Positions 1 through 64,000 of a stretch of 64,000 nt of DNA are shown here, piece after piece. A program made the position numbers and the translations under genes. Source of the stretch: Rosettibacter firmus (GTDB lineage Bacteria; Bacteroidota; Ignavibacteria; Ignavibacteriales; Melioribacteraceae). Below the pieces are notes generated by a model. It had not been told where the DNA came from, ran no database searches, and worked only from the letters and a program-made list of their open reading frames with translations. Every line of letters begins with the position of its first letter. Position 1 is the stretch's first letter. Location: the NCBI RefSeq assembly GCF_036860695.1, contig NZ_JAYKGJ010000001.1, positions 186,001-250,000 on the forward strand. The letters run 5' to 3'.

Positions 1-352
1 GAGATATCGATTCATCAAGTTCTTTAATTATGTTTATTCTTTTTTTGGATGCTGTTATATTTATAATTTCTATTGTTCTATGAGTAACTTCATTTACAGA
101 AACAGGTTTTAAATTTTCACTCGATTTTCGTGTGAAATCCAATACATCGCTTATTATAAAATTAATTCTTTCGAACGCTTTAATAGATGAAGAAATTGAT
201 TCGTTTATTTCATCGGAAAGTTCATTTTCAAACATCTTCATGTAATCAAGATTTAACTTGATTACAGACAAAGGATTTCTTATTTCATGCAATAATCCAG
301 CCGTTAACTTGCCCAAAATTGTAAGCTTATTATTCTGAACAAAATCTTCCAA
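1..352 (-). CDS. Sensor histidine kinase, partial (C-terminus outside window)
   Basis: The minus strand reads as a histidine-kinase dimerisation domain with the phospho-acceptor motif LLHEIRNPLSVIKLNL near the N-terminus (H of HEIRNP), followed by the helical hairpin that leads toward the ATPase domain, which lies beyond base 1. The frame is closed upstream by a TAA near 367-369, and no ATG lies between that stop and the HEIRNP motif. The start is probably the TTG at 350-352, so the protein appears to begin almost at the DHp domain with no N-terminal sensor or membrane segment. It would autophosphorylate on His and pass phosphate to an unseen response regulator. It lies 116 bp downstream of the epimerase gene on the same strand. 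The histidine-kinase call is firm. The start is weak, and an upstream frameshift that removed a sensor region cannot be excluded. Confidence 0.75.
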   Translation of the reverse strand, partial: MEDFVQNNKLTILGKLTAGLLHEIRNPLSVIKLNLDYMKMFENELSDEINESISSSIKAFERINFIISDVLDFTRKSSENLKPVSVNEVTHRTIEIINITASKKRINIIKELDESIS

Positions 353-468
353 ATCGATTAATTGTTTTTATTTGTTAATAAAAAGAAATAAATTTTTTAT
401 AAAGATACGAAAAGATTTTTATTAATTAAATGCTACTTTTTAGTAATTCAAACTTTTCTTAACTAAAA

Positions 469-1407
469 TTATTTAATGGAATTATCTTTAAAATATTTTA
501 TTGTTTCTTCAAGTCCCTGTTGTAATGTGTATTGTGGAATAAAATTTAATTGTTCCACAGTCTCTTTTATAGAAGCCTGACTATATTTAATATCACCTTT
601 CCGTTCTTTTTCATAAATAATCTTACTTTGACTATTAGTTAGTTTAATTATCTCTTTTGCAATCTCATTAATTGAAATTGATTTACCAAGAGCTACATTA
701 AAAACTCCATTTATATTTGATGTTGCTGCTAAAACATTAGCCAGCACCACATCTTTCACATAAATAAAATCTCTCGTTTGAGTTCCATCTCCATAAATTA
801 TTATTGGTTCATTTTTTAATGCTTTATTTATGAAAATAGGGATTGCAGCTGCATATTGACTTTTAGGATTCTGACGTGGACCAAATACATTGAAATATCT
901 TAACGATACAGTTCCCAATCCGTATTCATCATTATACATTTTCAAATAATATTCACCATCAAGTTTTGTTATACCATAAGGTGATTTAGGATCGGGAATT
1001 GTCTTTATTGTTTTAGGCAATTCTTTATTATCGCCATATACAGCTGCAGAGCTACTAAAAACAACTTTTTTAACTTTATGAAATTTAGCAGCTTCAAGAA
1101 CATTTATTAAACCAATAATATTTATTTCAATACATTCATAAGGTTTTTCGATTGATTCTGGTACAGAAACCAATGCTGCAAGGTGATGAACATAATCCGT
1201 ATTTTTTAAAACATCTAAAACAAGTTCTTTATCTGTAACACTTCCATTATAAAATTTTACATCTGGAAATTTTTCTATATTCGATAAAAAACCTGAACGA
1301 AGATTATCAATCACACAAACTTCTGCACCATTATTCACCCAGTATTCTACAATATGACTGCCAATAAAACCAGCTCCACCTGTTATTACCACTTTTAATT
1401 TTTTCAT
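469..1407 (-). CDS. NAD-dependent UDP-sugar 4-epimerase/dehydratase family (extended SDR)
   Basis: A 312-residue extended short-chain dehydrogenase/reductase. The N-terminal NAD-binding motif TGGAGFIGSH has G10-x-x-G13-x-x-G16, the active-site residues appear as SSSAAVYG (Ser119/120) and Y144-x-x-x-K148, and NVFGPRQNP with QYAAAIP follows. The latter segment is typical of UDP-GlcNAc/UDP-glucose 4-epimerases (GalE/WbpP-like). It probably makes an activated sugar for cell-surface polysaccharide in the cytoplasm. It starts at an ATG 11 bp after the htpG stop, so the two are probably cotranscribed. Exact substrate (UDP-Glc, UDP-GlcNAc or a uronic acid) cannot be told from the sequence. A 4,6-dehydratase is less likely given the motifs. 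Confidence 0.85.
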   Translation of the reverse strand: MKKLKVVITGGAGFIGSHIVEYWVNNGAEVCVIDNLRSGFLSNIEKFPDVKFYNGSVTDKELVLDVLKNTDYVHHLAALVSVPESIEKPYECIEINIIGLINVLEAAKFHKVKKVVFSSSAAVYGDNKELPKTIKTIPDPKSPYGITKLDGEYYLKMYNDEYGLGTVSLRYFNVFGPRQNPKSQYAAAIPIFINKALKNEPIIIYGDGTQTRDFIYVKDVVLANVLAATSNINGVFNVALGKSISINEIAKEIIKLTNSQSKIIYEKERKGDIKYSQASIKETVEQLNFIPQYTLQQGLEETIKYFKDNSIK

Positions 1408-1418
1408 TCAAATACCTT

Positions 1419-3326
1419 TTATAACTTTTTAGCATTTACATATAAATTACTTGCATCTTCCAATATTTTATTTGTTCTTTTTATAAATGAATGAATATCA
1501 TCTAATTCACTTTCGCCAAGTACTGCTAAATCAAATAATTGTTGTGTTGCAGTAACAATAAAATCATCATCAGAATTATTCTTAAATACTTTAATAAGAT
1601 TTTTAATTAAAGTGTTATTTGGATTTACTTCCAGAATCTTTTTCTGTGGTGCAACATTTTTATTTGTCATTCTTAATATCTTTTGCATTGCACTTGTCAT
1701 TTCACTATCCTTCGAAACCAGACATGCTGCACTATCAACCAATCTATTTGATTCAACAACATCAACAACTTTATCACCAAGTATCTTTTTCATCTTTGAT
1801 AGTAAACTACTGAAATGCATTCTATCTTCTTTACTCAATTCTTCTTTTTCAATCTTCTCTTCAGAAACAGTTTTAAATTCTTCAAGCTTTTTGGGATCTA
1901 TTGTTTCAACAGATTTAAACTCATAATCTTTGTATTTTCTTAAAGAAGTAAGAATAATTTCGTCAACTGTATCGTATAGATATAAAACTTCAATTGATTT
2001 TTTCTTGAAAATCTCCATATGTGGCGAAGATTCTATTGCATCTCTATTTACACCTGTTGCATAATAAATTTCTTTTTGATTCTCTAATTTTCGATTAACA
2101 TAATCTTCAAGTGATATTAATTCATTTTCATCTTTACATTTAGATGAATTAAAGCGTAAAAGTTCAATATATTTATCACGATTAGCAAAATCTGTATAAC
2201 CTAATTTGAAAATTTTCCCGTGTTCTTTCCAGAAATTATTGTAACCATCTTTATCATTTTTTGCTTTTTCCTGTAAATACGATAAAACTGTTGTAGTCAC
2301 ACTCGAAGCAATTTTAGTAAAGATAATATTTTCTTGAAGAGTTTCTCTCGAAATATTAAGTGGCAAATCTTCTGAATCTACAACTCCTTTTACAAAACTC
2401 AAATATTCTGGTAATAAATCTTTGTTCTTATGTTGAATTAAAACTCTTCTTACATATAAATCCAGTCCATAATTTTCTCTATCGAGCCAGAAAAATTCAT
2501 TACTTTTTTTAGGAATAAATAATAATGCATTGAATTGAATAGGAGCATCAATTGATTTGTGAATAACATCGGCTGGCTCTTCTGAATCGTAAGTTAAAAA
2601 CTTATAGAACTCGTCGTATTGTTCTTTTTTAATTGAACTTTTAGGTTCACGCCAGATTGCACTTACAGTATTAATTCTTTCTTTATCAATAAAAATTGGA
2701 TAGGAAATAAAATTAGAATGTTTTTTAATTATAGATTCAATACGCCATTTTTCTGCAAATTCGTTAGCATCATCTTTTAAATAAATTTCAATTCTTGTTC
2801 CTCTTGGAATTTTCTCATCCAGTTCAGAGATTTCATATTCACCCATTCCATCCGAACGCCATTGAACTGCTTTATCTTCTGGTCGATATGATCTTGTTTT
2901 AATAATTACTTCTTTTGCAACCATAAAAACAGAATAGAAACCAATTCCAAATTTTCCAATAAGATTATTTACTTCAGATTGAGCTTCTGATAGCAATTTT
3001 AAAAATTCTTCTGTACCAGATTTTGCAATTGTACCAATGTTAGTAACTACTTCATCCCTGTTCATTCCAATACCAGTATCAGAAACAATTAGAAGTTTTT
3101 TCTTTTCATCATTTAGAATTTTTATTTCAAGGGGAAGTTCTCTATCAATTACTTCTGTTCCACGATTTAATTCAAAACGAAGTTTATCGAGAGCATCGGA
3201 TGCATTTGATATAAGTTCTCTTAAAAATATTTCTCTGCTGGTATAAAGTGAGTGAACCAGAATATCTAATAGTTTCTTAACCTCTGCTTTGAATTCATAT
3301 TTTGTTGCGGTAATATTTTCACTCAT
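1419..3326 (-). CDS. htpG: Molecular chaperone HtpG (bacterial Hsp90)
   Basis: A 635-residue Hsp90 of normal bacterial length. The GHKL ATPase domain is complete: ELISNASDALDKLR (residues 37-50, with E37 and N41), DTGIGM (83-88) and GKFGIGFYSVF (about 124-134). The middle domain has the conserved RVLIQ and LPLNISRETLQ segments, and a C-terminal dimerisation domain follows. It is a cytosolic ATP-dependent chaperone. The ATG is preceded by a strong Shine-Dalgarno (GGAGGTG), and a promoter-like pair lies 30-60 bp upstream. The gene follows tatA on the same strand but is separated from it by a repeat array, and it is probably the first gene of a unit with the epimerase. Confidence 0.98.
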   Translation of the reverse strand: MSENITATKYEFKAEVKKLLDILVHSLYTSREIFLRELISNASDALDKLRFELNRGTEVIDRELPLEIKILNDEKKKLLIVSDTGIGMNRDEVVTNIGTIAKSGTEEFLKLLSEAQSEVNNLIGKFGIGFYSVFMVAKEVIIKTRSYRPEDKAVQWRSDGMGEYEISELDEKIPRGTRIEIYLKDDANEFAEKWRIESIIKKHSNFISYPIFIDKERINTVSAIWREPKSSIKKEQYDEFYKFLTYDSEEPADVIHKSIDAPIQFNALLFIPKKSNEFFWLDRENYGLDLYVRRVLIQHKNKDLLPEYLSFVKGVVDSEDLPLNISRETLQENIIFTKIASSVTTTVLSYLQEKAKNDKDGYNNFWKEHGKIFKLGYTDFANRDKYIELLRFNSSKCKDENELISLEDYVNRKLENQKEIYYATGVNRDAIESSPHMEIFKKKSIEVLYLYDTVDEIILTSLRKYKDYEFKSVETIDPKKLEEFKTVSEEKIEKEELSKEDRMHFSSLLSKMKKILGDKVVDVVESNRLVDSAACLVSKDSEMTSAMQKILRMTNKNVAPQKKILEVNPNNTLIKNLIKVFKNNSDDDFIVTATQQLFDLAVLGESELDDIHSFIKRTNKILEDASNLYVNAKKL

Positions 3327-3356
3327 AACACCTCCAGAAAATTCAATTCAATACCG

Positions 3357-3387
3357 CAAAAATAAACAGGTTAATGAATCGCTTCAA
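3357..3387 (-). promoter_or_regulatory. Predicted htpG promoter, Bacteroidota-type
   Basis: On the minus strand TTGAAG (3382-3387) is followed after 17 bp by TATTTTTG (3357-3364), which fits the TTG ... TAnnTTTG pattern of the main sigma factor in Bacteroidota. It lies about 30 bp upstream of the htpG ATG and just downstream of the tandem palindromes. Confidence 0.55.
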
Positions 3388-3416
3388 TCTTAGAATGGAT
3401 TTTTTAGATTTATCCA

Positions 3417-3516
3417 GTTAAGACTTATCTTAATACTTGTCTTTAGAATTGTCTTGTTAAGACTGGTCTTAATAAAGAATTGACTTGTTAAGACTTGTCT
3501 TGTTAAGACTGGTCTT
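3417..3516 (-). repeat. Tandem array of about seven 15-bp palindromic units between tatA and htpG
   Basis: On the minus strand, units of consensus AAGACMAGTCTTAAC follow one another. Three match the consensus fully and four are degenerate or shortened. Each unit is itself an inverted repeat (AAGAC-2 nt-GTCTT). The first unit encodes the last codons and stop of tatA (Asp-Gln-Ser-stop), and the last lies about 30 bp upstream of the htpG -33 element. Confidence 0.85.
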
Positions 3517-3667
3517 TTTTAGAATTATCATCTTCATTAAGTGCTTTCTTGAAAGACCTGATTCCCTGTCCAAGACCTCTCATCAATTCTGGAATTTTTT
3601 TTGCTCCAAAAAGTAAAACCAGCACTAATAATATTAATATTATTTCTGTAGCCCCTAAGTTACCCAT
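3503..3667 (-). CDS. tatA: Sec-independent translocase subunit TatA/TatE
   Basis: A 54-residue protein starting at ATG 3665-3667. It has a short polar N-terminus (MGNLGATE), one hydrophobic helix (about residues 8-20), the hinge [20 protein letters not shown] (FG and P conserved in TatA), then a short amphipathic helix and a charged tail. TatA oligomerises around TatBC to move folded proteins across the inner membrane. The tail is shorter than in most TatA proteins. No tatC is in the window. The last three codons fall inside the AAGAC palindromic repeat array, so repeat expansion may have set the C-terminus. It lies 57 bp after the four-helix membrane protein on the same strand. Confidence 0.9.
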
Positions 3668-3724
3668 AACTACCTCATATATTCTTACTCAAAATTAAAA
3701 AATATAATTTCCTTAACCAAAAAA

Positions 3725-4216
3725 TTATTCTTTCTTTAAATCATAGAGCGATATAACAACCATTATATAAAATGATAAATACATTAAAATAGCAGATATA
3801 ACTGTAATATAAACAAAATATTCACTAACAAATCTCATTAGCCATATAGAACCAAAAGAAATTATTAGAGAAATTAATGGTTCTATCATTAAAAATAATT
3901 TCCACTTTAAGTTAACTATAGAATTAAAATAAAAAATTAATCCAATAGAAAAGAAAATAAAAGCCAATCCCAGAATGTGATTATGAGTAGTAATCAACAT
4001 TTCTGAAATTGGCTTTGGATAATTTTCAACCATATCAAAATTGTTATCCGAATTTTCTATATTGCCACGAAATCTTTCAATTGCACCTTTTGGAGTAAAA
4101 GAAGTTGTATGTCTTAAAAATACTAATCCAGTTGAAACACCAATAGTGACAACAGAGATGTAAGTTATTAAAAATAATTTCAATGATTTATCTAATGTTC
4201 TAAGAGAAATATTCAT
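3725..4216 (-). CDS. Four-helix integral membrane protein of unknown function, partner of the FMN-binding protein
   Basis: A 163-residue protein with four predicted transmembrane helices at about 13-33, 80-99, 106-127 and 131-158. A loop of about 45 residues between helices 1 and 2 probably faces the periplasm. Helix 2 begins with TTHNHILGLAF, so H78 and H80 sit at the membrane edge and could bind heme or a metal, and H36 is another candidate ligand. Its ATG overlaps the stop of the FMN-binding gene by 4 bp (ATGA), so the two are probably translationally coupled and work together. I do not recognise a named family. A membrane electron carrier that hands electrons to the flavoprotein is an inference from context and the paired histidines. 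Confidence 0.75.
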   Translation of the reverse strand: MNISLRTLDKSLKLFLITYISVVTIGVSTGLVFLRHTTSFTPKGAIERFRGNIENSDNNFDMVENYPKPISEMLITTHNHILGLAFIFFSIGLIFYFNSIVNLKWKLFLMIEPLISLIISFGSIWLMRFVSEYFVYITVISAILMYLSFYIMVVISLYDLKKE

Positions 4217-4731
4217 ATATTATTTTTAATTATTGAATAAAGTATAGAAAGTTTTTTAATACCTGTTGTCACAGAATTAGCAGAAATTGTCGCTCCACTT
4301 ATTGAACTAACATCTTTTCCAACTTTAAATTGTGAGCTCTCGTCTTTACCTTTAAATTGATTTAACCAGTGTTTTTCCTGAACAGCACCGCCATAAGATT
4401 CTCTGTATTTAATAATTTCTGTATCTAATATTTTCCCATCTAAATCAAAAATAACAATGAATGTAATTGGCAAAGATTTTCCCAGAACATTGTCCATCAT
4501 TGCTGTTGCTATTCTTTTATTATTGTAAAATATCTTCCAGACGTAAATATAGTTTGACAAAAATCTTTGTCTGCATTCTCTTTCTATTCTGGTTTTCAAA
4601 GAATCTGGCAAATCATATTTATAAAATTCCAGTTTAATCTCTTTATTAAAAAAACTACGGATTGAATTTTCTGCATCTTCTTTAATATCGGGATTCAATA
4701 ATAAAATTAATAAAATGAAAATGATTCGCAT
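4213..4731 (-). CDS. FMN-binding domain protein, exported or membrane-anchored
   Basis: A 172-residue protein with a hydrophobic N-terminus (IIFILLILLL) that acts as signal or anchor, and a C-terminal FMN_bind domain of the RnfG/NqrC type. YGGAVQEKHWLNQFKGK is followed by DVSSISGATIS. In this family the Thr of the S/T-G-A-T motif takes FMN covalently through the ApbE flavinyltransferase. I prefer the ATG at 4729-4731; a TTG two codons upstream (4735-4737) is the alternative. It lies 19 bp after the porin gene and overlaps the next gene by 4 bp. It is probably a single-domain extracytoplasmic redox carrier. No apbE is in the window. Confidence 0.85.
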   Translation of the reverse strand: MRIIFILLILLLNPDIKEDAENSIRSFFNKEIKLEFYKYDLPDSLKTRIERECRQRFLSNYIYVWKIFYNNKRIATAMMDNVLGKSLPITFIVIFDLDGKILDTEIIKYRESYGGAVQEKHWLNQFKGKDESSQFKVGKDVSSISGATISANSVTTGIKKLSILYSIIKNNI

Positions 4732-4750
4732 AAACAATAACCTATATTAA

Positions 4751-5818
4751 TTAAAACATATAACCTATACCAAGATTAAATAGTTTAGTTTTTTCATTAC
4801 CCAGTTCTCTTGTACGAATTCCATAATCAATTTTTAAAACAACATTATCAACTGGTTTAACTGATAACCCAATCATCCAGTATTTAAAATGATTTTTCTT
4901 TTCAGAATCTCCACCCGCTAAAGTTTTGGCAGCAGTATTATAATCTGAATATCTAATAAATGGGATTATTTTAGTTTCCCAGTCAAGATCTGCGGAGATA
5001 TTATATCCAAAGTCAAAATAAAAACCTTGTGACTTTTGAAGATTATATTTCTCATAGTCAATTGTGCCATATTCAAATATAGCATCTACTCGATTTGTTT
5101 GATATCTTCCGTGAAATTCATAAATATAGATTTTATTTGATGAAGTATCACCATTTGCTTTGTTATAAGTGAATGAACCACCTATCTTTAAGCTTGATAC
5201 TCCTAAATAATCAATTCGAAAATTATAAAGGAGATTTCTGGCATCAGCTTTAAATCCTTTTCTTCTTGCATCTCTGATTGCATTTGATTCACTGAATTTT
5301 TCGCTATTTAAGCCTTCCATTATAGTTACTTTATAATCAAAAGAATTTATTCTGCCATAAAAAGCTATTCCATTACCAGCCCATGTAGTAGGGATTATTC
5401 TTGTATTATAGTCTGGTCTTTCGACACCAAAGAAAAGTGGTGGTTCGTGGATTTCATTAATTAATCCGACTGAAGGTAACACAACTCCAGCCTGAAATCC
5501 CAACCAATCTTTAAAATGAAAATTTACATAAGCCTGTTCTAATTCCAGTTCCCCCTGACCTTCTTCTACGTAATTATGTTCTAATTCCAGTTCTGAGTGG
5601 AAAGACCATTTATCATTCCAGGTATAACCAATAAATGTTACAAATCGATGGAAATCAAGTAAACTCTTTAATGGTTTATTTCCAACTTTTTCATAATTAT
5701 AATGCAATTCCCCATAACCATGAACATAAGTTTCAAAGTTATAGTTTTCACTCTGAGAAAAAGTTTTAATTTGAATTATAATTATAAAAAGGACAAAATG
5801 TAAAAATAACTTATTCAT
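4751..5818 (-). CDS. Outer-membrane porin-like beta-barrel, first gene of the FMN-binding operon
   Basis: A 355-residue protein with a signal peptide (MNKLFLHFVLFIIIIQ, cleavage near residue 22). The rest alternates polar and hydrophobic residues as in a beta-barrel and ends in aromatic residues (LFNLGIGYMF), as outer-membrane barrels usually do. The segments HSELELEHN, ELELEQAYVNF and AGVVLPSVGLINEIHEPP resemble the phosphate-selective porin O/P superfamily. The ATG has a good ribosome-binding site (AGGAG). Its place ahead of an FMN-binding protein and a four-helix membrane protein suggests that the barrel carries the module's substrate. What it transports is not visible. Confidence 0.75.
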   Translation of the reverse strand: MNKLFLHFVLFIIIIQIKTFSQSENYNFETYVHGYGELHYNYEKVGNKPLKSLLDFHRFVTFIGYTWNDKWSFHSELELEHNYVEEGQGELELEQAYVNFHFKDWLGFQAGVVLPSVGLINEIHEPPLFFGVERPDYNTRIIPTTWAGNGIAFYGRINSFDYKVTIMEGLNSEKFSESNAIRDARRKGFKADARNLLYNFRIDYLGVSSLKIGGSFTYNKANGDTSSNKIYIYEFHGRYQTNRVDAIFEYGTIDYEKYNLQKSQGFYFDFGYNISADLDWETKIIPFIRYSDYNTAAKTLAGGDSEKKNHFKYWMIGLSVKPVDNVVLKIDYGIRTRELGNEKTKLFNLGIGYMF

Positions 5819-5857
5819 AACTGCTCCTATTTTTTTAAAAGAATAATTTATTTAGAC

Positions 5858-5887
5858 TAAATATAAATAATAATTATAAAATAGCAA
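5858..5887 (-). promoter_or_regulatory. Candidate promoter of the porin/FMN-binding operon
   Basis: On the minus strand TTGCTA (5882-5887) and TATATTTA (5858-5865) are 16 bp apart, close to the TTG ... TAnnTTTG pattern and 40-70 bp upstream of the porin ATG. AT-rich context makes chance matches likely. Confidence 0.4.
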
Positions 5888-6159
5888 ATATTTTTTATAA
5901 ATTTTATTTAATTTTTTTGTGAGTAAATAAGAATTTCAATTATTAAGTTTCATAGATTTAGATGAGGTGTTCCAATTAAGCGACCAAATTAACTGGGATT
6001 TTAAGTAAATTTATTATTAAATGGGAATTTAAGTATTATTCAAAATGGATTTTAGTTTTCCCTTATTAAGTAACTAACTATAAAATATTTTTTAAGGCTG
6101 GCAATATAACTTTAATATACTATCCATATGTTTGTAAGATGGTAATTAATTATAACAAT

Positions 6160-6219
6160 CGAGAAATATGCGATCGGGATCGAGAAATAAACGAGAATGA
6201 GCGAGAAATGAGCGAGAAA
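6160..6219 (+). repeat. Degenerate GAGCGAGAAAT direct repeats
   Basis: About five spaced copies of a CGAGAAAT-like word (CGAGAAATA, CGAGAAATA, CGAGAATGA, CGAGAAATGA, CGAGAAAG) that run straight into the 11-bp repeat array. The copies at the right end are 10-11 bp apart. Confidence 0.6.
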
Positions 6220-6308
6220 GTAACGAATTTGTAGCGAGTTTGTAGCGAATCAGTAACGAATTTGTAACGAATTTGTAACGAGTTTGTAGCGGGTTAGTAA
6301 AGAATTTA
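6220..6308 (+). repeat. 11-bp tandem repeat, about eight copies
   Basis: Consensus GTAACGAATTT, with variants such as GTAGCGAGTTT and GTAGCGAATCA, repeated head to tail without spacers for 89 bp. A unit near one helical turn keeps every copy on the same face of the DNA. It is a simple tandem repeat, not CRISPR. Confidence 0.85.
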
Positions 6309-6441
6309 CTCTAAAATTTCAATCATTTAAATATTAGGTTATTTTTATACTTTTTTAGTTAGTAAGCTAAAAACTATTTAGTTTAATTTGTCTGAGCTGG
6401 ATTACTTAATTTTTATTAACCTCTATTTTTTTACGTTTTTT

Positions 6442-6498
6442 GTGTTCCTGAGTGTTCTTAATGGTTATTTTATTAACCACTTAGGACAGTTAGAGCAC
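6442..6498. repeat. Imperfect long inverted repeat with arms of about 25 bp
   Basis: The left arm (6442-6467) and right arm (6474-6498) pair around a 6-bp loop with a perfect TGGTTA/TAACCA core and several mismatches further out. The arm text (CTTAATGGTTA, TAACCACTTAGGACA) resembles intergenic palindromes seen dispersed in many bacterial genomes. There is no T-run, so a terminator is unlikely. Confidence 0.55.
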
Positions 6499-6611
6499 TA
6501 TGAGATAATCCTCTCTTTCAATGATTTTTATCTAATATTTTCTATTAAATAAAATTTAATCTTTCTAATAAGTTTAGAATTTCAATAAATCTTTGCTGAT
6601 TACAAATATTT

Positions 6612-9464
6612 TTATTCACTAATTAAATTATATTTATTGTAAATTTCTTTTAAGAATTCATGACCTTTTTTAGCATATTCATTGCATATTTCATTTGCAT
6701 ACTTTGATTCATTAGAACTATATAAAAATTCAACTATTGAGAGAATATGTTCCTCTTTATACCAAGGAGTAAAGTTTTTAAGCATTTCTAAAAAAATTTC
6801 CCCTATGTATTTAGCTGTTTGTTTATTATCACCTTTGTCCTTTAATTTTTCCAAATACTCGATAAAGAAAGGAGAAACATAACTTTCATTTACATAGCGA
6901 GCTGATAACTTAAGCCATTTGAAAGATTTTTCGTCTATCTGTGGTAAAAATAAAGCTAATTCTGAAATAGCTGATAGTATTTGTTTATCTTCATTTAAAA
7001 GGTTTTCATTTTTGTCTTTGTATTTTTCATAAATCATATTCCAGAACTGCAATATTCTTTCTATAACAATTTTGTCTCCGGCTATTTCTTTTAAGATGTT
7101 GTTTCTCTGCATCCAGAAAAATCTAATAATTTCTTTTATCTGTGCAGGATTCCATAAATCAATCAATTTTTTAAAAAGACTTGATGAATCATCGAGTGTC
7201 TCATTATGATGTAGATATCCTAAACAGATATGTTGTATCAGAAATTCTATATTACGACGCGTTTTAAAATTATAAGAAAGACCGTATTCATAATGTGAAT
7301 TCATAAGATTATAAAGATATCCATAAACCTTTCCGGTAGAAAGATAGCCTTGCATAAAGGCTTCCCAGTATTTGTTACCTTTTTCATTTTCAAGGTTTTT
7401 GATTTTTTCTTTTACCCATTCTCTGTCTAAATAATAAAGTTCAGATAAATAACGACCTAAACAAAAGAAACCCTCTATAATTTTAATGTTTAACAATTCA
7501 TCATATCTTTTCTTAAACTCAGGCTCCCATTTTATGTCTCTCAAAATGCCCTTCTTTTCACTAAAAAGAGCTATACGCAGTGCAAGTAAAATTAGCGCTG
7601 ATATTACTTTCCCAGAAGAAGTATTAATAGTATATGTAACATAGTCAGTTATTTCCTTGTCCTCTTCAACTTTTAAATTATCCAATATCAAGAAAATAAG
7701 TTTTTTCGCTTTCTCAAAAAGTTGTTCAGGGATTGCCCGCTCATCACCTCTTGTACCATACTGTATAAGTTCAGCAACTATTCCAACAATCCAATGATGA
7801 TCAGCACCTCCTAATAAGTTACCCTTTTCTACAATAAATTTATCTTCCCAGAATTCTTTTCTTCCTATATAAAATTCTATAAACTCAAGTACTTTATTCC
7901 ATTCTATTATTTTCTTTTCATTCAATGCATCTTTTACCCCCCTTAAAATCTCATAAACATATATGAAACCAGTATTCTTAAATGAATTAAGGTCATCTAT
8001 GAATTTATCTGGCATTTCCTTAGCAACCTCATATATAACATCAGAAAGTCCATCAATTGATGGTCCTTCCCATTCATCCCTGGTTCTAAATTCCACAAGG
8101 AATTCCGAAAGCTTATCATTAGGGATTTTAATTATTTCTTCTTTTGTTAATGGTGAGGTTTTAATAACCCAACTCGGTTCTTCCATTTTGATAGCAGGTT
8201 GTAGTTCTGCATCCACACCTGATATTTTTTTTATCTCATCATAACGATTTTTAAAGTATGAATCATGAGAAAGAGCTTGATATATTTCTTGTTTATAACG
8301 GGCAATATATTTTTCTCGTTGTTCTTTTATTTGAATTTTTTCTGCTGCTCTTTCAATTTTTAGATTAAGCATTTCTTTCTGTTCATCAGAAAGGTCTCTT
8401 AAATTTTTAAGCAGGTGTTTCAATTCATCTCCAAGATATAAAGTATTTTCCAAAATAAAGTTACCTGCTTCTGTATTCAATACTTCCCAAAAAAGATCTT
8501 CATAAGAATCAACATTTTGCGAGATAATGTAGAGTGCCATTTTAGGAAAATAGAGATATTTATCAATTAGAAATTTATTTAGTAAGTCTTTTACATCATT
8601 GATATTATTTTTAGCCATTGATAGAAGCACTCTTTTTAAGATATAGTTAAGTATACTTTTAGGCTCATCTATACAAAACTCAAGTTCATCAGCTAATTTG
8701 TCAAAGAGAGAGTAATATGCTAAATCTATTTCACTCGTAAGTAGATTTTTTATTTTACTTATTAAATCTTCTACGACACTCTTGGAGCACTTTTGACCGA
8801 TAATTTCAGAATACTTATCAAAAGCTTCCTTCAACCAGTATGAATTAATTACAAGTCGTACATCTTCTTTTTTACCAAGAAATTTTGCTTGTTCTTCAGA
8901 TAAAGGGAAGAATATAATTGCAGTAATACTTTTTATAATACTTTCAGCTTTCTGAATATCCTCAGAATTATCAGTTAAGAATTTTGGTAATAACTTTGTA
9001 GCAATTTCTGCCCCCTGTAGCATATTGTTAAATTTTGAATCAAGCCAGATAGGGATGAGTTTAATAATATCGATAGGTATTTTATTATTTGGAATATTAC
9101 AAAGAATTTTTACAAAATAATACCATATATAATAGTTGTCTATATGTTGATTATTTTCATCTCTATAATTTGACACCTCTTTGATTATAGTTAATAACTC
9201 ATCAATATATTTCTCATTCCCTGGTATATTTATTTGCTGAGATACTTGCTCTAAATAAGGGAGTATATTCCAGAAGGGTACTATAAAATAATCTTCTTTT
9301 TTAGCAGGTTTCAGTCCAGCTAATTTAGATAGAGAAAAGAATCCTTTTTCCTTTAAGGGGTAAAACCATTTTATATCCGTAACTTTTTTAAAAAAATAAT
9401 TTTCATATGTTAAATCTTTTCTTATTAGATCTAAAACCGCTTCTTCTTTTGGAGTTAAACTCAT
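6612..9464 (-). CDS. 950-residue helical protein paired with SIR2, candidate defence partner
   Basis: A large soluble protein with no signal peptide, membrane helix, Walker motif or nuclease motif that I can see. It is almost wholly alpha-helical by composition, with HEAT/TPR-like spacing. The N-terminus contains WFYPLKEKGFFS and FIVPFWNILPYLEQVSQQ, a style of repeat-domain start I associate with large defence or STAND-type sensors. The C-terminal 150 residues resemble DUF4020, which is found fused behind SIR2 domains in other bacteria; both resemblances are from memory. The ATG overlaps the SIR2 stop by 4 bp (ATGA), so the pair is translationally coupled. The likely role is to recognise a phage signal and control the SIR2 NADase. 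It could equally be a scaffold. Confidence 0.7.
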   Translation of the reverse strand: MSLTPKEEAVLDLIRKDLTYENYFFKKVTDIKWFYPLKEKGFFSLSKLAGLKPAKKEDYFIVPFWNILPYLEQVSQQINIPGNEKYIDELLTIIKEVSNYRDENNQHIDNYYIWYYFVKILCNIPNNKIPIDIIKLIPIWLDSKFNNMLQGAEIATKLLPKFLTDNSEDIQKAESIIKSITAIIFFPLSEEQAKFLGKKEDVRLVINSYWLKEAFDKYSEIIGQKCSKSVVEDLISKIKNLLTSEIDLAYYSLFDKLADELEFCIDEPKSILNYILKRVLLSMAKNNINDVKDLLNKFLIDKYLYFPKMALYIISQNVDSYEDLFWEVLNTEAGNFILENTLYLGDELKHLLKNLRDLSDEQKEMLNLKIERAAEKIQIKEQREKYIARYKQEIYQALSHDSYFKNRYDEIKKISGVDAELQPAIKMEEPSWVIKTSPLTKEEIIKIPNDKLSEFLVEFRTRDEWEGPSIDGLSDVIYEVAKEMPDKFIDDLNSFKNTGFIYVYEILRGVKDALNEKKIIEWNKVLEFIEFYIGRKEFWEDKFIVEKGNLLGGADHHWIVGIVAELIQYGTRGDERAIPEQLFEKAKKLIFLILDNLKVEEDKEITDYVTYTINTSSGKVISALILLALRIALFSEKKGILRDIKWEPEFKKRYDELLNIKIIEGFFCLGRYLSELYYLDREWVKEKIKNLENEKGNKYWEAFMQGYLSTGKVYGYLYNLMNSHYEYGLSYNFKTRRNIEFLIQHICLGYLHHNETLDDSSSLFKKLIDLWNPAQIKEIIRFFWMQRNNILKEIAGDKIVIERILQFWNMIYEKYKDKNENLLNEDKQILSAISELALFLPQIDEKSFKWLKLSARYVNESYVSPFFIEYLEKLKDKGDNKQTAKYIGEIFLEMLKNFTPWYKEEHILSIVEFLYSSNESKYANEICNEYAKKGHEFLKEIYNKYNLISE

Positions 9465-10444
9465 TTCAATACCTCATCAATTAATTTAATCTTCTCAAGA
9501 AAATCTTGTGGTCGAGATTGAGGACCAATTATTTTTGCCCATGTACTAATTACTTCAGCAAGATGTTCGTATCCATTTTCATCAATCGGATAAGGGACTA
9601 ATTGAATTCCTAATTCTTTATAGTACTCTTCATAAAATTTTAACAAATTAATTTCATTTTTAAAAATAGGATAAAGCATAAAATGCTTCACTTCTTGTTT
9701 TGATGGATTAGATTTACTAACAAGTAATTCTAATATCTCAAATTCTTCTAATCCATAACCAACAAAAAGAACGGTGTAATTTTTAAAAATTTCCTCAAGT
9801 AAAATTACAGATTTTGAATCAGGTTTATAGTGTTTTATATAATCAGTAACTGTTAAGATTAGATTACTTTCATCCAAAATAGATCCGTGAAGATGAATAA
9901 CATATCCATTAATTAAATTTGAAATTAAAAGTTCTTCTTTTTTATAAATAATATTATTTTTTGAACTATCTTTTTCAATAGGATTTTCAATTGAATTTGA
10001 TGAATTAATATATGTTGTATTTTTTATTGATCTTTGAGCGACCTTGTCTAAATAATCATCATAGTTTGTAGTCACATAAATAGCATTAAAAGAATATAAA
10101 TTGTCATATATATTAAATTTTTCATTTAAATCATCTTTGGCAGTTAAAAAAGATTTAATAAAATCTAAAGATTTTTTTCCTAACTTTTTCTCATATAATT
10201 TTCTACAAATCGATAGTAATTTTCTTGCATCTAAATGTTGCAATTTTTCATATTCATGATAATTGATTATTTTTTTCTCATATAAAACCTTTAAAAATAA
10301 GCAAGCAAATTCATCCCAAGAAGGACATCCAATAATACGAGAAAGCCCGGCTCCAATAAATAAAACTAATCTACCATGTTGTGCAGCAGATATTATTTCA
10401 TCAGGTACATCTGGAATATCTTGAATTTCATTTTTTTCTTTCAC
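9461..10444 (-). CDS. SIR2-domain protein, probable NAD-depleting defence effector
   Basis: A 327-residue SIR2-like protein with the NAD-binding motif FIGAGLS (GAGLS 31-35), VTTNYDD (124-130) carrying the conserved N and D, and HLHG (184-187) with the candidate catalytic His186. SIR2 domains in anti-phage systems usually hydrolyse NAD+ and stop cell growth on infection. The start is the GTG at 10442-10444: an in-frame TGA lies two codons upstream and no ATG is available. AAGGAG lies 11 bp ahead of it. The gene overlaps a broken upstream reading frame and is coupled to the 950-residue partner. No SLOG, TIR, HerA or Argonaute partner is adjacent, so this is not a standard Thoeris, SIR2-HerA or SIR2-Ago layout. 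Confidence 0.85.
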   Translation of the reverse strand: MKEKNEIQDIPDVPDEIISAAQHGRLVLFIGAGLSRIIGCPSWDEFACLFLKVLYEKKIINYHEYEKLQHLDARKLLSICRKLYEKKLGKKSLDFIKSFLTAKDDLNEKFNIYDNLYSFNAIYVTTNYDDYLDKVAQRSIKNTTYINSSNSIENPIEKDSSKNNIIYKKEELLISNLINGYVIHLHGSILDESNLILTVTDYIKHYKPDSKSVILLEEIFKNYTVLFVGYGLEEFEILELLVSKSNPSKQEVKHFMLYPIFKNEINLLKFYEEYYKELGIQLVPYPIDENGYEHLAEVISTWAKIIGPQSRPQDFLEKIKLIDEVLK

Positions 10445-10619
10445 TATTCACTTTACTCCTTGCTTTATTCAGTCTGTTTTGGACAAGTTCGCTGACTGCG
10501 TAGTAAACTTCTTCGCGTTCTTCTTTAGTTAAGCTTAGTGCATCTGCAAATGCATCCCTTATGGAGAAGATTATATAGTCGGGTGCTTTTCTGTCCTGAA
10601 GTGGATTTAGATTTTGTGC
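10428..10619 (-). pseudogene. Remnant of a coding sequence ending in an EEVYYAV-x-EL helix
   Basis: The minus strand has a 63-codon open stretch that ends in DALSLTKEEREEVYYAVSEL and a basic tail (NRLNKARSK). It has protein-like codon usage and is less AT-rich than its surroundings. A TGA closes it upstream at 10620-10622 and the frame has no ATG or GTG before its last codons, so it is a decayed or frameshifted fragment. From memory the tail resembles C-termini of N6-adenine methylases, but this is unproven. Its stop lies inside the SIR2 gene, so SIR2 translation may once have been coupled to it. A similar motif ends the short reading frame at 12339-12536. Confidence 0.45.
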
Positions 10620-10652
10620 TCATCTTAGTTTTTAAAGAATTTTATCAAAAAA

Positions 10653-11159
10653 TTAAAATTTCTCACCCAATTCTCTGAACATCTCAATTATATTTTTGTA
10701 CCGAATATTAAAATCATTACATACATCGGGAATTTTTATTTTTGATTTACGATTGGGTTCGCTTTTTTCTTGAGTAACTATTTGACAACCTTCATTAATA
10801 GCAATTGCATAGGCAATTAACCATGCATCAGCTTTTTCAAATTGTAAAAATTCATTTATTGCATTTAGGACATAATGATTACTTTTTGAGTTAGCCCAAT
10901 TAACTACTTCTGTATATTTATTTACCACTTCCTGAGTTTCGGTGGTTTTGAAATGTTCGTTAGCTAAATTAATTTCGATCCATCGTTTTAATTCATCATC
11001 ATTATTAAATATTTCATCTTTTACTTTATCTATACTAATTACTTTTCCTTCATTAAATAATTTTTTTACTTTTTCCCAAAATGTTGTAGCAACATCTAAT
11101 GGATAAGTAACGCGATGCGATTGAATAAAAAAATTTGAATCAACAATAAAAGTTGACAT
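10653..11159 (-). CDS. DUF4411-family PIN-like ribonuclease toxin
   Basis: A 168-residue protein with a PIN-domain layout: VDSNF at the N-terminus (D7), E49, KADAWLIAYAIA (D111) and IVTQEKS (E131) supply the acidic metal ligands, and the length fits the DUF4411 group. PIN toxins cut RNA. The ATG overlaps the stop of the XRE-ImmA/IrrE gene by one base, the usual antitoxin-first arrangement for this pair. It lies inside the defence island, where such modules may stabilise the island or abort infection. Confidence 0.85.
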   Translation of the reverse strand: MSTFIVDSNFFIQSHRVTYPLDVATTFWEKVKKLFNEGKVISIDKVKDEIFNNDDELKRWIEINLANEHFKTTETQEVVNKYTEVVNWANSKSNHYVLNAINEFLQFEKADAWLIAYAIAINEGCQIVTQEKSEPNRKSKIKIPDVCNDFNIRYKNIIEMFRELGEKF

Positions 11160-12289
11160 TAGTAGAGATGCTCCTTCATTAATTTGTGGTAAGTGCTACC
11201 TTTCATTGAAGTTAGTACATACGCATCCCTAATTAACAATTTATTTTCTGAAACAGCTTGATTTACAAAACTTAAAAATCGAACACTTAGACGTTTTCGC
11301 TGAGTCTTATAAAAATCACCACCATCTTCCCTCTTCTCTTTCCTTTGAATATCACGATTTATATAGTCATTATAAAATTCAAAAAATTCTCTACGGCTTA
11401 ATTTCCCGATATCAAGTAATCTTCTAGCAATAACTATTTGACTAACTTTGAATTTTCTTGCAATGTTTTCAATGTTTTGTTCGTCTTTTAATATACTTGT
11501 TAATAATTTTTCCGGAACTAAAAATTCAGCAGCAATTTTATCACATAATATTTCTGTTGGATTATCTGCGGGTTGTAATTGACGAAAATCAAAACCTGCA
11601 CTTTGTCCAATCCATATATGAGCTAATTCGTGAGCAAGAGTAAAGATTTGTGCAGATTTGCTATCTGCGGAGTTAATAAACATAAACGGAACATATTCAT
11701 CAACAAGAACAAATCCACGGCATTCTTCGACATTAATTTTTCTATGAGTATTATTACCTACTATGCTGCTAAAATTAACAATAATTCCAGAATCTTCTAT
11801 TCTTTGAGTAAAATGTTCTTTTGCTTTTTCCCAGTTCGAAAATTCATTTGCCCAATTTTCAGAAAGGTTAAGTGTTGTTCTTATACTTCTTACTATTTCT
11901 TCAATATTATTTTCGTTTTTAAATTTTCCTACAAAATCAAGTTTGTCATACTCGCTATCTCTTAGATAATCAGATAACCATTTTTGCCTTTGTTGTATTA
12001 TAAGTATAGTTTCATAAACATTAAGATTAACTCTTTCTTGATCAGTTTTGATTGTTCTGAAAAATGGAATAGGCAGTTTTTCTTCTGGTGGATTTTCTAA
12101 AAATAAATATCCAAATGGAAGATGTAACTTTTGAGCAAAAGTTTTTAATTGTTTAAGTGTGGGATTTTTCTTACCAGATAACCAATTAGTGAAAGCTGGG
12201 ATTTTTTCAGAAATTTCATTTATATTGGAGCCAGCTCGCTCTATTGCCCAAATAAGAATGTTGTTATTTATCTTTATTTCTGTTTTCAT
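11159..12289 (-). CDS. XRE-family regulator fused to an ImmA/IrrE metallopeptidase, antitoxin of the DUF4411 pair
   Basis: A 376-residue protein. The N-terminal helix-turn-helix (about residues 10-65) includes ISEKIPAFTNWLSGKKNPTL, which is typical of XRE regulators in this group. The ImmA/IrrE-type zinc peptidase domain has the motif TLAHELAHIW (H220-E221-x-x-H224) and a C-terminal segment containing DKIAAEFLVP. The family (COG2856-like) represses its own operon and can be cleaved or cleave to switch it on. It lies directly upstream of and overlapping the PIN toxin. No clear ribosome-binding site precedes the ATG. Confidence 0.88.
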   Translation of the reverse strand: MKTEIKINNNILIWAIERAGSNINEISEKIPAFTNWLSGKKNPTLKQLKTFAQKLHLPFGYLFLENPPEEKLPIPFFRTIKTDQERVNLNVYETILIIQQRQKWLSDYLRDSEYDKLDFVGKFKNENNIEEIVRSIRTTLNLSENWANEFSNWEKAKEHFTQRIEDSGIIVNFSSIVGNNTHRKINVEECRGFVLVDEYVPFMFINSADSKSAQIFTLAHELAHIWIGQSAGFDFRQLQPADNPTEILCDKIAAEFLVPEKLLTSILKDEQNIENIARKFKVSQIVIARRLLDIGKLSRREFFEFYNDYINRDIQRKEKREDGGDFYKTQRKRLSVRFLSFVNQAVSENKLLIRDAYVLTSMKGSTYHKLMKEHLY

Positions 12290-12338
12290 TTAGCTAAAAA
12301 ATACAAAATTGTTTTTTAATATAGAATCCATCCTTTAT

Positions 12339-12536
12339 TCATTCTTTGCATTTATTTAATCTTTTTCGCAATTGGCGTACAAATTGAGAAAGTTCATACA
12401 AGGCGTAATAAATTTCTTCGTATTCTGCTAATATTTCTAACAGAGGTAAATTAGCTTTTGATTGAAAGCCAATTGCATTTATGTATATTACCCTCTTGAA
12501 GAAAATTATAACATTATTCGATTTTAGAGTTATCAT
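12339..12536 (-). CDS. Hypothetical 65-residue protein, possibly a gene fragment
   Basis: An open reading frame whose last 35 residues (LAEYEEIYYALYEL, then a basic helix ending RKRLNKCKE) look like a real amphipathic helix pair. The first 30 residues overlap, in another frame, the decayed methylase tail and read like noncoding AT-rich sequence. The EE-I/V-YYA-L/V-x-EL motif recurs in the remnant at 10428-10619. It may be a small partner gene that lost its start, or a fragment left by the same recombination event. No function can be assigned. Confidence 0.35.
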   Translation of the reverse strand: MITLKSNNVIIFFKRVIYINAIGFQSKANLPLLEILAEYEEIYYALYELSQFVRQLRKRLNKCKE

Positions 12537-12675
12537 ATTCTTCTATTAAAATTATTTTATCAATTTCAGGGTCTATTATTTTTACTTTTTCGTATGTAAG
12601 GTTATTGAGTTGAGAAACCATTATGTTCTATTTAATCTTCTAATTGATTTGTCCTAGCTTGGGGATTTTTTATTA
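12514..12675 (-). pseudogene. Decayed duplicate of the 3' end of the Eco57I-type methylase gene
   Basis: The minus strand translates, with one frameshift and two stops, into a degenerate version of the last 50 residues of the methylase at 16392-19811. Here NNLTYEKVKIIDPEIDKII compares with YNLTYEEVKIIDPEIEKII in the intact gene, preceded by MVSQL versus MVYKL and ANKKSPS versus AAKKQNPS. The nucleotide match runs over about 140 bp. It starts right after the stop of the 754-residue protein gene and ends at 12514 with an in-frame TAA. The intact and decayed tails flank the Kiwa-like pair and the 754-residue gene as direct repeats. Confidence 0.85.
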
Positions 12676-12684
12676 GCTTTGTTA

Positions 12685-14949
12685 TTAAATTGTAAAGAAG
12701 AAAGATTCATCTTTCACTAATTCTCTAAGTAAACAAATGCTTTTATCAAAATCATATATGTGTAAGCGTTTTTCCTCAAAAACTCTTTCAAGGAATTCTT
12801 TATATTTTAGCATCAAAGCTTCATATAAATAATTTTCATTATTTGTATGTAACTCTAGTTTATTTAATGCTTTATCAATTTTTTTAATTCTTAAGCTATC
12901 ATTTTTACTCGCAGCAGCTATCCTAATCATCCATAGGTATAGAATTAAATCTGCAATATCAAACGGACTTTTGGAAGTCCCTTTCTGAATATAATCTCGA
13001 ATTACAGCTAATAAATTACTTATACAAATATCAATAACCTTATGGACATCAATAATATGTTTCTTATAAAAATCTTCTTGATAACAATGGAATGCAGTCC
13101 AGCAAATTACATCACAAATTTCTTCTGCATAGTACTTGTTGATCTTCTCTGCTCTTTTAGTTGCAACCCAGAAAAAGGATAAATACCGGGTGATTTGGTC
13201 AAATAAATCTTCTATATGATTATGTATATCAGTTAATGGATTTTGTAGTAGCTGAAGATGAATCCTAATAATTTCCTTTATTGAATAAGTAATGTGCCAG
13301 AGGAAAACACTTTCTCCTAAATCATTTTGTTCACCTAAAGAACAGAAGTGCATACTTATTTCAGCGTTATACTTACTGAAGTAATGATATGGGTTTACGT
13401 GCCATCTTTTATCATCGACTTTATTTAGTATCTGGGAAGATCGAATAAAATTAAGGAAGGAATTTTCATTTGCAGCATTATAAGGCACAGATAAATCAAA
13501 ATTCATTAGATTTTTCTGTTTTTGTTTTGATGCATATAACGCAAAAGGAAAAATTGAATCAAGTTTTTCAATTATATCCTTTAAAGTATGAGTTAAACTA
13601 TATTGATGATTAGGTATCAATAAAAACAATCTTTTCATCATAATTTCTAATACTTTATTTCCATAAGCTTGTTTATTTAATGTGATATATTTCATTAGCA
13701 ATTCGATATAAAGTTCATTTGCTTTATAATCAAGCTCTATTACGTGTTGCTTAATATAGATGTCCGATAGAGTCTGGGATAAGATAGAACAACCTTGTAA
13801 AACTACATCATCAAGACTATGATTTTGAGCTTCTTCAATAATATTTGCCATATAACTAATAGGAATAAAAAGCATATCTTTAGATTGTTGAATTTCATCA
13901 GACAAAAGATTTTTTGAAATAGAATCAGTAACTTTTTTAAGAGCTCTTAAACAGTTTATACTTGAATATTGATTCGAAATTAAATTTGATTTTTGAGCAA
14001 TTGCTAAGATATTTTCATACAAATTATTTAGTACATTATTAATGTTACTTTCACTAACAAGAAAAGACGTTTTTGATGGATAATAAATAATATTACCCTT
14101 TCTAGATTTAACAAAATAATCCCCGGTTTTTGCTAAAGCGTCTAAACAAATTGATACAGTATTAACTTCATTTTTAGCTAAAGCTTTTATAGCTATTTCG
14201 GTTAACTCAGAAAATTTATTAATAATATTAAAATCTATATGATTTGATGACGAGTAAAATACTTTCTCAAGATCTTGAGGTGTAATTTCTTCTTCCTTAA
14301 TTCTTTGCAATATTTTTGAATTCCATTTACTTATAAAAGAAATCCTTGAATGGTATTTATTAATAAAGGAAAAAGTTTTTTGTACCAAGCTTTTAATTGC
14401 ATTTTCTGGTTCTAACAGTTTTGTTATCCTCTGATGATACCATCGTAATAAATCAAGTGTAATCCCTGTTAAAAGAATTGATAAAAGTAAATAATGAAAT
14501 GTTGATATACAGAATAATTTTATATTTAAGCCAAATAAAAATGCAACAATTGCAAAAGTCGAAATAATAATAAAAACTAAAGTTGTTGTTTTGTCATTTC
14601 TGTAGATAAAAGATATTGATTTAGAGAACGACTCAATTGACCTTTGTACAGGTAATAATGCTAACGAATATGTAAGTATTAGAATTGTTATGAGTGTGCT
14701 TCCTATGGCAATAAAAAAAGGTGAGTATTGGAATTCTTCTTTCAATCTCACCTTATATTCAGAAATAAAAATGTAATAACAGATTGCCATTGCAAATAAA
14801 GTAATTAAAAATTCAGATAGGAATTTTAGTACTCTTTTAAAACGATTATAGAATTGATAGGAAGTTCTAAAAACAATGAAAGATAATTTTAAAAGCCATT
14901 CAAAAGTTCTTTTCTTAATTAATTCTATTTTTATTTTATGGCTTGACAT
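12685..14949 (-). CDS. 754-residue membrane-anchored protein of unknown function in the defence island
   Basis: Four predicted transmembrane helices lie in the first 165 residues (about 45-65, 77-101, 119-141 and 147-166), with a basic start. A soluble, helix-rich region of about 590 residues follows and probably sits in the cytoplasm. The topology resembles DUF2254-like proteins, but I cannot confirm that family. No nuclease, ATPase or protease motif is visible. It lies 71 bp downstream of the kwaB-like gene and directly upstream of the decayed methylase tail, so it travels with the Kiwa-like pair inside the flanking repeats. It could be an extra membrane sensor or effector of that module. 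Confidence 0.65.
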   Translation of the reverse strand: MSSHKIKIELIKKRTFEWLLKLSFIVFRTSYQFYNRFKRVLKFLSEFLITLFAMAICYYIFISEYKVRLKEEFQYSPFFIAIGSTLITILILTYSLALLPVQRSIESFSKSISFIYRNDKTTTLVFIIISTFAIVAFLFGLNIKLFCISTFHYLLLSILLTGITLDLLRWYHQRITKLLEPENAIKSLVQKTFSFINKYHSRISFISKWNSKILQRIKEEEITPQDLEKVFYSSSNHIDFNIINKFSELTEIAIKALAKNEVNTVSICLDALAKTGDYFVKSRKGNIIYYPSKTSFLVSESNINNVLNNLYENILAIAQKSNLISNQYSSINCLRALKKVTDSISKNLLSDEIQQSKDMLFIPISYMANIIEEAQNHSLDDVVLQGCSILSQTLSDIYIKQHVIELDYKANELYIELLMKYITLNKQAYGNKVLEIMMKRLFLLIPNHQYSLTHTLKDIIEKLDSIFPFALYASKQKQKNLMNFDLSVPYNAANENSFLNFIRSSQILNKVDDKRWHVNPYHYFSKYNAEISMHFCSLGEQNDLGESVFLWHITYSIKEIIRIHLQLLQNPLTDIHNHIEDLFDQITRYLSFFWVATKRAEKINKYYAEEICDVICWTAFHCYQEDFYKKHIIDVHKVIDICISNLLAVIRDYIQKGTSKSPFDIADLILYLWMIRIAAASKNDSLRIKKIDKALNKLELHTNNENYLYEALMLKYKEFLERVFEEKRLHIYDFDKSICLLRELVKDESFFFTI

Positions 14950-15020
14950 ATTTTCTATGTTCTATCTTGCTATTTCCACTATTTCAATACAGGTTATGGA
15001 GTTTGTGGCTTTTAAATATT

Positions 15021-15872
15021 TCATCTGAATTCTCTCTTAGAATTAGTTTCATAAATTATTTCGGAGATTGGTGATTTATATAAATCCTCATTCAAAAAGC
15101 TGATAATTTTCTTGAACTCTTTTTTATCATCCGGAATTTTAATTTTATTAGAAGTCGTGTCAAAATAATTTTTAAGCCCAAACGCTTTAGAATACTTTGC
15201 AACTTCTTTAAAAATATCAGAATCTGTTAATTTTTCTATTATTTTATTCTTTTTAATTAGGAATATCTTTTTCTTCATTCTGGTGTCAATTATTTCATAT
15301 AAATTTTCAGGAATATTAGAGAAAATTTTTTGTTCAAAGAAAGAGTTTATTTCTTGTTCTGTAGCTTCACGATAATATTCAGATAAATCAAATATTTTTG
15401 AGGCGTTGTGGTATGAGTAAAATAATAAGGATTTATTTTGTTTTGAAAAGACAACATCTAATTTATCATCTATTGTAATTCCTTTTTCTTCTAATTTGGA
15501 GAAAGTATTCCCTTTAAAAATAATATTCAACCGGCTGGGTTCAATTATTCTCCTTCTATCAAAACATTGGAATCCGATAATATCTTGGTCGCTTATAATG
15601 AGACCTTTTATTAAATCAATATCGTCTATTTCGATCTTCTCAAGATTTAGTGGATTATTAAAATCAATTTCGAAAGGAAGTGAAAAGTTTTCTATCTCTA
15701 AAATTTGATCGCCTTCCGGTTTATATTGTCCGTCAAATAATATTTTTTCTTTTCGCAAAAATTCTTCAGCATTATTTTTTAGTGGAGTTAGCTCATTTTG
15801 AATGTTACTGGATATATTGATTAACTTGATTAGATTTTCACTTTTCAAAATAGCAAAAATGTTTATACTCAT
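15021..15872 (-). CDS. KwaB-like DUF4868 protein of a Kiwa-type defence system
   Basis: A 283-residue soluble protein. The C-terminal two thirds match my recollection of DUF4868: IDDKLDVVFSKQNKSLLFYS is followed by ASKIFDLSEYYREATEQEIN, then a helical C-terminus. In Kiwa, KwaB is the cytoplasmic effector that acts with the membrane protein KwaA. Here it starts at an ATG with a good ribosome-binding site (AAGGAAG), one base after the stop of a small KwaA-like membrane protein. Length is close to known KwaB proteins. The call rests on family memory plus the two-gene context. Confidence 0.65.
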   Translation of the reverse strand: MSINIFAILKSENLIKLINISSNIQNELTPLKNNAEEFLRKEKILFDGQYKPEGDQILEIENFSLPFEIDFNNPLNLEKIEIDDIDLIKGLIISDQDIIGFQCFDRRRIIEPSRLNIIFKGNTFSKLEEKGITIDDKLDVVFSKQNKSLLFYSYHNASKIFDLSEYYREATEQEINSFFEQKIFSNIPENLYEIIDTRMKKKIFLIKKNKIIEKLTDSDIFKEVAKYSKAFGLKNYFDTTSNKIKIPDDKKEFKKIISFLNEDLYKSPISEIIYETNSKREFR

Positions 15873-15873
15873 T

Positions 15874-16380
15874 TTAGACTTCCTTTTCTAATAAAATATA
15901 ATCTGTTAATTGAACGACGCTATTTATTTGTTTTGTGTTCATTAAAGTTTTTTTAGTCATAAGGATAAAAGTGGTTCCACCTTCGATAGAAACTTCATAG
16001 TAATGATAACCAAACAAACCAAATACTGGATTAAAGTGATAAGAATGGGTTGTCAAAACTATAAATACGAATAAACCCAATAAAAAAAACAATAGCGGGT
16101 AAGAAATTTCTAACAATGGTATTAAATACGCAAAAATAAATGAGATCATTTCTTTATCTGCTGTAGAGATGGATTCGATTTTCACAGGAAGCAATTGCAG
16201 TTTTTTACGACCGGTCCGCAATATTACAAAAGCTATAGTCCAAAGAACAACCGCAACTATTAGATAAACTAATCCATCATTATAATCCCAGTTTTGAGAA
16301 AACTCTTTAAACCATAGCGTAAGCAAAACGGGAGAGAGTGATGTAAATACCATCAATAATTCTAAAAATTTACTTAACAT
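15874..16380 (-). CDS. KwaA-like membrane protein of a Kiwa-type defence system
   Basis: A 168-residue membrane protein with three to four predicted helices (about 6-24, 36-56 and one or two in 80-111) and a C-terminal cytoplasmic tail with FNPVFGLFGYHYYEVSIEGG. This size, topology and NP-x-L/F-x-x-x-GY-x-YYEV tail agree with what I recall of KwaA. KwaA is thought to sense phage attack at the inner membrane and to work with KwaB. It begins 11 bp after the methylase stop with the site AGAGGAC, and the KwaB-like gene follows after one base. It reads as cargo transcribed behind the methylase. Confidence 0.6.
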   Translation of the reverse strand: MLSKFLELLMVFTSLSPVLLTLWFKEFSQNWDYNDGLVYLIVAVVLWTIAFVILRTGRKKLQLLPVKIESISTADKEMISFIFAYLIPLLEISYPLLFFLLGLFVFIVLTTHSYHFNPVFGLFGYHYYEVSIEGGTTFILMTKKTLMNTKQINSVVQLTDYILLEKEV

Positions 16381-16391
16381 TGATTTGTCCT

Positions 16392-19300
16392 CTATTTTAT
16401 CTCAAACTTCTCATAATCTTTTTCTGAAATTATTTTTTCTATCTCCGGATCTATTATTTTTACTTCTTCGTATGTGAGGTTGTAGAGTTTGTAAACCATT
16501 ATGTCTATCTGATCTTCTAAGTGTTTAGTATCGGCTGAAGGGTTTTGTTTTTTAGCAGCAAGAATCTTTTCAGCATAATAAATAAATGGTTTTTGATTAA
16601 CATTATTTAAGTTTGGACATGGAATTTTTGATACGTATTGCTCATCATATCTTGTGCTTCTAATAGCATTATTATAAACAAATTTATAAAGCAGCCAAGC
16701 AAATAGTTTTGAATTATTTAGTGCAAGTAAAAAAAATACATTAATCTTTTCACTTTTTAAGAATGTACAAGATATTGTCTCAAATACCAGTTTGTTATCT
16801 AGATCTAGATATGCTTGTAAGTAAAAATGAGGATATGGATTTTTTACGTGTGCGATTGCAAGTTGATTTAATATTTTAGGTTTCAACTGGTAAAGATATT
16901 CAGATTTATTAAACTTAGATAGCGAAATGTAATCACTTGCATTTTCTAAATAATATTTTTTTAACTGAGCACCTCTAAATATTGGTGTTTTTCCTTTATT
17001 AGATTCTACTTTACTTTGCCAATTAAGACCTCTTTCAATACTGACATAATGACCCCAATAGCTTGTATTATTATTAAGGATTTTTAGTAATAAGTCTATT
17101 TCCTCTTTTGATTGAGCAGTTAAAAGAATTTTATAATTATGATAAACTCTTTTATTGATTAAACCATAAATTCTAAATTTTTCATTATCAAAAAAACCTG
17201 TTGTGTAATCAGAAAAAAAAGCACCCTTCTTTTTAAATAAAACTACCATCTCAAGTAGAACATTATCAAATGATTTCCCGGCATCATAAAAACCAAAAAG
17301 ATTAGACAATAAAAATCTAGCGCAAACATCCCAACCTTGTGAATAAGATAATGACTTTGGTACAATAAAAGAATTAATACCTTGATTTTTCAAAATTGTA
17401 TCTGCAATGAAAATAAAATAAATTGCAGAATTTTTATTTGGGAATTTGTATTTAGAAAATTTTTTTTCTAATACTAATATTTCTGTAGTATTTAAATTAT
17501 TCCCATATGGCGGATTTCCAATCACAATATCAAAACCGCCTTTCTCGGCAAAGACTTCAGCAAAGTAAACATCCCATAAAAAGAAATCTTTTTGTTTTCT
17601 GCCTTCGGTGTAAGCAATTAAATCCTGTAGTGCCTGGTCAATATTAATTCCTATTTTCTTAAAAAGTTTTTTCTTTTCTGCTTCAATAATATCTTTTCTA
17701 CCGGCATATTTTCTTTCTAATTCCTGTAATTGTGGATAGTGTTGTTTTAGCTTCTCATCAAAAATTTCCAGCAGCTTGGCATCAATATCATCACGCAGTT
17801 TTCTTTTTTTGTGAACATCGGGTTCATTCTGGTATTGGCTCTTCAGTTCTTCAAATTCATTAATCAGCTGTCTGTATCTTTCATCAAAATCAAAAAGGTT
17901 ATCATCGTTTTTTTGTTTAGAGGAAAAATCAATACCCGCAAAAGAAGAGATAAGCGAGTTGCCCTGCATAAGCTTAAAGTCAAGATTTGGCAATGGTTCT
18001 ATTTCACCGTTTTCAATTTTTTCATCCACAAGCAGTGAGATAAAAAATCGTAATTTAGCTATTTCAACTGCAATCTGCTGTATATCAACTCCATAAATAC
18101 ACTTTTCAATTAGATATAATTTTCTGCCATAGTCGGGATTTTTTTCTTTGAACTTTCTTTCAGTTTCTTCTATAAACTTTCTTTGCAGAGTTACATCTTT
18201 TACACTTTTCTTTATACCATCAATCTGTGATTGTTTCCAAAGTAAGTTATCGGGATCTAATTTATGAAGAAGAAAAACCAAACGATTAAGAATACGCATT
18301 GGGAAAGCACCCGAACCAACAGCCGGATCTACAACTCTAAGAGAATCAATCAAGTTGACAAGTTTTTTGGTCTGTTCAGTATCAAAAGGATTTGAATGAT
18401 CTTCACTAGAAAATAAAATGTTTAGCTTACTTTCAATATCATCTAATTGCATATGAGTTTTGAAATATTCTTTCAAACTTTCATCAACCATATAATCAAC
18501 AATTGGACGCGGTGTGTAATAACTGCCGGTTGATTTTCTTGCAGTCTTTGCAGTTTCCGGGTTATAGCTTGCAAGAAGATTTTCAAATACTTTTCCGAGA
18601 AGTTCAGGGTCTAATGCAACATCAGCATCATTTGGATCGCTTTCATCAATCGTAAAGTTATACAAAGATAAAGTATTTATTATTCCACGAACATAATATT
18701 TTTTATTCGTTGTACCGTAATCTTTATTAAGGTCAATAGCTTTATCTTCACTGAAAAATAAAAAGTTAGGTACAGATGGCTGCTGTGATTTTGTTGAAGT
18801 AAAACCATCAATGTATTTTCTTTCATTCCTAGTTTTAGTTTTATAATCCAGACATTCAAACAATCCACCATTTAGAAAAGGAATAGGCATAAAATACTTT
18901 TCGATTACTTCTTCACTGTTTTTGAATAATTCCTCATACCTGTAAACATTGTGATTGCCAAAATCCTTACTAAAACCTTTATAACCTTTTTTCTTGGAAG
19001 TAAATCTTCTTTCGTCTTGCTTAGTGTTTAATGTAGCAAAGAAAAGATTCTGAAGAATGGCTTTATAATAATTATCATTTTTTGGTTTTAAATCAGTAAG
19101 TATTTCTTTAAGTGCGCTTTCATTGAACAACTCATCTGGTACCAACTTGCGAACTTTCATAAACCAAATAAAAATAAGCCGGGTAATAAGACGGATTACG
19201 GAAATTTCTCTTCCGTTCTTTTCTGCTTCAGCATCATCCGGAAATTTCACATTTTTCAATGCCCAGAAATACCAGTTAGCAATTTCCTGATAGAATTGTT

Positions 19301-19811
19301 TTGTAACTTTTTCAACACTAAATGCTTCAATAATATTATTCAGAGATGTAAATTCAGCTTCGGAAAATTGTTTGATAAAAGTTTTATTTGTCTGTTCCTT
19401 ACTAACAAAGTAAGTATATCTCCTGAAGTTACTCCAATCTTTTTTGCCTGTTGCAAGTGGAATATCATAAATTAAAGAAAAGCGAAAATCACCTTTATCA
19501 TCGTAAAAAACAAAAAAACCACCAATGTATTTAAGTGAGTTTTTAAGGAATTTTTTCCCAAGTATATATTGAGCTTTTTTCCCAGATTTTTCTGAAAGAG
19601 GTTTGTTTACTTTTGCAGTAAAGACAGCCATTAGTTCATCGTCTACTTTGAATTCACCTAATAAGGTGCAATCAGAAAATTGATCTTCATCAAGATGCGA
19701 GAGTTTTTCATCAAGTTGTTTGAAAGTTCTGGTTTTTGCTCTCAGGACTGAAAGCAAATTATCGTGATTGAATTGTTGAATAAGATTTTCAAGAATTTGT
19801 TTTATTTCCAT
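16392..19811 (-). CDS. Eco57I-type N6-adenine DNA methylase
   Basis: A 1139-residue class I methylase. The SAM-binding motif DPAVGSG is at 495-501 and the catalytic NPPY at 766-769, preceded by STGSYYTPRPIVDYM (428-442), the usual entrance to N6-adenine methylase domains. The N-terminal 400 residues hold a helical domain, and the last 300 are probably the target-recognition domain. No PD-D/ExK nuclease motif is evident, so cutting may be supplied by the PLD-helicase gene upstream, 288 bp away on the same strand. The expected role is host DNA protection within a restriction-like system. Its 3' end is duplicated in decayed form at 12514-12675. A PglX identity is less likely because no BREX genes are present. 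Confidence 0.88.
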   Translation of the reverse strand: MEIKQILENLIQQFNHDNLLSVLRAKTRTFKQLDEKLSHLDEDQFSDCTLLGEFKVDDELMAVFTAKVNKPLSEKSGKKAQYILGKKFLKNSLKYIGGFFVFYDDKGDFRFSLIYDIPLATGKKDWSNFRRYTYFVSKEQTNKTFIKQFSEAEFTSLNNIIEAFSVEKVTKQFYQEIANWYFWALKNVKFPDDAEAEKNGREISVIRLITRLIFIWFMKVRKLVPDELFNESALKEILTDLKPKNDNYYKAILQNLFFATLNTKQDERRFTSKKKGYKGFSKDFGNHNVYRYEELFKNSEEVIEKYFMPIPFLNGGLFECLDYKTKTRNERKYIDGFTSTKSQQPSVPNFLFFSEDKAIDLNKDYGTTNKKYYVRGIINTLSLYNFTIDESDPNDADVALDPELLGKVFENLLASYNPETAKTARKSTGSYYTPRPIVDYMVDESLKEYFKTHMQLDDIESKLNILFSSEDHSNPFDTEQTKKLVNLIDSLRVVDPAVGSGAFPMRILNRLVFLLHKLDPDNLLWKQSQIDGIKKSVKDVTLQRKFIEETERKFKEKNPDYGRKLYLIEKCIYGVDIQQIAVEIAKLRFFISLLVDEKIENGEIEPLPNLDFKLMQGNSLISSFAGIDFSSKQKNDDNLFDFDERYRQLINEFEELKSQYQNEPDVHKKRKLRDDIDAKLLEIFDEKLKQHYPQLQELERKYAGRKDIIEAEKKKLFKKIGINIDQALQDLIAYTEGRKQKDFFLWDVYFAEVFAEKGGFDIVIGNPPYGNNLNTTEILVLEKKFSKYKFPNKNSAIYFIFIADTILKNQGINSFIVPKSLSYSQGWDVCARFLLSNLFGFYDAGKSFDNVLLEMVVLFKKKGAFFSDYTTGFFDNEKFRIYGLINKRVYHNYKILLTAQSKEEIDLLLKILNNNTSYWGHYVSIERGLNWQSKVESNKGKTPIFRGAQLKKYYLENASDYISLSKFNKSEYLYQLKPKILNQLAIAHVKNPYPHFYLQAYLDLDNKLVFETISCTFLKSEKINVFFLLALNNSKLFAWLLYKFVYNNAIRSTRYDEQYVSKIPCPNLNNVNQKPFIYYAEKILAAKKQNPSADTKHLEDQIDIMVYKLYNLTYEEVKIIDPEIEKIISEKDYEKFEIK

Positions 19812-19859
19812 CTTGATACCAGCTTATTTGTTTTTAATATCATCTGGTTTCAAACTTAT

Positions 19860-20100
19860 TTGTTTAAATTCGGCTAAAGCCAATTTAGTTTTTATTTCTT
19901 TTCTATCAGTTCACTAAAGTTAACTGCAATTGATTAATCAAAAAAAATTATTCCCATTTATTACAGTCAGCTTTAGCTGACTGATTAAAAAATAATTCTA
20001 AAATATATCAGGCTTCAGCATCATCATTATTTTAAGTGGCTAAAGCCATAATATTAATTTGATAAAAAATAATTCTAAGAAAGAATCAAGGCTTTAGCCT
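19860..20100. repeat. Cluster of REP-like palindromes (GGCTAAAGCC type) between the helicase and methylase genes
   Basis: Clear dyads are GGCTAAAGCC (19872-19881), CAGTT/AACTG (19907-19926), CAGTCAGCTTTAGCTGACTG (19964-19983), TGGCTAAAGCCA (20037-20048) and AGGCTTTAGCCT (20089-20100), with a degenerate one near 20010. The shared CTTTAGC/GCTAAAG core and alternating orientation resemble REP/BIME elements that TnpA-REP transposases mobilise. The last unit touches the helicase stop codon. No such transposase is in the window. Confidence 0.75.
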
Positions 20101-23100
20101 CATTTATTACAATTTCTAATTGCAATTATTATTTCTTTTTCCTGCTCTGCAAATCTTTTCTTTTCCTTCTCAAGATAATCTTCACCTAATTCTTCTTTAA
20201 TTGAATTTATTTCTTCAATTGTTTTGTTTAAATCATTGTCATTCAATTTAAGATTAGCAATCCTTCTTATTGTATATTCTGGTAATGTTCCATAATCAAT
20301 AATATCTTCTCTTAATGTTCTAATAAATTTTTTCAAATCAATCAATTTTTCATTTTGATTAACACGAAGAAGGTAATCTAAAATATTTAATGCTTTCTTT
20401 TCATTACTCTGAGCAGATGCAGGTAAATAATTTTTCTCCTTTGACTTCTTAACTTCTTGATACATTTTCCAGAAATCATCATCTATTTCTAATCCACTTT
20501 CTTCTGCTTCACACCTGATTTTATCTAAAACTAGTTCAAGTGACGAATCATTGACATCAGGTTTCCCATCAATCATTTTTACAGTCTTTATGTACATTCG
20601 GTGCTTCATAAAACATACAATCATTTCATTTTCATTAAATTTTTTTGTTACCTTTATTCGTTTAGGTATATCTTTAAGTTTTTTTTCTAGGTCGGGATAC
20701 TTGGTTTTTATTTCAGTGTAAAGATTTAAAACCTTTGTATAAAAACTTTCTTCTTCGCTTTCGTCCGGATTTTGTAATAACTTCTGATAAAGCTTTGCAG
20801 GCGATGGTTCTTCTTCAGGGTCAAAGATTTTTGAATCTTCTCCTAGTGTATTATGAATCATAAACATTTTGTTTTGTGCTATTTCTCTTGACTTAACAAG
20901 CTGAGCACCCTGTTCTGTAGGGAAGAAATTAACTATATAAAGTTTTTCAAAAACTTTTTTACTGATACGATTAATTCTTCCTAATCTTTGAATCACTCTT
21001 ACAGGATTCCATGGGATATCATAATTAATAACCATTCCGGCACGATTAAGATTAAATCCTTCACTAAGTTTATCCGTTGTTAAAAGCACATCATAATCAT
21101 CTGACTGCACTTTTGCAGTAGCATCAAAGTTTCTATTTATTTCAGAAATTTTTGAATCAGGTATTGAACCTGTTACAACAAGTGTTCTATTAGCAATATC
21201 TGGTTTTAATGTTTCTAATTTCTTTTTTACATAATTAACTGTATCAGTATACTCAGAAAATATTATAATTTTTCTTTTTGGTTCATTATTATTAGCGGGT
21301 TTATCTAATTCTTCCTGTAAGTGTTGTAATAGACAATTAGTTTTAGGATCATTATCAATCAATTTGAACTTATTAAGTTTTTCCAGAACTTCATCAAATA
21401 AATTTATATCAGATTTAATATCATTAATAAATCCTTGAGCATTTTTGAATTTTTCTATTTTATATCTTTTATGTTTTTTAGGATAGACCCCAGCAGTAAT
21501 TTGTTTTTCATAATTTTTCAGAGCATCTTCAATTTCGTCTGGAGACAATTCAACAATACTTTCAAGTAAATCTCTGTCGAGAATATACTCTCCTTTTAGT
21601 GGATCACCTTTGCCTGTTTTCTCAATAAATTTTAACACAGTCTCATTGATATGTTTAAAGTTTTTCAAACTCTGTTCAAACGCACCAAATGAACTTTCAA
21701 ATCGTTTTACTATTAATCTTCTCATAATATCGAACAAGTTTCTCTGCTGCAATAATTCACGGTTCGTTTCTGAATTTTTTTCTTCCTCATCAAAAAGTTT
21801 TGAACCGTGTCCTGTCTCATACTGAAAAGGTCTGTAAATAGCGCCTAAGAATTTTCCACCTTCATCCGGATCTTCAAAATATTTCGTAATTATTTCATCA
21901 TAAAAAGCCGATTGTTCTTTTGTCAATTCATAAAACCACTCTTTAGGATCATCAACTGTGGATAATTCTTTCACTTCATTTTTATAATTTGGATTCTTTA
22001 GTAAATCCAATCTATTTCGTCTTATTGTTATAGGTTCTATAACATCTCTGATTTGCCTTGCGAGTTGATGAGATTTTCGTTTTACTTTCTTTAAATCAAT
22101 CTCATCTTCATCGAAAAATGTTCGGTAAAGTTGTTTCGCAGTTTTTAATTTTTTTCTGTCTCTGGAATTATAATTTTTTCTTATATATGCAAGTTTATCG
22201 AAAATATAGCCAATTGATCTGAAAACTGAAATAAGATCACTATCCAGTGTTATATTAGATTTTTTTGGTGTAACAAACAAGTTTAATAAAGCGAGTACAT
22301 CTTCTGGTTTATTATTAAATGGAGTGGCTGTTAATAAAATTACTTTTTTATTTCTACAAATATTTTTTAGTAATTCATATCCTTTAGTACCTTGATTCCT
22401 GAATCTGTGAGCTTCATCTATAATTATTACTTCTATATCGTCATTCGCCTTAACAAAGTCTAATGTTCTCTCTAGGTCGCCAAGAGAACGGACTTCCCAA
22501 TCATACAATTGAAATTCATTAAGATATTTTTTCCAACCTCCAGTCATATTCTCATCGCCAATCAATCCTGGTGGACAAATTACAACTCCTCTGGCTCTTA
22601 AATGCTTTGCCACCATACAGGCAATAATCGTTTTACCTAAACCAACTACATCAGCAATCAAAACACCATTATGATTTTCAATTACATTAATCGCCATTTC
22701 AACAGCATCAATTTGGTATTTAAATAATTTATAACCTCTTTCAATAAGGAGTTGCTTTAATGCACTTGAAATATTTTTGTGCCGAAATGATTCAAGATAA
22801 GTCTTTAAAACCAATACATAAGCTTCGAAAGGTGTTATTTTTTTAATAAGTGTTTCATTTTCAACCAATTCAATAAGTCGTTTTTTTATATCTGATGTTT
22901 CAGTAATCTTGACAGCATTTTCCCATAGATCATCGAAGTATTTCTCAGCTTCTTCAAATCCGTAATCAGAAATTTCAACATTGAATTCATTTTGTGTGGT
23001 AAGTCCGGCTTTAGTAAGATTACTGCTGCCAGTTATAAATAATCTATTTTTCCCAACCTGTTCTTCTTCCAATTTAACTATGTAAACTTTGGAATGATTT

Positions 23101-23486
23101 GGTTTGAATGTTTTTCTTATAATGATTCTATCGTCTTTAATCAGCTGCAGAAAATATTTAACCTGTTCATAAAAGTCCTGCACATCAAACTGATCAGTGT
23201 TAATTGATTTTTTAACTGATTTAAGGAAGTTATTTATTTTTTCATCATCGCTTATTCTATCGTCTTCAGAATATTCAATTAATTTAAAGTTATATTTATC
23301 CACATCCAAACCAACGAGTATCTTTAGAATAAAACTCTGATTTGCTTTAAGACCTTCATACAATTCTCTTATACCGGAGAAATAGAAAAAACCTACAAGA
23401 AATTTAAGCTCTTTACTCTTTGAAAGTAATTCAAGAAGCCTATTTCTAAGGATTTTTGTCTGGCTATTAGTTATAAAATTACTCAT
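20100..23486 (-). CDS. Phospholipase D-like nuclease fused to a SNF2/DEAH helicase
   Basis: A 1128-residue protein. The N-terminal PLD-like domain has H131-x-K133 (NHSKVYIVKL) and GSSNLTKAGL (153-162), a single HxK set that usually works as a dimer and fits a DNA-cutting role. The superfamily 2 helicase follows, with Walker A ADVVGLGKT (278-286), DEAH (357-360), TATPFNN (386-392) and motif VI IQRLGRINR in the second RecA domain (about residue 840). Long helical segments separate the RecA halves. With the downstream methylase it forms a restriction-like pair: the helicase would translocate on and cut unmethylated DNA. The ATG has a good site (AAGGGATG). It differs from DISARM, which needs DrmA and DrmB. 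Confidence 0.88.
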   Translation of the reverse strand: MSNFITNSQTKILRNRLLELLSKSKELKFLVGFFYFSGIRELYEGLKANQSFILKILVGLDVDKYNFKLIEYSEDDRISDDEKINNFLKSVKKSINTDQFDVQDFYEQVKYFLQLIKDDRIIIRKTFKPNHSKVYIVKLEEEQVGKNRLFITGSSNLTKAGLTTQNEFNVEISDYGFEEAEKYFDDLWENAVKITETSDIKKRLIELVENETLIKKITPFEAYVLVLKTYLESFRHKNISSALKQLLIERGYKLFKYQIDAVEMAINVIENHNGVLIADVVGLGKTIIACMVAKHLRARGVVICPPGLIGDENMTGGWKKYLNEFQLYDWEVRSLGDLERTLDFVKANDDIEVIIIDEAHRFRNQGTKGYELLKNICRNKKVILLTATPFNNKPEDVLALLNLFVTPKKSNITLDSDLISVFRSIGYIFDKLAYIRKNYNSRDRKKLKTAKQLYRTFFDEDEIDLKKVKRKSHQLARQIRDVIEPITIRRNRLDLLKNPNYKNEVKELSTVDDPKEWFYELTKEQSAFYDEIITKYFEDPDEGGKFLGAIYRPFQYETGHGSKLFDEEEKNSETNRELLQQRNLFDIMRRLIVKRFESSFGAFEQSLKNFKHINETVLKFIEKTGKGDPLKGEYILDRDLLESIVELSPDEIEDALKNYEKQITAGVYPKKHKRYKIEKFKNAQGFINDIKSDINLFDEVLEKLNKFKLIDNDPKTNCLLQHLQEELDKPANNNEPKRKIIIFSEYTDTVNYVKKKLETLKPDIANRTLVVTGSIPDSKISEINRNFDATAKVQSDDYDVLLTTDKLSEGFNLNRAGMVINYDIPWNPVRVIQRLGRINRISKKVFEKLYIVNFFPTEQGAQLVKSREIAQNKMFMIHNTLGEDSKIFDPEEEPSPAKLYQKLLQNPDESEEESFYTKVLNLYTEIKTKYPDLEKKLKDIPKRIKVTKKFNENEMIVCFMKHRMYIKTVKMIDGKPDVNDSSLELVLDKIRCEAEESGLEIDDDFWKMYQEVKKSKEKNYLPASAQSNEKKALNILDYLLRVNQNEKLIDLKKFIRTLREDIIDYGTLPEYTIRRIANLKLNDNDLNKTIEEINSIKEELGEDYLEKEKKRFAEQEKEIIIAIRNCNK

Positions 23487-23509
23487 AAATACTACATCCC
23501 TTGTAAAAT

Positions 23510-23540
23510 CAAAAATATAATATCATAAAACTTGATTAAA
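23510..23540 (-). promoter_or_regulatory. Candidate promoter of the helicase/methylase operon
   Basis: On the minus strand TTTAAT (23535-23540) lies 17 bp from TATTTTTG (23510-23517), a full match to TAnnTTTG, 24 bp upstream of the helicase ATG. The -33 element is weak. Confidence 0.45.
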
Positions 23541-23684
23541 CTATATATTTTTAAATGTTGTGTAAATTTTTAAATCCTCAGTAAAGATAAGTTCTAAAAT
23601 TATCCATGTTTTATCACGATTACTAAAATCTATTAAAACCAACTTGAATCATACCTTATTTTTAAGATAATATATGATAATTTT

Positions 23685-23767
23685 AAATATGAATTTTGTA
23701 TCCAATATTTTCAAAATATATCTTTATTACTTTTAAATCACCAAAAAGAAATATAAAATTCATATTT
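23685..23767. repeat. 17-bp inverted repeat with a 49-bp spacer
   Basis: The arms 23685-23701 (AAATATGAATTTTGTAT) and 23751-23767 (ATATAAAATTCATATTT) are complementary at 16 of 17 positions. It may be a MITE-like remnant or an element end at the island boundary. Being AT-only in most positions, it could also arise by chance. Confidence 0.5.
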
Positions 23768-23951
23768 ATTATTATTCCATTTAGACTATCCCTATTTAAC
23801 TGATGTAAATTTTTATCAGATAATTTAACATTTTCTATAAACTGTTTAATACCTGTTCTAAAATTTTATCTTTTAGTTTCAGAACATACTATTCACATAA
23901 TTTTATACTAAACATGCCTTTATATTTCTGCATGAAATAAATTCATGAAAT

Positions 23952-24761
23952 TTATCTCATCTCTTTCAAATACTCTTCTGCTTCCCTCAGAGTTGAAAAA
24001 TATCCAATTCTTACTCTATACCAGTCCCCTTTTCCAGGTATATTTACTTTTATATAAAATGCATTGTGACCTTTTGATTTTAATTTATCAACTTCATTCT
24101 GTGCTTTGTATTCTTCTTTCCATGAAGATATCTGTATGCAATATTTATTACCATCTGTAAAAATTGTTTTATATACAACTCGCTCATTTTCAAAATTATA
24201 CTCTTCGGATTCTATTTCAGGTTTTCCACTGCTTTGCTCATTCTCCTGAGTACTTACATCAGTTTTGTTTTCTATTTTGTTAGCTTGTTCTGTTATTTGA
24301 GTTTTCTGAATATTTACATTATTAATTCTTTCTGGATTTCTTTTTATATAACTTAAACAGCTATCAAAAATTGTAGAATAGATTTTACTCGTATCAATCA
24401 GGTGAGTATTGTTTTCACTTACTATCTGCAGTGGTTTGAATGGTTCACTTATTATTTTTAATTCTTTATCATAATAAAGATTTCCAATTATTGTAACTTT
24501 TTTTGAATCAATATCAAAAAGTGATTGTGTTTTAATGTAAATTATTTCTTTATTAAGTGGAGTAAGTATTGTTGGTTTTTTGTAGCAGGTAATTATTAAT
24601 GCGGATATTATATTTTTTTCTTGACTTAAATTTGATGTGTCAATAAAAATTTCTCTATCATCAAAGTTTATAACTTTCATCCATTTCTTAGAAAGAACCT
24701 GTGCATCAGTATTGAAGTAAAGGAATAGAAACAAAACAATATAAAAGAAATTTTTTATCAT
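23952..24761 (-). CDS. Exported SPOR-domain protein
   Basis: A 269-residue protein from the ATG at 24759-24761, which gives a clean signal peptide (MIKNFFYIVLFLFLYFNTDAQ). A start 23 codons upstream would bury that signal and is less likely. The middle is unknown and low-complexity (STQENEQSSGKPEIESEE). The last 75 residues form a SPOR domain: YCIQISSWKEEYKAQ, then GKGDWYRVRIGYFSTLREAE, which binds denuded peptidoglycan at division sites. It is probably a periplasmic or lipoprotein-like cell-wall protein, transcribed divergently from nuoA and separated from it by 186 bp. Confidence 0.85.
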   Translation of the reverse strand: MIKNFFYIVLFLFLYFNTDAQVLSKKWMKVINFDDREIFIDTSNLSQEKNIISALIITCYKKPTILTPLNKEIIYIKTQSLFDIDSKKVTIIGNLYYDKELKIISEPFKPLQIVSENNTHLIDTSKIYSTIFDSCLSYIKRNPERINNVNIQKTQITEQANKIENKTDVSTQENEQSSGKPEIESEEYNFENERVVYKTIFTDGNKYCIQISSWKEEYKAQNEVDKLKSKGHNAFYIKVNIPGKGDWYRVRIGYFSTLREAEEYLKEMR

Positions 24762-24894
24762 AATTGTATTTTGAATGTCAAAAATAAAATAAACTAATTT
24801 GAATAAAAACAAAATTTTAATATTACTCAACCAAAATAAATATTATGCTTTTTATGAATATCAATTATAAATCGTATCTTGAAATTAGGATTTC

Positions 24895-24925
24895 TTGACA
24901 ATCATACATTGATGTATTAATTTTG
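24895..24925 (+). promoter_or_regulatory. nuo operon promoter with a dyad in the spacer
   Basis: TTGACA (24895-24900), a 17-bp spacer and TAATTTTG (24918-24925) match both the general -35 and the Bacteroidota -7 (TAnnTTTG), 22 bp before the nuoA ATG. The spacer holds the perfect dyad ATACATTGATGTAT (24904-24917), a candidate operator. Confidence 0.7.
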
Positions 24926-24947
24926 GCACAAATTTTTTTTGTGATTA

Positions 24948-25358
24948 ATGCTTACGGAATTCGGTAAAATTCTCATATTCATACTATTTGCTGCAATATT
25001 TGTAATAATCACTCTCTTTGTAGCAAGAATAATTAGACCTAATCGCCCTACATTTGAAAAACTAAAAGTTTATGAATGTGGAGAAAATCCCGAAGGTTCT
25101 CCATGGATAAAATTTAATATTAGATTTTATGTAGTTGCTCTTATATTTTTAATCTTTGATGTTGAAGTTGTTTTATTATTTCCATGGGCTCTTATTTATA
25201 AAGACTATGGAGTATATGGTTTTATTGTTGGAATAATTTTCTTATTGCTGTTAGTTCTTGGAATGTTTTATGAATGGCGAAAAGGTGATTTAGAATGGGC
25301 TCGCCCAAAACCTAAGCCACCTGTCTTAAATGAATTATTGAACAACAAAGAAGTCTAA
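24948..25358 (+). CDS. nuoA: NADH-quinone oxidoreductase subunit A
   Basis: A 136-residue membrane subunit of complex I with three transmembrane helices (about 8-30, 63-85 and 92-112). The conserved segment [24 protein letters not shown] is followed by [14 protein letters not shown], whose acidic residues are signatures of NuoA. It helps form the quinone/proton module interface. It is the first gene of an 11-gene operon with the promoter directly upstream. No strong Shine-Dalgarno is visible. Confidence 0.97.
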
Positions 25359-25360
25359 TC

Positions 25361-25852
25361 ATGGGTCTATTAGATAAAGAATTTTCTGATGGCAATATTG
25401 TCGTAACAAAAGTAGAAGATTTATTTAACTGGGCACGCTTATCTTCAATTTGGCAACTTGGTTTCGGTTTAGCTTGTTGTGCTATTGAAATGATGGCTAC
25501 AAGTGCTTCGCATTACGACTTTGATAGATTTGGTGTAATACCAAGAAATACTCCCCGCCAAGCAGATGCAATTATAATTTCTGGAACTGTTACATTAAAA
25601 ATGGCATTAAGAATTAAAAGACTATATGAACAGATGCCAGAACCAAAATATATTATTTCAATGGGAAGTTGTGCTAATTGTGGTGGACCTTACTGGGAAC
25701 ATGGTTATCATGTTTTAAAAGGAGTTGATAGAGTTATACCAGTTGATGTTTATGTACCCGGTTGCCCACCAAGACCCGAAGCATTATTAGAAGGATTACT
25801 TAAGTTACAAGAAAAAATTAGAAACGAATCAATAATGACCAAGAAAGCATGA
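25361..25852 (+). CDS. nuoB: NADH-quinone oxidoreductase subunit B
   Basis: A 163-residue peripheral subunit that carries iron-sulfur cluster N2, the last electron carrier before quinone. The ligands are visible in [22 protein letters not shown] and [12 protein letters not shown] (tandem Cys plus two single Cys). It starts 2 bp after nuoA and overlaps nuoC by 4 bp. Confidence 0.98.
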
Positions 25853-26379
25853 AAACAGCTGAAGAAATTTTTGATCTATTAAAAAAAGAATTTAATGATT
25901 CAATATTATCAATTGATAAAGATACTCCAACCGAACCAATTATTTCTGTCGATCCATTTAAAATAAAAGATGTATGTTTATTTTTAAGAGACAATGAAGA
26001 ATTAAAATTCGATAGCTTAATGGTACTTTCAGGTGTCGACGATGCAAATGGTGAAAAAATTAAAGATGAAGATGGTACAGAAATTATAAAAGGTGGAACG
26101 CTCAGTGTTTATTATCACCTTTATTCAATACCACTTAAACATAAAATAACATTAAAAGTATCAACACCAAGAGAAAATCCACAGGTAGAATCTGTTGAAT
26201 CTGTATGGAAATGTGCAGACTGGCATGAACGCGAAGCATATGACATGTTTGGAATTATTTTTTTGAATCATCCAGATTTAAGAAGAATCTTAATGCCTTA
26301 TGACTGGGAAGCTGGATATCCGTTAAGAAAAGATTATAAAAATCCTGAATTCTATCAGGGAATGAGAGTTCCTTACTAA
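25849..26379 (+). CDS. nuoC: NADH-quinone oxidoreductase subunit C
   Basis: A 176-residue 30-kDa subunit. The hallmark is [20 protein letters not shown] near residue 115, followed by [23 protein letters not shown]. It sits in the connecting module with NuoB and NuoD. The gene is separate from nuoD, not fused as in E. coli. ATGA overlap with nuoB. Confidence 0.98.
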
Positions 26380-26393
26380 TTAAAAATTTTGAG

Positions 26394-27509
26394 ATGGCAC
26401 TTAAAACTGAAACAATGATATTAAATATGGGTCCTCAACACCCTTCAACTCATGGTGTGTTGAGACTCGAACTCGAACTTGAAGGTGAACTAATTAAAAA
26501 TGTAAAACCCCACATCGGATATTTACATAGATGTTTTGAAAAACATGCCGAAGCAATGACTTATCCACAAGTAATTCCCTACACAGATAGAATGGATTAT
26601 TTAGCTTCGATGTATAATAATTTTGGATATGTCCTGGCAGTAGAAAAATTGCTGGGAATTCAGGTACCAGAACGTGTAGAATATATTCGTGTAATAATGG
26701 GTGAACTTCAAAGAATTGCTTCGCATCTTGTTGCAATTGGAACTTATGGATTGGATATTGGTGCATTCACTCCATTCCTTTATTGCTTTAGAGATAGAGA
26801 AAAAATTTTATCTCTATTCGAAATGACATGTGGTGCAAGATTACTCTATAATTATATGTGGGTTGGTGGCTTATCTCACGATATTCATCCAGATTTTGTT
26901 CGATTAACAAAAGAATTCATTCAATCTTTTAGACCAACTATCAAAGAATTAAATGATCTGCTTTCATACAATAAAATTTTTATAGAGAGAACTGCAAACA
27001 TTGGTGTTTTACCGCTTGAAACTGCTATTAATTATGGAGTAACTGGACCTAATCTAAGAGGTAGTGGACTTGCATTCGATTTAAGGAAAGCTGAACCTTA
27101 TTCAATTTATGATAGATTTGAGTTTGATATTCCTGTTGGACAGGGATTAATGGGAACTGTTGGCGATTGCTGGGATAGATACTATGTAAGAGTTCAGGAA
27201 ATGGAACAAAGTTTAAGAATAATTGAACAGGCAATCGATCAAATCCCTGATGGTGATGTTCATGCTGCTATTCCTAAAAGAATTAAACCACCAAAAGGAA
27301 CTGTCTACTTTAGAGTTGAAAATCCAAGAGGTGAATTAGGATACTTTATTATCAGCGATGGAAGTCCAAATCCATTTAGAGTAAAAGTAAGAGCTCCATC
27401 ATTTGTAAATCTTGAAGTATTAGGAGAACTCTGCAAAGGTCATCTTGTTGCAGATGTTGTTGCAATTCTTGGAAGTATTGATATAGTATTAGGCGAGGTA
27501 GATCGATAA
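26394..27509 (+). CDS. nuoD: NADH-quinone oxidoreductase subunit D
   Basis: A 371-residue 49-kDa subunit that lines the quinone pocket. [16 protein letters not shown] near the N-terminus carries the quinone-contacting His, and [14 protein letters not shown] and the C-terminal DIVLGEVDR are conserved. It is related to the large subunit of NiFe hydrogenases but has no NiFe ligands. It overlaps nuoH by one base (TAATG). Confidence 0.98.
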
Positions 27510-28576
27510 TGTATCAATTACTCTATAATATCACAGGTAATGTAATTATATCGACAATAGTGGTTGCTTTAATTCCACTAACAGTAATTTTAATTTATGC
27601 TCTTTTTGCTATATGGCTCGAAAGAAAAGTATCTGCACATATGCAGGATAGATTGGGACCAATGAGAACTGGATGGCATGGATGGCTTCAAACAATTGCA
27701 GATATGCTCAAGATGATTCAAAAGGAAGATACAATTGCTGCAGATGCTGATAAAAAATTATTTAATGTTGCTCCTGTATTAGTTTTCACAGGCTCATTTG
27801 CTGCTTATGCTGCAATTCCATTTTCAAGTGCACTTATTGGTAGCGAAATTGAAGTAGGACTGTTTTATATAATTGCAATATCATCACTTGTTGTTGCTGG
27901 AATTTTGATGGCGGGCTGGGCATCAAATAATAAATATTCTTTACTTGGTGCAATGCGTTCTGCTGCTCAAATTGTAAGCTACGAAATCCCTACTGCTTTA
28001 ATTGTATTAACAATGGCAATGTATACCGGTACATTAAGCTTAACTAAAATTAGTGAAATGCAAACTGCATATTTCTGGAACTGGAATATATTTGGTGGTC
28101 CTGAATTTGGAATAACAAAGTTCTTATTAATTCCTTTTATGATTGTAGCAGCAATAATTATGTTTATAAGTACATTAGCAGAAGTAAATCGTACACCATT
28201 CGATATACCTGAAGCTGAATCTGAACTGGTAGCAGGTTATTTTACTGAATATTCTGGAATGAAATGGGGTATGTTCATGTTAGCCGAATATGCTAATATG
28301 CTGGCTGTTTCTGCAGTTGTATCAATTTTATTCTTTGGTGGTTATCAATCTCCTTTTGGTTATATAGGAAATACATTAAATATTCAATGGTTAATTCCTT
28401 TCGAACAAACTTTCTGGTTTTTATCAAAAGGTTTGATTTTAGTTTTTGTTCAGATGTGGTTAAGATGGACTTTACCACGCTTGAGAGTTGATCAATTAAT
28501 GACTGTTTGCTGGAAATACTTAATCCCATATGCTGTTGTTAATTTGATTGTTGTTGGAATTATTTCATTAATATAA
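27509..28576 (+). CDS. nuoH: NADH-quinone oxidoreductase subunit H
   Basis: A 355-residue multi-pass membrane subunit (about eight helices) that links the quinone site to the proton channels. Conserved features include ERKVSAHMQDRLGPMRTGWHG, ADMLKMIQKED and AEVNRTPFDIPEAESELVAGY. Slightly longer than the E. coli protein. Confidence 0.98.
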   Translation: MYQLLYNITGNVIISTIVVALIPLTVILIYALFAIWLERKVSAHMQDRLGPMRTGWHGWLQTIADMLKMIQKEDTIAADADKKLFNVAPVLVFTGSFAAYAAIPFSSALIGSEIEVGLFYIIAISSLVVAGILMAGWASNNKYSLLGAMRSAAQIVSYEIPTALIVLTMAMYTGTLSLTKISEMQTAYFWNWNIFGGPEFGITKFLLIPFMIVAAIIMFISTLAEVNRTPFDIPEAESELVAGYFTEYSGMKWGMFMLAEYANMLAVSAVVSILFFGGYQSPFGYIGNTLNIQWLIPFEQTFWFLSKGLILVFVQMWLRWTLPRLRVDQLMTVCWKYLIPYAVVNLIVVGIISLI

Positions 28577-28584
28577 AATTTGAA

Positions 28585-29118
28585 ATGAAGAAATATTTGC
28601 AAAATACATGGCAGGCAATTTATACAGTTCTTGTAGGAATGAAAGTTACTTTTAAACATTTATTTACACGTGCAGTAACTATTCAATATCCAGATGTTAA
28701 AATACCATTACCTGAACGTGTAAGAAATAGATTGTATGTAAATATTGATGATTGCATTGGTTGTGATCAATGTTCACGAGCCTGTCCAGTTAATTGCATT
28801 GAAATTGAAACTGTAAAAGCAGTTCCTGGTGAAGATCTGGGAATGACTTCTAATGGTAAAAAGAAAGCTCTATGGGTCACAAAATTTAATATCGATTTTG
28901 CTAAATGTTGTTATTGTCAACTTTGCGTATTCCCATGCCCTACCAATTGCATTTATATGACAGATATTTATGAATTCTCTGAATATGATAGAAGAAATTT
29001 AGTATATAAATTTTCTAATTTAACAGAAGAAGAAGCTGCAGAAAAGAAAGCCAACTACGAAAAATTCCTGGCAGAAAAAGAAGCTCAAAAAGCAGCTGCT
29101 TCTAAAACTCAACAATAA
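28585..29118 (+). CDS. nuoI: NADH-quinone oxidoreductase subunit I
   Basis: A 177-residue ferredoxin-like subunit with two complete 4Fe-4S motifs, CIGCDQCSRACP and CCYCQLCVFPCP, which hold clusters N6a and N6b. The C-terminus is an Ala/Lys/Glu-rich tail. In a complex without NuoE/F/G this subunit, with NuoB, would be the point where electrons enter. Confidence 0.98.
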   Translation: MKKYLQNTWQAIYTVLVGMKVTFKHLFTRAVTIQYPDVKIPLPERVRNRLYVNIDDCIGCDQCSRACPVNCIEIETVKAVPGEDLGMTSNGKKKALWVTKFNIDFAKCCYCQLCVFPCPTNCIYMTDIYEFSEYDRRNLVYKFSNLTEEEAAEKKANYEKFLAEKEAQKAAASKTQQ

Positions 29119-29131
29119 ACTTTGATATAAT

Positions 29132-29641
29132 ATGACATACTATGATATAATATTTTATCTTTTTGCTTTAATCACTATTGTATCTGCTGTTATTGTTGTA
29201 ACAACAAAAAACATAGTTTATTCAGCTTATAGTCTTTTACTTACACTGTTTGGAATTTCGGGTATTTATGTTTTGCTTGGAGCAGATTTTCTTGCTGTAG
29301 TTCAAATTATGATCTATGTGGGCGGCATTCTTATACTTTTACTTTTTGGTGTTATGCTTACTAATAAAATAACAAGTGTGGATATTAGAACTGGAACAGT
29401 ACATTTATTACCAGCTGCAATTGGTGTGGGATTATTGCTGGGTGTACTCTGGGCAATTATGGTATGGACTAACTGGAAAACCGAACCAAATGAAATCCCT
29501 ATTACAACAACAAGAACTCTGGGTAATCTTTTAATTACAGACTATGTTTTAATTTTTGAATTACTTGCTGTTTTATTACTCGTAGCTTTAATTGGTGCAG
29601 CTTCTATTGCAAGAAGAGAAGAAGAAGAAAATATTGAATAA
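29132..29641 (+). CDS. nuoJ: NADH-quinone oxidoreductase subunit J
   Basis: A 169-residue membrane subunit with five predicted helices. Conserved segments are NIVYSAYSLLLTLFGISGIY and VVQIMIYVGGILILLLFGVML, the latter containing the pi-bulge helix region of NuoJ. Confidence 0.97.
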   Translation: MTYYDIIFYLFALITIVSAVIVVTTKNIVYSAYSLLLTLFGISGIYVLLGADFLAVVQIMIYVGGILILLLFGVMLTNKITSVDIRTGTVHLLPAAIGVGLLLGVLWAIMVWTNWKTEPNEIPITTTRTLGNLLITDYVLIFELLAVLLLVALIGAASIARREEEENIE

Positions 29642-29662
29642 CATAAATTATAGTAAAAAATA

Positions 29663-29971
29663 ATGGAAGTAGGTTTAAATCATTTTCTAATTATAAGTGC
29701 AATTTTATTCTCACTGGGAATTTATGGAATTATTACAAGAAAAAATGCTGTAATGGTTTTAATGGGAATTGAATTAATACTTAACTCGGCTAATATAAAT
29801 TTTGTAGCTTTTGCCAGATATGGAAATTTTGGATTAAGTGGACAAGTAATTGCACTTTTTGTAATAATACTCGCTGCTGCCGAAGCAGCTATTGCTCTTG
29901 CAATTGTCTTAAACATCTATAAAACTTTTGCAAATGTTAATGTTGATGAAATCGATAAACTAAAAGAATAG
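29663..29971 (+). CDS. nuoK: NADH-quinone oxidoreductase subunit K
   Basis: A 102-residue membrane subunit with three helices. MGIELILNSANINFVAF carries the conserved Glu in helix 2, and AAAEAAIALAIVL the second Glu in helix 3. These two acids are on the proton path. Length matches the family (about 100). Confidence 0.98.
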   Translation: MEVGLNHFLIISAILFSLGIYGIITRKNAVMVLMGIELILNSANINFVAFARYGNFGLSGQVIALFVIILAAAEAAIALAIVLNIYKTFANVNVDEIDKLKE

Positions 29972-29975
29972 GATT

Positions 29976-32057
29976 ATGACAGAACATTTACTTGTAAACT
30001 TATCTATTCTAACACTTTTTTTGCCTGTAATTGGTTTTGCAATTTTAATTTTCTTTGGGAAAAGATTTCCTAAATTATATTTGCTCGAAGTAGGAATTTT
30101 ATTTACTGCTCTATTCATTTCAATATTTATTCTCTTTTCAAAACTAAATTATTTCCCGAATGACATTGTTGCTTCGATAATATGGTTTTCGTTAAGCAAT
30201 GCACCTTCAGCAGGAAGTATTAATGTAGAACTGGGCTTTAAGATTGATAACATTACTGCTATAATGCTTTTTGTTGTAAATCTAATCAGTGCACTTGTTC
30301 ATCTCTATTCAATTGAATATATGCGTGGTGATAAAAGATATACGAGATACTTTGCTTATCTGGGATTATTTACTTTCTCGATGCTTGGAATAGTTCTTAC
30401 ACACAATTTATTGATGATGTATATTTTCTGGGAACTGGTTGGTTTATCTTCATATTTATTAATTGGATTCTGGTTCGAAAAAAAATCTGCAGCAGATGCA
30501 TCTAAAAAAGCATTCATAGTTAATCGTGTTGGCGATATAGGAATGTTCTTAGGTATTTTAATTTTATTTACTAATTATAAAACATTTACTTTCGATACAA
30601 TTTTTCAACAAATATCTGCGGGCAATTTACCATTTGGAAGCGAAGCATGGTTAACAGCAGCTGGCATCCTGGTTTTTATGGGTGCAGTTGGTAAGTCTGC
30701 TCAATTTCCATTACATGTGTGGCTTCCAGATGCAATGGAAGGTCCAACTCCAGTTAGTGCATTAATACATGCTGCAACTATGGTTGCTGCAGGTGTTTAT
30801 TTAGTAACAAGAATTTTTGTAATGCTTACCGCAGATGCTATGCTCGTAATAGCAATCATTGGTGCATTCACTTCGTTTGTAGCTGCAACTATTGCAATCA
30901 CTCAAAACGATATTAAAAAAGTTTTAGCTTATTCTACTGTCTCTCAATTAGGCTATATGATAATGTCACTCGGTGTAGGTGCATATGTATTTGCTTTCTT
31001 TCATTTAGTTACACATGCATTTTTCAAAGCATGTTTGTTTTTAGGCTCTGGTTCTGTTATTCATTCAATGCATCATGAACAGGATATTAGAAATATGGGT
31101 GGACTCAGAAAGAAAATGCCAGTAACTTATATTACATTTCTAATTTCTACACTGGCAATTTCTGGAATTCCATTGACTTCTGGATTTTTAAGTAAAGATG
31201 GAATACTTGCTGGAACTCTGGTATTTGGTAAATTAACCGGACACTGGTTAATTCCAATCTTTGGATTTACAGTAGCAGCTTTAACTGCATTTTACATGTT
31301 CCGTCTTGTCATTCTAACATTTCATGGCGAGCCACGTGATCATCATAAATTTGAACACGCTCACGAATCACCTTTTGTGATGATAGCTCCTTTAATTGTA
31401 CTGGCAACTTTATCAATTTTTATTTTCTACACACCAAATCCACTATCACCTGATGCTGGTTGGTTTATGAAGTGGGTTAAAACTCCCGCACAGGTAACAC
31501 CTGAACACACAAGATTCAATTTTCTTGTACCATCTGAAAATATTGAAAATATTCATGGCGAAATTATTCATTCACCATTGTATACAGAAACTTTACACTG
31601 GGCTCACTATCCTGCTATGTTGATGTCTCTTACAGTTGCTGGATTAGGGATTTTACTTGCCTTCATATTTTATCAATGGAAGAAAATTAATGTTGATAAA
31701 TTAACAGAAAAAATAAAACCAGTTTATAATTTCTCTCTTAATAAATGGTATATCGATGAACTTTATGATGCTACAGCAGTTGGACAAACATTAAACTTCA
31801 GTAAAATATTAGCATGGTTCGACAATAATATAATTGATGGCATTGTAAATGGTTCTGCATGGTTAACAAGATCGTTTTCATATTTGAGTGGATTATTTGA
31901 TACTTATGTAGTTGATGGACTAGTAAACTTCACTGCATTTGTCAATGGATTTATTGGTTTTTCTTTCAAGAAATTACAAACAGGCAAAGTTCAAACTTAT
32001 GTTGTTTTTGTTGTATTCTCGGTTATCATTTTATTATTAATCTTTAAACCATTTTAG
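29976..32057 (+). CDS. nuoL: NADH-quinone oxidoreductase subunit L
   Basis: A 693-residue antiporter-like proton-pumping subunit with about 16 helices. Hallmarks are FWELVGLSSYLLIGFWFE, VGKSAQFPLHVWLPDAMEGP, VSALIHAATMVAAGVYLV and a C-terminal lateral helix. It starts 4 bp after nuoK. It is longer than E. coli NuoL (613), the extra length being in the C-terminal third. Confidence 0.98.
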   Translation: MTEHLLVNLSILTLFLPVIGFAILIFFGKRFPKLYLLEVGILFTALFISIFILFSKLNYFPNDIVASIIWFSLSNAPSAGSINVELGFKIDNITAIMLFVVNLISALVHLYSIEYMRGDKRYTRYFAYLGLFTFSMLGIVLTHNLLMMYIFWELVGLSSYLLIGFWFEKKSAADASKKAFIVNRVGDIGMFLGILILFTNYKTFTFDTIFQQISAGNLPFGSEAWLTAAGILVFMGAVGKSAQFPLHVWLPDAMEGPTPVSALIHAATMVAAGVYLVTRIFVMLTADAMLVIAIIGAFTSFVAATIAITQNDIKKVLAYSTVSQLGYMIMSLGVGAYVFAFFHLVTHAFFKACLFLGSGSVIHSMHHEQDIRNMGGLRKKMPVTYITFLISTLAISGIPLTSGFLSKDGILAGTLVFGKLTGHWLIPIFGFTVAALTAFYMFRLVILTFHGEPRDHHKFEHAHESPFVMIAPLIVLATLSIFIFYTPNPLSPDAGWFMKWVKTPAQVTPEHTRFNFLVPSENIENIHGEIIHSPLYTETLHWAHYPAMLMSLTVAGLGILLAFIFYQWKKINVDKLTEKIKPVYNFSLNKWYIDELYDATAVGQTLNFSKILAWFDNNIIDGIVNGSAWLTRSFSYLSGLFDTYVVDGLVNFTAFVNGFIGFSFKKLQTGKVQTYVVFVVFSVIILLLIFKPF

Positions 32058-32109
32058 AAAATTTAGAGATATAAACTCTTTGTTAAAAAATTAAAAACAG
32101 GTTGCAGAT

Positions 32110-33693
32110 ATGATTGGTTTTCCGATACTTTCTTTAATTACTTTTCTCCCAATTCTGGGGATGATAATTGTATTGCTATTACCAAAAGAACAAAAAAATG
32201 CAATTAGATATACTACACTTGTAATTACAGCTATACAGGTAATATTAGCTATTATATTATTAAGTAATTACAACTATTCTGCTGCTGGTGTTTACGAAGA
32301 AAAATCTTTTCAGTTCATAGAAAAATTTAGATGGATTTATATTACAGGATTATCATGGTTAGGTAATGTTAAAATTGATTACTTCCTTGGTATTGATGGA
32401 ATAAGTATGCCGATGGTATTACTTACAGCAATTATTTCTTTTATTGCAACAATTTCTTCATGGAATATTGAAAAATCAGTTAAAGGTTATTTTGCATTAT
32501 TCTTATTACTCGATACTGGAATGATGGGAGTATTCGTTGCACTTGATTTCTTTTTATTCTATGTATTCTGGGAATTAATGTTACTTCCAATGTATTTCTT
32601 AATTGGAATATGGGGCGGTCCAAGAAAAGAATATGCAGCAATTAAGTTCTTTATTTATACATTATTTGGAAGCGTATTTATTCTTCTTGTTATGATTGGT
32701 CTTTATTTCAGTGCAACAGAAACTTTAGCAGATGGCACAAAAGTATTTACGTTTAATATGCTTCAATTAATGAATCCAGGTAATTATTCGCAGACTGGAA
32801 TTTTATCGCCATTTAATCCAAACAATTTAAGATTTATTGCATACATTGCATTATTCGTAGGTTTTGCTATTAAAATTCCAATGTTCCCTTTCCATACATG
32901 GTTACCTGATGCACACGTAGAAGCTCCAACACCAATTTCTGTTATTCTTGCAGGTGTATTATTAAAAATGGGAACTTACGGAATTCTTAGAATCAGTTAT
33001 CCAATCTTTCCAGAAATTACAAAACAATTAATGTGGTGGATTGCATTATTTGGAATGATAAATATTATTTATGGTGCACTTGTAGCTTTAGCTCAAAAAG
33101 ATTTTAAGAAGTTAATTGCTTATTCTTCTGTATCTCACATGGGTTATGTATTACTTGGGATGGCATCTCTTTCAACAACAGGTGTTACAGGTGCAATCTT
33201 TCAAATGTTTAATCATGGTACAATTACAGCAATGCTCTTCTTGATAGTAGGTGTAATTTATGATAGAGCTCATACAAGAGGATTATATGATTTTGGTGGA
33301 CTTGCATCTCAAATGCCAGTTTATACTGGATTTGTAACAGTTGCATTTTTTGCTGCCATTGGATTACCAAGTTTAAGTGGTTTTATTTCAGAAGCACTTG
33401 TTTTTGTTGGTTCATTTGGTGTTGTTAATATTAGAATTCTGGCTATTATTTCTACACTCGGCATTCTACTGGGTGCTGGATATATGTTATGGACTTTGCA
33501 AAGAATTTTCTTTGGACCGCTAAATGAAAAATGGGCTTCTCTTAAAGATCTTGAATTCAGAGAATATGCTATGTTTGCTCCACTTTCTGCAATTATTATT
33601 TTCCTTGGAGTTTATCCTTCTGCAATGTTAAATATTATGAATACATCTGTAAATACACTCGTTAACTTTTTATTTAACGGTTATAAATTATAA
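32110..33693 (+). CDS. nuoM: NADH-quinone oxidoreductase subunit M
   Basis: A 527-residue antiporter-like subunit with about 14 helices. FYVFWELMLLPMYFLIGIWGG, IKIPMFPFHTWLPDAHVEAP and KKLIAYSSVSHMGYVLLG are standard NuoM signatures. Confidence 0.98.
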   Translation: MIGFPILSLITFLPILGMIIVLLLPKEQKNAIRYTTLVITAIQVILAIILLSNYNYSAAGVYEEKSFQFIEKFRWIYITGLSWLGNVKIDYFLGIDGISMPMVLLTAIISFIATISSWNIEKSVKGYFALFLLLDTGMMGVFVALDFFLFYVFWELMLLPMYFLIGIWGGPRKEYAAIKFFIYTLFGSVFILLVMIGLYFSATETLADGTKVFTFNMLQLMNPGNYSQTGILSPFNPNNLRFIAYIALFVGFAIKIPMFPFHTWLPDAHVEAPTPISVILAGVLLKMGTYGILRISYPIFPEITKQLMWWIALFGMINIIYGALVALAQKDFKKLIAYSSVSHMGYVLLGMASLSTTGVTGAIFQMFNHGTITAMLFLIVGVIYDRAHTRGLYDFGGLASQMPVYTGFVTVAFFAAIGLPSLSGFISEALVFVGSFGVVNIRILAIISTLGILLGAGYMLWTLQRIFFGPLNEKWASLKDLEFREYAMFAPLSAIIIFLGVYPSAMLNIMNTSVNTLVNFLFNGYKL

Positions 33694-33716
33694 TCAAAAA
33701 TGGATTTGAAGTTTTA

Positions 33717-35231
33717 ATGGAACAGACAAATTTATTCAATTCACTAAATTTAATTACTCCAGAAATTGTTTTAACAATTTCTCTTGTCATATTGATAATA
33801 TCAGATTTAATTTTTCATAAAAATAAAACTATCATTCCATATTTAGCTGGTGCTGGAATTTTAATAACAGGATTATTTTTAGTAATTCAGTTTTATGAAA
33901 ATGGTTTTGCTTTCATTCATTCTAATAATCCATTAAGAAATTATGGAATGGTAGCAATAGATTCATTTGGTTCTTTCTTTAAGTTAATTGTAATAATTTC
34001 TTCACTATTAATAGTTTTCTTTTCAGTTGTTTCAGAAGAAATTAAAAGTGTTACAAATCGTCTTGGTGAATATTATGCTTTGATATTTGGAATGATACTC
34101 GGTATGTTCTTTATGATTTCTTCTGTTGATTTAATTCTTATTTACCTATCAATGGAATTACTTTCACTTTCATCTTACATTCTTGCTGGATTTTTGAAAT
34201 TAAGAGAAAGAAATAGTGAAGCATCACTCAAATATTTAATTTATGGTGCTGTATCGTCTGGATTAATGTTATTTGGTATATCATTAATTTATGGTTTAAC
34301 AGGAAGTACAAATCTTTACATTATAAATACTCTTATTCAAGCTCCGAACATAAATTTGTTCACATTTTCTTTTGCAATAATTTTAATATTTGCTGGAATA
34401 GGATATAAAATTTCTTCTGCCCCATTCCATTTCTGGACTCCAGATGTTTATGAAGGAGCTCCCATTACAATAACAGCATATTTATCTGTTGCAAGTAAAG
34501 CTGCAGGTTTTGCATTACTTATCAGATTTATTAAAACTACATTTGTCTCATTTGTTAATACAAATGGTACATGGAATTTAGTAAATGCTTTTGACTGGCA
34601 ACCAATTTTAGTTGTAATATCAATTTTAACAATGACATTGGGAAATTTTTCTGCTCTATGGCAAAATAATTTAAAAAGGATGCTTGCATATTCAAGCATT
34701 GCTCATGCAGGTTATATTTTACTTGGTCTTGTTGTTCTTTCTAATCAAGGATTAACTGCTATATTGATATATTTTGTTTTTTATTTAATAATGAATCTCG
34801 GTGCATTTTATACTGTAATGTTAATTGCAAATAAAACTGGTTCAGAAGAAATTGATGATTATAATGGTCTGGGATATACATCTCCACTTCTTGCTGTTTC
34901 ATTATCCATATTTTTAATTTCATTAACAGGCATACCACCAACAGCTGGATTTATTGGTAAATTATATTTATTCATAGCACTTGTAGATGCTAAAATGATT
35001 GTCGTTGCTGTGATAGCATTATTAAATACAGTAGTATCACTTTATTATTATGTACGTGTATTAAGACACATGTATTTAATTAAAGCAACAGAAAGCACAC
35101 CTACAATTATTCCATCGACTGGAAATAAAATATTAATTTCATTATTGGTCTTTGCTATAATATTCTTTGGAATTTATTTTACACCAGTTGTTAATTTAGC
35201 AAAGAGTTGTCTATTAATACTTGGAATGTAA
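33717..35231 (+). CDS. nuoN: NADH-quinone oxidoreductase subunit N
   Basis: A 504-residue antiporter-like subunit with about 14 helices. YLSMELLSLSSYILAGF, APFHFWTPDVYEGAP and KRMLAYSSIAHAGYILLGL identify NuoN. It is the last gene of the operon. No nuoE, nuoF or nuoG follows; the next gene is on the opposite strand. Confidence 0.98.
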   Translation: MEQTNLFNSLNLITPEIVLTISLVILIISDLIFHKNKTIIPYLAGAGILITGLFLVIQFYENGFAFIHSNNPLRNYGMVAIDSFGSFFKLIVIISSLLIVFFSVVSEEIKSVTNRLGEYYALIFGMILGMFFMISSVDLILIYLSMELLSLSSYILAGFLKLRERNSEASLKYLIYGAVSSGLMLFGISLIYGLTGSTNLYIINTLIQAPNINLFTFSFAIILIFAGIGYKISSAPFHFWTPDVYEGAPITITAYLSVASKAAGFALLIRFIKTTFVSFVNTNGTWNLVNAFDWQPILVVISILTMTLGNFSALWQNNLKRMLAYSSIAHAGYILLGLVVLSNQGLTAILIYFVFYLIMNLGAFYTVMLIANKTGSEEIDDYNGLGYTSPLLAVSLSIFLISLTGIPPTAGFIGKLYLFIALVDAKMIVVAVIALLNTVVSLYYYVRVLRHMYLIKATESTPTIIPSTGNKILISLLVFAIIFFGIYFTPVVNLAKSCLLILGM

Positions 35232-35241
35232 ATTAATTAAC

Positions 35242-35275
35242 TATAGGATTGCTTAATAAAAGCAAGTAATCTATA
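35242..35275 (+). terminator. Possible terminator hairpin after nuoN
   Basis: TATAG pairs with CTATA around an inner stem TTGCTT/AAGCAA with a 5-nt loop and an asymmetric internal loop. It lies 10 bp after the nuoN stop. There is no T-run behind it, so terminator function is uncertain. Confidence 0.35.
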
Positions 35276-35365
35276 AACTTATCATTTCTATTAAAAAATC
35301 TTCAAATCAATAAAGAATATTGAGAACAAATAAAAAATTCTTAATTATTTATTAAAGAGCTCGAT

Positions 35366-37252
35366 TTAAATCTTTTGTTCATTTTCCTTGAGATTAAATG
35401 AAATTATCAATGCAGAAAATAAACTTAACAGTAATAAAATTATTCCTTTGATATAATCAAGAAATATCAAATTACCAATACCAAATAAAAATGAATAAAC
35501 AAGTAAAATTCCCATCAGCCAGTTAACAAATAATTTTCGGAAAGGAACATTTCTATCATTATTTGAGAATTTTTTCCAGCCAATTCCACCTGGCTTTATT
35601 AGTTTATAAAATTCAACAAGTCTATTTTCATTAACTGGTTTAGTCAAATAAGTAACTAACAACCATACTATAGTTGTTCCAATGACTATTGGATACAATG
35701 TTATAGGTGGTTCTAAATGTAATAAATAAACTGAAATTGGATAAATAATAACTGGAGCAATCATAGCAGAAATTTCTGACCAGGCATTAATTCTCCACCA
35801 GTACCAGCGAAGAATTAAAACACCACCTAATCCTGCACTTGTATTTAATATAAACATCCAGGCACCAGAAATTGTTGTAAGAAAGTATTTTGTTATCAGG
35901 AGAGAAAATACTGTCATAACAATAATTCCAATTCTTGAAATAAGGACATAATGTTTTTCTTCAGCATTTCTATTTATAAATCTTCGATAAAAATCATTTA
36001 TGATATAAGATGTTCCCCAATTTAATTGAGAAGCTACTGTTGACATATAAGCAGCTAAAAAAACTGCGATTAATAAACCAAGCAATCCATTTGGTAAATA
36101 TCTAACCATCAACTTAGGATACATAACACCCGGGTCAACAGTATTTTCATATTTATCGTAAAACTGTTTGAATTCATTTGAATGAATCAAAGGATCATCG
36201 GATGATAGTAATTTTTTATTCTGAAAAACTTCTTCACATTTATTAAACAAGAAAGGATTTTCATTTTTTAATGTTTCTAAATTTTGTGAGTGTGGTAAAA
36301 TTATTAATGCAGCAAGAGCAACAAGAATCCAGGGCCAGGGTCTTATAGTGTAATGAGCAATTGTAAACCATAAAGTTGCAAATAGACTGTGTTTTTCATT
36401 TTTTGCAGACATCATTCTTTGAGCAATATATCCTCCACCTCCCGGATCGGCACCGGGGTACCAGCTTGACCACCATTGTAAACCTATATAAGCTAAAAAA
36501 GCCCATAAAGAAATTGTAAGAATATTTGTTCCAGTATTTGTAATATTGTTCATTTCAACTTTGGGAATAAAAGAAATAATTTCACTGGAAAGTTTGCTTT
36601 TTAATCCACTCAAACCATTTACTTCTGGTAATCTTATTACAACAACTGCAAGTATAATACAACCAATCATAGCAAATATAAATTGAAAACTATCTGTTCT
36701 TGATGTACCAAGTAATCCAGAAGCAGAAGTATAAATAGCTATAATTAAAGCACACAATATAACTAATGTAAAAGCATCGAACTCAGGAAATACAACACTA
36801 AAGATTTTTTCCATAGCTTTATTAACCCAGCCCAGTACAATTGCATTCATAAATAAACCGAGATATAATGCTCTGAAACCTCGTAAAAAAGAAGCTGCTT
36901 TACCAGAATATCGTAATTCAATAAATTCTAAATCTGTCATTATTCCTGCACGCCGCCAGAGCTTTGCAAAGAAAAACACAGTTAACATACTACCGATTGC
37001 CATATTCCACCATAACCAGTTACCAGATATTCCATTTTTAGCTACAAGCTCGGTTACAGCCAGTGGAGTATCGGCTGCAAAGGTTGTTGCAACCATAGCA
37101 GTTCCTGCAATATACCATGGAAGATTTCTGTTTGATAAAAAGAAATCTGTTGTGGAACGACCAGCTTTTTTTGAATAGTAAAATGCGATTAAAAATACTA
37201 CAATGAAATACAAAACAATGATGAGTATATCAATAAAATTTAGGTGAGACAT
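35366..37252 (-). CDS. Sodium:solute symporter (SSS family), putative sugar transporter
   Basis: A 628-residue membrane protein with about 14-15 helices. The N-terminus FYSKKAGRSTTDFFLSNRNLPWYIAGTAMVATTFAADTP is the SSS signature region with sodium-site Ser/Thr, and ASGLLGTSRTDSFQFIFAMIG is also typical. It is the last gene of a minus-strand operon with the ROK regulator, GH92, the esterase and another SSS transporter. It probably imports a sugar released by those enzymes with Na+. Which sugar is unknown. Confidence 0.85.
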   Translation of the reverse strand: MSHLNFIDILIIVLYFIVVFLIAFYYSKKAGRSTTDFFLSNRNLPWYIAGTAMVATTFAADTPLAVTELVAKNGISGNWLWWNMAIGSMLTVFFFAKLWRRAGIMTDLEFIELRYSGKAASFLRGFRALYLGLFMNAIVLGWVNKAMEKIFSVVFPEFDAFTLVILCALIIAIYTSASGLLGTSRTDSFQFIFAMIGCIILAVVVIRLPEVNGLSGLKSKLSSEIISFIPKVEMNNITNTGTNILTISLWAFLAYIGLQWWSSWYPGADPGGGGYIAQRMMSAKNEKHSLFATLWFTIAHYTIRPWPWILVALAALIILPHSQNLETLKNENPFLFNKCEEVFQNKKLLSSDDPLIHSNEFKQFYDKYENTVDPGVMYPKLMVRYLPNGLLGLLIAVFLAAYMSTVASQLNWGTSYIINDFYRRFINRNAEEKHYVLISRIGIIVMTVFSLLITKYFLTTISGAWMFILNTSAGLGGVLILRWYWWRINAWSEISAMIAPVIIYPISVYLLHLEPPITLYPIVIGTTIVWLLVTYLTKPVNENRLVEFYKLIKPGGIGWKKFSNNDRNVPFRKLFVNWLMGILLVYSFLFGIGNLIFLDYIKGIILLLLSLFSALIISFNLKENEQKI

Positions 37253-37303
37253 CTGATACTCCCAAGAAGATTAAGAAAGATCTTAAAAAATTAGCAGTGT
37301 ATT

Positions 37304-38485
37304 TTATTGTTTAACTACTCCTACCTTAAAGAAATTTTCGAGAATTAAAGCAGCTGCACCAACAGCAACTGAATATTGATGATAATTATCGACAATGATT
37401 TCTAATGTATCATTTGTTATTGGTATAACTCTCATTTCTATTTCTTTACGTATAGATTCTATAAGAACATCTTCGAGTTCAGAAATTACACCAGTAAGAA
37501 TAAGTGCATCAGGGTTGAGAAGAGCAACTGCAGGCGCAATTGTTTGGCCAATTATACTTCCAATTTTAGAAAATATGAGTCTTGCAATCTTATCTCCATT
37601 CTTTGCTGCATAAAGAAGAAAATCAACATTAATATCATCAATTGAAGTGAGATAATTTCTTAAGTATTCTCCTTCAGAAAATCTGCTTTTATATGTAGTT
37701 AAGAATTCTCTTAATGTTGGTAGATGTGGATAAAGTTCTCCTGCACAAAATGATGAACCACGATATAATTCACCGTTAATTACAATACCAATACCAAGTC
37801 CACTAACATTTTGATCAATTTCAATCAATATTACAAGATAATTCTTTTTAGATTTTTCACCACCTTTCAATTTATATCCTATTGCTACTGCATTTGCATT
37901 ATTCTCAATCAGTACTGGGAATGGTAATTGTTTTAATTTTTCTAATAGATTAAAATTAAGTTCTGGTAAAATGCTTGACATTAAAACCACTCCATTATAA
38001 CAATCAACTATACCTGCAAAAGCAATACCCAATCCAAGAATTTTTTGTTGTTCTAAATTATTTTCACTAATAATTTCATTAACGGCATTTATAATATTAG
38101 TTGCTAATTCATCAACAGTGTTACCTGTATGTCTCTTAATAGTTTTTTTAGAGATTACTTCACCTTTAAAATTCAATACTACTAAAGACATTTCACCTAC
38201 TTCGATATCGAGACCAATTACATAAGCAGCATCTTTATTTAAAGTCCATAGATAAGGCTTTTTACCACCTTTTACAGTAGAATCTCCTTTACCATAAAAT
38301 GTTACAAATGATTTTGAAGATAAGCTATTAAGAATATTGAATATTGTCGAGGGTCGCATCCCTGTAATTTTTGTAAGTTCAGAACTGGCAATAATATCGT
38401 GTTCCTGTATTAGTTTTAAAACCAATTGTTCGTTTATATCTTTTACAATTCTGGCATGAAGTGAAAGTAATTTTTTGCTTTTCAT
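37304..38485 (-). CDS. ROK-family transcriptional regulator
   Basis: A 393-residue protein. The N-terminal winged helix (residues 18-65) has SELTKITGMRPSTIFNILNS, and a ROK sugar-binding domain follows (GLGIAFAGIVD, ALLNPDALILTGVISE). In the sugar-kinase motif the catalytic Asp is replaced: ENNANA (194-199) has N196 where kinases have D. The Cys-x-Cys-Gly zinc motif usual in ROK proteins is also absent, its place taken by ELYPHLPTLREF. It is therefore a sugar-sensing DNA-binding protein, not a kinase. It lies inside the SSS/esterase/GH92 operon, whose promoter region at 45901-46163 holds dyads that could be its operators. Confidence 0.85.
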   Translation of the reverse strand: MKSKKLLSLHARIVKDINEQLVLKLIQEHDIIASSELTKITGMRPSTIFNILNSLSSKSFVTFYGKGDSTVKGGKKPYLWTLNKDAAYVIGLDIEVGEMSLVVLNFKGEVISKKTIKRHTGNTVDELATNIINAVNEIISENNLEQQKILGLGIAFAGIVDCYNGVVLMSSILPELNFNLLEKLKQLPFPVLIENNANAVAIGYKLKGGEKSKKNYLVILIEIDQNVSGLGIGIVINGELYRGSSFCAGELYPHLPTLREFLTTYKSRFSEGEYLRNYLTSIDDINVDFLLYAAKNGDKIARLIFSKIGSIIGQTIAPAVALLNPDALILTGVISELEDVLIESIRKEIEMRVIPITNDTLEIIVDNYHQYSVAVGAAALILENFFKVGVVKQ

Positions 38486-38503
38486 TCTTATACCTGATAA
38501 AAT

Positions 38504-41440
38504 TTATTTAATAGTAATTTCATCGATAAATAACCAGGCTTTCTTGCCTGAACCGATGTGCCAATCTGGACAAACTCCAATATTTTTTGCAAAGACACGA
38601 ATAAATCGAGTAGTAACTTTTTCTAATTTTGTTTCAATATTTTTTATTCCATCAATTTTATTTCCAACACCAACTTCAACATCAAAAATCTTTGAATAGC
38701 TTTTCCCATCATTTGAAATATAATATTCTACACTCGTTGGATAAAAAATCCATGAACCTATTTTTTGTAGATAGGATGAACTTATATAACTAATTTCTGT
38801 AGTTTTTCCTAAATCGATAATAACATCTAAATCGTCCCCCTCATAACCCTGCCATGCATCTGAATTAAAATTTTCTGTACCTTTAATACCATCAATTAAT
38901 CCCCAGAAACCTCCACCAGTATAAGAATTACTATATTTTGTGTTGTATTTAATTGACCAGTTTTCTGGAATTTTATAAAACAGGCTTTTTACTGGCTTAC
39001 TAAATTTTTGATTTTTATAACAAACAAAATTAATTGAAGAATTATCTTTGACTGAAACAGGCTGTGTATATTTTACACCATATTTTAATGGATCTTTATC
39101 ATTAAAAGAATAATAAATATCACAATCTTCAATTGATGATAGTTTTACTATAGTAGAATCCTTGAAGACTTTTTCTCCTGTTACAAGGTATGGAACTGGC
39201 ACGAACTCCAGATTTACAAACGATTCGGGAGAATATTGTTTTTCTGAAGCCCACTTTGAAGGAAGAGAATTCATCTCGAAAATGATATTTCCTCCTTTTA
39301 CTAAATCTTTATGATTTATATATGAATATGAATAATCATTATTATTTAAGTGCACTTTGCTAATATAATAATTTTTATCGGATAAATTTTTTGCAATTAT
39401 TGTAAAGAATTTATTGTCATCAACTTTTATAGTAACTTTATCAAAGCTTGGTGTACCAATAATATATTTATTATCTCCTGGACAGACAGGATAAAATCCA
39501 ATTGAACTAAAAATATACCATGCAGACATCTGACCACAATCTTCGTTACCAATTAGGCCATCAGGTTTATCTGTATAAAACTTATTAAGAATTTCATTGA
39601 CCAGCTTTTGAGTTTTCCATGGTTTTGCAACATAATTATAAAGATAAGCAATGTGATGACTTGGTTCATTTCCATGTGCATATTGACCGATTAATCCAGT
39701 AATATCAGGTTGATACTTTCCATATAATTTATTTTCTGCAGAAAAAAGTTCATCTAATTTTTGTTCAAAACTTTTGTCTCCGTTCATCAATTTAATTAAA
39801 CCATTTATATCATGTGGAACAAAAAAGCAATATTGCCAGGCATTTGCTTCTGTATAATCTCTGCTTACCTGATAAGGATCAAAAGGTTCAACCCATTTAC
39901 CATTTTTCTTTGGTCTAAAGAATTTAGTTGATGGATCAAATAAATTCATAAAATACTTTGAGCGTTCAATGTAATATTTATAATCTTTTTCATATCCAAG
40001 AGCTTTAGCTACTTGAGCTATACACCAATCATCATAAGCATATTCAAGTGTTTTTGAAACACTCTCGTGTTCTAAATCGGAAGGAATGTAGCCCATTTCT
40101 CTGTATGAATCCAGTCCATTAATATTTTGCATTGAACTCTTTTTCATCGCTTTGTAAGCTTTATTAATATCAAAATTTCTAATTCCTTTCATATAAGCAT
40201 CGGCAATAACCGGAATTGAATGATAGCCAATCATTGTTCCAGTTTCGTTAGAGGCTAATTCCCACACAGGTAAAAGACCACTCTCATCATATTTTGCCAG
40301 TAGCGATTTAATCATATCTGCATCCCGTTTTTTATCAACAATTGTTAACAAAGGATGCAATGCTCTAAAAGTATCCCACAAAGAAAAAACTGTATACATA
40401 TTAAAATTTTTTGCTTTATGTATTTTACCATCCATCCCGATATATCTACCATCAACATCGGATAAAATATTTGGACTTAAGAAGGCATGATACAGTGCAG
40501 TATAAAAAATTGTCTTTTTTCTTGCATCCTTATCTTCAACTAAAATTGAAGACAATTGTTTATTCCATTCATCATCAGCATTTTTTCTTATTGATTCAAA
40601 ATTCCAGTGTGGTATTTCTTTAAATAAATTTTTCTTTGCACCATCAAGACTTGTATGAGAAATTCCAACTTTAACCAAAATTGATTCATTATTTTTAGTT
40701 TCATATTCAAAAAAAGCTTTTACAGAATTACCGATTGTTTTTAATAAGTTCTTATAGATTTTATTATCATTAATCAATCCATATGATTTAAAAGGTTTTG
40801 AAAATTGAGCATAAAAATAGACTGTGTGTTCTTTAGCCCAGCCTGATGATTTTCTGTATCCCTGTATTGTATTATTATTAATAATTTCGATTTTCGATTC
40901 TACAGTTTTATCCTGTATACCATGAATCAGATCTACAAGAATGTAAGATTTGTTTGATTCAGGGAAAATATATTTATGAAATCCAGCTCGTAAAGTAGTT
41001 GTTAATTCAACTTTGATTTTGTAATCGTCAAGAAATACTGAATAATATCCAGGTTTAGCAATTTCATTTTCGTGTTTAAATCTTGAACGATAACCTGAAT
41101 CCGGATCTTCTTTTTTACCAGGTTCTATTTTTAATTCACCAGTAATAGGCATAAACAAAATATCGCCATAATCACCGCATCCTGTACCACTTAGATGTGT
41201 ATGAGAAAAGCCAATAATTGAATTATCAGAATAATGATATCCTGAACACCAATCCCAACCTTCTGTATCGGTATCTGGACTTAATTGTACCATACCAAAT
41301 GGTAACGAAGCACCCGGGAATGTATGTCCATGAGCATCAGTCCCAATAAAAGGATTAACATAATCAGTCAATCTTTGTTGACCATAATTATTAAAAGTTA
41401 TAATCGATATAAAAATTAGAATAAATTTTATTCTATTCAT
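38504..41440 (-). CDS. Secreted GH92 alpha-mannosidase with C-terminal carbohydrate-binding modules
   Basis: A 978-residue exported enzyme (signal MNRIKFILIFISIITFNN). GH92 signatures run YVNPFIGTDAHGHTFPGASL, SGTGCGDYGDI, FSLWDTFRALHPL, GNEPSHHIAYLYN (E592) and GNEDCGQMSAWY (E633). GH92 enzymes are Ca2+-dependent exo-alpha-mannosidases that trim high-mannose N-glycans. After the catalytic part, a chitobiase-type C-terminal segment (about 745-800) and a discoidin-like module (about 830-978) follow. That last module is shared with three other enzymes of the locus. The gene starts 1 bp after the esterase stop. Confidence 0.93.
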   Translation of the reverse strand: MNRIKFILIFISIITFNNYGQQRLTDYVNPFIGTDAHGHTFPGASLPFGMVQLSPDTDTEGWDWCSGYHYSDNSIIGFSHTHLSGTGCGDYGDILFMPITGELKIEPGKKEDPDSGYRSRFKHENEIAKPGYYSVFLDDYKIKVELTTTLRAGFHKYIFPESNKSYILVDLIHGIQDKTVESKIEIINNNTIQGYRKSSGWAKEHTVYFYAQFSKPFKSYGLINDNKIYKNLLKTIGNSVKAFFEYETKNNESILVKVGISHTSLDGAKKNLFKEIPHWNFESIRKNADDEWNKQLSSILVEDKDARKKTIFYTALYHAFLSPNILSDVDGRYIGMDGKIHKAKNFNMYTVFSLWDTFRALHPLLTIVDKKRDADMIKSLLAKYDESGLLPVWELASNETGTMIGYHSIPVIADAYMKGIRNFDINKAYKAMKKSSMQNINGLDSYREMGYIPSDLEHESVSKTLEYAYDDWCIAQVAKALGYEKDYKYYIERSKYFMNLFDPSTKFFRPKKNGKWVEPFDPYQVSRDYTEANAWQYCFFVPHDINGLIKLMNGDKSFEQKLDELFSAENKLYGKYQPDITGLIGQYAHGNEPSHHIAYLYNYVAKPWKTQKLVNEILNKFYTDKPDGLIGNEDCGQMSAWYIFSSIGFYPVCPGDNKYIIGTPSFDKVTIKVDDNKFFTIIAKNLSDKNYYISKVHLNNNDYSYSYINHKDLVKGGNIIFEMNSLPSKWASEKQYSPESFVNLEFVPVPYLVTGEKVFKDSTIVKLSSIEDCDIYYSFNDKDPLKYGVKYTQPVSVKDNSSINFVCYKNQKFSKPVKSLFYKIPENWSIKYNTKYSNSYTGGGFWGLIDGIKGTENFNSDAWQGYEGDDLDVIIDLGKTTEISYISSSYLQKIGSWIFYPTSVEYYISNDGKSYSKIFDVEVGVGNKIDGIKNIETKLEKVTTRFIRVFAKNIGVCPDWHIGSGKKAWLFIDEITIK

Positions 41441-41441
41441 T

Positions 41442-43949
41442 TCAATTCCTGAAATTATTTATGAATTCTCCTTTTTCTAAACTCCAATCGTTTCCAAAAT
41501 ATCCAGTAAACTTAACCCCAGCTTCGTCAGAAACTGTTATTTCATCATCATATATTACAACATCAGGTAAACTAACATAAGGATGATGGTAAGGAGAAAA
41601 ATTTGATAATTTCATTCCTGAGTAACCCGTACCAGATATTACTGCAACACTTGCTATTTCACTGTCTTTTCTTGGTCTTATCATTAAACATGCAATATTT
41701 TTTCCTTTATATTCTTTTTTACCAATAATAATTTTTCCATTAAGAACCTGTATTGGTGATTCATCAAGTAAAAGTTTCCATGCAGAATTAGTATTTTTAT
41801 TTCCAAAGAGAACTACATTTCTATCTTTAAATTTTGCTGGATCAAAATCATCATCTTTTATAACTTCTATAGATGCATTCCCTTGATACCAGAGTTTTTC
41901 TGCATCGTATCTTGCTTTTTCAAAAGCCCACTTATTTTCTTCATTATTGCCGTGAGTACCATAAACAAAAACTACATCATTATTTAATACTTCTCTAATA
42001 TTTCCCAATCTTTGTGGATACTTATTAATTTTTGATGGTTTATCACAAAGTAACCATTTACCATCTTGATTTTTCAAATAAATCTTCTTTGAATCAGGAA
42101 CTTTAATATTTGCAATTAACTGGTTATCTAATTCAATAGAAAATTTTTCACCATCTGGCAGCATTGATAAATCTAAAGCAAGAAGTTCAATATTGGAAGT
42201 AGAGCCAGCAAATTTCTTTTTACCGTATTCTAATCTGATATCGATCTTAGATTCTTCCTGTTGTATTTTCTGATTAATTATTTCCACCCAGTTATTTTTA
42301 TATGATATAGCAGGATTATTTGTAATAAAACTTATCGATTTAATTTTATCTTTTCCTGGTATAGAATGCCGTGCAAAGAAATCAAACATTGGAAGCCAAT
42401 CAACACAATCAGCCCCATCTTCATCTGAATTATCCCACCAGTGGCCTGCACCTTTTTCAATATGAAATTCATAATCTTTATGAAATTTAGAGAGTACATC
42501 AACCATAGATTGAGCTTGCTGAATTGGAACATTATCATCTGCATCGCCATGAATTACATAAATTCCATTTTGTTTCAGGTTTGTTGCAAACTTGTAAGTA
42601 TCGCTTTGTCTTGCAGATCTCAATAACATTTCTTTAACTTTAGTTGTATCTATCATACTTCTAATTCGATACGACCAGATACTAATCCAGCCAGCACTTG
42701 GACCAATAGCAGCAAATTTATCTGGATAATTCACAGCAAGATGCCATGTTCCATGTCCACCCATTGAATGACCAGTTAAATAAATTCTATTTTCATCAAT
42801 ATTAAATTTTTTTATAGCAAGTTCTAATACTTCGAGTGCGTCTATTCGTCCCCAATTTTCCCAATTAAATCCATAAGGTCTTCGGTTAGTTGGAGCAACA
42901 ATATAACCCCAATTTTTATGACCATAAGAATGTGCTTGATTAATAGCTTCAACACCAGCACCATGTAAACTTAAAAATAAAGCTGGTTTACTCTGTAAAT
43001 TTTGTGGTGGATTTACACCATAATATTGAACACTATTATCAAGCTTACTAATGAAGGTTTCTTTGTGAGTTTCGTTTGGTTCAACAACTTTTAATTTTGT
43101 TTTTATTGAAGTTAATATTTTTTCTTCATTCTTCTCTTTTTGAATAAGTTCTATATTTAAATCAATTTCACCTTTTTTAGTTTGTGCTGGTAAAATTATT
43201 TTAAATGGAGCTTTATAAATTGATAGTGGATTAAGATTTTCTACCTGTGTATAGACTGGTGTATTATTAGATGAATAAACTTTAAAAAACAAATTCTGGT
43301 AATATTTTTCAGAAGAATTAATTATTGATACAGCTCCATAAGTTTCAACTTTCTGATTAATTATAATATCTGGAAGTGTAAAATCAAATTCATTCAAGAT
43401 TAATTCAGGAACTTCAAAATGTAATTTTGCTTTTAAAACACCTCGATTACATTCAAAAACAAATTGATTATTCCCTTTATTTAGAAGAACAGGAATTAAT
43501 GAATAATCAAATCTTGGTTCCCATGATTCATAAGTGTCTTTGTAACGATAAGGATTTCCTGAATAAGGAGATCCATTCACATAAACCATTTCATTTCCCA
43601 TTGCTTCAAGAAGAACAATTTGCCTTTTATTTGAATTATATTCGATATAAACATAAGCATTTCTTAAAGAATCACTTTTAAACCAACCTGAATTATCAGC
43701 TTTAATCACTTCCCATTTTTTTAATAGACCTTTATCGAACTGAACTAAATTTCCTTCCTGTGGAGTTTTCCATTTATCCAGTTCGATAGATGATACAATT
43801 GGATTTGGAGCCAGAATATTATTTCTTACAGAAGCAGGAAGTTTTATTACAAGTCCCTCTTTAAGAACTAAAGTATCTTTTTGTTGACTTAATGAATTAA
43901 TAAAGAATAATAATAAAATAATATTGATAAAAATTAGTTTGACTCTCAT
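41442..43949 (-). CDS. Secreted alpha/beta-hydrolase, putative carbohydrate esterase
   Basis: An 835-residue exported protein (signal MRVKLIFINIILLLFFINSLS). The N-terminal 280 residues look like beta-sandwich modules, including a jelly-roll segment with YVYIEYNSNKRQIVLLEAMG. The alpha/beta-hydrolase domain follows: SLHGAGVEAINQA (oxyanion region), GHSMGGHGTWHLA with nucleophile S395, HGDADDNVPI (Asp) and GAGHWW (His). The family covers prolyl oligopeptidase-like and PHB-depolymerase-like esterases. In a glycan operon between a transporter and GH92 it probably removes acetyl or other esters from the glycan. The C-terminal 300 residues are unassigned. Confidence 0.75.
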   Translation of the reverse strand: MRVKLIFINIILLLFFINSLSQQKDTLVLKEGLVIKLPASVRNNILAPNPIVSSIELDKWKTPQEGNLVQFDKGLLKKWEVIKADNSGWFKSDSLRNAYVYIEYNSNKRQIVLLEAMGNEMVYVNGSPYSGNPYRYKDTYESWEPRFDYSLIPVLLNKGNNQFVFECNRGVLKAKLHFEVPELILNEFDFTLPDIIINQKVETYGAVSIINSSEKYYQNLFFKVYSSNNTPVYTQVENLNPLSIYKAPFKIILPAQTKKGEIDLNIELIQKEKNEEKILTSIKTKLKVVEPNETHKETFISKLDNSVQYYGVNPPQNLQSKPALFLSLHGAGVEAINQAHSYGHKNWGYIVAPTNRRPYGFNWENWGRIDALEVLELAIKKFNIDENRIYLTGHSMGGHGTWHLAVNYPDKFAAIGPSAGWISIWSYRIRSMIDTTKVKEMLLRSARQSDTYKFATNLKQNGIYVIHGDADDNVPIQQAQSMVDVLSKFHKDYEFHIEKGAGHWWDNSDEDGADCVDWLPMFDFFARHSIPGKDKIKSISFITNNPAISYKNNWVEIINQKIQQEESKIDIRLEYGKKKFAGSTSNIELLALDLSMLPDGEKFSIELDNQLIANIKVPDSKKIYLKNQDGKWLLCDKPSKINKYPQRLGNIREVLNNDVVFVYGTHGNNEENKWAFEKARYDAEKLWYQGNASIEVIKDDDFDPAKFKDRNVVLFGNKNTNSAWKLLLDESPIQVLNGKIIIGKKEYKGKNIACLMIRPRKDSEIASVAVISGTGYSGMKLSNFSPYHHPYVSLPDVVIYDDEITVSDEAGVKFTGYFGNDWSLEKGEFINNFRN

Positions 43950-43965
43950 TTTTACCTCATAATTA

Positions 43966-45900
43966 TTAATCGTTATAATTTTTTCTTACAGTTCCATTAT
44001 CAAGATGATCTCTTACCATATTTTTAAGTCTATTCATCATATCTTTAAAATCTTTTAATCCACCTACTAAAAACCAAATAATAATTATAAATGATACTAT
44101 AAGGTTAGATATAACATAGAATCTCCAGAATGCCATCCATGAAGAGTCAGGAACATCATTTGTTAGATTAATAATAGTGCCAATTATAAAAATAGCTACC
44201 CAGATAAAAGTCCATACATAAGAGATCACATAAATAATTTTATCCCCTTTTGTAAATTCTTTTCCAATACCCAGAATTCTCCATCCTTTGAGAGGTACCT
44301 CATTAACAATTACAGTTTCTTCTTTAATTGCATATTGACCTCTATGCAACATTTTATCCATATTAAATTCACTTTTTTTACCGAGTAAAGAGACTAAAAC
44401 ATATACAAGAGAAGACAAACCCATTGCAATTCCCCAAAAGTATTGACCATTGATCGGGAAATCAGGATAAATTTGTTGAAGTATTATTCCAGTAACAGCT
44501 GTAATAGAGCCCACAATTAAAGCAGACCATGCTGCAGCAGTTGTTCCTCTTTTCCAGTATAAACCCCCAATAATTACAGCACCAGAACCACCAACGAAAA
44601 TAGCTGCTGTTATTGCAAAATATAAAAAGATATAATCTGTCATAGGGAAAACCAAGCTAAATATAAAAATGAATATGCAAACACCCAGAATAGCATATCT
44701 CAATAGTTTCAAGTGTTGTTCAGGTGTAAAAGATTTATTTCTAAAAGGCATTAAAACATCCTGAATAAAAATACTGCCCCATGAATGCATGTAAGAACTA
44801 TGAGTCCCAATAGTAGCCATTATCATTACAGCAAGCAAAGCACCCCTTAAATAAACTGGTAAAACTTTAGAGAGAACCAAAGGAATCCTTAATTGATTTT
44901 TAACAGCTTCATTATTAATTGTAGAAAGTGTTTGATTTACATTATTAGTAACATTTTGAAAATCAACATGATGAAGAATTGTAAAAGCTACTACAGGTAT
45001 AAAGACAAGAAATAACCATTTAGGAATATCTCGCAAGTTGCTTAATACTTCACCCATTTTAGCTTCGTGAGCACTTTTTGCAGAAGAATAAAATCCTTGA
45101 GAACCCTGCCAGGACATCTTTGCATAAATTACTCCAGCTACATTTATTAAAAAATACCAGAAATTAAAATCTGGGACTTCACTCGTTTTGTATGGATTTA
45201 TTAAAGATGCATTTTCGGGCACCGAAGTTACAGCTTGATATATTTGGTCCCAGTTTACAAGTAGAAGACTGAATACAATAATTGCAATAAAAGTAAGATT
45301 TGATAGAACACCCTGAATAAATTCAGTTATAATTATTGATATCTGACCACCAGCAAAAACGAAATAAAGTGAAATTGACAGGAAGCCAATCATTACGAGT
45401 GGATATGTAGAAATTTCAAAACCGGCAATATTTAATGATAAAGGAAGACCACAATAATAAATAATAAATCTGGCACTAACAGAAGGAAATATTCCAAAAT
45501 TTAGGAGACCGGAAATAAAAGCTAAAATACCGGCAAATATTCTAAATTTTCTGCTATAACGCATTTCAAGAAATTGAGCTACAGTTAAAGCACGAGTCTG
45601 GCGAAATCGATAGATTATCCAGCCAGTAACAGTAATTATCAATAAAACAACAGCCATTGAAAATTCCCACCATCTAAGACAAAAACCAGCGACATAATTC
45701 ATTTCCCATTGACCCACTATAGTAATAGCCCCAATAGCAGCCATCCCCTGTGAAACAGTAATCATATACCTTCCAGCAGAGCGTCCAGCAGATAAAAAAT
45801 CAGCAACACTTAGAAGATATTTTTTACCAATATAAACTCCATAAAATAAAACACTTAAAAAGAGTAGAACGATTAATACTTCAAGAAATGTGATCCCCAT
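43966..45900 (-). CDS. Sodium:solute symporter (SSS family), first gene of the GH92 operon
   Basis: A 644-residue membrane protein with about 14 helices. LLSVADFLSAGRSAGRYMITVSQGMAAIG is the SSS signature start, and FVFAGGQISIIITEFIQGV and WQGSQGFYSSAKSAHEAKMG are also typical of this family. It opens the minus-strand operon (esterase 16 bp downstream) and lies divergent to the GH20 operon. It is probably a Na+-coupled importer of a released mono- or disaccharide. Confidence 0.85.
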   Translation of the reverse strand: MGITFLEVLIVLLFLSVLFYGVYIGKKYLLSVADFLSAGRSAGRYMITVSQGMAAIGAITIVGQWEMNYVAGFCLRWWEFSMAVVLLIITVTGWIIYRFRQTRALTVAQFLEMRYSRKFRIFAGILAFISGLLNFGIFPSVSARFIIYYCGLPLSLNIAGFEISTYPLVMIGFLSISLYFVFAGGQISIIITEFIQGVLSNLTFIAIIVFSLLLVNWDQIYQAVTSVPENASLINPYKTSEVPDFNFWYFLINVAGVIYAKMSWQGSQGFYSSAKSAHEAKMGEVLSNLRDIPKWLFLVFIPVVAFTILHHVDFQNVTNNVNQTLSTINNEAVKNQLRIPLVLSKVLPVYLRGALLAVMIMATIGTHSSYMHSWGSIFIQDVLMPFRNKSFTPEQHLKLLRYAILGVCIFIFIFSLVFPMTDYIFLYFAITAAIFVGGSGAVIIGGLYWKRGTTAAAWSALIVGSITAVTGIILQQIYPDFPINGQYFWGIAMGLSSLVYVLVSLLGKKSEFNMDKMLHRGQYAIKEETVIVNEVPLKGWRILGIGKEFTKGDKIIYVISYVWTFIWVAIFIIGTIINLTNDVPDSSWMAFWRFYVISNLIVSFIIIIWFLVGGLKDFKDMMNRLKNMVRDHLDNGTVRKNYND

Positions 45901-46163
45901 TATTAACCTTCTAATTTAATTGGTCAATTAGATTTAATTTCAAAATTAGTTGAAATCAAATAGAAATTAAAATTTCAATCACTACTCAAAATACTTTAAT
46001 TAATTAATCGATGTTTTTATTTTAATAAAAAATACTATAATTTTATTATGACTATACTAATTAATTAATAACAAATAATCAAAATATTTTTTCGTTTTTT
46101 GATATATATTTATTAATTTTTATAGTAAATTATTTTTATTAAAAAATATACACGGGATGTAAT
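45901..46163. promoter_or_regulatory. Divergent control region between the SSS/GH92 operon and the GH20 operon
   Basis: A 263-bp region that must hold promoters for both operons. For the plus strand, TTGATA (46099-46104) and TATAGT (46121-46126) are 16 bp apart. For the minus strand, TAATTTTG (complement of 45941-45948) fits the -7 pattern. Two perfect dyads lie near the minus promoter: ATTTCA/TGAAAT at 45937-45956 and GAAATT/AATTTC at 45963-45976. Two copies of a TAATTAATTAAT-like word lie near 46002 and 46060. These are candidate sites for the ROK regulator encoded in the minus operon. Confidence 0.45.
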
Positions 46164-48404
46164 ATGTATAAGTTTATCACATTCATAACATTTATAACTT
46201 TATCTTTCCTGAATTATATAGTAAAAGCTGATAGTAAAAGTATTAATCTCATCCCTTTACCACAAAAAGTTGATATTCAAAAAGGAGAATTCATTCTTGA
46301 AAGCAACACTAAGTTAATTTGCAATAACAATACACTTGCTAACTACTTTATCCAGAAAATTCAAGAATTTACCGGAATCACAATTAAACCTGATAACACC
46401 AATCCAATTAATAAAATTGTTCTGGAATTAGATAATTCAATAAAACCAGAAAATAAAGAAGCATATATTTTATCGATTACAGAAAAAGAGATTAAAATCA
46501 TTTCTTCAGATTATGAAGGCATATTTAGAGGGATGCAAACTTTATTTCAATTAATTCCTTATGAATATAAAATCCGAAAAGATGGAAGTCCAGTTAAACT
46601 AATTTCATGTATAATTGAAGACGAACCAAGATTTAAATGGAGAGGATTAAATCTGGATTGCAGTCGTCACTTTATGACAAAAGACTTTATTAAAAGATAT
46701 ATCGACATTCTTGCATATTACAAATTCAATACCTTACACTGGCATTTAACTGATGACCAGGGATGGAGAATTGAAATTAAAAAGTATCCAAAACTAACTG
46801 AAATAGGTGCATGGAGAAAAGAAGCTGATGGCTCTATTTATGGAGGTTATTATACTCAAGAAGATATAAAAGAAATAATTGATTATGCAAAAAGCAGATT
46901 TATTAATATAGTTCCTGAAATTGAAATGCCGGGACATTGTCTTGCATCATTAGCTGCGTATCCCGAAAACTCCTGCACTGGTGGTCCTTTTGAAGTTACT
47001 AATCTTTGGGGCGTTATGAAAGATGTTTATTGTGCAGGAAGAGATTCGACATTTTATTTTTTACAGGATATTCTTGATGAAGTCATTCAATTATTCCCCG
47101 GTGAATATATTCATATTGGTGGCGACGAAGTTTTAAAAGATAGATGGAAAGAATGCCCGAGATGTCAATTAAGAATAAAACAGGAAGGACTTAAAGATGA
47201 ACATGAACTTCAAAGTTATTTTATTCAACGAATTGTAAATTATCTTCAATCAAAAAATAAAAAAGCAATTGGCTGGGATGAAATTCTCGAAGGTGGTCTT
47301 GCAAAAGGTGCTATAGTCCAATCATGGCGTGGATATAAAGGAGCGATTGATGCAGCTAAATTAAAACACTTTACAATTTGCTCTCCTACTTCACATACTT
47401 ATTTAAATTACGATCCAGATAATCTTGATTTGCAAATTGCTTATTCATTTGAACCTGTACCTGATGAACTAAATGATGAAGAAAAAAAATTTATACTCGG
47501 TGGCGAAGCAAATTTATGGACTGAATATGCTCCACAAGAAACTGTCGATAGTAAATTATTCCCAAGAATATTAGCACTTTCAGAAGTTTTCTGGACTTTA
47601 CCAGAAAATAAAAATTATGAGAATTTTTACAATCGTCTCCAAACTACATACTCAGATTTAAATGCTCTGGGCATCCAATACGGAAGAGAATCAAAAATCA
47701 TTACATACAATATTGATTATAATGATTCAAGAAATAATTTTATCCTTACATTAAAACCAAATCAAAAAAATCTTCAGATAAGATACTCACTTAATGGTAA
47801 TACTCTGGATTCAAATTCACCACTTTATAAAGATCCTATAATTATTAATAAATCAACTAAAGTAACTGTTGGTGGATTTTTAGATGGTCATTATATCAAT
47901 AAAAAAATTGAATTCTCATTTGCATTTCATAAAGCACTGAAAGGAAAAGTAAATTACATTAATAAATATGACTTAAGATATAGAGCAAACGAAGAGAAAA
48001 CTTTAACTGATGGCATCGTTGGAACAATTGATTTTCATGATGGTCTATGGCAGGGATTTGAAGGAGAAGATTTCGAAGTGATTATAGATTTAAATTCAGA
48101 AAAAGAAATTACTAAAGTTGTACCAAGATTTTTCTTAAATGTAAACTCATGGATCTTTCTTCCCAGTAAAGTAGAAATTTCTCTTTCAAAAGATGGGATT
48201 AATTTTGAAAATAAGAAGTTAATTATAAATGAAATCCCGCAAAAAACTTCTGAAATTTTAATAAAAGATTTTGTTGCAGATTATAATAAAGTAAAAGCAA
48301 GATATATAAAAGTATTTGCTGAAAATATTAAGAAATGTCCCGACTGGCATCCAGGTGCTGGAGATAAAACCTGGCTTTTTATTGACGAAATTATTGTAGA
48401 ATAA
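46164..48404 (+). CDS. Secreted GH20 beta-N-acetylhexosaminidase with C-terminal discoidin-like module
   Basis: A 746-residue exported enzyme (signal about residues 1-22). The N-terminal GH20b-type domain is at about 28-150. The catalytic barrel carries WRGLNLDCSRHFM, HWHLTDDQGWR, PEIEMPGHCLASLAAYP and HIGGDEV with the catalytic pair D321-E322. It removes terminal GlcNAc or GalNAc from glycans. The C-terminus has a chitobiase-type segment (about 540-590) and the module shared with GH92, DUF4838 and GH29 (about 600-746, ending CPDWHPGAGDKTWLFIDE). First gene of a four-gene plus-strand operon. Confidence 0.95.
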   Translation: MYKFITFITFITLSFLNYIVKADSKSINLIPLPQKVDIQKGEFILESNTKLICNNNTLANYFIQKIQEFTGITIKPDNTNPINKIVLELDNSIKPENKEAYILSITEKEIKIISSDYEGIFRGMQTLFQLIPYEYKIRKDGSPVKLISCIIEDEPRFKWRGLNLDCSRHFMTKDFIKRYIDILAYYKFNTLHWHLTDDQGWRIEIKKYPKLTEIGAWRKEADGSIYGGYYTQEDIKEIIDYAKSRFINIVPEIEMPGHCLASLAAYPENSCTGGPFEVTNLWGVMKDVYCAGRDSTFYFLQDILDEVIQLFPGEYIHIGGDEVLKDRWKECPRCQLRIKQEGLKDEHELQSYFIQRIVNYLQSKNKKAIGWDEILEGGLAKGAIVQSWRGYKGAIDAAKLKHFTICSPTSHTYLNYDPDNLDLQIAYSFEPVPDELNDEEKKFILGGEANLWTEYAPQETVDSKLFPRILALSEVFWTLPENKNYENFYNRLQTTYSDLNALGIQYGRESKIITYNIDYNDSRNNFILTLKPNQKNLQIRYSLNGNTLDSNSPLYKDPIIINKSTKVTVGGFLDGHYINKKIEFSFAFHKALKGKVNYINKYDLRYRANEEKTLTDGIVGTIDFHDGLWQGFEGEDFEVIIDLNSEKEITKVVPRFFLNVNSWIFLPSKVEISLSKDGINFENKKLIINEIPQKTSEILIKDFVADYNKVKARYIKVFAENIKKCPDWHPGAGDKTWLFIDEIIVE

Positions 48405-48418
48405 ATTGCAATCTGATA

Positions 48419-50701
48419 ATGAAAACAAATTTTAAAATATTCTTATACATTTCAATTTTTGTATCTACTAACCTTTTAGCATCTAATAAACTTCATCTTG
48501 TAACTAATGGTAAGAGTGATTATAAAATTGTTATATCAAGTTCAGCATCATACTGGGATTCACTCTCAGCTTCTGAATTAAAAAAATATATCTTTGAAAT
48601 ATCAGGAGCTATAATACCTATTGTTAACGACGAGAGTCCAATTCTACAAAGAGAAATCATAATCGGAAAAAATAAACATTCAACAAATGTGGATACATCA
48701 GGTATAAAGTATGATGGATTCATAATAAAAACAGAAAATGAAAAATTATATTTTATTGGTGGAAAGAGAAAAGGAACATTAAATGCCATTTATACATTTC
48801 TGGAAAGATTTCTTGGCTGTAGAATGTACTCATCTACTTTTAAAAAAATTCCTTCTCAAAAAACTATTACATTGCCTTCAATAAACATTTTAGAAAATCC
48901 AGCTTTTGAATATAGAGATATTTACTATTATGAAACCAGTAATGATGAATATTGTAGATGGCATAAGCTTGTTGATTCTGAAGACAAAAAAATATGGGGA
49001 TTGTTTGTACACACTTTTCAGACACTTTTACCAGCCGATCAATATTTTGAAAAGCATCCAGAATATTTTGCATTACGTGGAAATATACGTGTACCAGAAC
49101 AATTATGTTTGAGCAATCCAGATGTATTGAAAATTGTTATTGAAAATCTTAAAAAAAGAATGGCAGAAAATCCCGATGCAAAAATCTGGTCTGTCTCTCA
49201 AAACGATAATTATTCTTTCTGCCAGTGTAAAGAATGCAGTAGAATCGACAGCATTGAAAATTCTCCATCTGGTTCAATTATTAATTTCGTAAATAAAATT
49301 GCTAAAGAATTTCCAGATAAAATAATTTCAACTCTGGCATATCAATATAGTCGCAAACCACCTGTAAATATAAAACCAGAAAAAAATGTTAACATAATGC
49401 TCTGTACAATTGAATGTTATAGAACAAAGCCACTTAATGATAAATCAGATTCAACAAATTCAAGTTTTATAGAAGATTTTAAAGGATGGACAGGATTAAC
49501 CAATAACATTTTTCTCTGGGATTATGTGGTTCAATTCTCAAATTTAATTAGTCCATTTCCAAACTTTCATATTCTTCAACCAAATATTCAATTATTTGCC
49601 AAACACAAAATCAAAATGATGTTTCAACAAGGAGCTGGTAAACGAAATGCAACAGAATTTGGCGAACTTAGAACATATCTTATCGCTAAACTTTTGTGGA
49701 ATCCTTATGTAAATATCGATTCTGTTATGAATGATTTTCTTGATGGATATTATGGTAAAGCTGGAAAGTTTATAAGAGAATACATAGACTTAATGCAGAA
49801 TGCATTAATTAAATCAGGTCATAATCTTTGGATTTACAGTAATCCCGTTGAACAGATGAAATATTTCTTAACACCAGAATTAATGAAACGATATCAAGAT
49901 ATTTTTGACAGAGCCGAAAAATCTGTGATGAATCAAAAAGATTTTCTTAGAAGAATTAAAATTGCTCGACTCCCATTAATTTATGCAGAACTTGAACAAG
50001 CAAAGGCAACTGCACACACAAAAAATAAATTAGTAATAAAAAAAGCTAATAATAAATATGAACCTAATCCTTACATTTTTAATTTATTAAATCAATTTGA
50101 AAAAACAACCGCTCCGCTCAAAGATGTATTTTTAAATGAATCTGGCTTAACTCCCGAAAAATATATTTCAAGCTATAAATCAATTGTTTCTAAAACAATG
50201 TATAATCCACTTGCTTTAAATAAACCTGTAAAGTTTTTAAAAATACCAGACTGGGATAAATATCCTGCTAATAGAGAAAAATCATTAACAGATGGAATTC
50301 GTGGTGATGAAGATCATAAATTCAACTGGACTGGTTTCGAAGGAAATGATATGGAAGTAATAGTAGATTTACAAAAAATTACAGTTGTAAAAAAAGTAAG
50401 TATCGCTTTTTTACAAAATGTTTTTTCATGGATTTTTCTTCCAGAAAAAATTGAAGTAAGTTATTCTGAAGATGGAATAAATTTTCTACCTGTAAAAGAA
50501 ATAATTAACACAACCCCTGCTACCAAAGATGAATTAAAATCACCAATTTTTGCTTTTATAAAAAATTTTGTTATTGAATTTGAACCAATGAATGTTAGAT
50601 ATATCAAGATATTTGCAAAAAGTATTAAAACCTGTCCACAATGGCACCCTGGTTATCCTGATAAAGCATGGATTTTTACAGATGAAATTGTAATCGAATA
50701 A
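48419..50701 (+). CDS. Secreted DUF4838 protein, predicted glycoside hydrolase-like, with discoidin-like module
   Basis: A 760-residue exported protein (signal about 1-22). The N-terminal part resembles the domain that precedes alpha-glucuronidases and GH20 barrels (GRKR-type segment FIGGKRKGTLNAIYTFLERFLGCR). The central DUF4838 region has ISTLAYQYSRKPP, NIFLWDYVVQFSN and FGELRTYLIAKLLWNPY. The C-terminal about 150 residues are the shared discoidin-like module. DUF4838 proteins sit in glycan loci and are thought to be sugar-cleaving enzymes; this one's target is unknown. Its place between GH20 and GH29 suggests a role on GlcNAc- or fucose-bearing glycans. Confidence 0.8.
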   Translation: MKTNFKIFLYISIFVSTNLLASNKLHLVTNGKSDYKIVISSSASYWDSLSASELKKYIFEISGAIIPIVNDESPILQREIIIGKNKHSTNVDTSGIKYDGFIIKTENEKLYFIGGKRKGTLNAIYTFLERFLGCRMYSSTFKKIPSQKTITLPSINILENPAFEYRDIYYYETSNDEYCRWHKLVDSEDKKIWGLFVHTFQTLLPADQYFEKHPEYFALRGNIRVPEQLCLSNPDVLKIVIENLKKRMAENPDAKIWSVSQNDNYSFCQCKECSRIDSIENSPSGSIINFVNKIAKEFPDKIISTLAYQYSRKPPVNIKPEKNVNIMLCTIECYRTKPLNDKSDSTNSSFIEDFKGWTGLTNNIFLWDYVVQFSNLISPFPNFHILQPNIQLFAKHKIKMMFQQGAGKRNATEFGELRTYLIAKLLWNPYVNIDSVMNDFLDGYYGKAGKFIREYIDLMQNALIKSGHNLWIYSNPVEQMKYFLTPELMKRYQDIFDRAEKSVMNQKDFLRRIKIARLPLIYAELEQAKATAHTKNKLVIKKANNKYEPNPYIFNLLNQFEKTTAPLKDVFLNESGLTPEKYISSYKSIVSKTMYNPLALNKPVKFLKIPDWDKYPANREKSLTDGIRGDEDHKFNWTGFEGNDMEVIVDLQKITVVKKVSIAFLQNVFSWIFLPEKIEVSYSEDGINFLPVKEIINTTPATKDELKSPIFAFIKNFVIEFEPMNVRYIKIFAKSIKTCPQWHPGYPDKAWIFTDEIVIE

Positions 50702-50719
50702 AATAATTAAGGATTAATT

Positions 50720-52150
50720 ATGGCAGAAGAAAAAAAAGAATCTTTACATGCTGGTGCTGTAGAAATTGAAAAAGCAATTAAGGAATATTATCCCGAAACA
50801 GATCCACTGGTTCTAAAAAAATTAGAAGAATGGAAGAAATTAAAATTTGGTTTACTTGTTCATTGGGCTCCTTCAAGTCAATGGGGAATTGTTGAATCAT
50901 GGTCATTATGTTCAGAAGATGAAGAATGGTGCAAAAGAAAAATTGAAGACTATTGTGAATACAAAAAGCAATATGAAAATTTAATGACAACTTTTAATCC
51001 TGTAAAATTCGATCCTGCTAAATGGGCAGAAGCTGCTAAAGATGCTGGTATGAAATATTTTGTATTCACCACAAAACATCACGATGGATTCTGTATGTTC
51101 GATACTAAATTTACTGATTATAAAATTACAAGTAATAGATGCCCTTTTCACAAAAATAGAAATGCTAATATTACAAAAGTCTTATTTGAAGAATTCAGAA
51201 AAAGAGATTTTATGATTGGAGTTTATTTTTCCAAACCTGACTGGCACTCAGATTATTACTGGTGGAGAAGATTTGCAACTCCAGATCGAAATGTTAATTA
51301 TGATATTTCAAAATATCCAGACAGATGGCAAAAGTTTGTTGAATTTACTCACAATCAAATTGAAGAATTGATGACTGATTATGGAAGAATAGATATTCTC
51401 TGGCTCGATGGATGCTGGGTTCGAAAATACACAGAAAAAGAATTAGAAGAAGAAAGAAAAAAATCGAACTTTAATATTTACAGGATACAAAACCAGGATA
51501 TAAATATGCCTTTGCTGGTAAAAAAAGCAAGAACAAAACAACCTGGATTAATTGTTGTTGATCGTGCAGTTCCTGGAATTTATCAAAATTATCTTACACC
51601 GGAAAACCAAATTCCAGATGAACATCTTCCCTATCCATGGGAAACATGTATGCCTATGACACCAAGCTGGTCTTATGAACCAGGATTAGAATATAAATCG
51701 ACAAGAAAATTAATTCATTCATTAATTCAGATTGTTGCACGTGGTGGTAATTTTTTACTTGGAATAGGTGCAAAACCTGATGGTGATTTTGAAGACTCAG
51801 CTTATCAAAGATTAAAGGAAATTGGTAATTGGATAAAAATAAATGGCGAAGCTATTTATAATTCATCACCACTATATCCATATCAAGAAGGAAAAATCTA
51901 CTTTACAGAAGTATCGGATAAAATAAATTATATGTTCTATCTTATTGATGAAAATGAATCTGTATTACCCGAAAAAATAATTTTAAATAAGTTCATTCCA
52001 AAAAAAGCATCGTTAATTTCGATTCTTGGTGAACATCAAAAACCAAGCTGGATAATAAGAAAAAATCAAACTATAATTTATCTGCCAGAAGAAATACGAT
52101 ATAATTCGAATCATAAATTTGCAATAACATTTAAAATCATAAATCCTTAA
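50720..52150 (+). CDS. GH29 alpha-L-fucosidase without signal peptide
   Basis: A 476-residue GH29 enzyme. KFGLLVHWAPSSQWGIVESW, FVFTTKHHDGFCMFDTKFTDY and RIDILWLDGCW are family signatures, with D230 the likely nucleophile. The N-terminus is charged, with no signal peptide, so it probably works in the cytoplasm on imported fucosylated oligosaccharides. It lacks the discoidin-like module carried by its neighbours. It starts 18 bp after the DUF4838 gene with the site AAGGAT. Confidence 0.9.
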   Translation: MAEEKKESLHAGAVEIEKAIKEYYPETDPLVLKKLEEWKKLKFGLLVHWAPSSQWGIVESWSLCSEDEEWCKRKIEDYCEYKKQYENLMTTFNPVKFDPAKWAEAAKDAGMKYFVFTTKHHDGFCMFDTKFTDYKITSNRCPFHKNRNANITKVLFEEFRKRDFMIGVYFSKPDWHSDYYWWRRFATPDRNVNYDISKYPDRWQKFVEFTHNQIEELMTDYGRIDILWLDGCWVRKYTEKELEEERKKSNFNIYRIQNQDINMPLLVKKARTKQPGLIVVDRAVPGIYQNYLTPENQIPDEHLPYPWETCMPMTPSWSYEPGLEYKSTRKLIHSLIQIVARGGNFLLGIGAKPDGDFEDSAYQRLKEIGNWIKINGEAIYNSSPLYPYQEGKIYFTEVSDKINYMFYLIDENESVLPEKIILNKFIPKKASLISILGEHQKPSWIIRKNQTIIYLPEEIRYNSNHKFAITFKIINP

Positions 52151-52156
52151 TTAGAT

Positions 52157-54367
52157 ATGAAAAAAATATTCTTATTTATATCATTTTTATTAACGTGCAT
52201 TAATGCACAACAAATTAAAAAAGAATTACCTGAAAACATTAAAATAATTTTACCTACTGATACAAAAGAAGATATTATAAGAAAAGCTGCCAATGTAATA
52301 CCAGCAACAAGACAGTTTGAATGGCAGAAACTTGAATTTATTGGTTTTATTCATTTTGGTATCAACACTTTTATGGATGTGGAATGGGGAATCAGAGATG
52401 CTGATATTTCAAAATTTAATCCTGAAAAACTCGATTGCAATCAATGGGTAAAAGTATTAAAAGATGCTGGTATTAAAATGGTCATTCTTACAGCAAAACA
52501 TCATGATGGATTCTGTTTATGGCCCAGTAAATACACAGATTATAATATTTCTAAAACACCTTATAAAAATGGTAAAGGTGATATTGTAAAAGAACTATCT
52601 GATGCCTGTAGAAGATTTGGATTGAAATTTGGGATTTATCTTTCACCATGGGATATGCATGAAAAAACTTATGGAACACCAGATTATAACCAATTCTTTA
52701 TGAATCAATTGAGAGAATTACTTACAAACTATGGTAAAATTTCAGAAGTATGGTTTGATGGTGCATGCGGTGAACCAAATTGTAAAAAAGAAATCTATGA
52801 TTGGAATTCATATTATAAATTAATAAGAGAATTACAACCTGATGCTGTAATTGCAATTATGGGTCCCGATGTAAGATGGGTTGGGACAGAATCTGGTTAT
52901 GGAAGAAAAACAGAATGGAGCGTATTGCCTGGCTCATTCCAAAATTTAGATAATATTGCTGCTAACTCACAACAAAAAGCAATTGATGGTGCTTTCATTC
53001 CTAAAGATCTTACCGATGAAGATCTGGGAAGTAGAGATAAAATTTTTAATGCTTCAACTCTTATCTGGTATCCTGCAGAAATTGATGTATCCATACGACC
53101 AAGATGGTTCTATCATAAAGAAGATGATGAATTTGTAAAATCGCCATATAAATTATTTGATATCTACTTTAATTCAGTAGGATTGAATGGAGTTTTGTTA
53201 TTAAATATTCCACCAGATAAAAATGGTTTGATTCATGAAAATGACATTAAAAGTTTGAAAGGCTTAAGATATTTACTGGACAAAACTTTTGATGTTAACT
53301 TAGCTAAAAATGCCAGGATAAAAGCATCGAATGAATTAAAAAATCATAATGCAAAAAATATTCTTGATAATAACTATAACACTTACTGGACTACTGAAGA
53401 CACAATTCAATCAGCATGGATTGAATTAACCTTCCCTAAAAAGATAAAGTTTAATTGTGCAATGTTACAGGAAAATATCTTAATAGGTCAACGAATTGAA
53501 AAATTTCATATTGAAAGCTGGAGTAGTTCATCCTGGCAAAAAATTGCTGAAGGAACTACAGTAGGATACAAAAGATTATTAAGATTTCCTGAAGTTACCA
53601 CCAACAAAATTAGAATTGTAATTGAACAATCAAGAACAAATCCTACACTTTCATCTTTCGGATTATACTTAACTCCACCTGAATTATCAATAAAATCGAC
53701 AAATAAAATTTTCAAAGATCATACTGTAATTACAATCTCATCAGACCAGAAAGACACAAAAATTTTTTATAAACTCAATAATGAAAAAAGATTTAAAAAA
53801 TACATAAATCAAATTGTAGTTAATAAAAAAACAAAAGTAACTGCATATGCTATTTCAAAAAATGGTAAAAAGAGTTTACCATTTGAAGAAACTTTTTATA
53901 AAGCAAAATATAATATCATTAACAATTCAAAATATGATGATAAATACAGTGCAAATGGTTTATATGCATTAGTTGATGGAGCTTATGGAACAACAAATTT
54001 TAATGATGGTAAATGGCAGGGATATCATGGTAATGACATTGACATAATTATTGACCTGGAAGAAGTGAAAAATTTGAAATCAGTATCTGTAAATTTTTTA
54101 AGAAATATTCCTGCTTATATTTTTCTTCCCCAGGAAGTTATTATTTCTGTTTCAAACGATGGAAAAAATTATGAAACTGTTTATAGCTTTAAAGAAGAAC
54201 TGAAGAATGAAAATGAGACTATAATAAAAAGTTACAAAGCTGAATTTGAAAACATTAAATGCAAATACATAAAACTCTATGCTAAAAACATAGGCACCTG
54301 TCCAGAGTGGCACACTGGAAAAGGCGATAAAGCTTGGTTATTTATTGATGAAATTACAATTGAATAA
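52157..54367 (+). CDS. Secreted GH29 alpha-L-fucosidase with two discoidin-like modules
   Basis: A 736-residue exported enzyme (signal MKKIFLFISFLLTCINAQ). GH29 signatures are FIGFIHFGINTFMDVEWG, VILTAKHHDGFCLWPSKYTDY and SEVWFDGACGEP with D201 the likely nucleophile. A first F5/8-type module covers about 385-500, a chitobiase-type segment about 515-575, and the shared C-terminal module about 590-736 (ending CPEWHTGKGDKAWLFIDE). It removes fucose outside the cytoplasm, whereas the preceding GH29 acts inside. It ends 3 bp from the convergent fucP-like gene. Confidence 0.93.
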   Translation: MKKIFLFISFLLTCINAQQIKKELPENIKIILPTDTKEDIIRKAANVIPATRQFEWQKLEFIGFIHFGINTFMDVEWGIRDADISKFNPEKLDCNQWVKVLKDAGIKMVILTAKHHDGFCLWPSKYTDYNISKTPYKNGKGDIVKELSDACRRFGLKFGIYLSPWDMHEKTYGTPDYNQFFMNQLRELLTNYGKISEVWFDGACGEPNCKKEIYDWNSYYKLIRELQPDAVIAIMGPDVRWVGTESGYGRKTEWSVLPGSFQNLDNIAANSQQKAIDGAFIPKDLTDEDLGSRDKIFNASTLIWYPAEIDVSIRPRWFYHKEDDEFVKSPYKLFDIYFNSVGLNGVLLLNIPPDKNGLIHENDIKSLKGLRYLLDKTFDVNLAKNARIKASNELKNHNAKNILDNNYNTYWTTEDTIQSAWIELTFPKKIKFNCAMLQENILIGQRIEKFHIESWSSSSWQKIAEGTTVGYKRLLRFPEVTTNKIRIVIEQSRTNPTLSSFGLYLTPPELSIKSTNKIFKDHTVITISSDQKDTKIFYKLNNEKRFKKYINQIVVNKKTKVTAYAISKNGKKSLPFEETFYKAKYNIINNSKYDDKYSANGLYALVDGAYGTTNFNDGKWQGYHGNDIDIIIDLEEVKNLKSVSVNFLRNIPAYIFLPQEVIISVSNDGKNYETVYSFKEELKNENETIIKSYKAEFENIKCKYIKLYAKNIGTCPEWHTGKGDKAWLFIDEITIE

Positions 54368-54370
54368 TTA

Positions 54371-55648
54371 TTAAATCTTATCAGGTACTTCTGATTTGTT
54401 TAAAAACGACAAACCATAATAAAGTATAATTATAAAACTAATAAGCGGAATTATATAAGAAGTATTTATACTTCCTGTTAAATCGGATACCAATCCTTGA
54501 ACTGCAGTTAAAACAGCTCCACCTAAAATTGCCATAATCAATCCAGAGCTTCCAATTTTTGTATCTTCATTTAATTCTTGAATAGCAAGACCAAATATAG
54601 TTGGAAACATTAAAGACATACATGCAGATATTAGAACTAATGAATAAACACCAAATATTCCACCTGAAAAAATTACAATGCTTGTAAACAAGATAGCTAA
54701 AAACGACAATAATGATAATAGTTTACTCGGCTGCAGATATTTCATTAAACCAGTGCAAAGAAATCGAAATGCACCGAATAGAATTAACGAAGCTAAATAA
54801 TAAGTTGCAGCATCTTTCTCATTTAAATTCAATTCCTTCATAACATATCTAATTGTAAAAGACCAGACTCCAATTTGAGCTCCCACATAAAAAAATTGTG
54901 CAATAACTCCCTTTAAATAATTTTTCCTTTTAAGAAGGCGTTTAAATGTTTTTACAATTTCTATATTTGTTGATTCATCGGAACCTGCAGGCATTTTTAA
55001 TACTGCAATTAAAATCCAGATAACAATAAGAATTAAAGCAACACCAACATAAGGTCCCATTACAGCTTCTAATTCTTCCGATTGAATTTTTTCTAATTGT
55101 TCTGGTGACATTAATTTTCTTTCTAAAGCATTCGCACGATTTAAGTTACTTAAAATAAATAGTTGACTAATTAATATTCCAGAAATTGAACCAATTGGAT
55201 TAAAAGATTGTGCTAAGTTTAATCTTCGAGTACCTGTTTCTTCTGGTCCCATTGCAATTATATATGGATTAGCAGAAGTTTCTAAAATTGATAATCCTCC
55301 AGCAAGAACATACAATGCAAATAAAAAGTGATAATAATTCATTGTTTTACTTGCCGGGTAAAACATTAAAGCTCCAATAATATATAATCCAAGACCCAGC
55401 AAAACTCCCGATTTGTAACTATACTTTTTAATAAAAATTGCAGCTGGCAATGCTAAACAAAAGTAAGCACCATAAAATGCAATTTGAATCCATGAAGTTT
55501 GAAAGTCGGACATACTCATAATTTTCTTAAAAGCTGCGAGCAAAGTATCGGTCATATTATTAGCAAGTCCCCACCATGCAAAACAGCTTGTAACTAAAAT
55601 AAAAGGGATTAAATTTTTTTTAGGTACGAGTTGATATTTTTCTTTCAT
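54371..55648 (-). CDS. fucP: FucP-like MFS sugar transporter (L-fucose:H+ symporter family)
   Basis: A 425-residue MFS protein with 12 helices. The FucP signatures are FAWWGLANNMTDTLLAAFK, LAGGLSILETSANPYIIAMGP and NLAQSFNPIGSISG. It would import L-fucose with protons. The context supports this: fucose isomerase and two fucosidases are in the same locus. It lies 17 bp downstream of the GH38 gene and is probably cotranscribed. Another hexose for this subfamily (glucose/galactose, N-acetylglucosamine) is the main alternative. Confidence 0.85.
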   Translation of the reverse strand: MKEKYQLVPKKNLIPFILVTSCFAWWGLANNMTDTLLAAFKKIMSMSDFQTSWIQIAFYGAYFCLALPAAIFIKKYSYKSGVLLGLGLYIIGALMFYPASKTMNYYHFLFALYVLAGGLSILETSANPYIIAMGPEETGTRRLNLAQSFNPIGSISGILISQLFILSNLNRANALERKLMSPEQLEKIQSEELEAVMGPYVGVALILIVIWILIAVLKMPAGSDESTNIEIVKTFKRLLKRKNYLKGVIAQFFYVGAQIGVWSFTIRYVMKELNLNEKDAATYYLASLILFGAFRFLCTGLMKYLQPSKLLSLLSFLAILFTSIVIFSGGIFGVYSLVLISACMSLMFPTIFGLAIQELNEDTKIGSSGLIMAILGGAVLTAVQGLVSDLTGSINTSYIIPLISFIIILYYGLSFLNKSEVPDKI

Positions 55649-55665
55649 ATCTATCCAGTTTATAA

Positions 55666-58600
55666 TTATTTCTTTATTATCAAAAATTTAGATTCATGTG
55701 GATTTAATTTTAGATTATAGATTCTCTTTTTTAAATGTCCTGTTACATTAGATAAATAAATTTTATAACTATCTGGAATTTTTATATTAACATTTTTGCC
55801 ATCGATCTCTCTTATCAAGATAAATAAAGCATTTTCTTCACGCAGAGGTAAAATATGTGGCACAGTTACATTTGAAATATTGCCGATAAAATCAATTTTA
55901 TTTTTACTATTAGTCTGTAGTATATCGTTAATTTTACTATCAGATTTTGAGGGAGGTATCACAAATCCTATCAAAGGTAATTGAATATTTTCACCAAATA
56001 ATTCAGCATAATTGATAGATGTATCTTTCGTAGATGTAAATGAAAATTGCCAGCTAAGTTCTCCTTCTTCCCAGGCTTTAAAATTTGTACCCCAGTAATT
56101 ATTATATGGCCATGCATAAATGTGTGTCGTTTCAGGTTTTGCTAATGGATTAAATCTACCTGTATTAATATTTCCAAATTGCATTAATGGACAGTCAGGA
56201 GAAGATAAAATTATTTGATACTGATTATTACGAACTGTAACATAATTTTGTACTGTATTCCAGTCATTCGAAGTGCCTTCTAATTGATCGGTTGATGCTT
56301 TTAAAAAATTCCCCTGTAAATTGAAATAAATATTTCCACCATCAAGTTTAAATGGAAATGCAATATATATTGATTCTGGTTTTAATATTCTGGTTTTATT
56401 AATTGTATAGACCATATCAATCTTTTTCGTGGTATTATATAATCTAATATCAATTGATACTTTTTCTGAATCAGATGTAAATCCACTCAAAGTTATGCTT
56501 TTCCAGATTGAATTATTATTAATCGATTCTATATTAATTTTCTTCAAAGTTTCTCTTTTAAATTCTCCGAGTCTATACAATTCCAGATTTTGTCTGTCAG
56601 ATAGAAATTCTTTTAAGAAAGTACCAAAACCCCATGAATTATTTTTATCAACAAGCTCGAGATTATATTCTTTATCAATTATGTGTTTAATTTCACCTGT
56701 TTTATCATCAATCTCAATATAATAGTAATCATTTTCCAGGATATTAGTTTTTGGCAATAAATTATTTTTCAATAAAGACTCTTTCAATAATAAATTAAAA
56801 GTTTTCCAGCTATAAGGTGGAATATTATCGACCCAGATTTTTACATAAGAACCTTCAGCAATTTGTTTTATTATTTCTGCATTTAATTGTTTCCCATTAT
56901 CATCTGTAAACAAAAAAGATTTTGATAATGGTAAAAATTGTTTATCAATAAAAACTTCAACTTCAGTAGATCTTGTATGATTTGAAGTATTAAAAACTAC
57001 GACTTTACAATTTTCAGATTTTTTTATTAGAGGCAAAAATAAACTCAAAGATTTTTGTTTTAATAAATAAGTTCTCCAGTTTGCCTGCCATGCAAAAGAT
57101 GATTTTGTTAACCATTGTTCTAAAGAATTTTTTGTAAATGGATCTGAAATACTTTCAGCAGCTCCAAATGTATGTTCTCCGTAAAAAAGTAATTGTTCCT
57201 GGATTTCTCGAATTTCATCAAACAAATTATCAGGTATTTTAAGATTATAAAGCTTAGCAATAGATAATAGACCCTGAGTTGCAAGTAACTGTTTTTGAGT
57301 TTTGATAGCAATTGCAGTTTCTCTTGGTGCAGAAGCAAATCCATCAGTCCACCAATCTAACCATGCTAACCTGTATACTTTCAAATGATGTGAATATTTT
57401 TTTTCAATAACATTTAGAAATTGTGAAATTGTAGATAATCTTAGTTTTGGCCATGCATATTTTTCATTCCATAATTTTACTATGTCACTTGACATCATCG
57501 AAGGAGGAGAATTATCTGTATGATAACCACTGAATTGCATTTCAATTTCATTAAATGGATAACCACTCTGTAACAATTGTTCAATATATTTAAACAATTC
57601 ATCTTCAACATATTGAATATCTCCAGCTGAATTTGAAACAAAATTTGCGGACATATAATGATCAGCTCTAAATGCTAATAATTTTTTACCTGAACGTGAT
57701 TCCCAATAAAAAGGTGTTGGATATTTGAAAGGTTTTAATGCACGAGCAGTGTTTACTCCCATCGATAAATACTTTATTCCTATATCACTTAAATAATCCA
57801 CATAAGTCCAAGAGACACCATTAACATCATCTTGCATAGCAGTGCGAATAGGAAATCCTGCAGCAACTATATTTTTCAAAGGTTCAAGAGAAGCCACCAG
57901 CATATTTTCATCTAAAATTTCACTCAAATTAAAAGGGAGAGCTGTTAATTCTATTCTCCCTTCTTTAAATCGCTTTTTTAATTTTTCAATTCGATCATTA
58001 GGGCGGCTATTTAAATATTCTTGCACAGGAAATGCTACTTCGCAAGTCCAGTGAAATTTTGCTTCTTCGGGATATGAATCTGTTAAATCACAATAATCAA
58101 GTGCTAAATCTATATATCGTAAATGTTCTGCTAAAATTTCGTGTTGAGGTCTTGTATAACCAATATCTGTATGAGAGTGTTGAACTAAAAATATTTCCAG
58201 TTTTTTTACTGGATTTCTAATAAAGGAACTTTCTAAAATTTTATTATCAAAATAAATTTTAAACTGTTCTGATCTGGTTTCCTTAATTTCTGGTAATAAA
58301 ATATCGAATTGATTAAAGCCATAAGTAGCAGATGTATCAATCTTCACTTCTGAAGAAACTATTGAGACATTTGTCTTATCTCCTAAATAAACAAATGTGA
58401 GTTTAACTGGTTGTTTTAATTCGTTATTAATTTTTACCAGAGCTGGAAAAGGTTTTACAATTAATTCATTTTTAATTTGATACTCATAAACCATTACCCA
58501 GGCTCTACTTTCTCTTTTGTGTCCTTTAATAGAAAGTTTAATCTGCTTATTATTTTTTATTACATCACTATCAACACATAACTGCATTATTCCAAATCGA

Positions 58601-58995
58601 TCATTACTTTTATCAACCATTAGTGAACGAAAACTCAATTGACTTTTATATTTTCCTGTTACCGTCCATAATTCTTTATCCCAGGAAAAAAAGGTCAAAA
58701 GAGAATCATCATTTAAGTATAGAGTAAATGGTTGTTCTCCTAAATTGCATCCCAGACCAGATAACCAGATGAATGTAATTTTATCACTCTTCGAATTTTG
58801 TATTTCATCAGTCATCCAGCTAATAATCATATTTCCATCAGTAGCTCTTGATATGAGAGCTTTTGTTGCGTATGGATGTGGTGAATGATATTCTATTTCT
58901 GGACCAGAGATTGCTTTACTAAAACCATTAATAAAATTCTGTCCGTAGCTTAAATGAATAGTTATTATAAGCAAGATTATTATTCTTATAAACAT
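55666..58995 (-). CDS. Secreted GH38-type alpha-mannosidase
   Basis: An 1109-residue exported enzyme (signal MFIRIIILLIITIHLSYGQ). The GH38 N-terminal domain begins near residue 265 with LVQHSHTDIGYTRPQ, where H275 and D277 are the zinc ligands, followed by FHWTCEVAFPVQEYL and RTAMQDDVNGVSW (nucleophile D389 or D390). A helical three-bundle domain and C-terminal beta domains follow (about 650-1109). The first 260 residues form an extra N-terminal beta region unusual for GH38. It cleaves alpha-mannosides, complementing GH92. It lies 28 bp downstream of fucI. Confidence 0.85.
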   Translation of the reverse strand: MFIRIIILLIITIHLSYGQNFINGFSKAISGPEIEYHSPHPYATKALISRATDGNMIISWMTDEIQNSKSDKITFIWLSGLGCNLGEQPFTLYLNDDSLLTFFSWDKELWTVTGKYKSQLSFRSLMVDKSNDRFGIMQLCVDSDVIKNNKQIKLSIKGHKRESRAWVMVYEYQIKNELIVKPFPALVKINNELKQPVKLTFVYLGDKTNVSIVSSEVKIDTSATYGFNQFDILLPEIKETRSEQFKIYFDNKILESSFIRNPVKKLEIFLVQHSHTDIGYTRPQHEILAEHLRYIDLALDYCDLTDSYPEEAKFHWTCEVAFPVQEYLNSRPNDRIEKLKKRFKEGRIELTALPFNLSEILDENMLVASLEPLKNIVAAGFPIRTAMQDDVNGVSWTYVDYLSDIGIKYLSMGVNTARALKPFKYPTPFYWESRSGKKLLAFRADHYMSANFVSNSAGDIQYVEDELFKYIEQLLQSGYPFNEIEMQFSGYHTDNSPPSMMSSDIVKLWNEKYAWPKLRLSTISQFLNVIEKKYSHHLKVYRLAWLDWWTDGFASAPRETAIAIKTQKQLLATQGLLSIAKLYNLKIPDNLFDEIREIQEQLLFYGEHTFGAAESISDPFTKNSLEQWLTKSSFAWQANWRTYLLKQKSLSLFLPLIKKSENCKVVVFNTSNHTRSTEVEVFIDKQFLPLSKSFLFTDDNGKQLNAEIIKQIAEGSYVKIWVDNIPPYSWKTFNLLLKESLLKNNLLPKTNILENDYYYIEIDDKTGEIKHIIDKEYNLELVDKNNSWGFGTFLKEFLSDRQNLELYRLGEFKRETLKKINIESINNNSIWKSITLSGFTSDSEKVSIDIRLYNTTKKIDMVYTINKTRILKPESIYIAFPFKLDGGNIYFNLQGNFLKASTDQLEGTSNDWNTVQNYVTVRNNQYQIILSSPDCPLMQFGNINTGRFNPLAKPETTHIYAWPYNNYWGTNFKAWEEGELSWQFSFTSTKDTSINYAELFGENIQLPLIGFVIPPSKSDSKINDILQTNSKNKIDFIGNISNVTVPHILPLREENALFILIREIDGKNVNIKIPDSYKIYLSNVTGHLKKRIYNLKLNPHESKFLIIKK

Positions 58996-59023
58996 TAAAT
59001 AATCTCCTCAAATCAAATTAAAT

Positions 59024-60814
59024 TTATGAATAAAGGGGGCCAAAATTTTTACAAGCTCTAAAATCTGCACCTTCTAAATCAGAGGTACCAAATGCATTCC
59101 AAACACTTGGTCTAAAAATTCTTTCTCTTGGAACATTATGCATATAAACTGGAATTCTTAACATAGAAGCAAGAGTAATTAATTTATCTCCTATATGACC
59201 ATAAGATACAGCAGCATGATTTGCACCCCAGTTTAACATAACAGAATAAACATCTTTAAATACACCTTCACCATTTAAATTTGGAACAAACCATGTTGTT
59301 GGCCATGTTGGATTTGTTCTTTCCTGTAAAATTTTATCTACATCTTCCGGTAATTCGACAGTATAACCTTCTGCAAGTTGTAAGACTGGTCCCAATCCTT
59401 TAATCAAATTAATTCTGCTAATAGTAACAGGCATGTTACCTTCGGTTAAGAATTGAGATGAAAATCCTCCACCTCTAAAATATTCTTTAATTGCAGCACA
59501 CCATTTAGTTGCATATAAACAATCTTCCATTTCTTTTTCGGAAATTTCCCAGAATGGTTTTATTGCTGGTTTATCATCAATTCGTTGTTTTCCAGTTCCA
59601 TCAAGAGCTGAAGAACCTGAATTTATTAAATGAATTATTCCATTACTTGCCAGACCTTCTAATTTTTTCCCTGTTACTCGTTTGATTGAATCGGGACTCC
59701 AGTACGATCTCACATCAGAAAAAATTTGTGCAGTATTGGTTAGTAAATGACCAAATAGCATTGCAACACCATTTAAGCTATCGTTTTCTGTAGCAACAAT
59801 AAAAGGTTGTCTGATTCCATTCCAATCAAAAGAAGAATTTAAAATGGCTTCTGTGAAATCACCATTTGGCATAAAATCGGTCCATTGTCTTTGTCCCTGA
59901 AACCCAGCAATTAAAGCATTATGACCATTTGATTCTTCAATAAAACCTAATTCAGCAAGTTTTTTATTCCCTATCATCAGGTCTCGTAAAATAATTGTCA
60001 TTTTAATAATTGTTTCCCATTCGTATCGTTTTCTTTCTGGTGATGATTTTTCGGAATTATAATCTTTTCCTTCGATACAATATTTTTCTACCCATTTTAA
60101 TGCAATTTGAAATTCTTCTTCATCATAAATTTTTTTATCAATTCTACGAATCAATTCACTCATATCTACAAATTCAGTTCGCATTCCCAGATAGTCATTA
60201 AAAAAGTGAGTATCTACAATTGAACCTGCAATACCCATTGAAACAGAACCAACTGACAAATATGATTTCCCTTTCATTTCTGCAACAGCAAGCGCAGCTT
60301 TAGTAAATAACAATAATTTTTGTTTAACATCTTCTGGAATTGATTCATCATCTTTATCTTGAATATCTTTTCCATAAATTCCAAATGCTGGAATTCCATA
60401 TTGATTATAACCAGCTAAAGCAGCAGCCAGATAAACTGCTCCAGGTCTTTCGGTGCCATTAAATCCCCACACTGCTTTTGGAATTAGTGGATCAGAGTCC
60501 ATAACTTCTGTACCATAACACCAGCATGGAGTAACTGTTATAGAAACACCAACATTATTTTTCTTAAATAATTCGGCACATTCTGCAGCTTCTGCAACTC
60601 CACCTATACAAAAATCGGGGATTACACATTCTACTTTTAATCCATTTGGATGCCGTAAATTTTCCTGAATTAATTTTGCTGTGTTCTTAGCCATTTGCAT
60701 AGTTTGATTTTCAAGAGATTCTCTCACTCCTTCTCGTCTTCCATCAATAACAGGTCGAATACCAACTTTTGGCATTTCACTTTTATACCTATTTACAAAA
60801 TGATAATTAATCAT
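59024..60814 (-). CDS. fucI: L-fucose isomerase
   Basis: A 596-residue protein, about the length of E. coli FucI (591). [43 protein letters not shown] and [17 protein letters not shown] with [15 protein letters not shown] are family signatures. The Mn2+-binding acids lie in the middle and C-terminal domains. It converts L-fucose to L-fuculose in the cytoplasm. I choose the ATG at 60812-60814, preceded by GAGGTG; a TTG four codons upstream is the alternative. The fuculokinase and aldolase are not in the window. Confidence 0.96.
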
Positions 60815-60931
60815 ATGGCACCTCAAGTATTTAATTTATATGAAATATTTTAATTCTCTAATTTCTTAAATAAACTTTATCCAATATCTGTTATTAAATT
60901 ATACTTTGCATTCAACAACAATTAATTTATA

Positions 60932-63283
60932 TCACATTACTTCTTTTACAAATTCAACAAGCTTCTTTAATTCAATTGAATATTTATAGAACTCATTGAC
61001 AGTCATTTCTTTTAAAAACAAAATACCGTGTGCAGCTCGAACTCTTGGTATCGGATGATTTAAGAAAAATTCTTTACCAAGATAAGTCCTAATTTTTTGA
61101 TATTGCTCAACTTGAATGTGTTGAACCAGTTTACTGAATGGTCCATCATATTCCCAGCTTGGAAAACTTGCATCTTTTTGAGAGCCGTAACAATTCATAA
61201 AAACACTTTCAAGAATAGCCATTGAGTTTAAACTCACAGGCACATAAATATTTGCCTCTGCTGGATGAAATCTATACCATACATTTCTGTATCCCCAAAT
61301 TTTCAAATTTGACACATCCTCTTCCTTTTCATACAATTTTATTGCTTCACTAATTGCCTGTAAAACTTTATAATGAGTATCTGGACCACTTCCTTCGGGA
61401 TCGAAAGCAAGTGTAATAATTGTTGGTTTAATTTTTTTCAGCAATTTATAAATTGGAATTACATCTCTTTGCAATTCGGGATTTTCTGTAAAAATGTTCC
61501 CCTGATAAAATCCCAATCTCAAATGAGAAATATCTTTAGTGCTGAAACCATAATGAGCCCAGGTTAATTCTTCTTCCCATTCTCTAACCAGACCTTTAAG
61601 TTTTTGTACATAAGAAATATCTTTTTTACCTGGATACTGTGTTTTAAAATAATTAATTAATTCATTAATTCTATCTACTAAATACTTTTCGCTATCTTCT
61701 TCATATATCTCAATTATATTTCTTAGTAATCTTCTTGATATTGCTTCTGTACATTTAGCGGGATTATTTTCTGCTATGCCATCAAGATACAAACTAACAT
61801 CATTATTTTTTGCCAGGATATTATCTGAATCAAAATAACCTTCGTTAAGTTTAGAATTAAATATACCGGAAGCTAAATGTTCTTTTAGTTGTGTTAATAA
61901 TTTCAACATATAACCATTTGTAACAGCAGTAAAACCACTTGTAAAAATTGCAAAATGATGTTTATTAAGTGGTGTTCTTACTAAATGAGTTATAAATGCA
62001 AGGTAACCAAGTATTATATCATCGTGATGAGGACCTGTATGTAATATAACCTGATTGACTGGAGTTTCCATCCCTTTGTTCAATCTATCTATAATTGTTT
62101 TATGTATTTTTTCATTAATCTCTTTTATTGATTTTCCTGATTTCTTCAATACTAACGAAGCTAACTTATCACTCTCATAATCTGTTTTATTTAAAGAAAG
62201 AATTGGTTTATTAATTTTTGTTGATAAATCGAGTACTGCTTTTTCAATTAAGAAATCAGAAATTTTATTTTCTTTTTCGATATTAAAATAAATTCGTTCA
62301 CTTAGTTTTGAAGCTGAACCATTAGTTAAATAAAAACGAGAATTTTTCAATCTTTGCAAAACTGTGGCTGGATAACGATTTGTAGGAGAATTTTCTATCG
62401 ATTCTTTTACAATATTAGCTTTTGATTCTCCAGCTGCAATAATGATAGCGGTTGCATCAGGATTATAAGTTATTGTATCCAAGCCAATTGTTATTACCAA
62501 TCTATTTGATGCAATTTCAAAACCACCTAAATCTGTTGATGCAGCTGCCTGTGTTTGATAATTGGTTGTTGTCAATCTTGTAGATGAATAATGATCACTT
62601 CCCTGAACATTAAATCCAATGTGACCATCCGGACCAATTCCACCAAGAAAAAATCCAATACCACCCATCTCTCTAATTTTCTTTTCGTATTGAGTACAAA
62701 ACTCATCGACAATTTCTATTGCTTCCTTTTGCAGTCTTTCGAGCCTATTGGCTGGTAATTTTGTTCTTAAAGAAAGATCTACTTTATTATCAGGAAAAAT
62801 GGTCGAAAGAGGTAAATTTTCTGGAGTAGGAATTTTATTAACATTTATCAATAATGCATTATTAATATCAAAGCCAAATTTTTTTATATAGAATTTTTTG
62901 ACATAATAATAAAAGCTATTGTGTTGTGATGAATCAATCGGATAAAATTCATCTATCTGAACAAATTTATATTTTTTTAAATCGGGTTTTCTTTTTGTAT
63001 CTAAATCTACTCTTTTTAATATTTCGATGACTTCGGGTTTATCCCAATTTTTCATTATGTAAGTAAACCAGTAAATAAAATATTCGGGTGTTTTTCCTGT
63101 AGGGAGAGAAACAACACCTTCTGGATTTTGCTGCAACCATTCAATAAAACGAAGTGCAGTTAATTCACCTAATTCTGGAATATTTTCAACCTGTATTACA
63201 GGTATTTTTTCTGTTGGTTTATAAATAAATTTTTTACCAGACTTTTTTAAAAAATAATATTCAACTTTCGAATTTGTTTCCAT
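60932..63283 (-). CDS. Glucosamine-6-phosphate deaminase fused to a PIG-L/LmbE-type domain
   Basis: A 783-residue two-domain protein. The N-terminal NagB/6-phosphogluconolactonase-like domain (about 25-345) has VSLPTGKTP (substrate phosphate loop), FVQIDEFYP (D111-E112) and GGIGPDGHIGFN (214-225, with D219 and H221). The C-terminal half resembles PIG-L deacetylases: HTGPHHDDIILG (HHDD 419-422) and VITLAFDPEGSGPD. NagB turns GlcN-6-P into Fru-6-P and ammonia; the PIG-L part may deacetylate an N-acetyl sugar. Long NagB proteins of this kind are common in Bacteroidota. It lies 15 bp after the ROK kinase gene. Confidence 0.85.
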   Translation of the reverse strand: METNSKVEYYFLKKSGKKFIYKPTEKIPVIQVENIPELGELTALRFIEWLQQNPEGVVSLPTGKTPEYFIYWFTYIMKNWDKPEVIEILKRVDLDTKRKPDLKKYKFVQIDEFYPIDSSQHNSFYYYVKKFYIKKFGFDINNALLINVNKIPTPENLPLSTIFPDNKVDLSLRTKLPANRLERLQKEAIEIVDEFCTQYEKKIREMGGIGFFLGGIGPDGHIGFNVQGSDHYSSTRLTTTNYQTQAAASTDLGGFEIASNRLVITIGLDTITYNPDATAIIIAAGESKANIVKESIENSPTNRYPATVLQRLKNSRFYLTNGSASKLSERIYFNIEKENKISDFLIEKAVLDLSTKINKPILSLNKTDYESDKLASLVLKKSGKSIKEINEKIHKTIIDRLNKGMETPVNQVILHTGPHHDDIILGYLAFITHLVRTPLNKHHFAIFTSGFTAVTNGYMLKLLTQLKEHLASGIFNSKLNEGYFDSDNILAKNNDVSLYLDGIAENNPAKCTEAISRRLLRNIIEIYEEDSEKYLVDRINELINYFKTQYPGKKDISYVQKLKGLVREWEEELTWAHYGFSTKDISHLRLGFYQGNIFTENPELQRDVIPIYKLLKKIKPTIITLAFDPEGSGPDTHYKVLQAISEAIKLYEKEEDVSNLKIWGYRNVWYRFHPAEANIYVPVSLNSMAILESVFMNCYGSQKDASFPSWEYDGPFSKLVQHIQVEQYQKIRTYLGKEFFLNHPIPRVRAAHGILFLKEMTVNEFYKYSIELKKLVEFVKEVM

Positions 63284-63298
63284 CTTCCTCCTTTCGTA

Positions 63299-64000
63299 TT
63301 ACTCAATTTTTTTATTTAATTCATTTAAGGCAAAAGAATATGCACCAAGTGCAATAGCTTTACTCGTTCCTATTTGAGTTATTCCTATGCCAATCTTTTT
63401 TGATGGATTATAATTAGCTATTAGATTTGTTCCATAAACAGGTATAGCTCTATACTCATTTACTAAAAATTCTTTTAAATCATTTTCATTTGTTAAATCA
63501 TAAATTTCTGCCATTAATCTTTTTACTTTTTTGCCATCCAGTGATTTAACGTAATCACTTTTCATTTCTTCAATTAAAAATGGCATAAAAAGAGGATATG
63601 CACCTGCAAGTCCTCCACCAATTACTACAAGACAATCAAGCAGTGTAATTGCATTTGCAAGAGCATCGCCAACAACCTGTGCCATAGTTTTATAAGCTTG
63701 AATTGCTGCTTCTTTATTCCCTTGTTTTATACCCATACCTATTTCAAAAATTTCTTTAGGTGTAGGAGCTTCAGAAATATTTATTCCGGTCAATTCACTA
63801 TAAACTCTTCTTACTCCACGTATACTTGCATGTTCTTCAACATATTCATTTGGTGATATTCGATTTCTCATCAACCAGATTTCACCAGCCATAGAGTTAT
63901 CACCAAGATACAATTGACCATTAACTGTTAAACCAAATCCAAAACCAGTTCCTAATGTTACACCAATTAAGTGTTTATATCGTTTTGGATTATTTGCTTC
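63299..64000 (-). CDS. ROK-family sugar kinase, partial (N-terminus outside window)
   Basis: The minus strand is open to the end of the window and enters with KHLIGVTLGTGFGFGLTVNG, the ROK sugar-binding core, then SMAGEIW, and near the C-terminus VVIGGGLAG and ITQIGTSKAIALGAYSFAL. It phosphorylates a hexose, probably GlcNAc or a related sugar given its position 15 bp upstream of the NagB/PIG-L gene. The visible part is 233 codons plus stop. An insertion after VVIGGGLAG (LIEEMKSDYVKSLDGKKVKR) is longer than in the classic ROK kinases. The catalytic Asp lies outside the window. Confidence 0.85.
   Translation of the reverse strand, partial: EANNPKRYKHLIGVTLGTGFGFGLTVNGQLYLGDNSMAGEIWLMRNRISPNEYVEEHASIRGVRRVYSELTGINISEAPTPKEIFEIGMGIKQGNKEAAIQAYKTMAQVVGDALANAITLLDCLVVIGGGLAGAYPLFMPFLIEEMKSDYVKSLDGKKVKRLMAEIYDLTNENDLKEFLVNEYRAIPVYGTNLIANYNPSKKIGIGITQIGTSKAIALGAYSFALNELNKKIE

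Follow-up and report, generated by a model that had tools for sequence, protein, structure and literature searches.

A conserved gene trio for a porin, an FMN-binding protein and a four-helix membrane protein in Rosettibacter firmus, probably a Fur-repressed module for reductive iron acquisition

Gene content of the locus

Three tightly packed genes were identified on the minus strand of the window, i.e. the whole stretch of 64,000 nucleotides analysed from the 3.24 Mb genome of Rosettibacter firmus. They encode a porin, an FMN-binding protein and a membrane protein with four helices, and a palindrome resembling a Fur box lies in front of them. The features of the locus are as follows.

5818-4751, minus strand: porin ORF, 355 aa, with 16 strands in the model
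4731-4213, minus strand: ORF of the FMN-binding protein (PF04205), 172 aa counted from the ATG
4216-3725, minus strand: ORF of the four-helix protein, predicted to sit in the inner membrane, 163 aa, no match in Pfam or NCBIfam
4299-4288, minus strand: flavinylation motif SGAT, residues 145-148 of the FMN-binding protein
3985-3977, minus strand: H78-x-H80, second membrane helix of the four-helix protein, predicted in its periplasmic half
5848-5870, no strand assigned: Fur-box-like palindrome, 29 nt upstream of the start codon of the porin gene

The ORF of the FMN-binding protein was listed from a TTG at 4737; the ATG at 4731 was preferred because it gives a 19-bp gap to the porin gene and fits the starts of the homologues. 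This gap, followed by a 4-bp overlap between the second and third genes, confirms the tight packing noticed in the initial annotation. The tatA gene (3503-3667, minus strand) follows the four-helix gene at a distance of 57 bp, and TatA was dropped as a member of the module since it adjoins the trio in only 3 of the 29 loci of relatives.

Imperfect short tandem repeats were present between tatA and htpG (3430-3516, TTAAGACTTGTCTTG) and upstream of the trio (6181-6307, CGAGAAATGAG and GTAACGAATTT types). Further upstream, at 6612-10444 on the minus strand, two ORFs overlapping by 4 bp encode a protein of 327 aa (SIR2-like by eye) and then one of 950 aa, which match successive parts of a single Dsr1 anti-phage model (E 3e-84 and 3e-146). 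Judged by these matches, the region is a Dsr1 split into two genes.

Distribution and conservation of the trio

A match to the four-helix protein was found in 49 of 146 genomes, with the genome of the window counted and one match being a fragment of 29 residues at the end of a contig. Its profile matched 41 of the 395 genomes sampled from the phylum. The closest relative (70% identity) belongs to Melioribacter sp., and no relative was found in plasmid records at the limits used. Scanning contigs with the four-helix protein gave 46 nearer loci, including one from Calditrichaeota and eight from Neomarinimicrobiota or Marinimicrobia. Another 20 distant loci represent 20 of the 22 profile matches outside the order in the search of 395 genomes. 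These 46 and 20 make up the 66 triplet loci, 986 kb in all; the nearer loci overlap in part with the relatives from the 146 genomes, and the two sets were not summed.

The FMN gene adjoins the four-helix gene in 62 of the 66 triplet loci, and in 62 of 62 where the contig leaves room, as the four loci without it (L051, L078, L087, L091) have contigs that start 0-183 nt ahead of the four-helix gene. At L094 and L095 the order is reversed, the four-helix gene coming first and the FMN gene second. A porin of the same family was present in 58 of the 61 loci where the contig reaches its place; L102 was one of the misses, and the other two were again L094 and L095, in which a barrel-like protein (by eye) without a match to the porin profile occupies that place. 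The same arrangement was seen in 28 of the 29 loci of the first set of relatives (L006-L034), the exception being cut at a contig end. The initial annotation had made its proposal depend on the three genes occurring together elsewhere, and this is what these counts give. By sequence comparison, the arrangement is not due to chance and the trio is one conserved unit, and its conservation can be called well supported.

Proteins encoded by the trio

The porin was modelled by AlphaFold2 with good confidence (pLDDT 87.2, pTM 0.81) as a barrel of 16 strands, in keeping with the outer-membrane barrel first read from the letters. Foldseek matched the model with OmpC, OmpT, OmpF and OprP. Pfam gave three weak barrel matches, all under cut-off, and membership in Porin_O_P (PF07396) was rejected as a near miss (20.7 against a cut-off of 20.9). 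A long conserved loop follows the fifth strand of the model and is perhaps the constriction loop. Among 37 porin sequences, the positions kept in at least 97% include 10 acidic, 6 basic and 4 His residues, and the mean net charge is -10, which would suit cations over phosphate, though this is only suggestive.

For the FMN-binding protein, the FMN_bind domain (PF04205) was recognized with E 2.5e-10 and 41.3 bits against a cut-off of 22, and a periplasmic location is predicted from the hydrophobic N-terminus. The flavinylation motif SGAT, already pointed out in the initial annotation, was seen in the window protein; GAT was found in all 62 FMN proteins of the triplet loci and SGAT in 56, with the Thr kept in 62 of 62. 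The best match in the PDB was RnfG (9eri_G, E 0.04). An identity as RnfG/NqrC was rejected, for the nearest NCBIfam model, rnfG, gave 38.7 bits against a cut-off of 102, and the Rnf operon is on another contig. Two other FMN_bind genes existed in the genome, one in the Rnf operon and one alone.

Flavinylation needs to be considered together with ApbE, whose only gene in this genome lies inside rnfCDGEA-apbE-rnfB (Rnf names by eye), away from the trio. Among the relatives, apbE was located at most 6 kb from the four-helix gene in 5 of the 46 nearer and 14 of the 20 distant loci, and was confirmed by Pfam at L054, L060, L093, L094, L096, L098-L101, L108 and L111. The apbE neighbourhood suggested at the outset is thus found in part of the relatives, but it is absent from the cluster of the window itself. 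Counted by genome, ApbE was detected in 45 of 49 with the four-helix gene versus 43 of 97 without (n=146; Fisher p 1e-8, with kinship ignored), and the four lacking a detected ApbE were all drafts of 390-630 contigs. The genome holds both an FMN_bind protein with the motif Thr and an ApbE, the marks of a flavinylated system, and a bound flavin is predicted.

The four-helix protein was modelled with high confidence as a helical bundle (pLDDT 90.8, pTM 0.83), with helices at residues 10-38, 70-96, 103-129 and 134-161. H78 and H80, the pair singled out by the initial annotation, are the only residues of the window protein found in all of the 67 sequences aligned (66 loci and the window), and no homologue had lost them. 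Nearly invariant among the 67 are G51 (65), P113 (64), E112 (61) and R128 (59). By the positive-inside count, the two termini are predicted to be cytoplasmic and residues 37-72 to form a long acidic loop on the outer side, with a mean of 7.4 D/E versus 3.4 K/R in this loop. Since the charges place the loop outside, the HxH would be in the periplasmic half of helix 2, near the periplasmic face.

Neither Pfam nor NCBIfam gave a match for the window protein at E up to 1, which agrees with the first remark that no name was known for this set, and of the relatives tried (five, then six) against the profile libraries none came near a cut-off. Its sequence had only a chance match in the PDB. Foldseek returned 112 matches for the model, none at E of 0.001 or less, and such a lack of a fold match is proof of nothing. 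In a VIA comparison with 237 of the Foldseek chains, a vinculin head was the best with Z 8.6, and was rejected as a fold relative because this is chance level for helical bundles. Looked at as a membrane b-type cytochrome, the protein offers two invariant His and no close fold match. Proteobacteria may have a cytochrome-bearing relative, often mislabelled as elongation factor-1 alpha, an idea that plays no part in the argument.

In L094 and L095 the four-helix protein carries GHFHLFG. A NusG_II protein with a Tat-like start was observed between the four-helix gene and apbE in L060 (2310-3035; Pfam E 5e-12 for the domain), and also in L064, L065 and L087.

A Fur-type box upstream of the porin gene

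Palindromes were searched for blindly in 56 porin upstream regions, and up to 16 of these had arms in common, versus at most 5 in 30 shuffles. The 15-bp core taken from these palindromes, with at least 12 of 14 matches, occurred in 28 of the 56 regions; 100 shuffles gave 0.5 on average and never more than 3. The full form of the box is TTATTTAGA-N5-TCTAAATAA. From the 46 nearer loci (L047-L092), 32 of the 38 porin upstream regions went into a matrix, with the window left out. Applied to the 64-kb window, it found one site of at least 9, that at 5848-5870, with a score of 28.6.

Within the genome of the window, the box with up to 2 mismatches was counted 4 times versus 4 in the reversed control, and with up to 3 mismatches 27 times versus 69; the core alone, in this AT-rich genome, gave 48 sites versus 138 at up to 2 mismatches. 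The count is no better than chance, and it is position and conservation across genomes that carry the case. A site at C4:223585 (2 mismatches) scored 10.5 and was taken as chance. Two box sites were found in a locus for a TonB receptor and a HmuY lipoprotein of the same genome (G000 C3:337610-341860, L145), one of them 9 nt before the TonB receptor gene and the other before the next gene upstream.

The matrix found a site in 21 of 21 feoB regions. These sites scored 18.4-27.4, and no score in 420 shuffled regions exceeded 15.5. Twenty of these regions came from 19 genomes and the last was fur-feoA-feoB of the window's genome; all were chosen as FeoB copies of about 680 residues, so they are not independent, the genomes being related and one FeoB type having been chosen. 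In 18 of the 21 a following gene was called by script, starting 0-30 nt from the site and resembling fur or feoA by eye; in the window's genome that gene is FUR by Pfam. With a second type of FeoB as contrast, a site (20.0-24.1) was found in only 5 of 24 loci, and the other 19 had nothing above 6.1 within about 1.5 kb on each side.

In the 66 triplet loci there were 54 sites of at least 15, and 44 of them were within 300 nt upstream of the porin, 31 of these 44 having trained the matrix. Of the 20 such sites in the distant loci, which took no part in the training, 12 were at most 300 nt upstream of the porin and 2 before fur. The ten sites away from the porin upstream were located as follows.

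L093, L098: before fur
L099, L108: before the gene of an SBP-type binding protein and a divergent gene
L111: before the apbE at the head of the operon
L106: before the FMN gene
L070, L093, L102: at the place of the porin or at its mis-called start
L069: 384 nt before the porin

No site of at least 15 was present in 20 of the 66 loci. Eight of these start in, after or less than 100 nt from the porin (L051, L065, L077-L079, L087, L089, L091), and the remaining 12 were negative at the threshold of 15 (L072, L080, L084, L092, L094-L097, L100, L101, L104, L112).

The arms and the spacing of this box equal those of the Fur box of Riemerella. For R. anatipestifer (Flavobacteriales, likewise Bacteroidota) the box was predicted as ATTTAGAATTATTCTAAAT, and a gel shift with purified Fur on four chosen promoters is reported to show binding of the box-holding fragments (PMC5609570); the box ATTTAGAATTATCCTAAAT is also given together with a gel shift (PMC10986502). 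Both sources have the ATTTAGA form, at odds with PMC7976709, which quotes an E. coli-type box for Riemerella. A porin is among the genes reported to be raised by iron limitation in Riemerella (PMC5429918). Since the box is common to the feoB regions and equal to the box tested by gel shift, the trio very probably belongs to the Fur regulon, and its regulation can be regarded as well supported. The earlier interpretation of an envelope flavin electron-transfer module keeps the conserved unit, the HxH, the flavinylation Thr and the link to apbE, but it had missed the control by Fur.

Neighbouring genes and proposed function

Iron genes were found in the cluster at several loci. At L098 one strand carries, in this order, fur, a gene resembling feoA (by eye), feoB, the genes of the porin, the FMN-binding protein and the four-helix protein, and apbE. 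The box stands in front of fur, and about 560 nt separate feoB from the porin. FeoB is encoded upstream of the porin at L096, L097 and L098 (by Pfam at L096, by a profile made in this work at the other two), and FUR near the porin at L093 and L098 (by Pfam). The binding proteins at L099 and L108 belong to the SBP family (Pfam) and, on a reading of their sequences, may be iron-binding. Some distant loci have neighbours resembling phosphate transport or housekeeping genes (by eye).

The genes, their co-conservation, the invariance of HxH and GAT, the association with ApbE and the shared Fur-type box were all obtained by computation. The trio is probably a Fur-repressed module of the cell envelope for iron acquisition, in which a flavin would serve to reduce Fe(III) for FeoB. 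Iron is taken as the thing brought in because the control by Fur points to iron. A different role under the same control would be an electron outlet at low iron or a repair path, e.g. for oxidised periplasmic proteins, with the porin serving another solute. It is generally known that iron-sparing genes share Fur control and that flavins can replace iron cofactors, and MsrQ is described as part of a methionine sulfoxide reductase (eLife 2021). Such a role appears rather unlikely, as the porin is a constant partner and the first gene in nearly all loci, and FeoB or Fur is in the cluster at L096-L098 and L093.

For the iron-acquisition module, the proposed course of events is as follows. Shortage of iron would lift Fur, and the three genes would be turned on along with fur-feoAB and haem uptake. 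The porin would admit iron ions or small iron complexes across the outer membrane, and ApbE would link FMN to the periplasmic protein at the Thr of SGAT. The four-helix protein would take electrons from the membrane via H78/H80, most likely from quinol and perhaps via heme, and would pass them on to the flavoprotein. The flavoprotein would then reduce Fe(III) to Fe(II), which FeoB could import.

The HxH and the acidic periplasmic loop could also form a metal site, in which case the four-helix protein would be a carrier or chaperone of Fe2+ and the flavoprotein would receive its electrons from Rnf, which is present with its own ApbE in the window's genome, or from elsewhere. This was considered improbable: a dedicated importer, FeoB, is already in the cluster at three loci, and the trio minus the four-helix protein would have no membrane electron donor. 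As it overlaps with the iron-acquisition reading, the chances given to the several readings do not sum to one.

Mono-heme cytochrome c genes were found beside the distant relatives of the trio in L094 (7139-11046) and L095 (6854-10842), both without the box. They would fit a respiratory module whose electrons leave through the porin for an acceptor outside the cell, as would a protein with eight CxxCH motifs encoded on the opposite strand in L094. The Fur box of the trio fits assimilation, the 16-strand barrel is the fold of a diffusion porin, and CxxCH, looked for as the sign of a porin-cytochrome conduit, was found in none of the three window proteins, so that a respiratory module seems very unlikely. 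A protein resembling the heme domain of ethylbenzene dehydrogenase type (by eye) was observed in L095.

Within the iron-acquisition reading, a further proposal is put forward more tentatively and with the chances somewhat against it. The HxH protein might be a new class of membrane electron donor, from quinol to flavoprotein and perhaps with hemes on both faces of the helix, which together with an iron porin and a flavinylated reductase would constitute an undescribed reductive iron route in Bacteroidota, Calditrichota and Neomarinimicrobiota. To our knowledge, the source of Fe(II) for FeoB in Gram-negative bacteria is often unclear. If true, the route would give a concrete answer on the supply of Fe(II) for FeoB in a large group of environmental bacteria, and flavinylation-based electron transfer would gain a new membrane partner.

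Comparison with known systems

The HxH has a counterpart in the heme-copper oxidases, where the HxH of helix X binds two hemes on one membrane helix; the motif is alike, but no link in sequence or fold to the four-helix protein was found. The porin shares the 16-strand barrel with OprP/OprO and OmpC/OmpF, while its conserved residues are more acidic than basic, in contrast to the arginine ladder of OprP. RnfG/NqrC have the FMN_bind domain and SGAT in common with the FMN-binding protein of the trio, but this protein stays under the rnfG cut-off, and the Rnf operon of the genome has its own FMN_bind gene elsewhere.

The membrane partners described for flavinylation are NapH, MsrQ, PepSY, DsbD and NQR/RNF-like proteins, and later DUF4405 (PMC8238504, PMC11334425); by Pfam and NCBIfam the four-helix protein falls in none of these classes. 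DUF4405 and FezC cytochromes are likewise membrane proteins whose most conserved residues are His, and DUF4405 often adjoins apbE (PMC11334425). DUF4405 is described there with six helices and four central His, whereas the protein of the trio has four helices and one HxH, predicted near the periplasmic side.

Links between flavinylation and iron have been described for VIT1, TonB receptors and P19/FTR1 (PMC8238504, PMC11334425). The P19/FTR1 clusters resemble the trio in that an FMN-binding gene is tied to iron uptake, but, compared by description only, they are mostly Gram-positive and are presented in PMC8238504 without a porin. The word "porin" is absent from the main texts of PMC8238504 and PMC11334425, and no description of the trio appeared among the titles and abstract beginnings of the matches listed, a search with preprints and most subscription papers outside its scope. 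Nearest in the proposed role are the PepSY-like and MsrQ-like systems of iron assimilation, which are described with an extracytosolic FMN-binding protein flavinylated by ApbE, a proposed reduction of iron and links to iron transporters or TonB receptors (PMC8238504). The trio differs from them in its membrane partner, a four-helix HxH protein without a Pfam match, and in its outer-membrane partner, a porin. Since the described partners include neither, the trio would represent a form of flavin-based iron assimilation in which the membrane family is new and a porin takes part.
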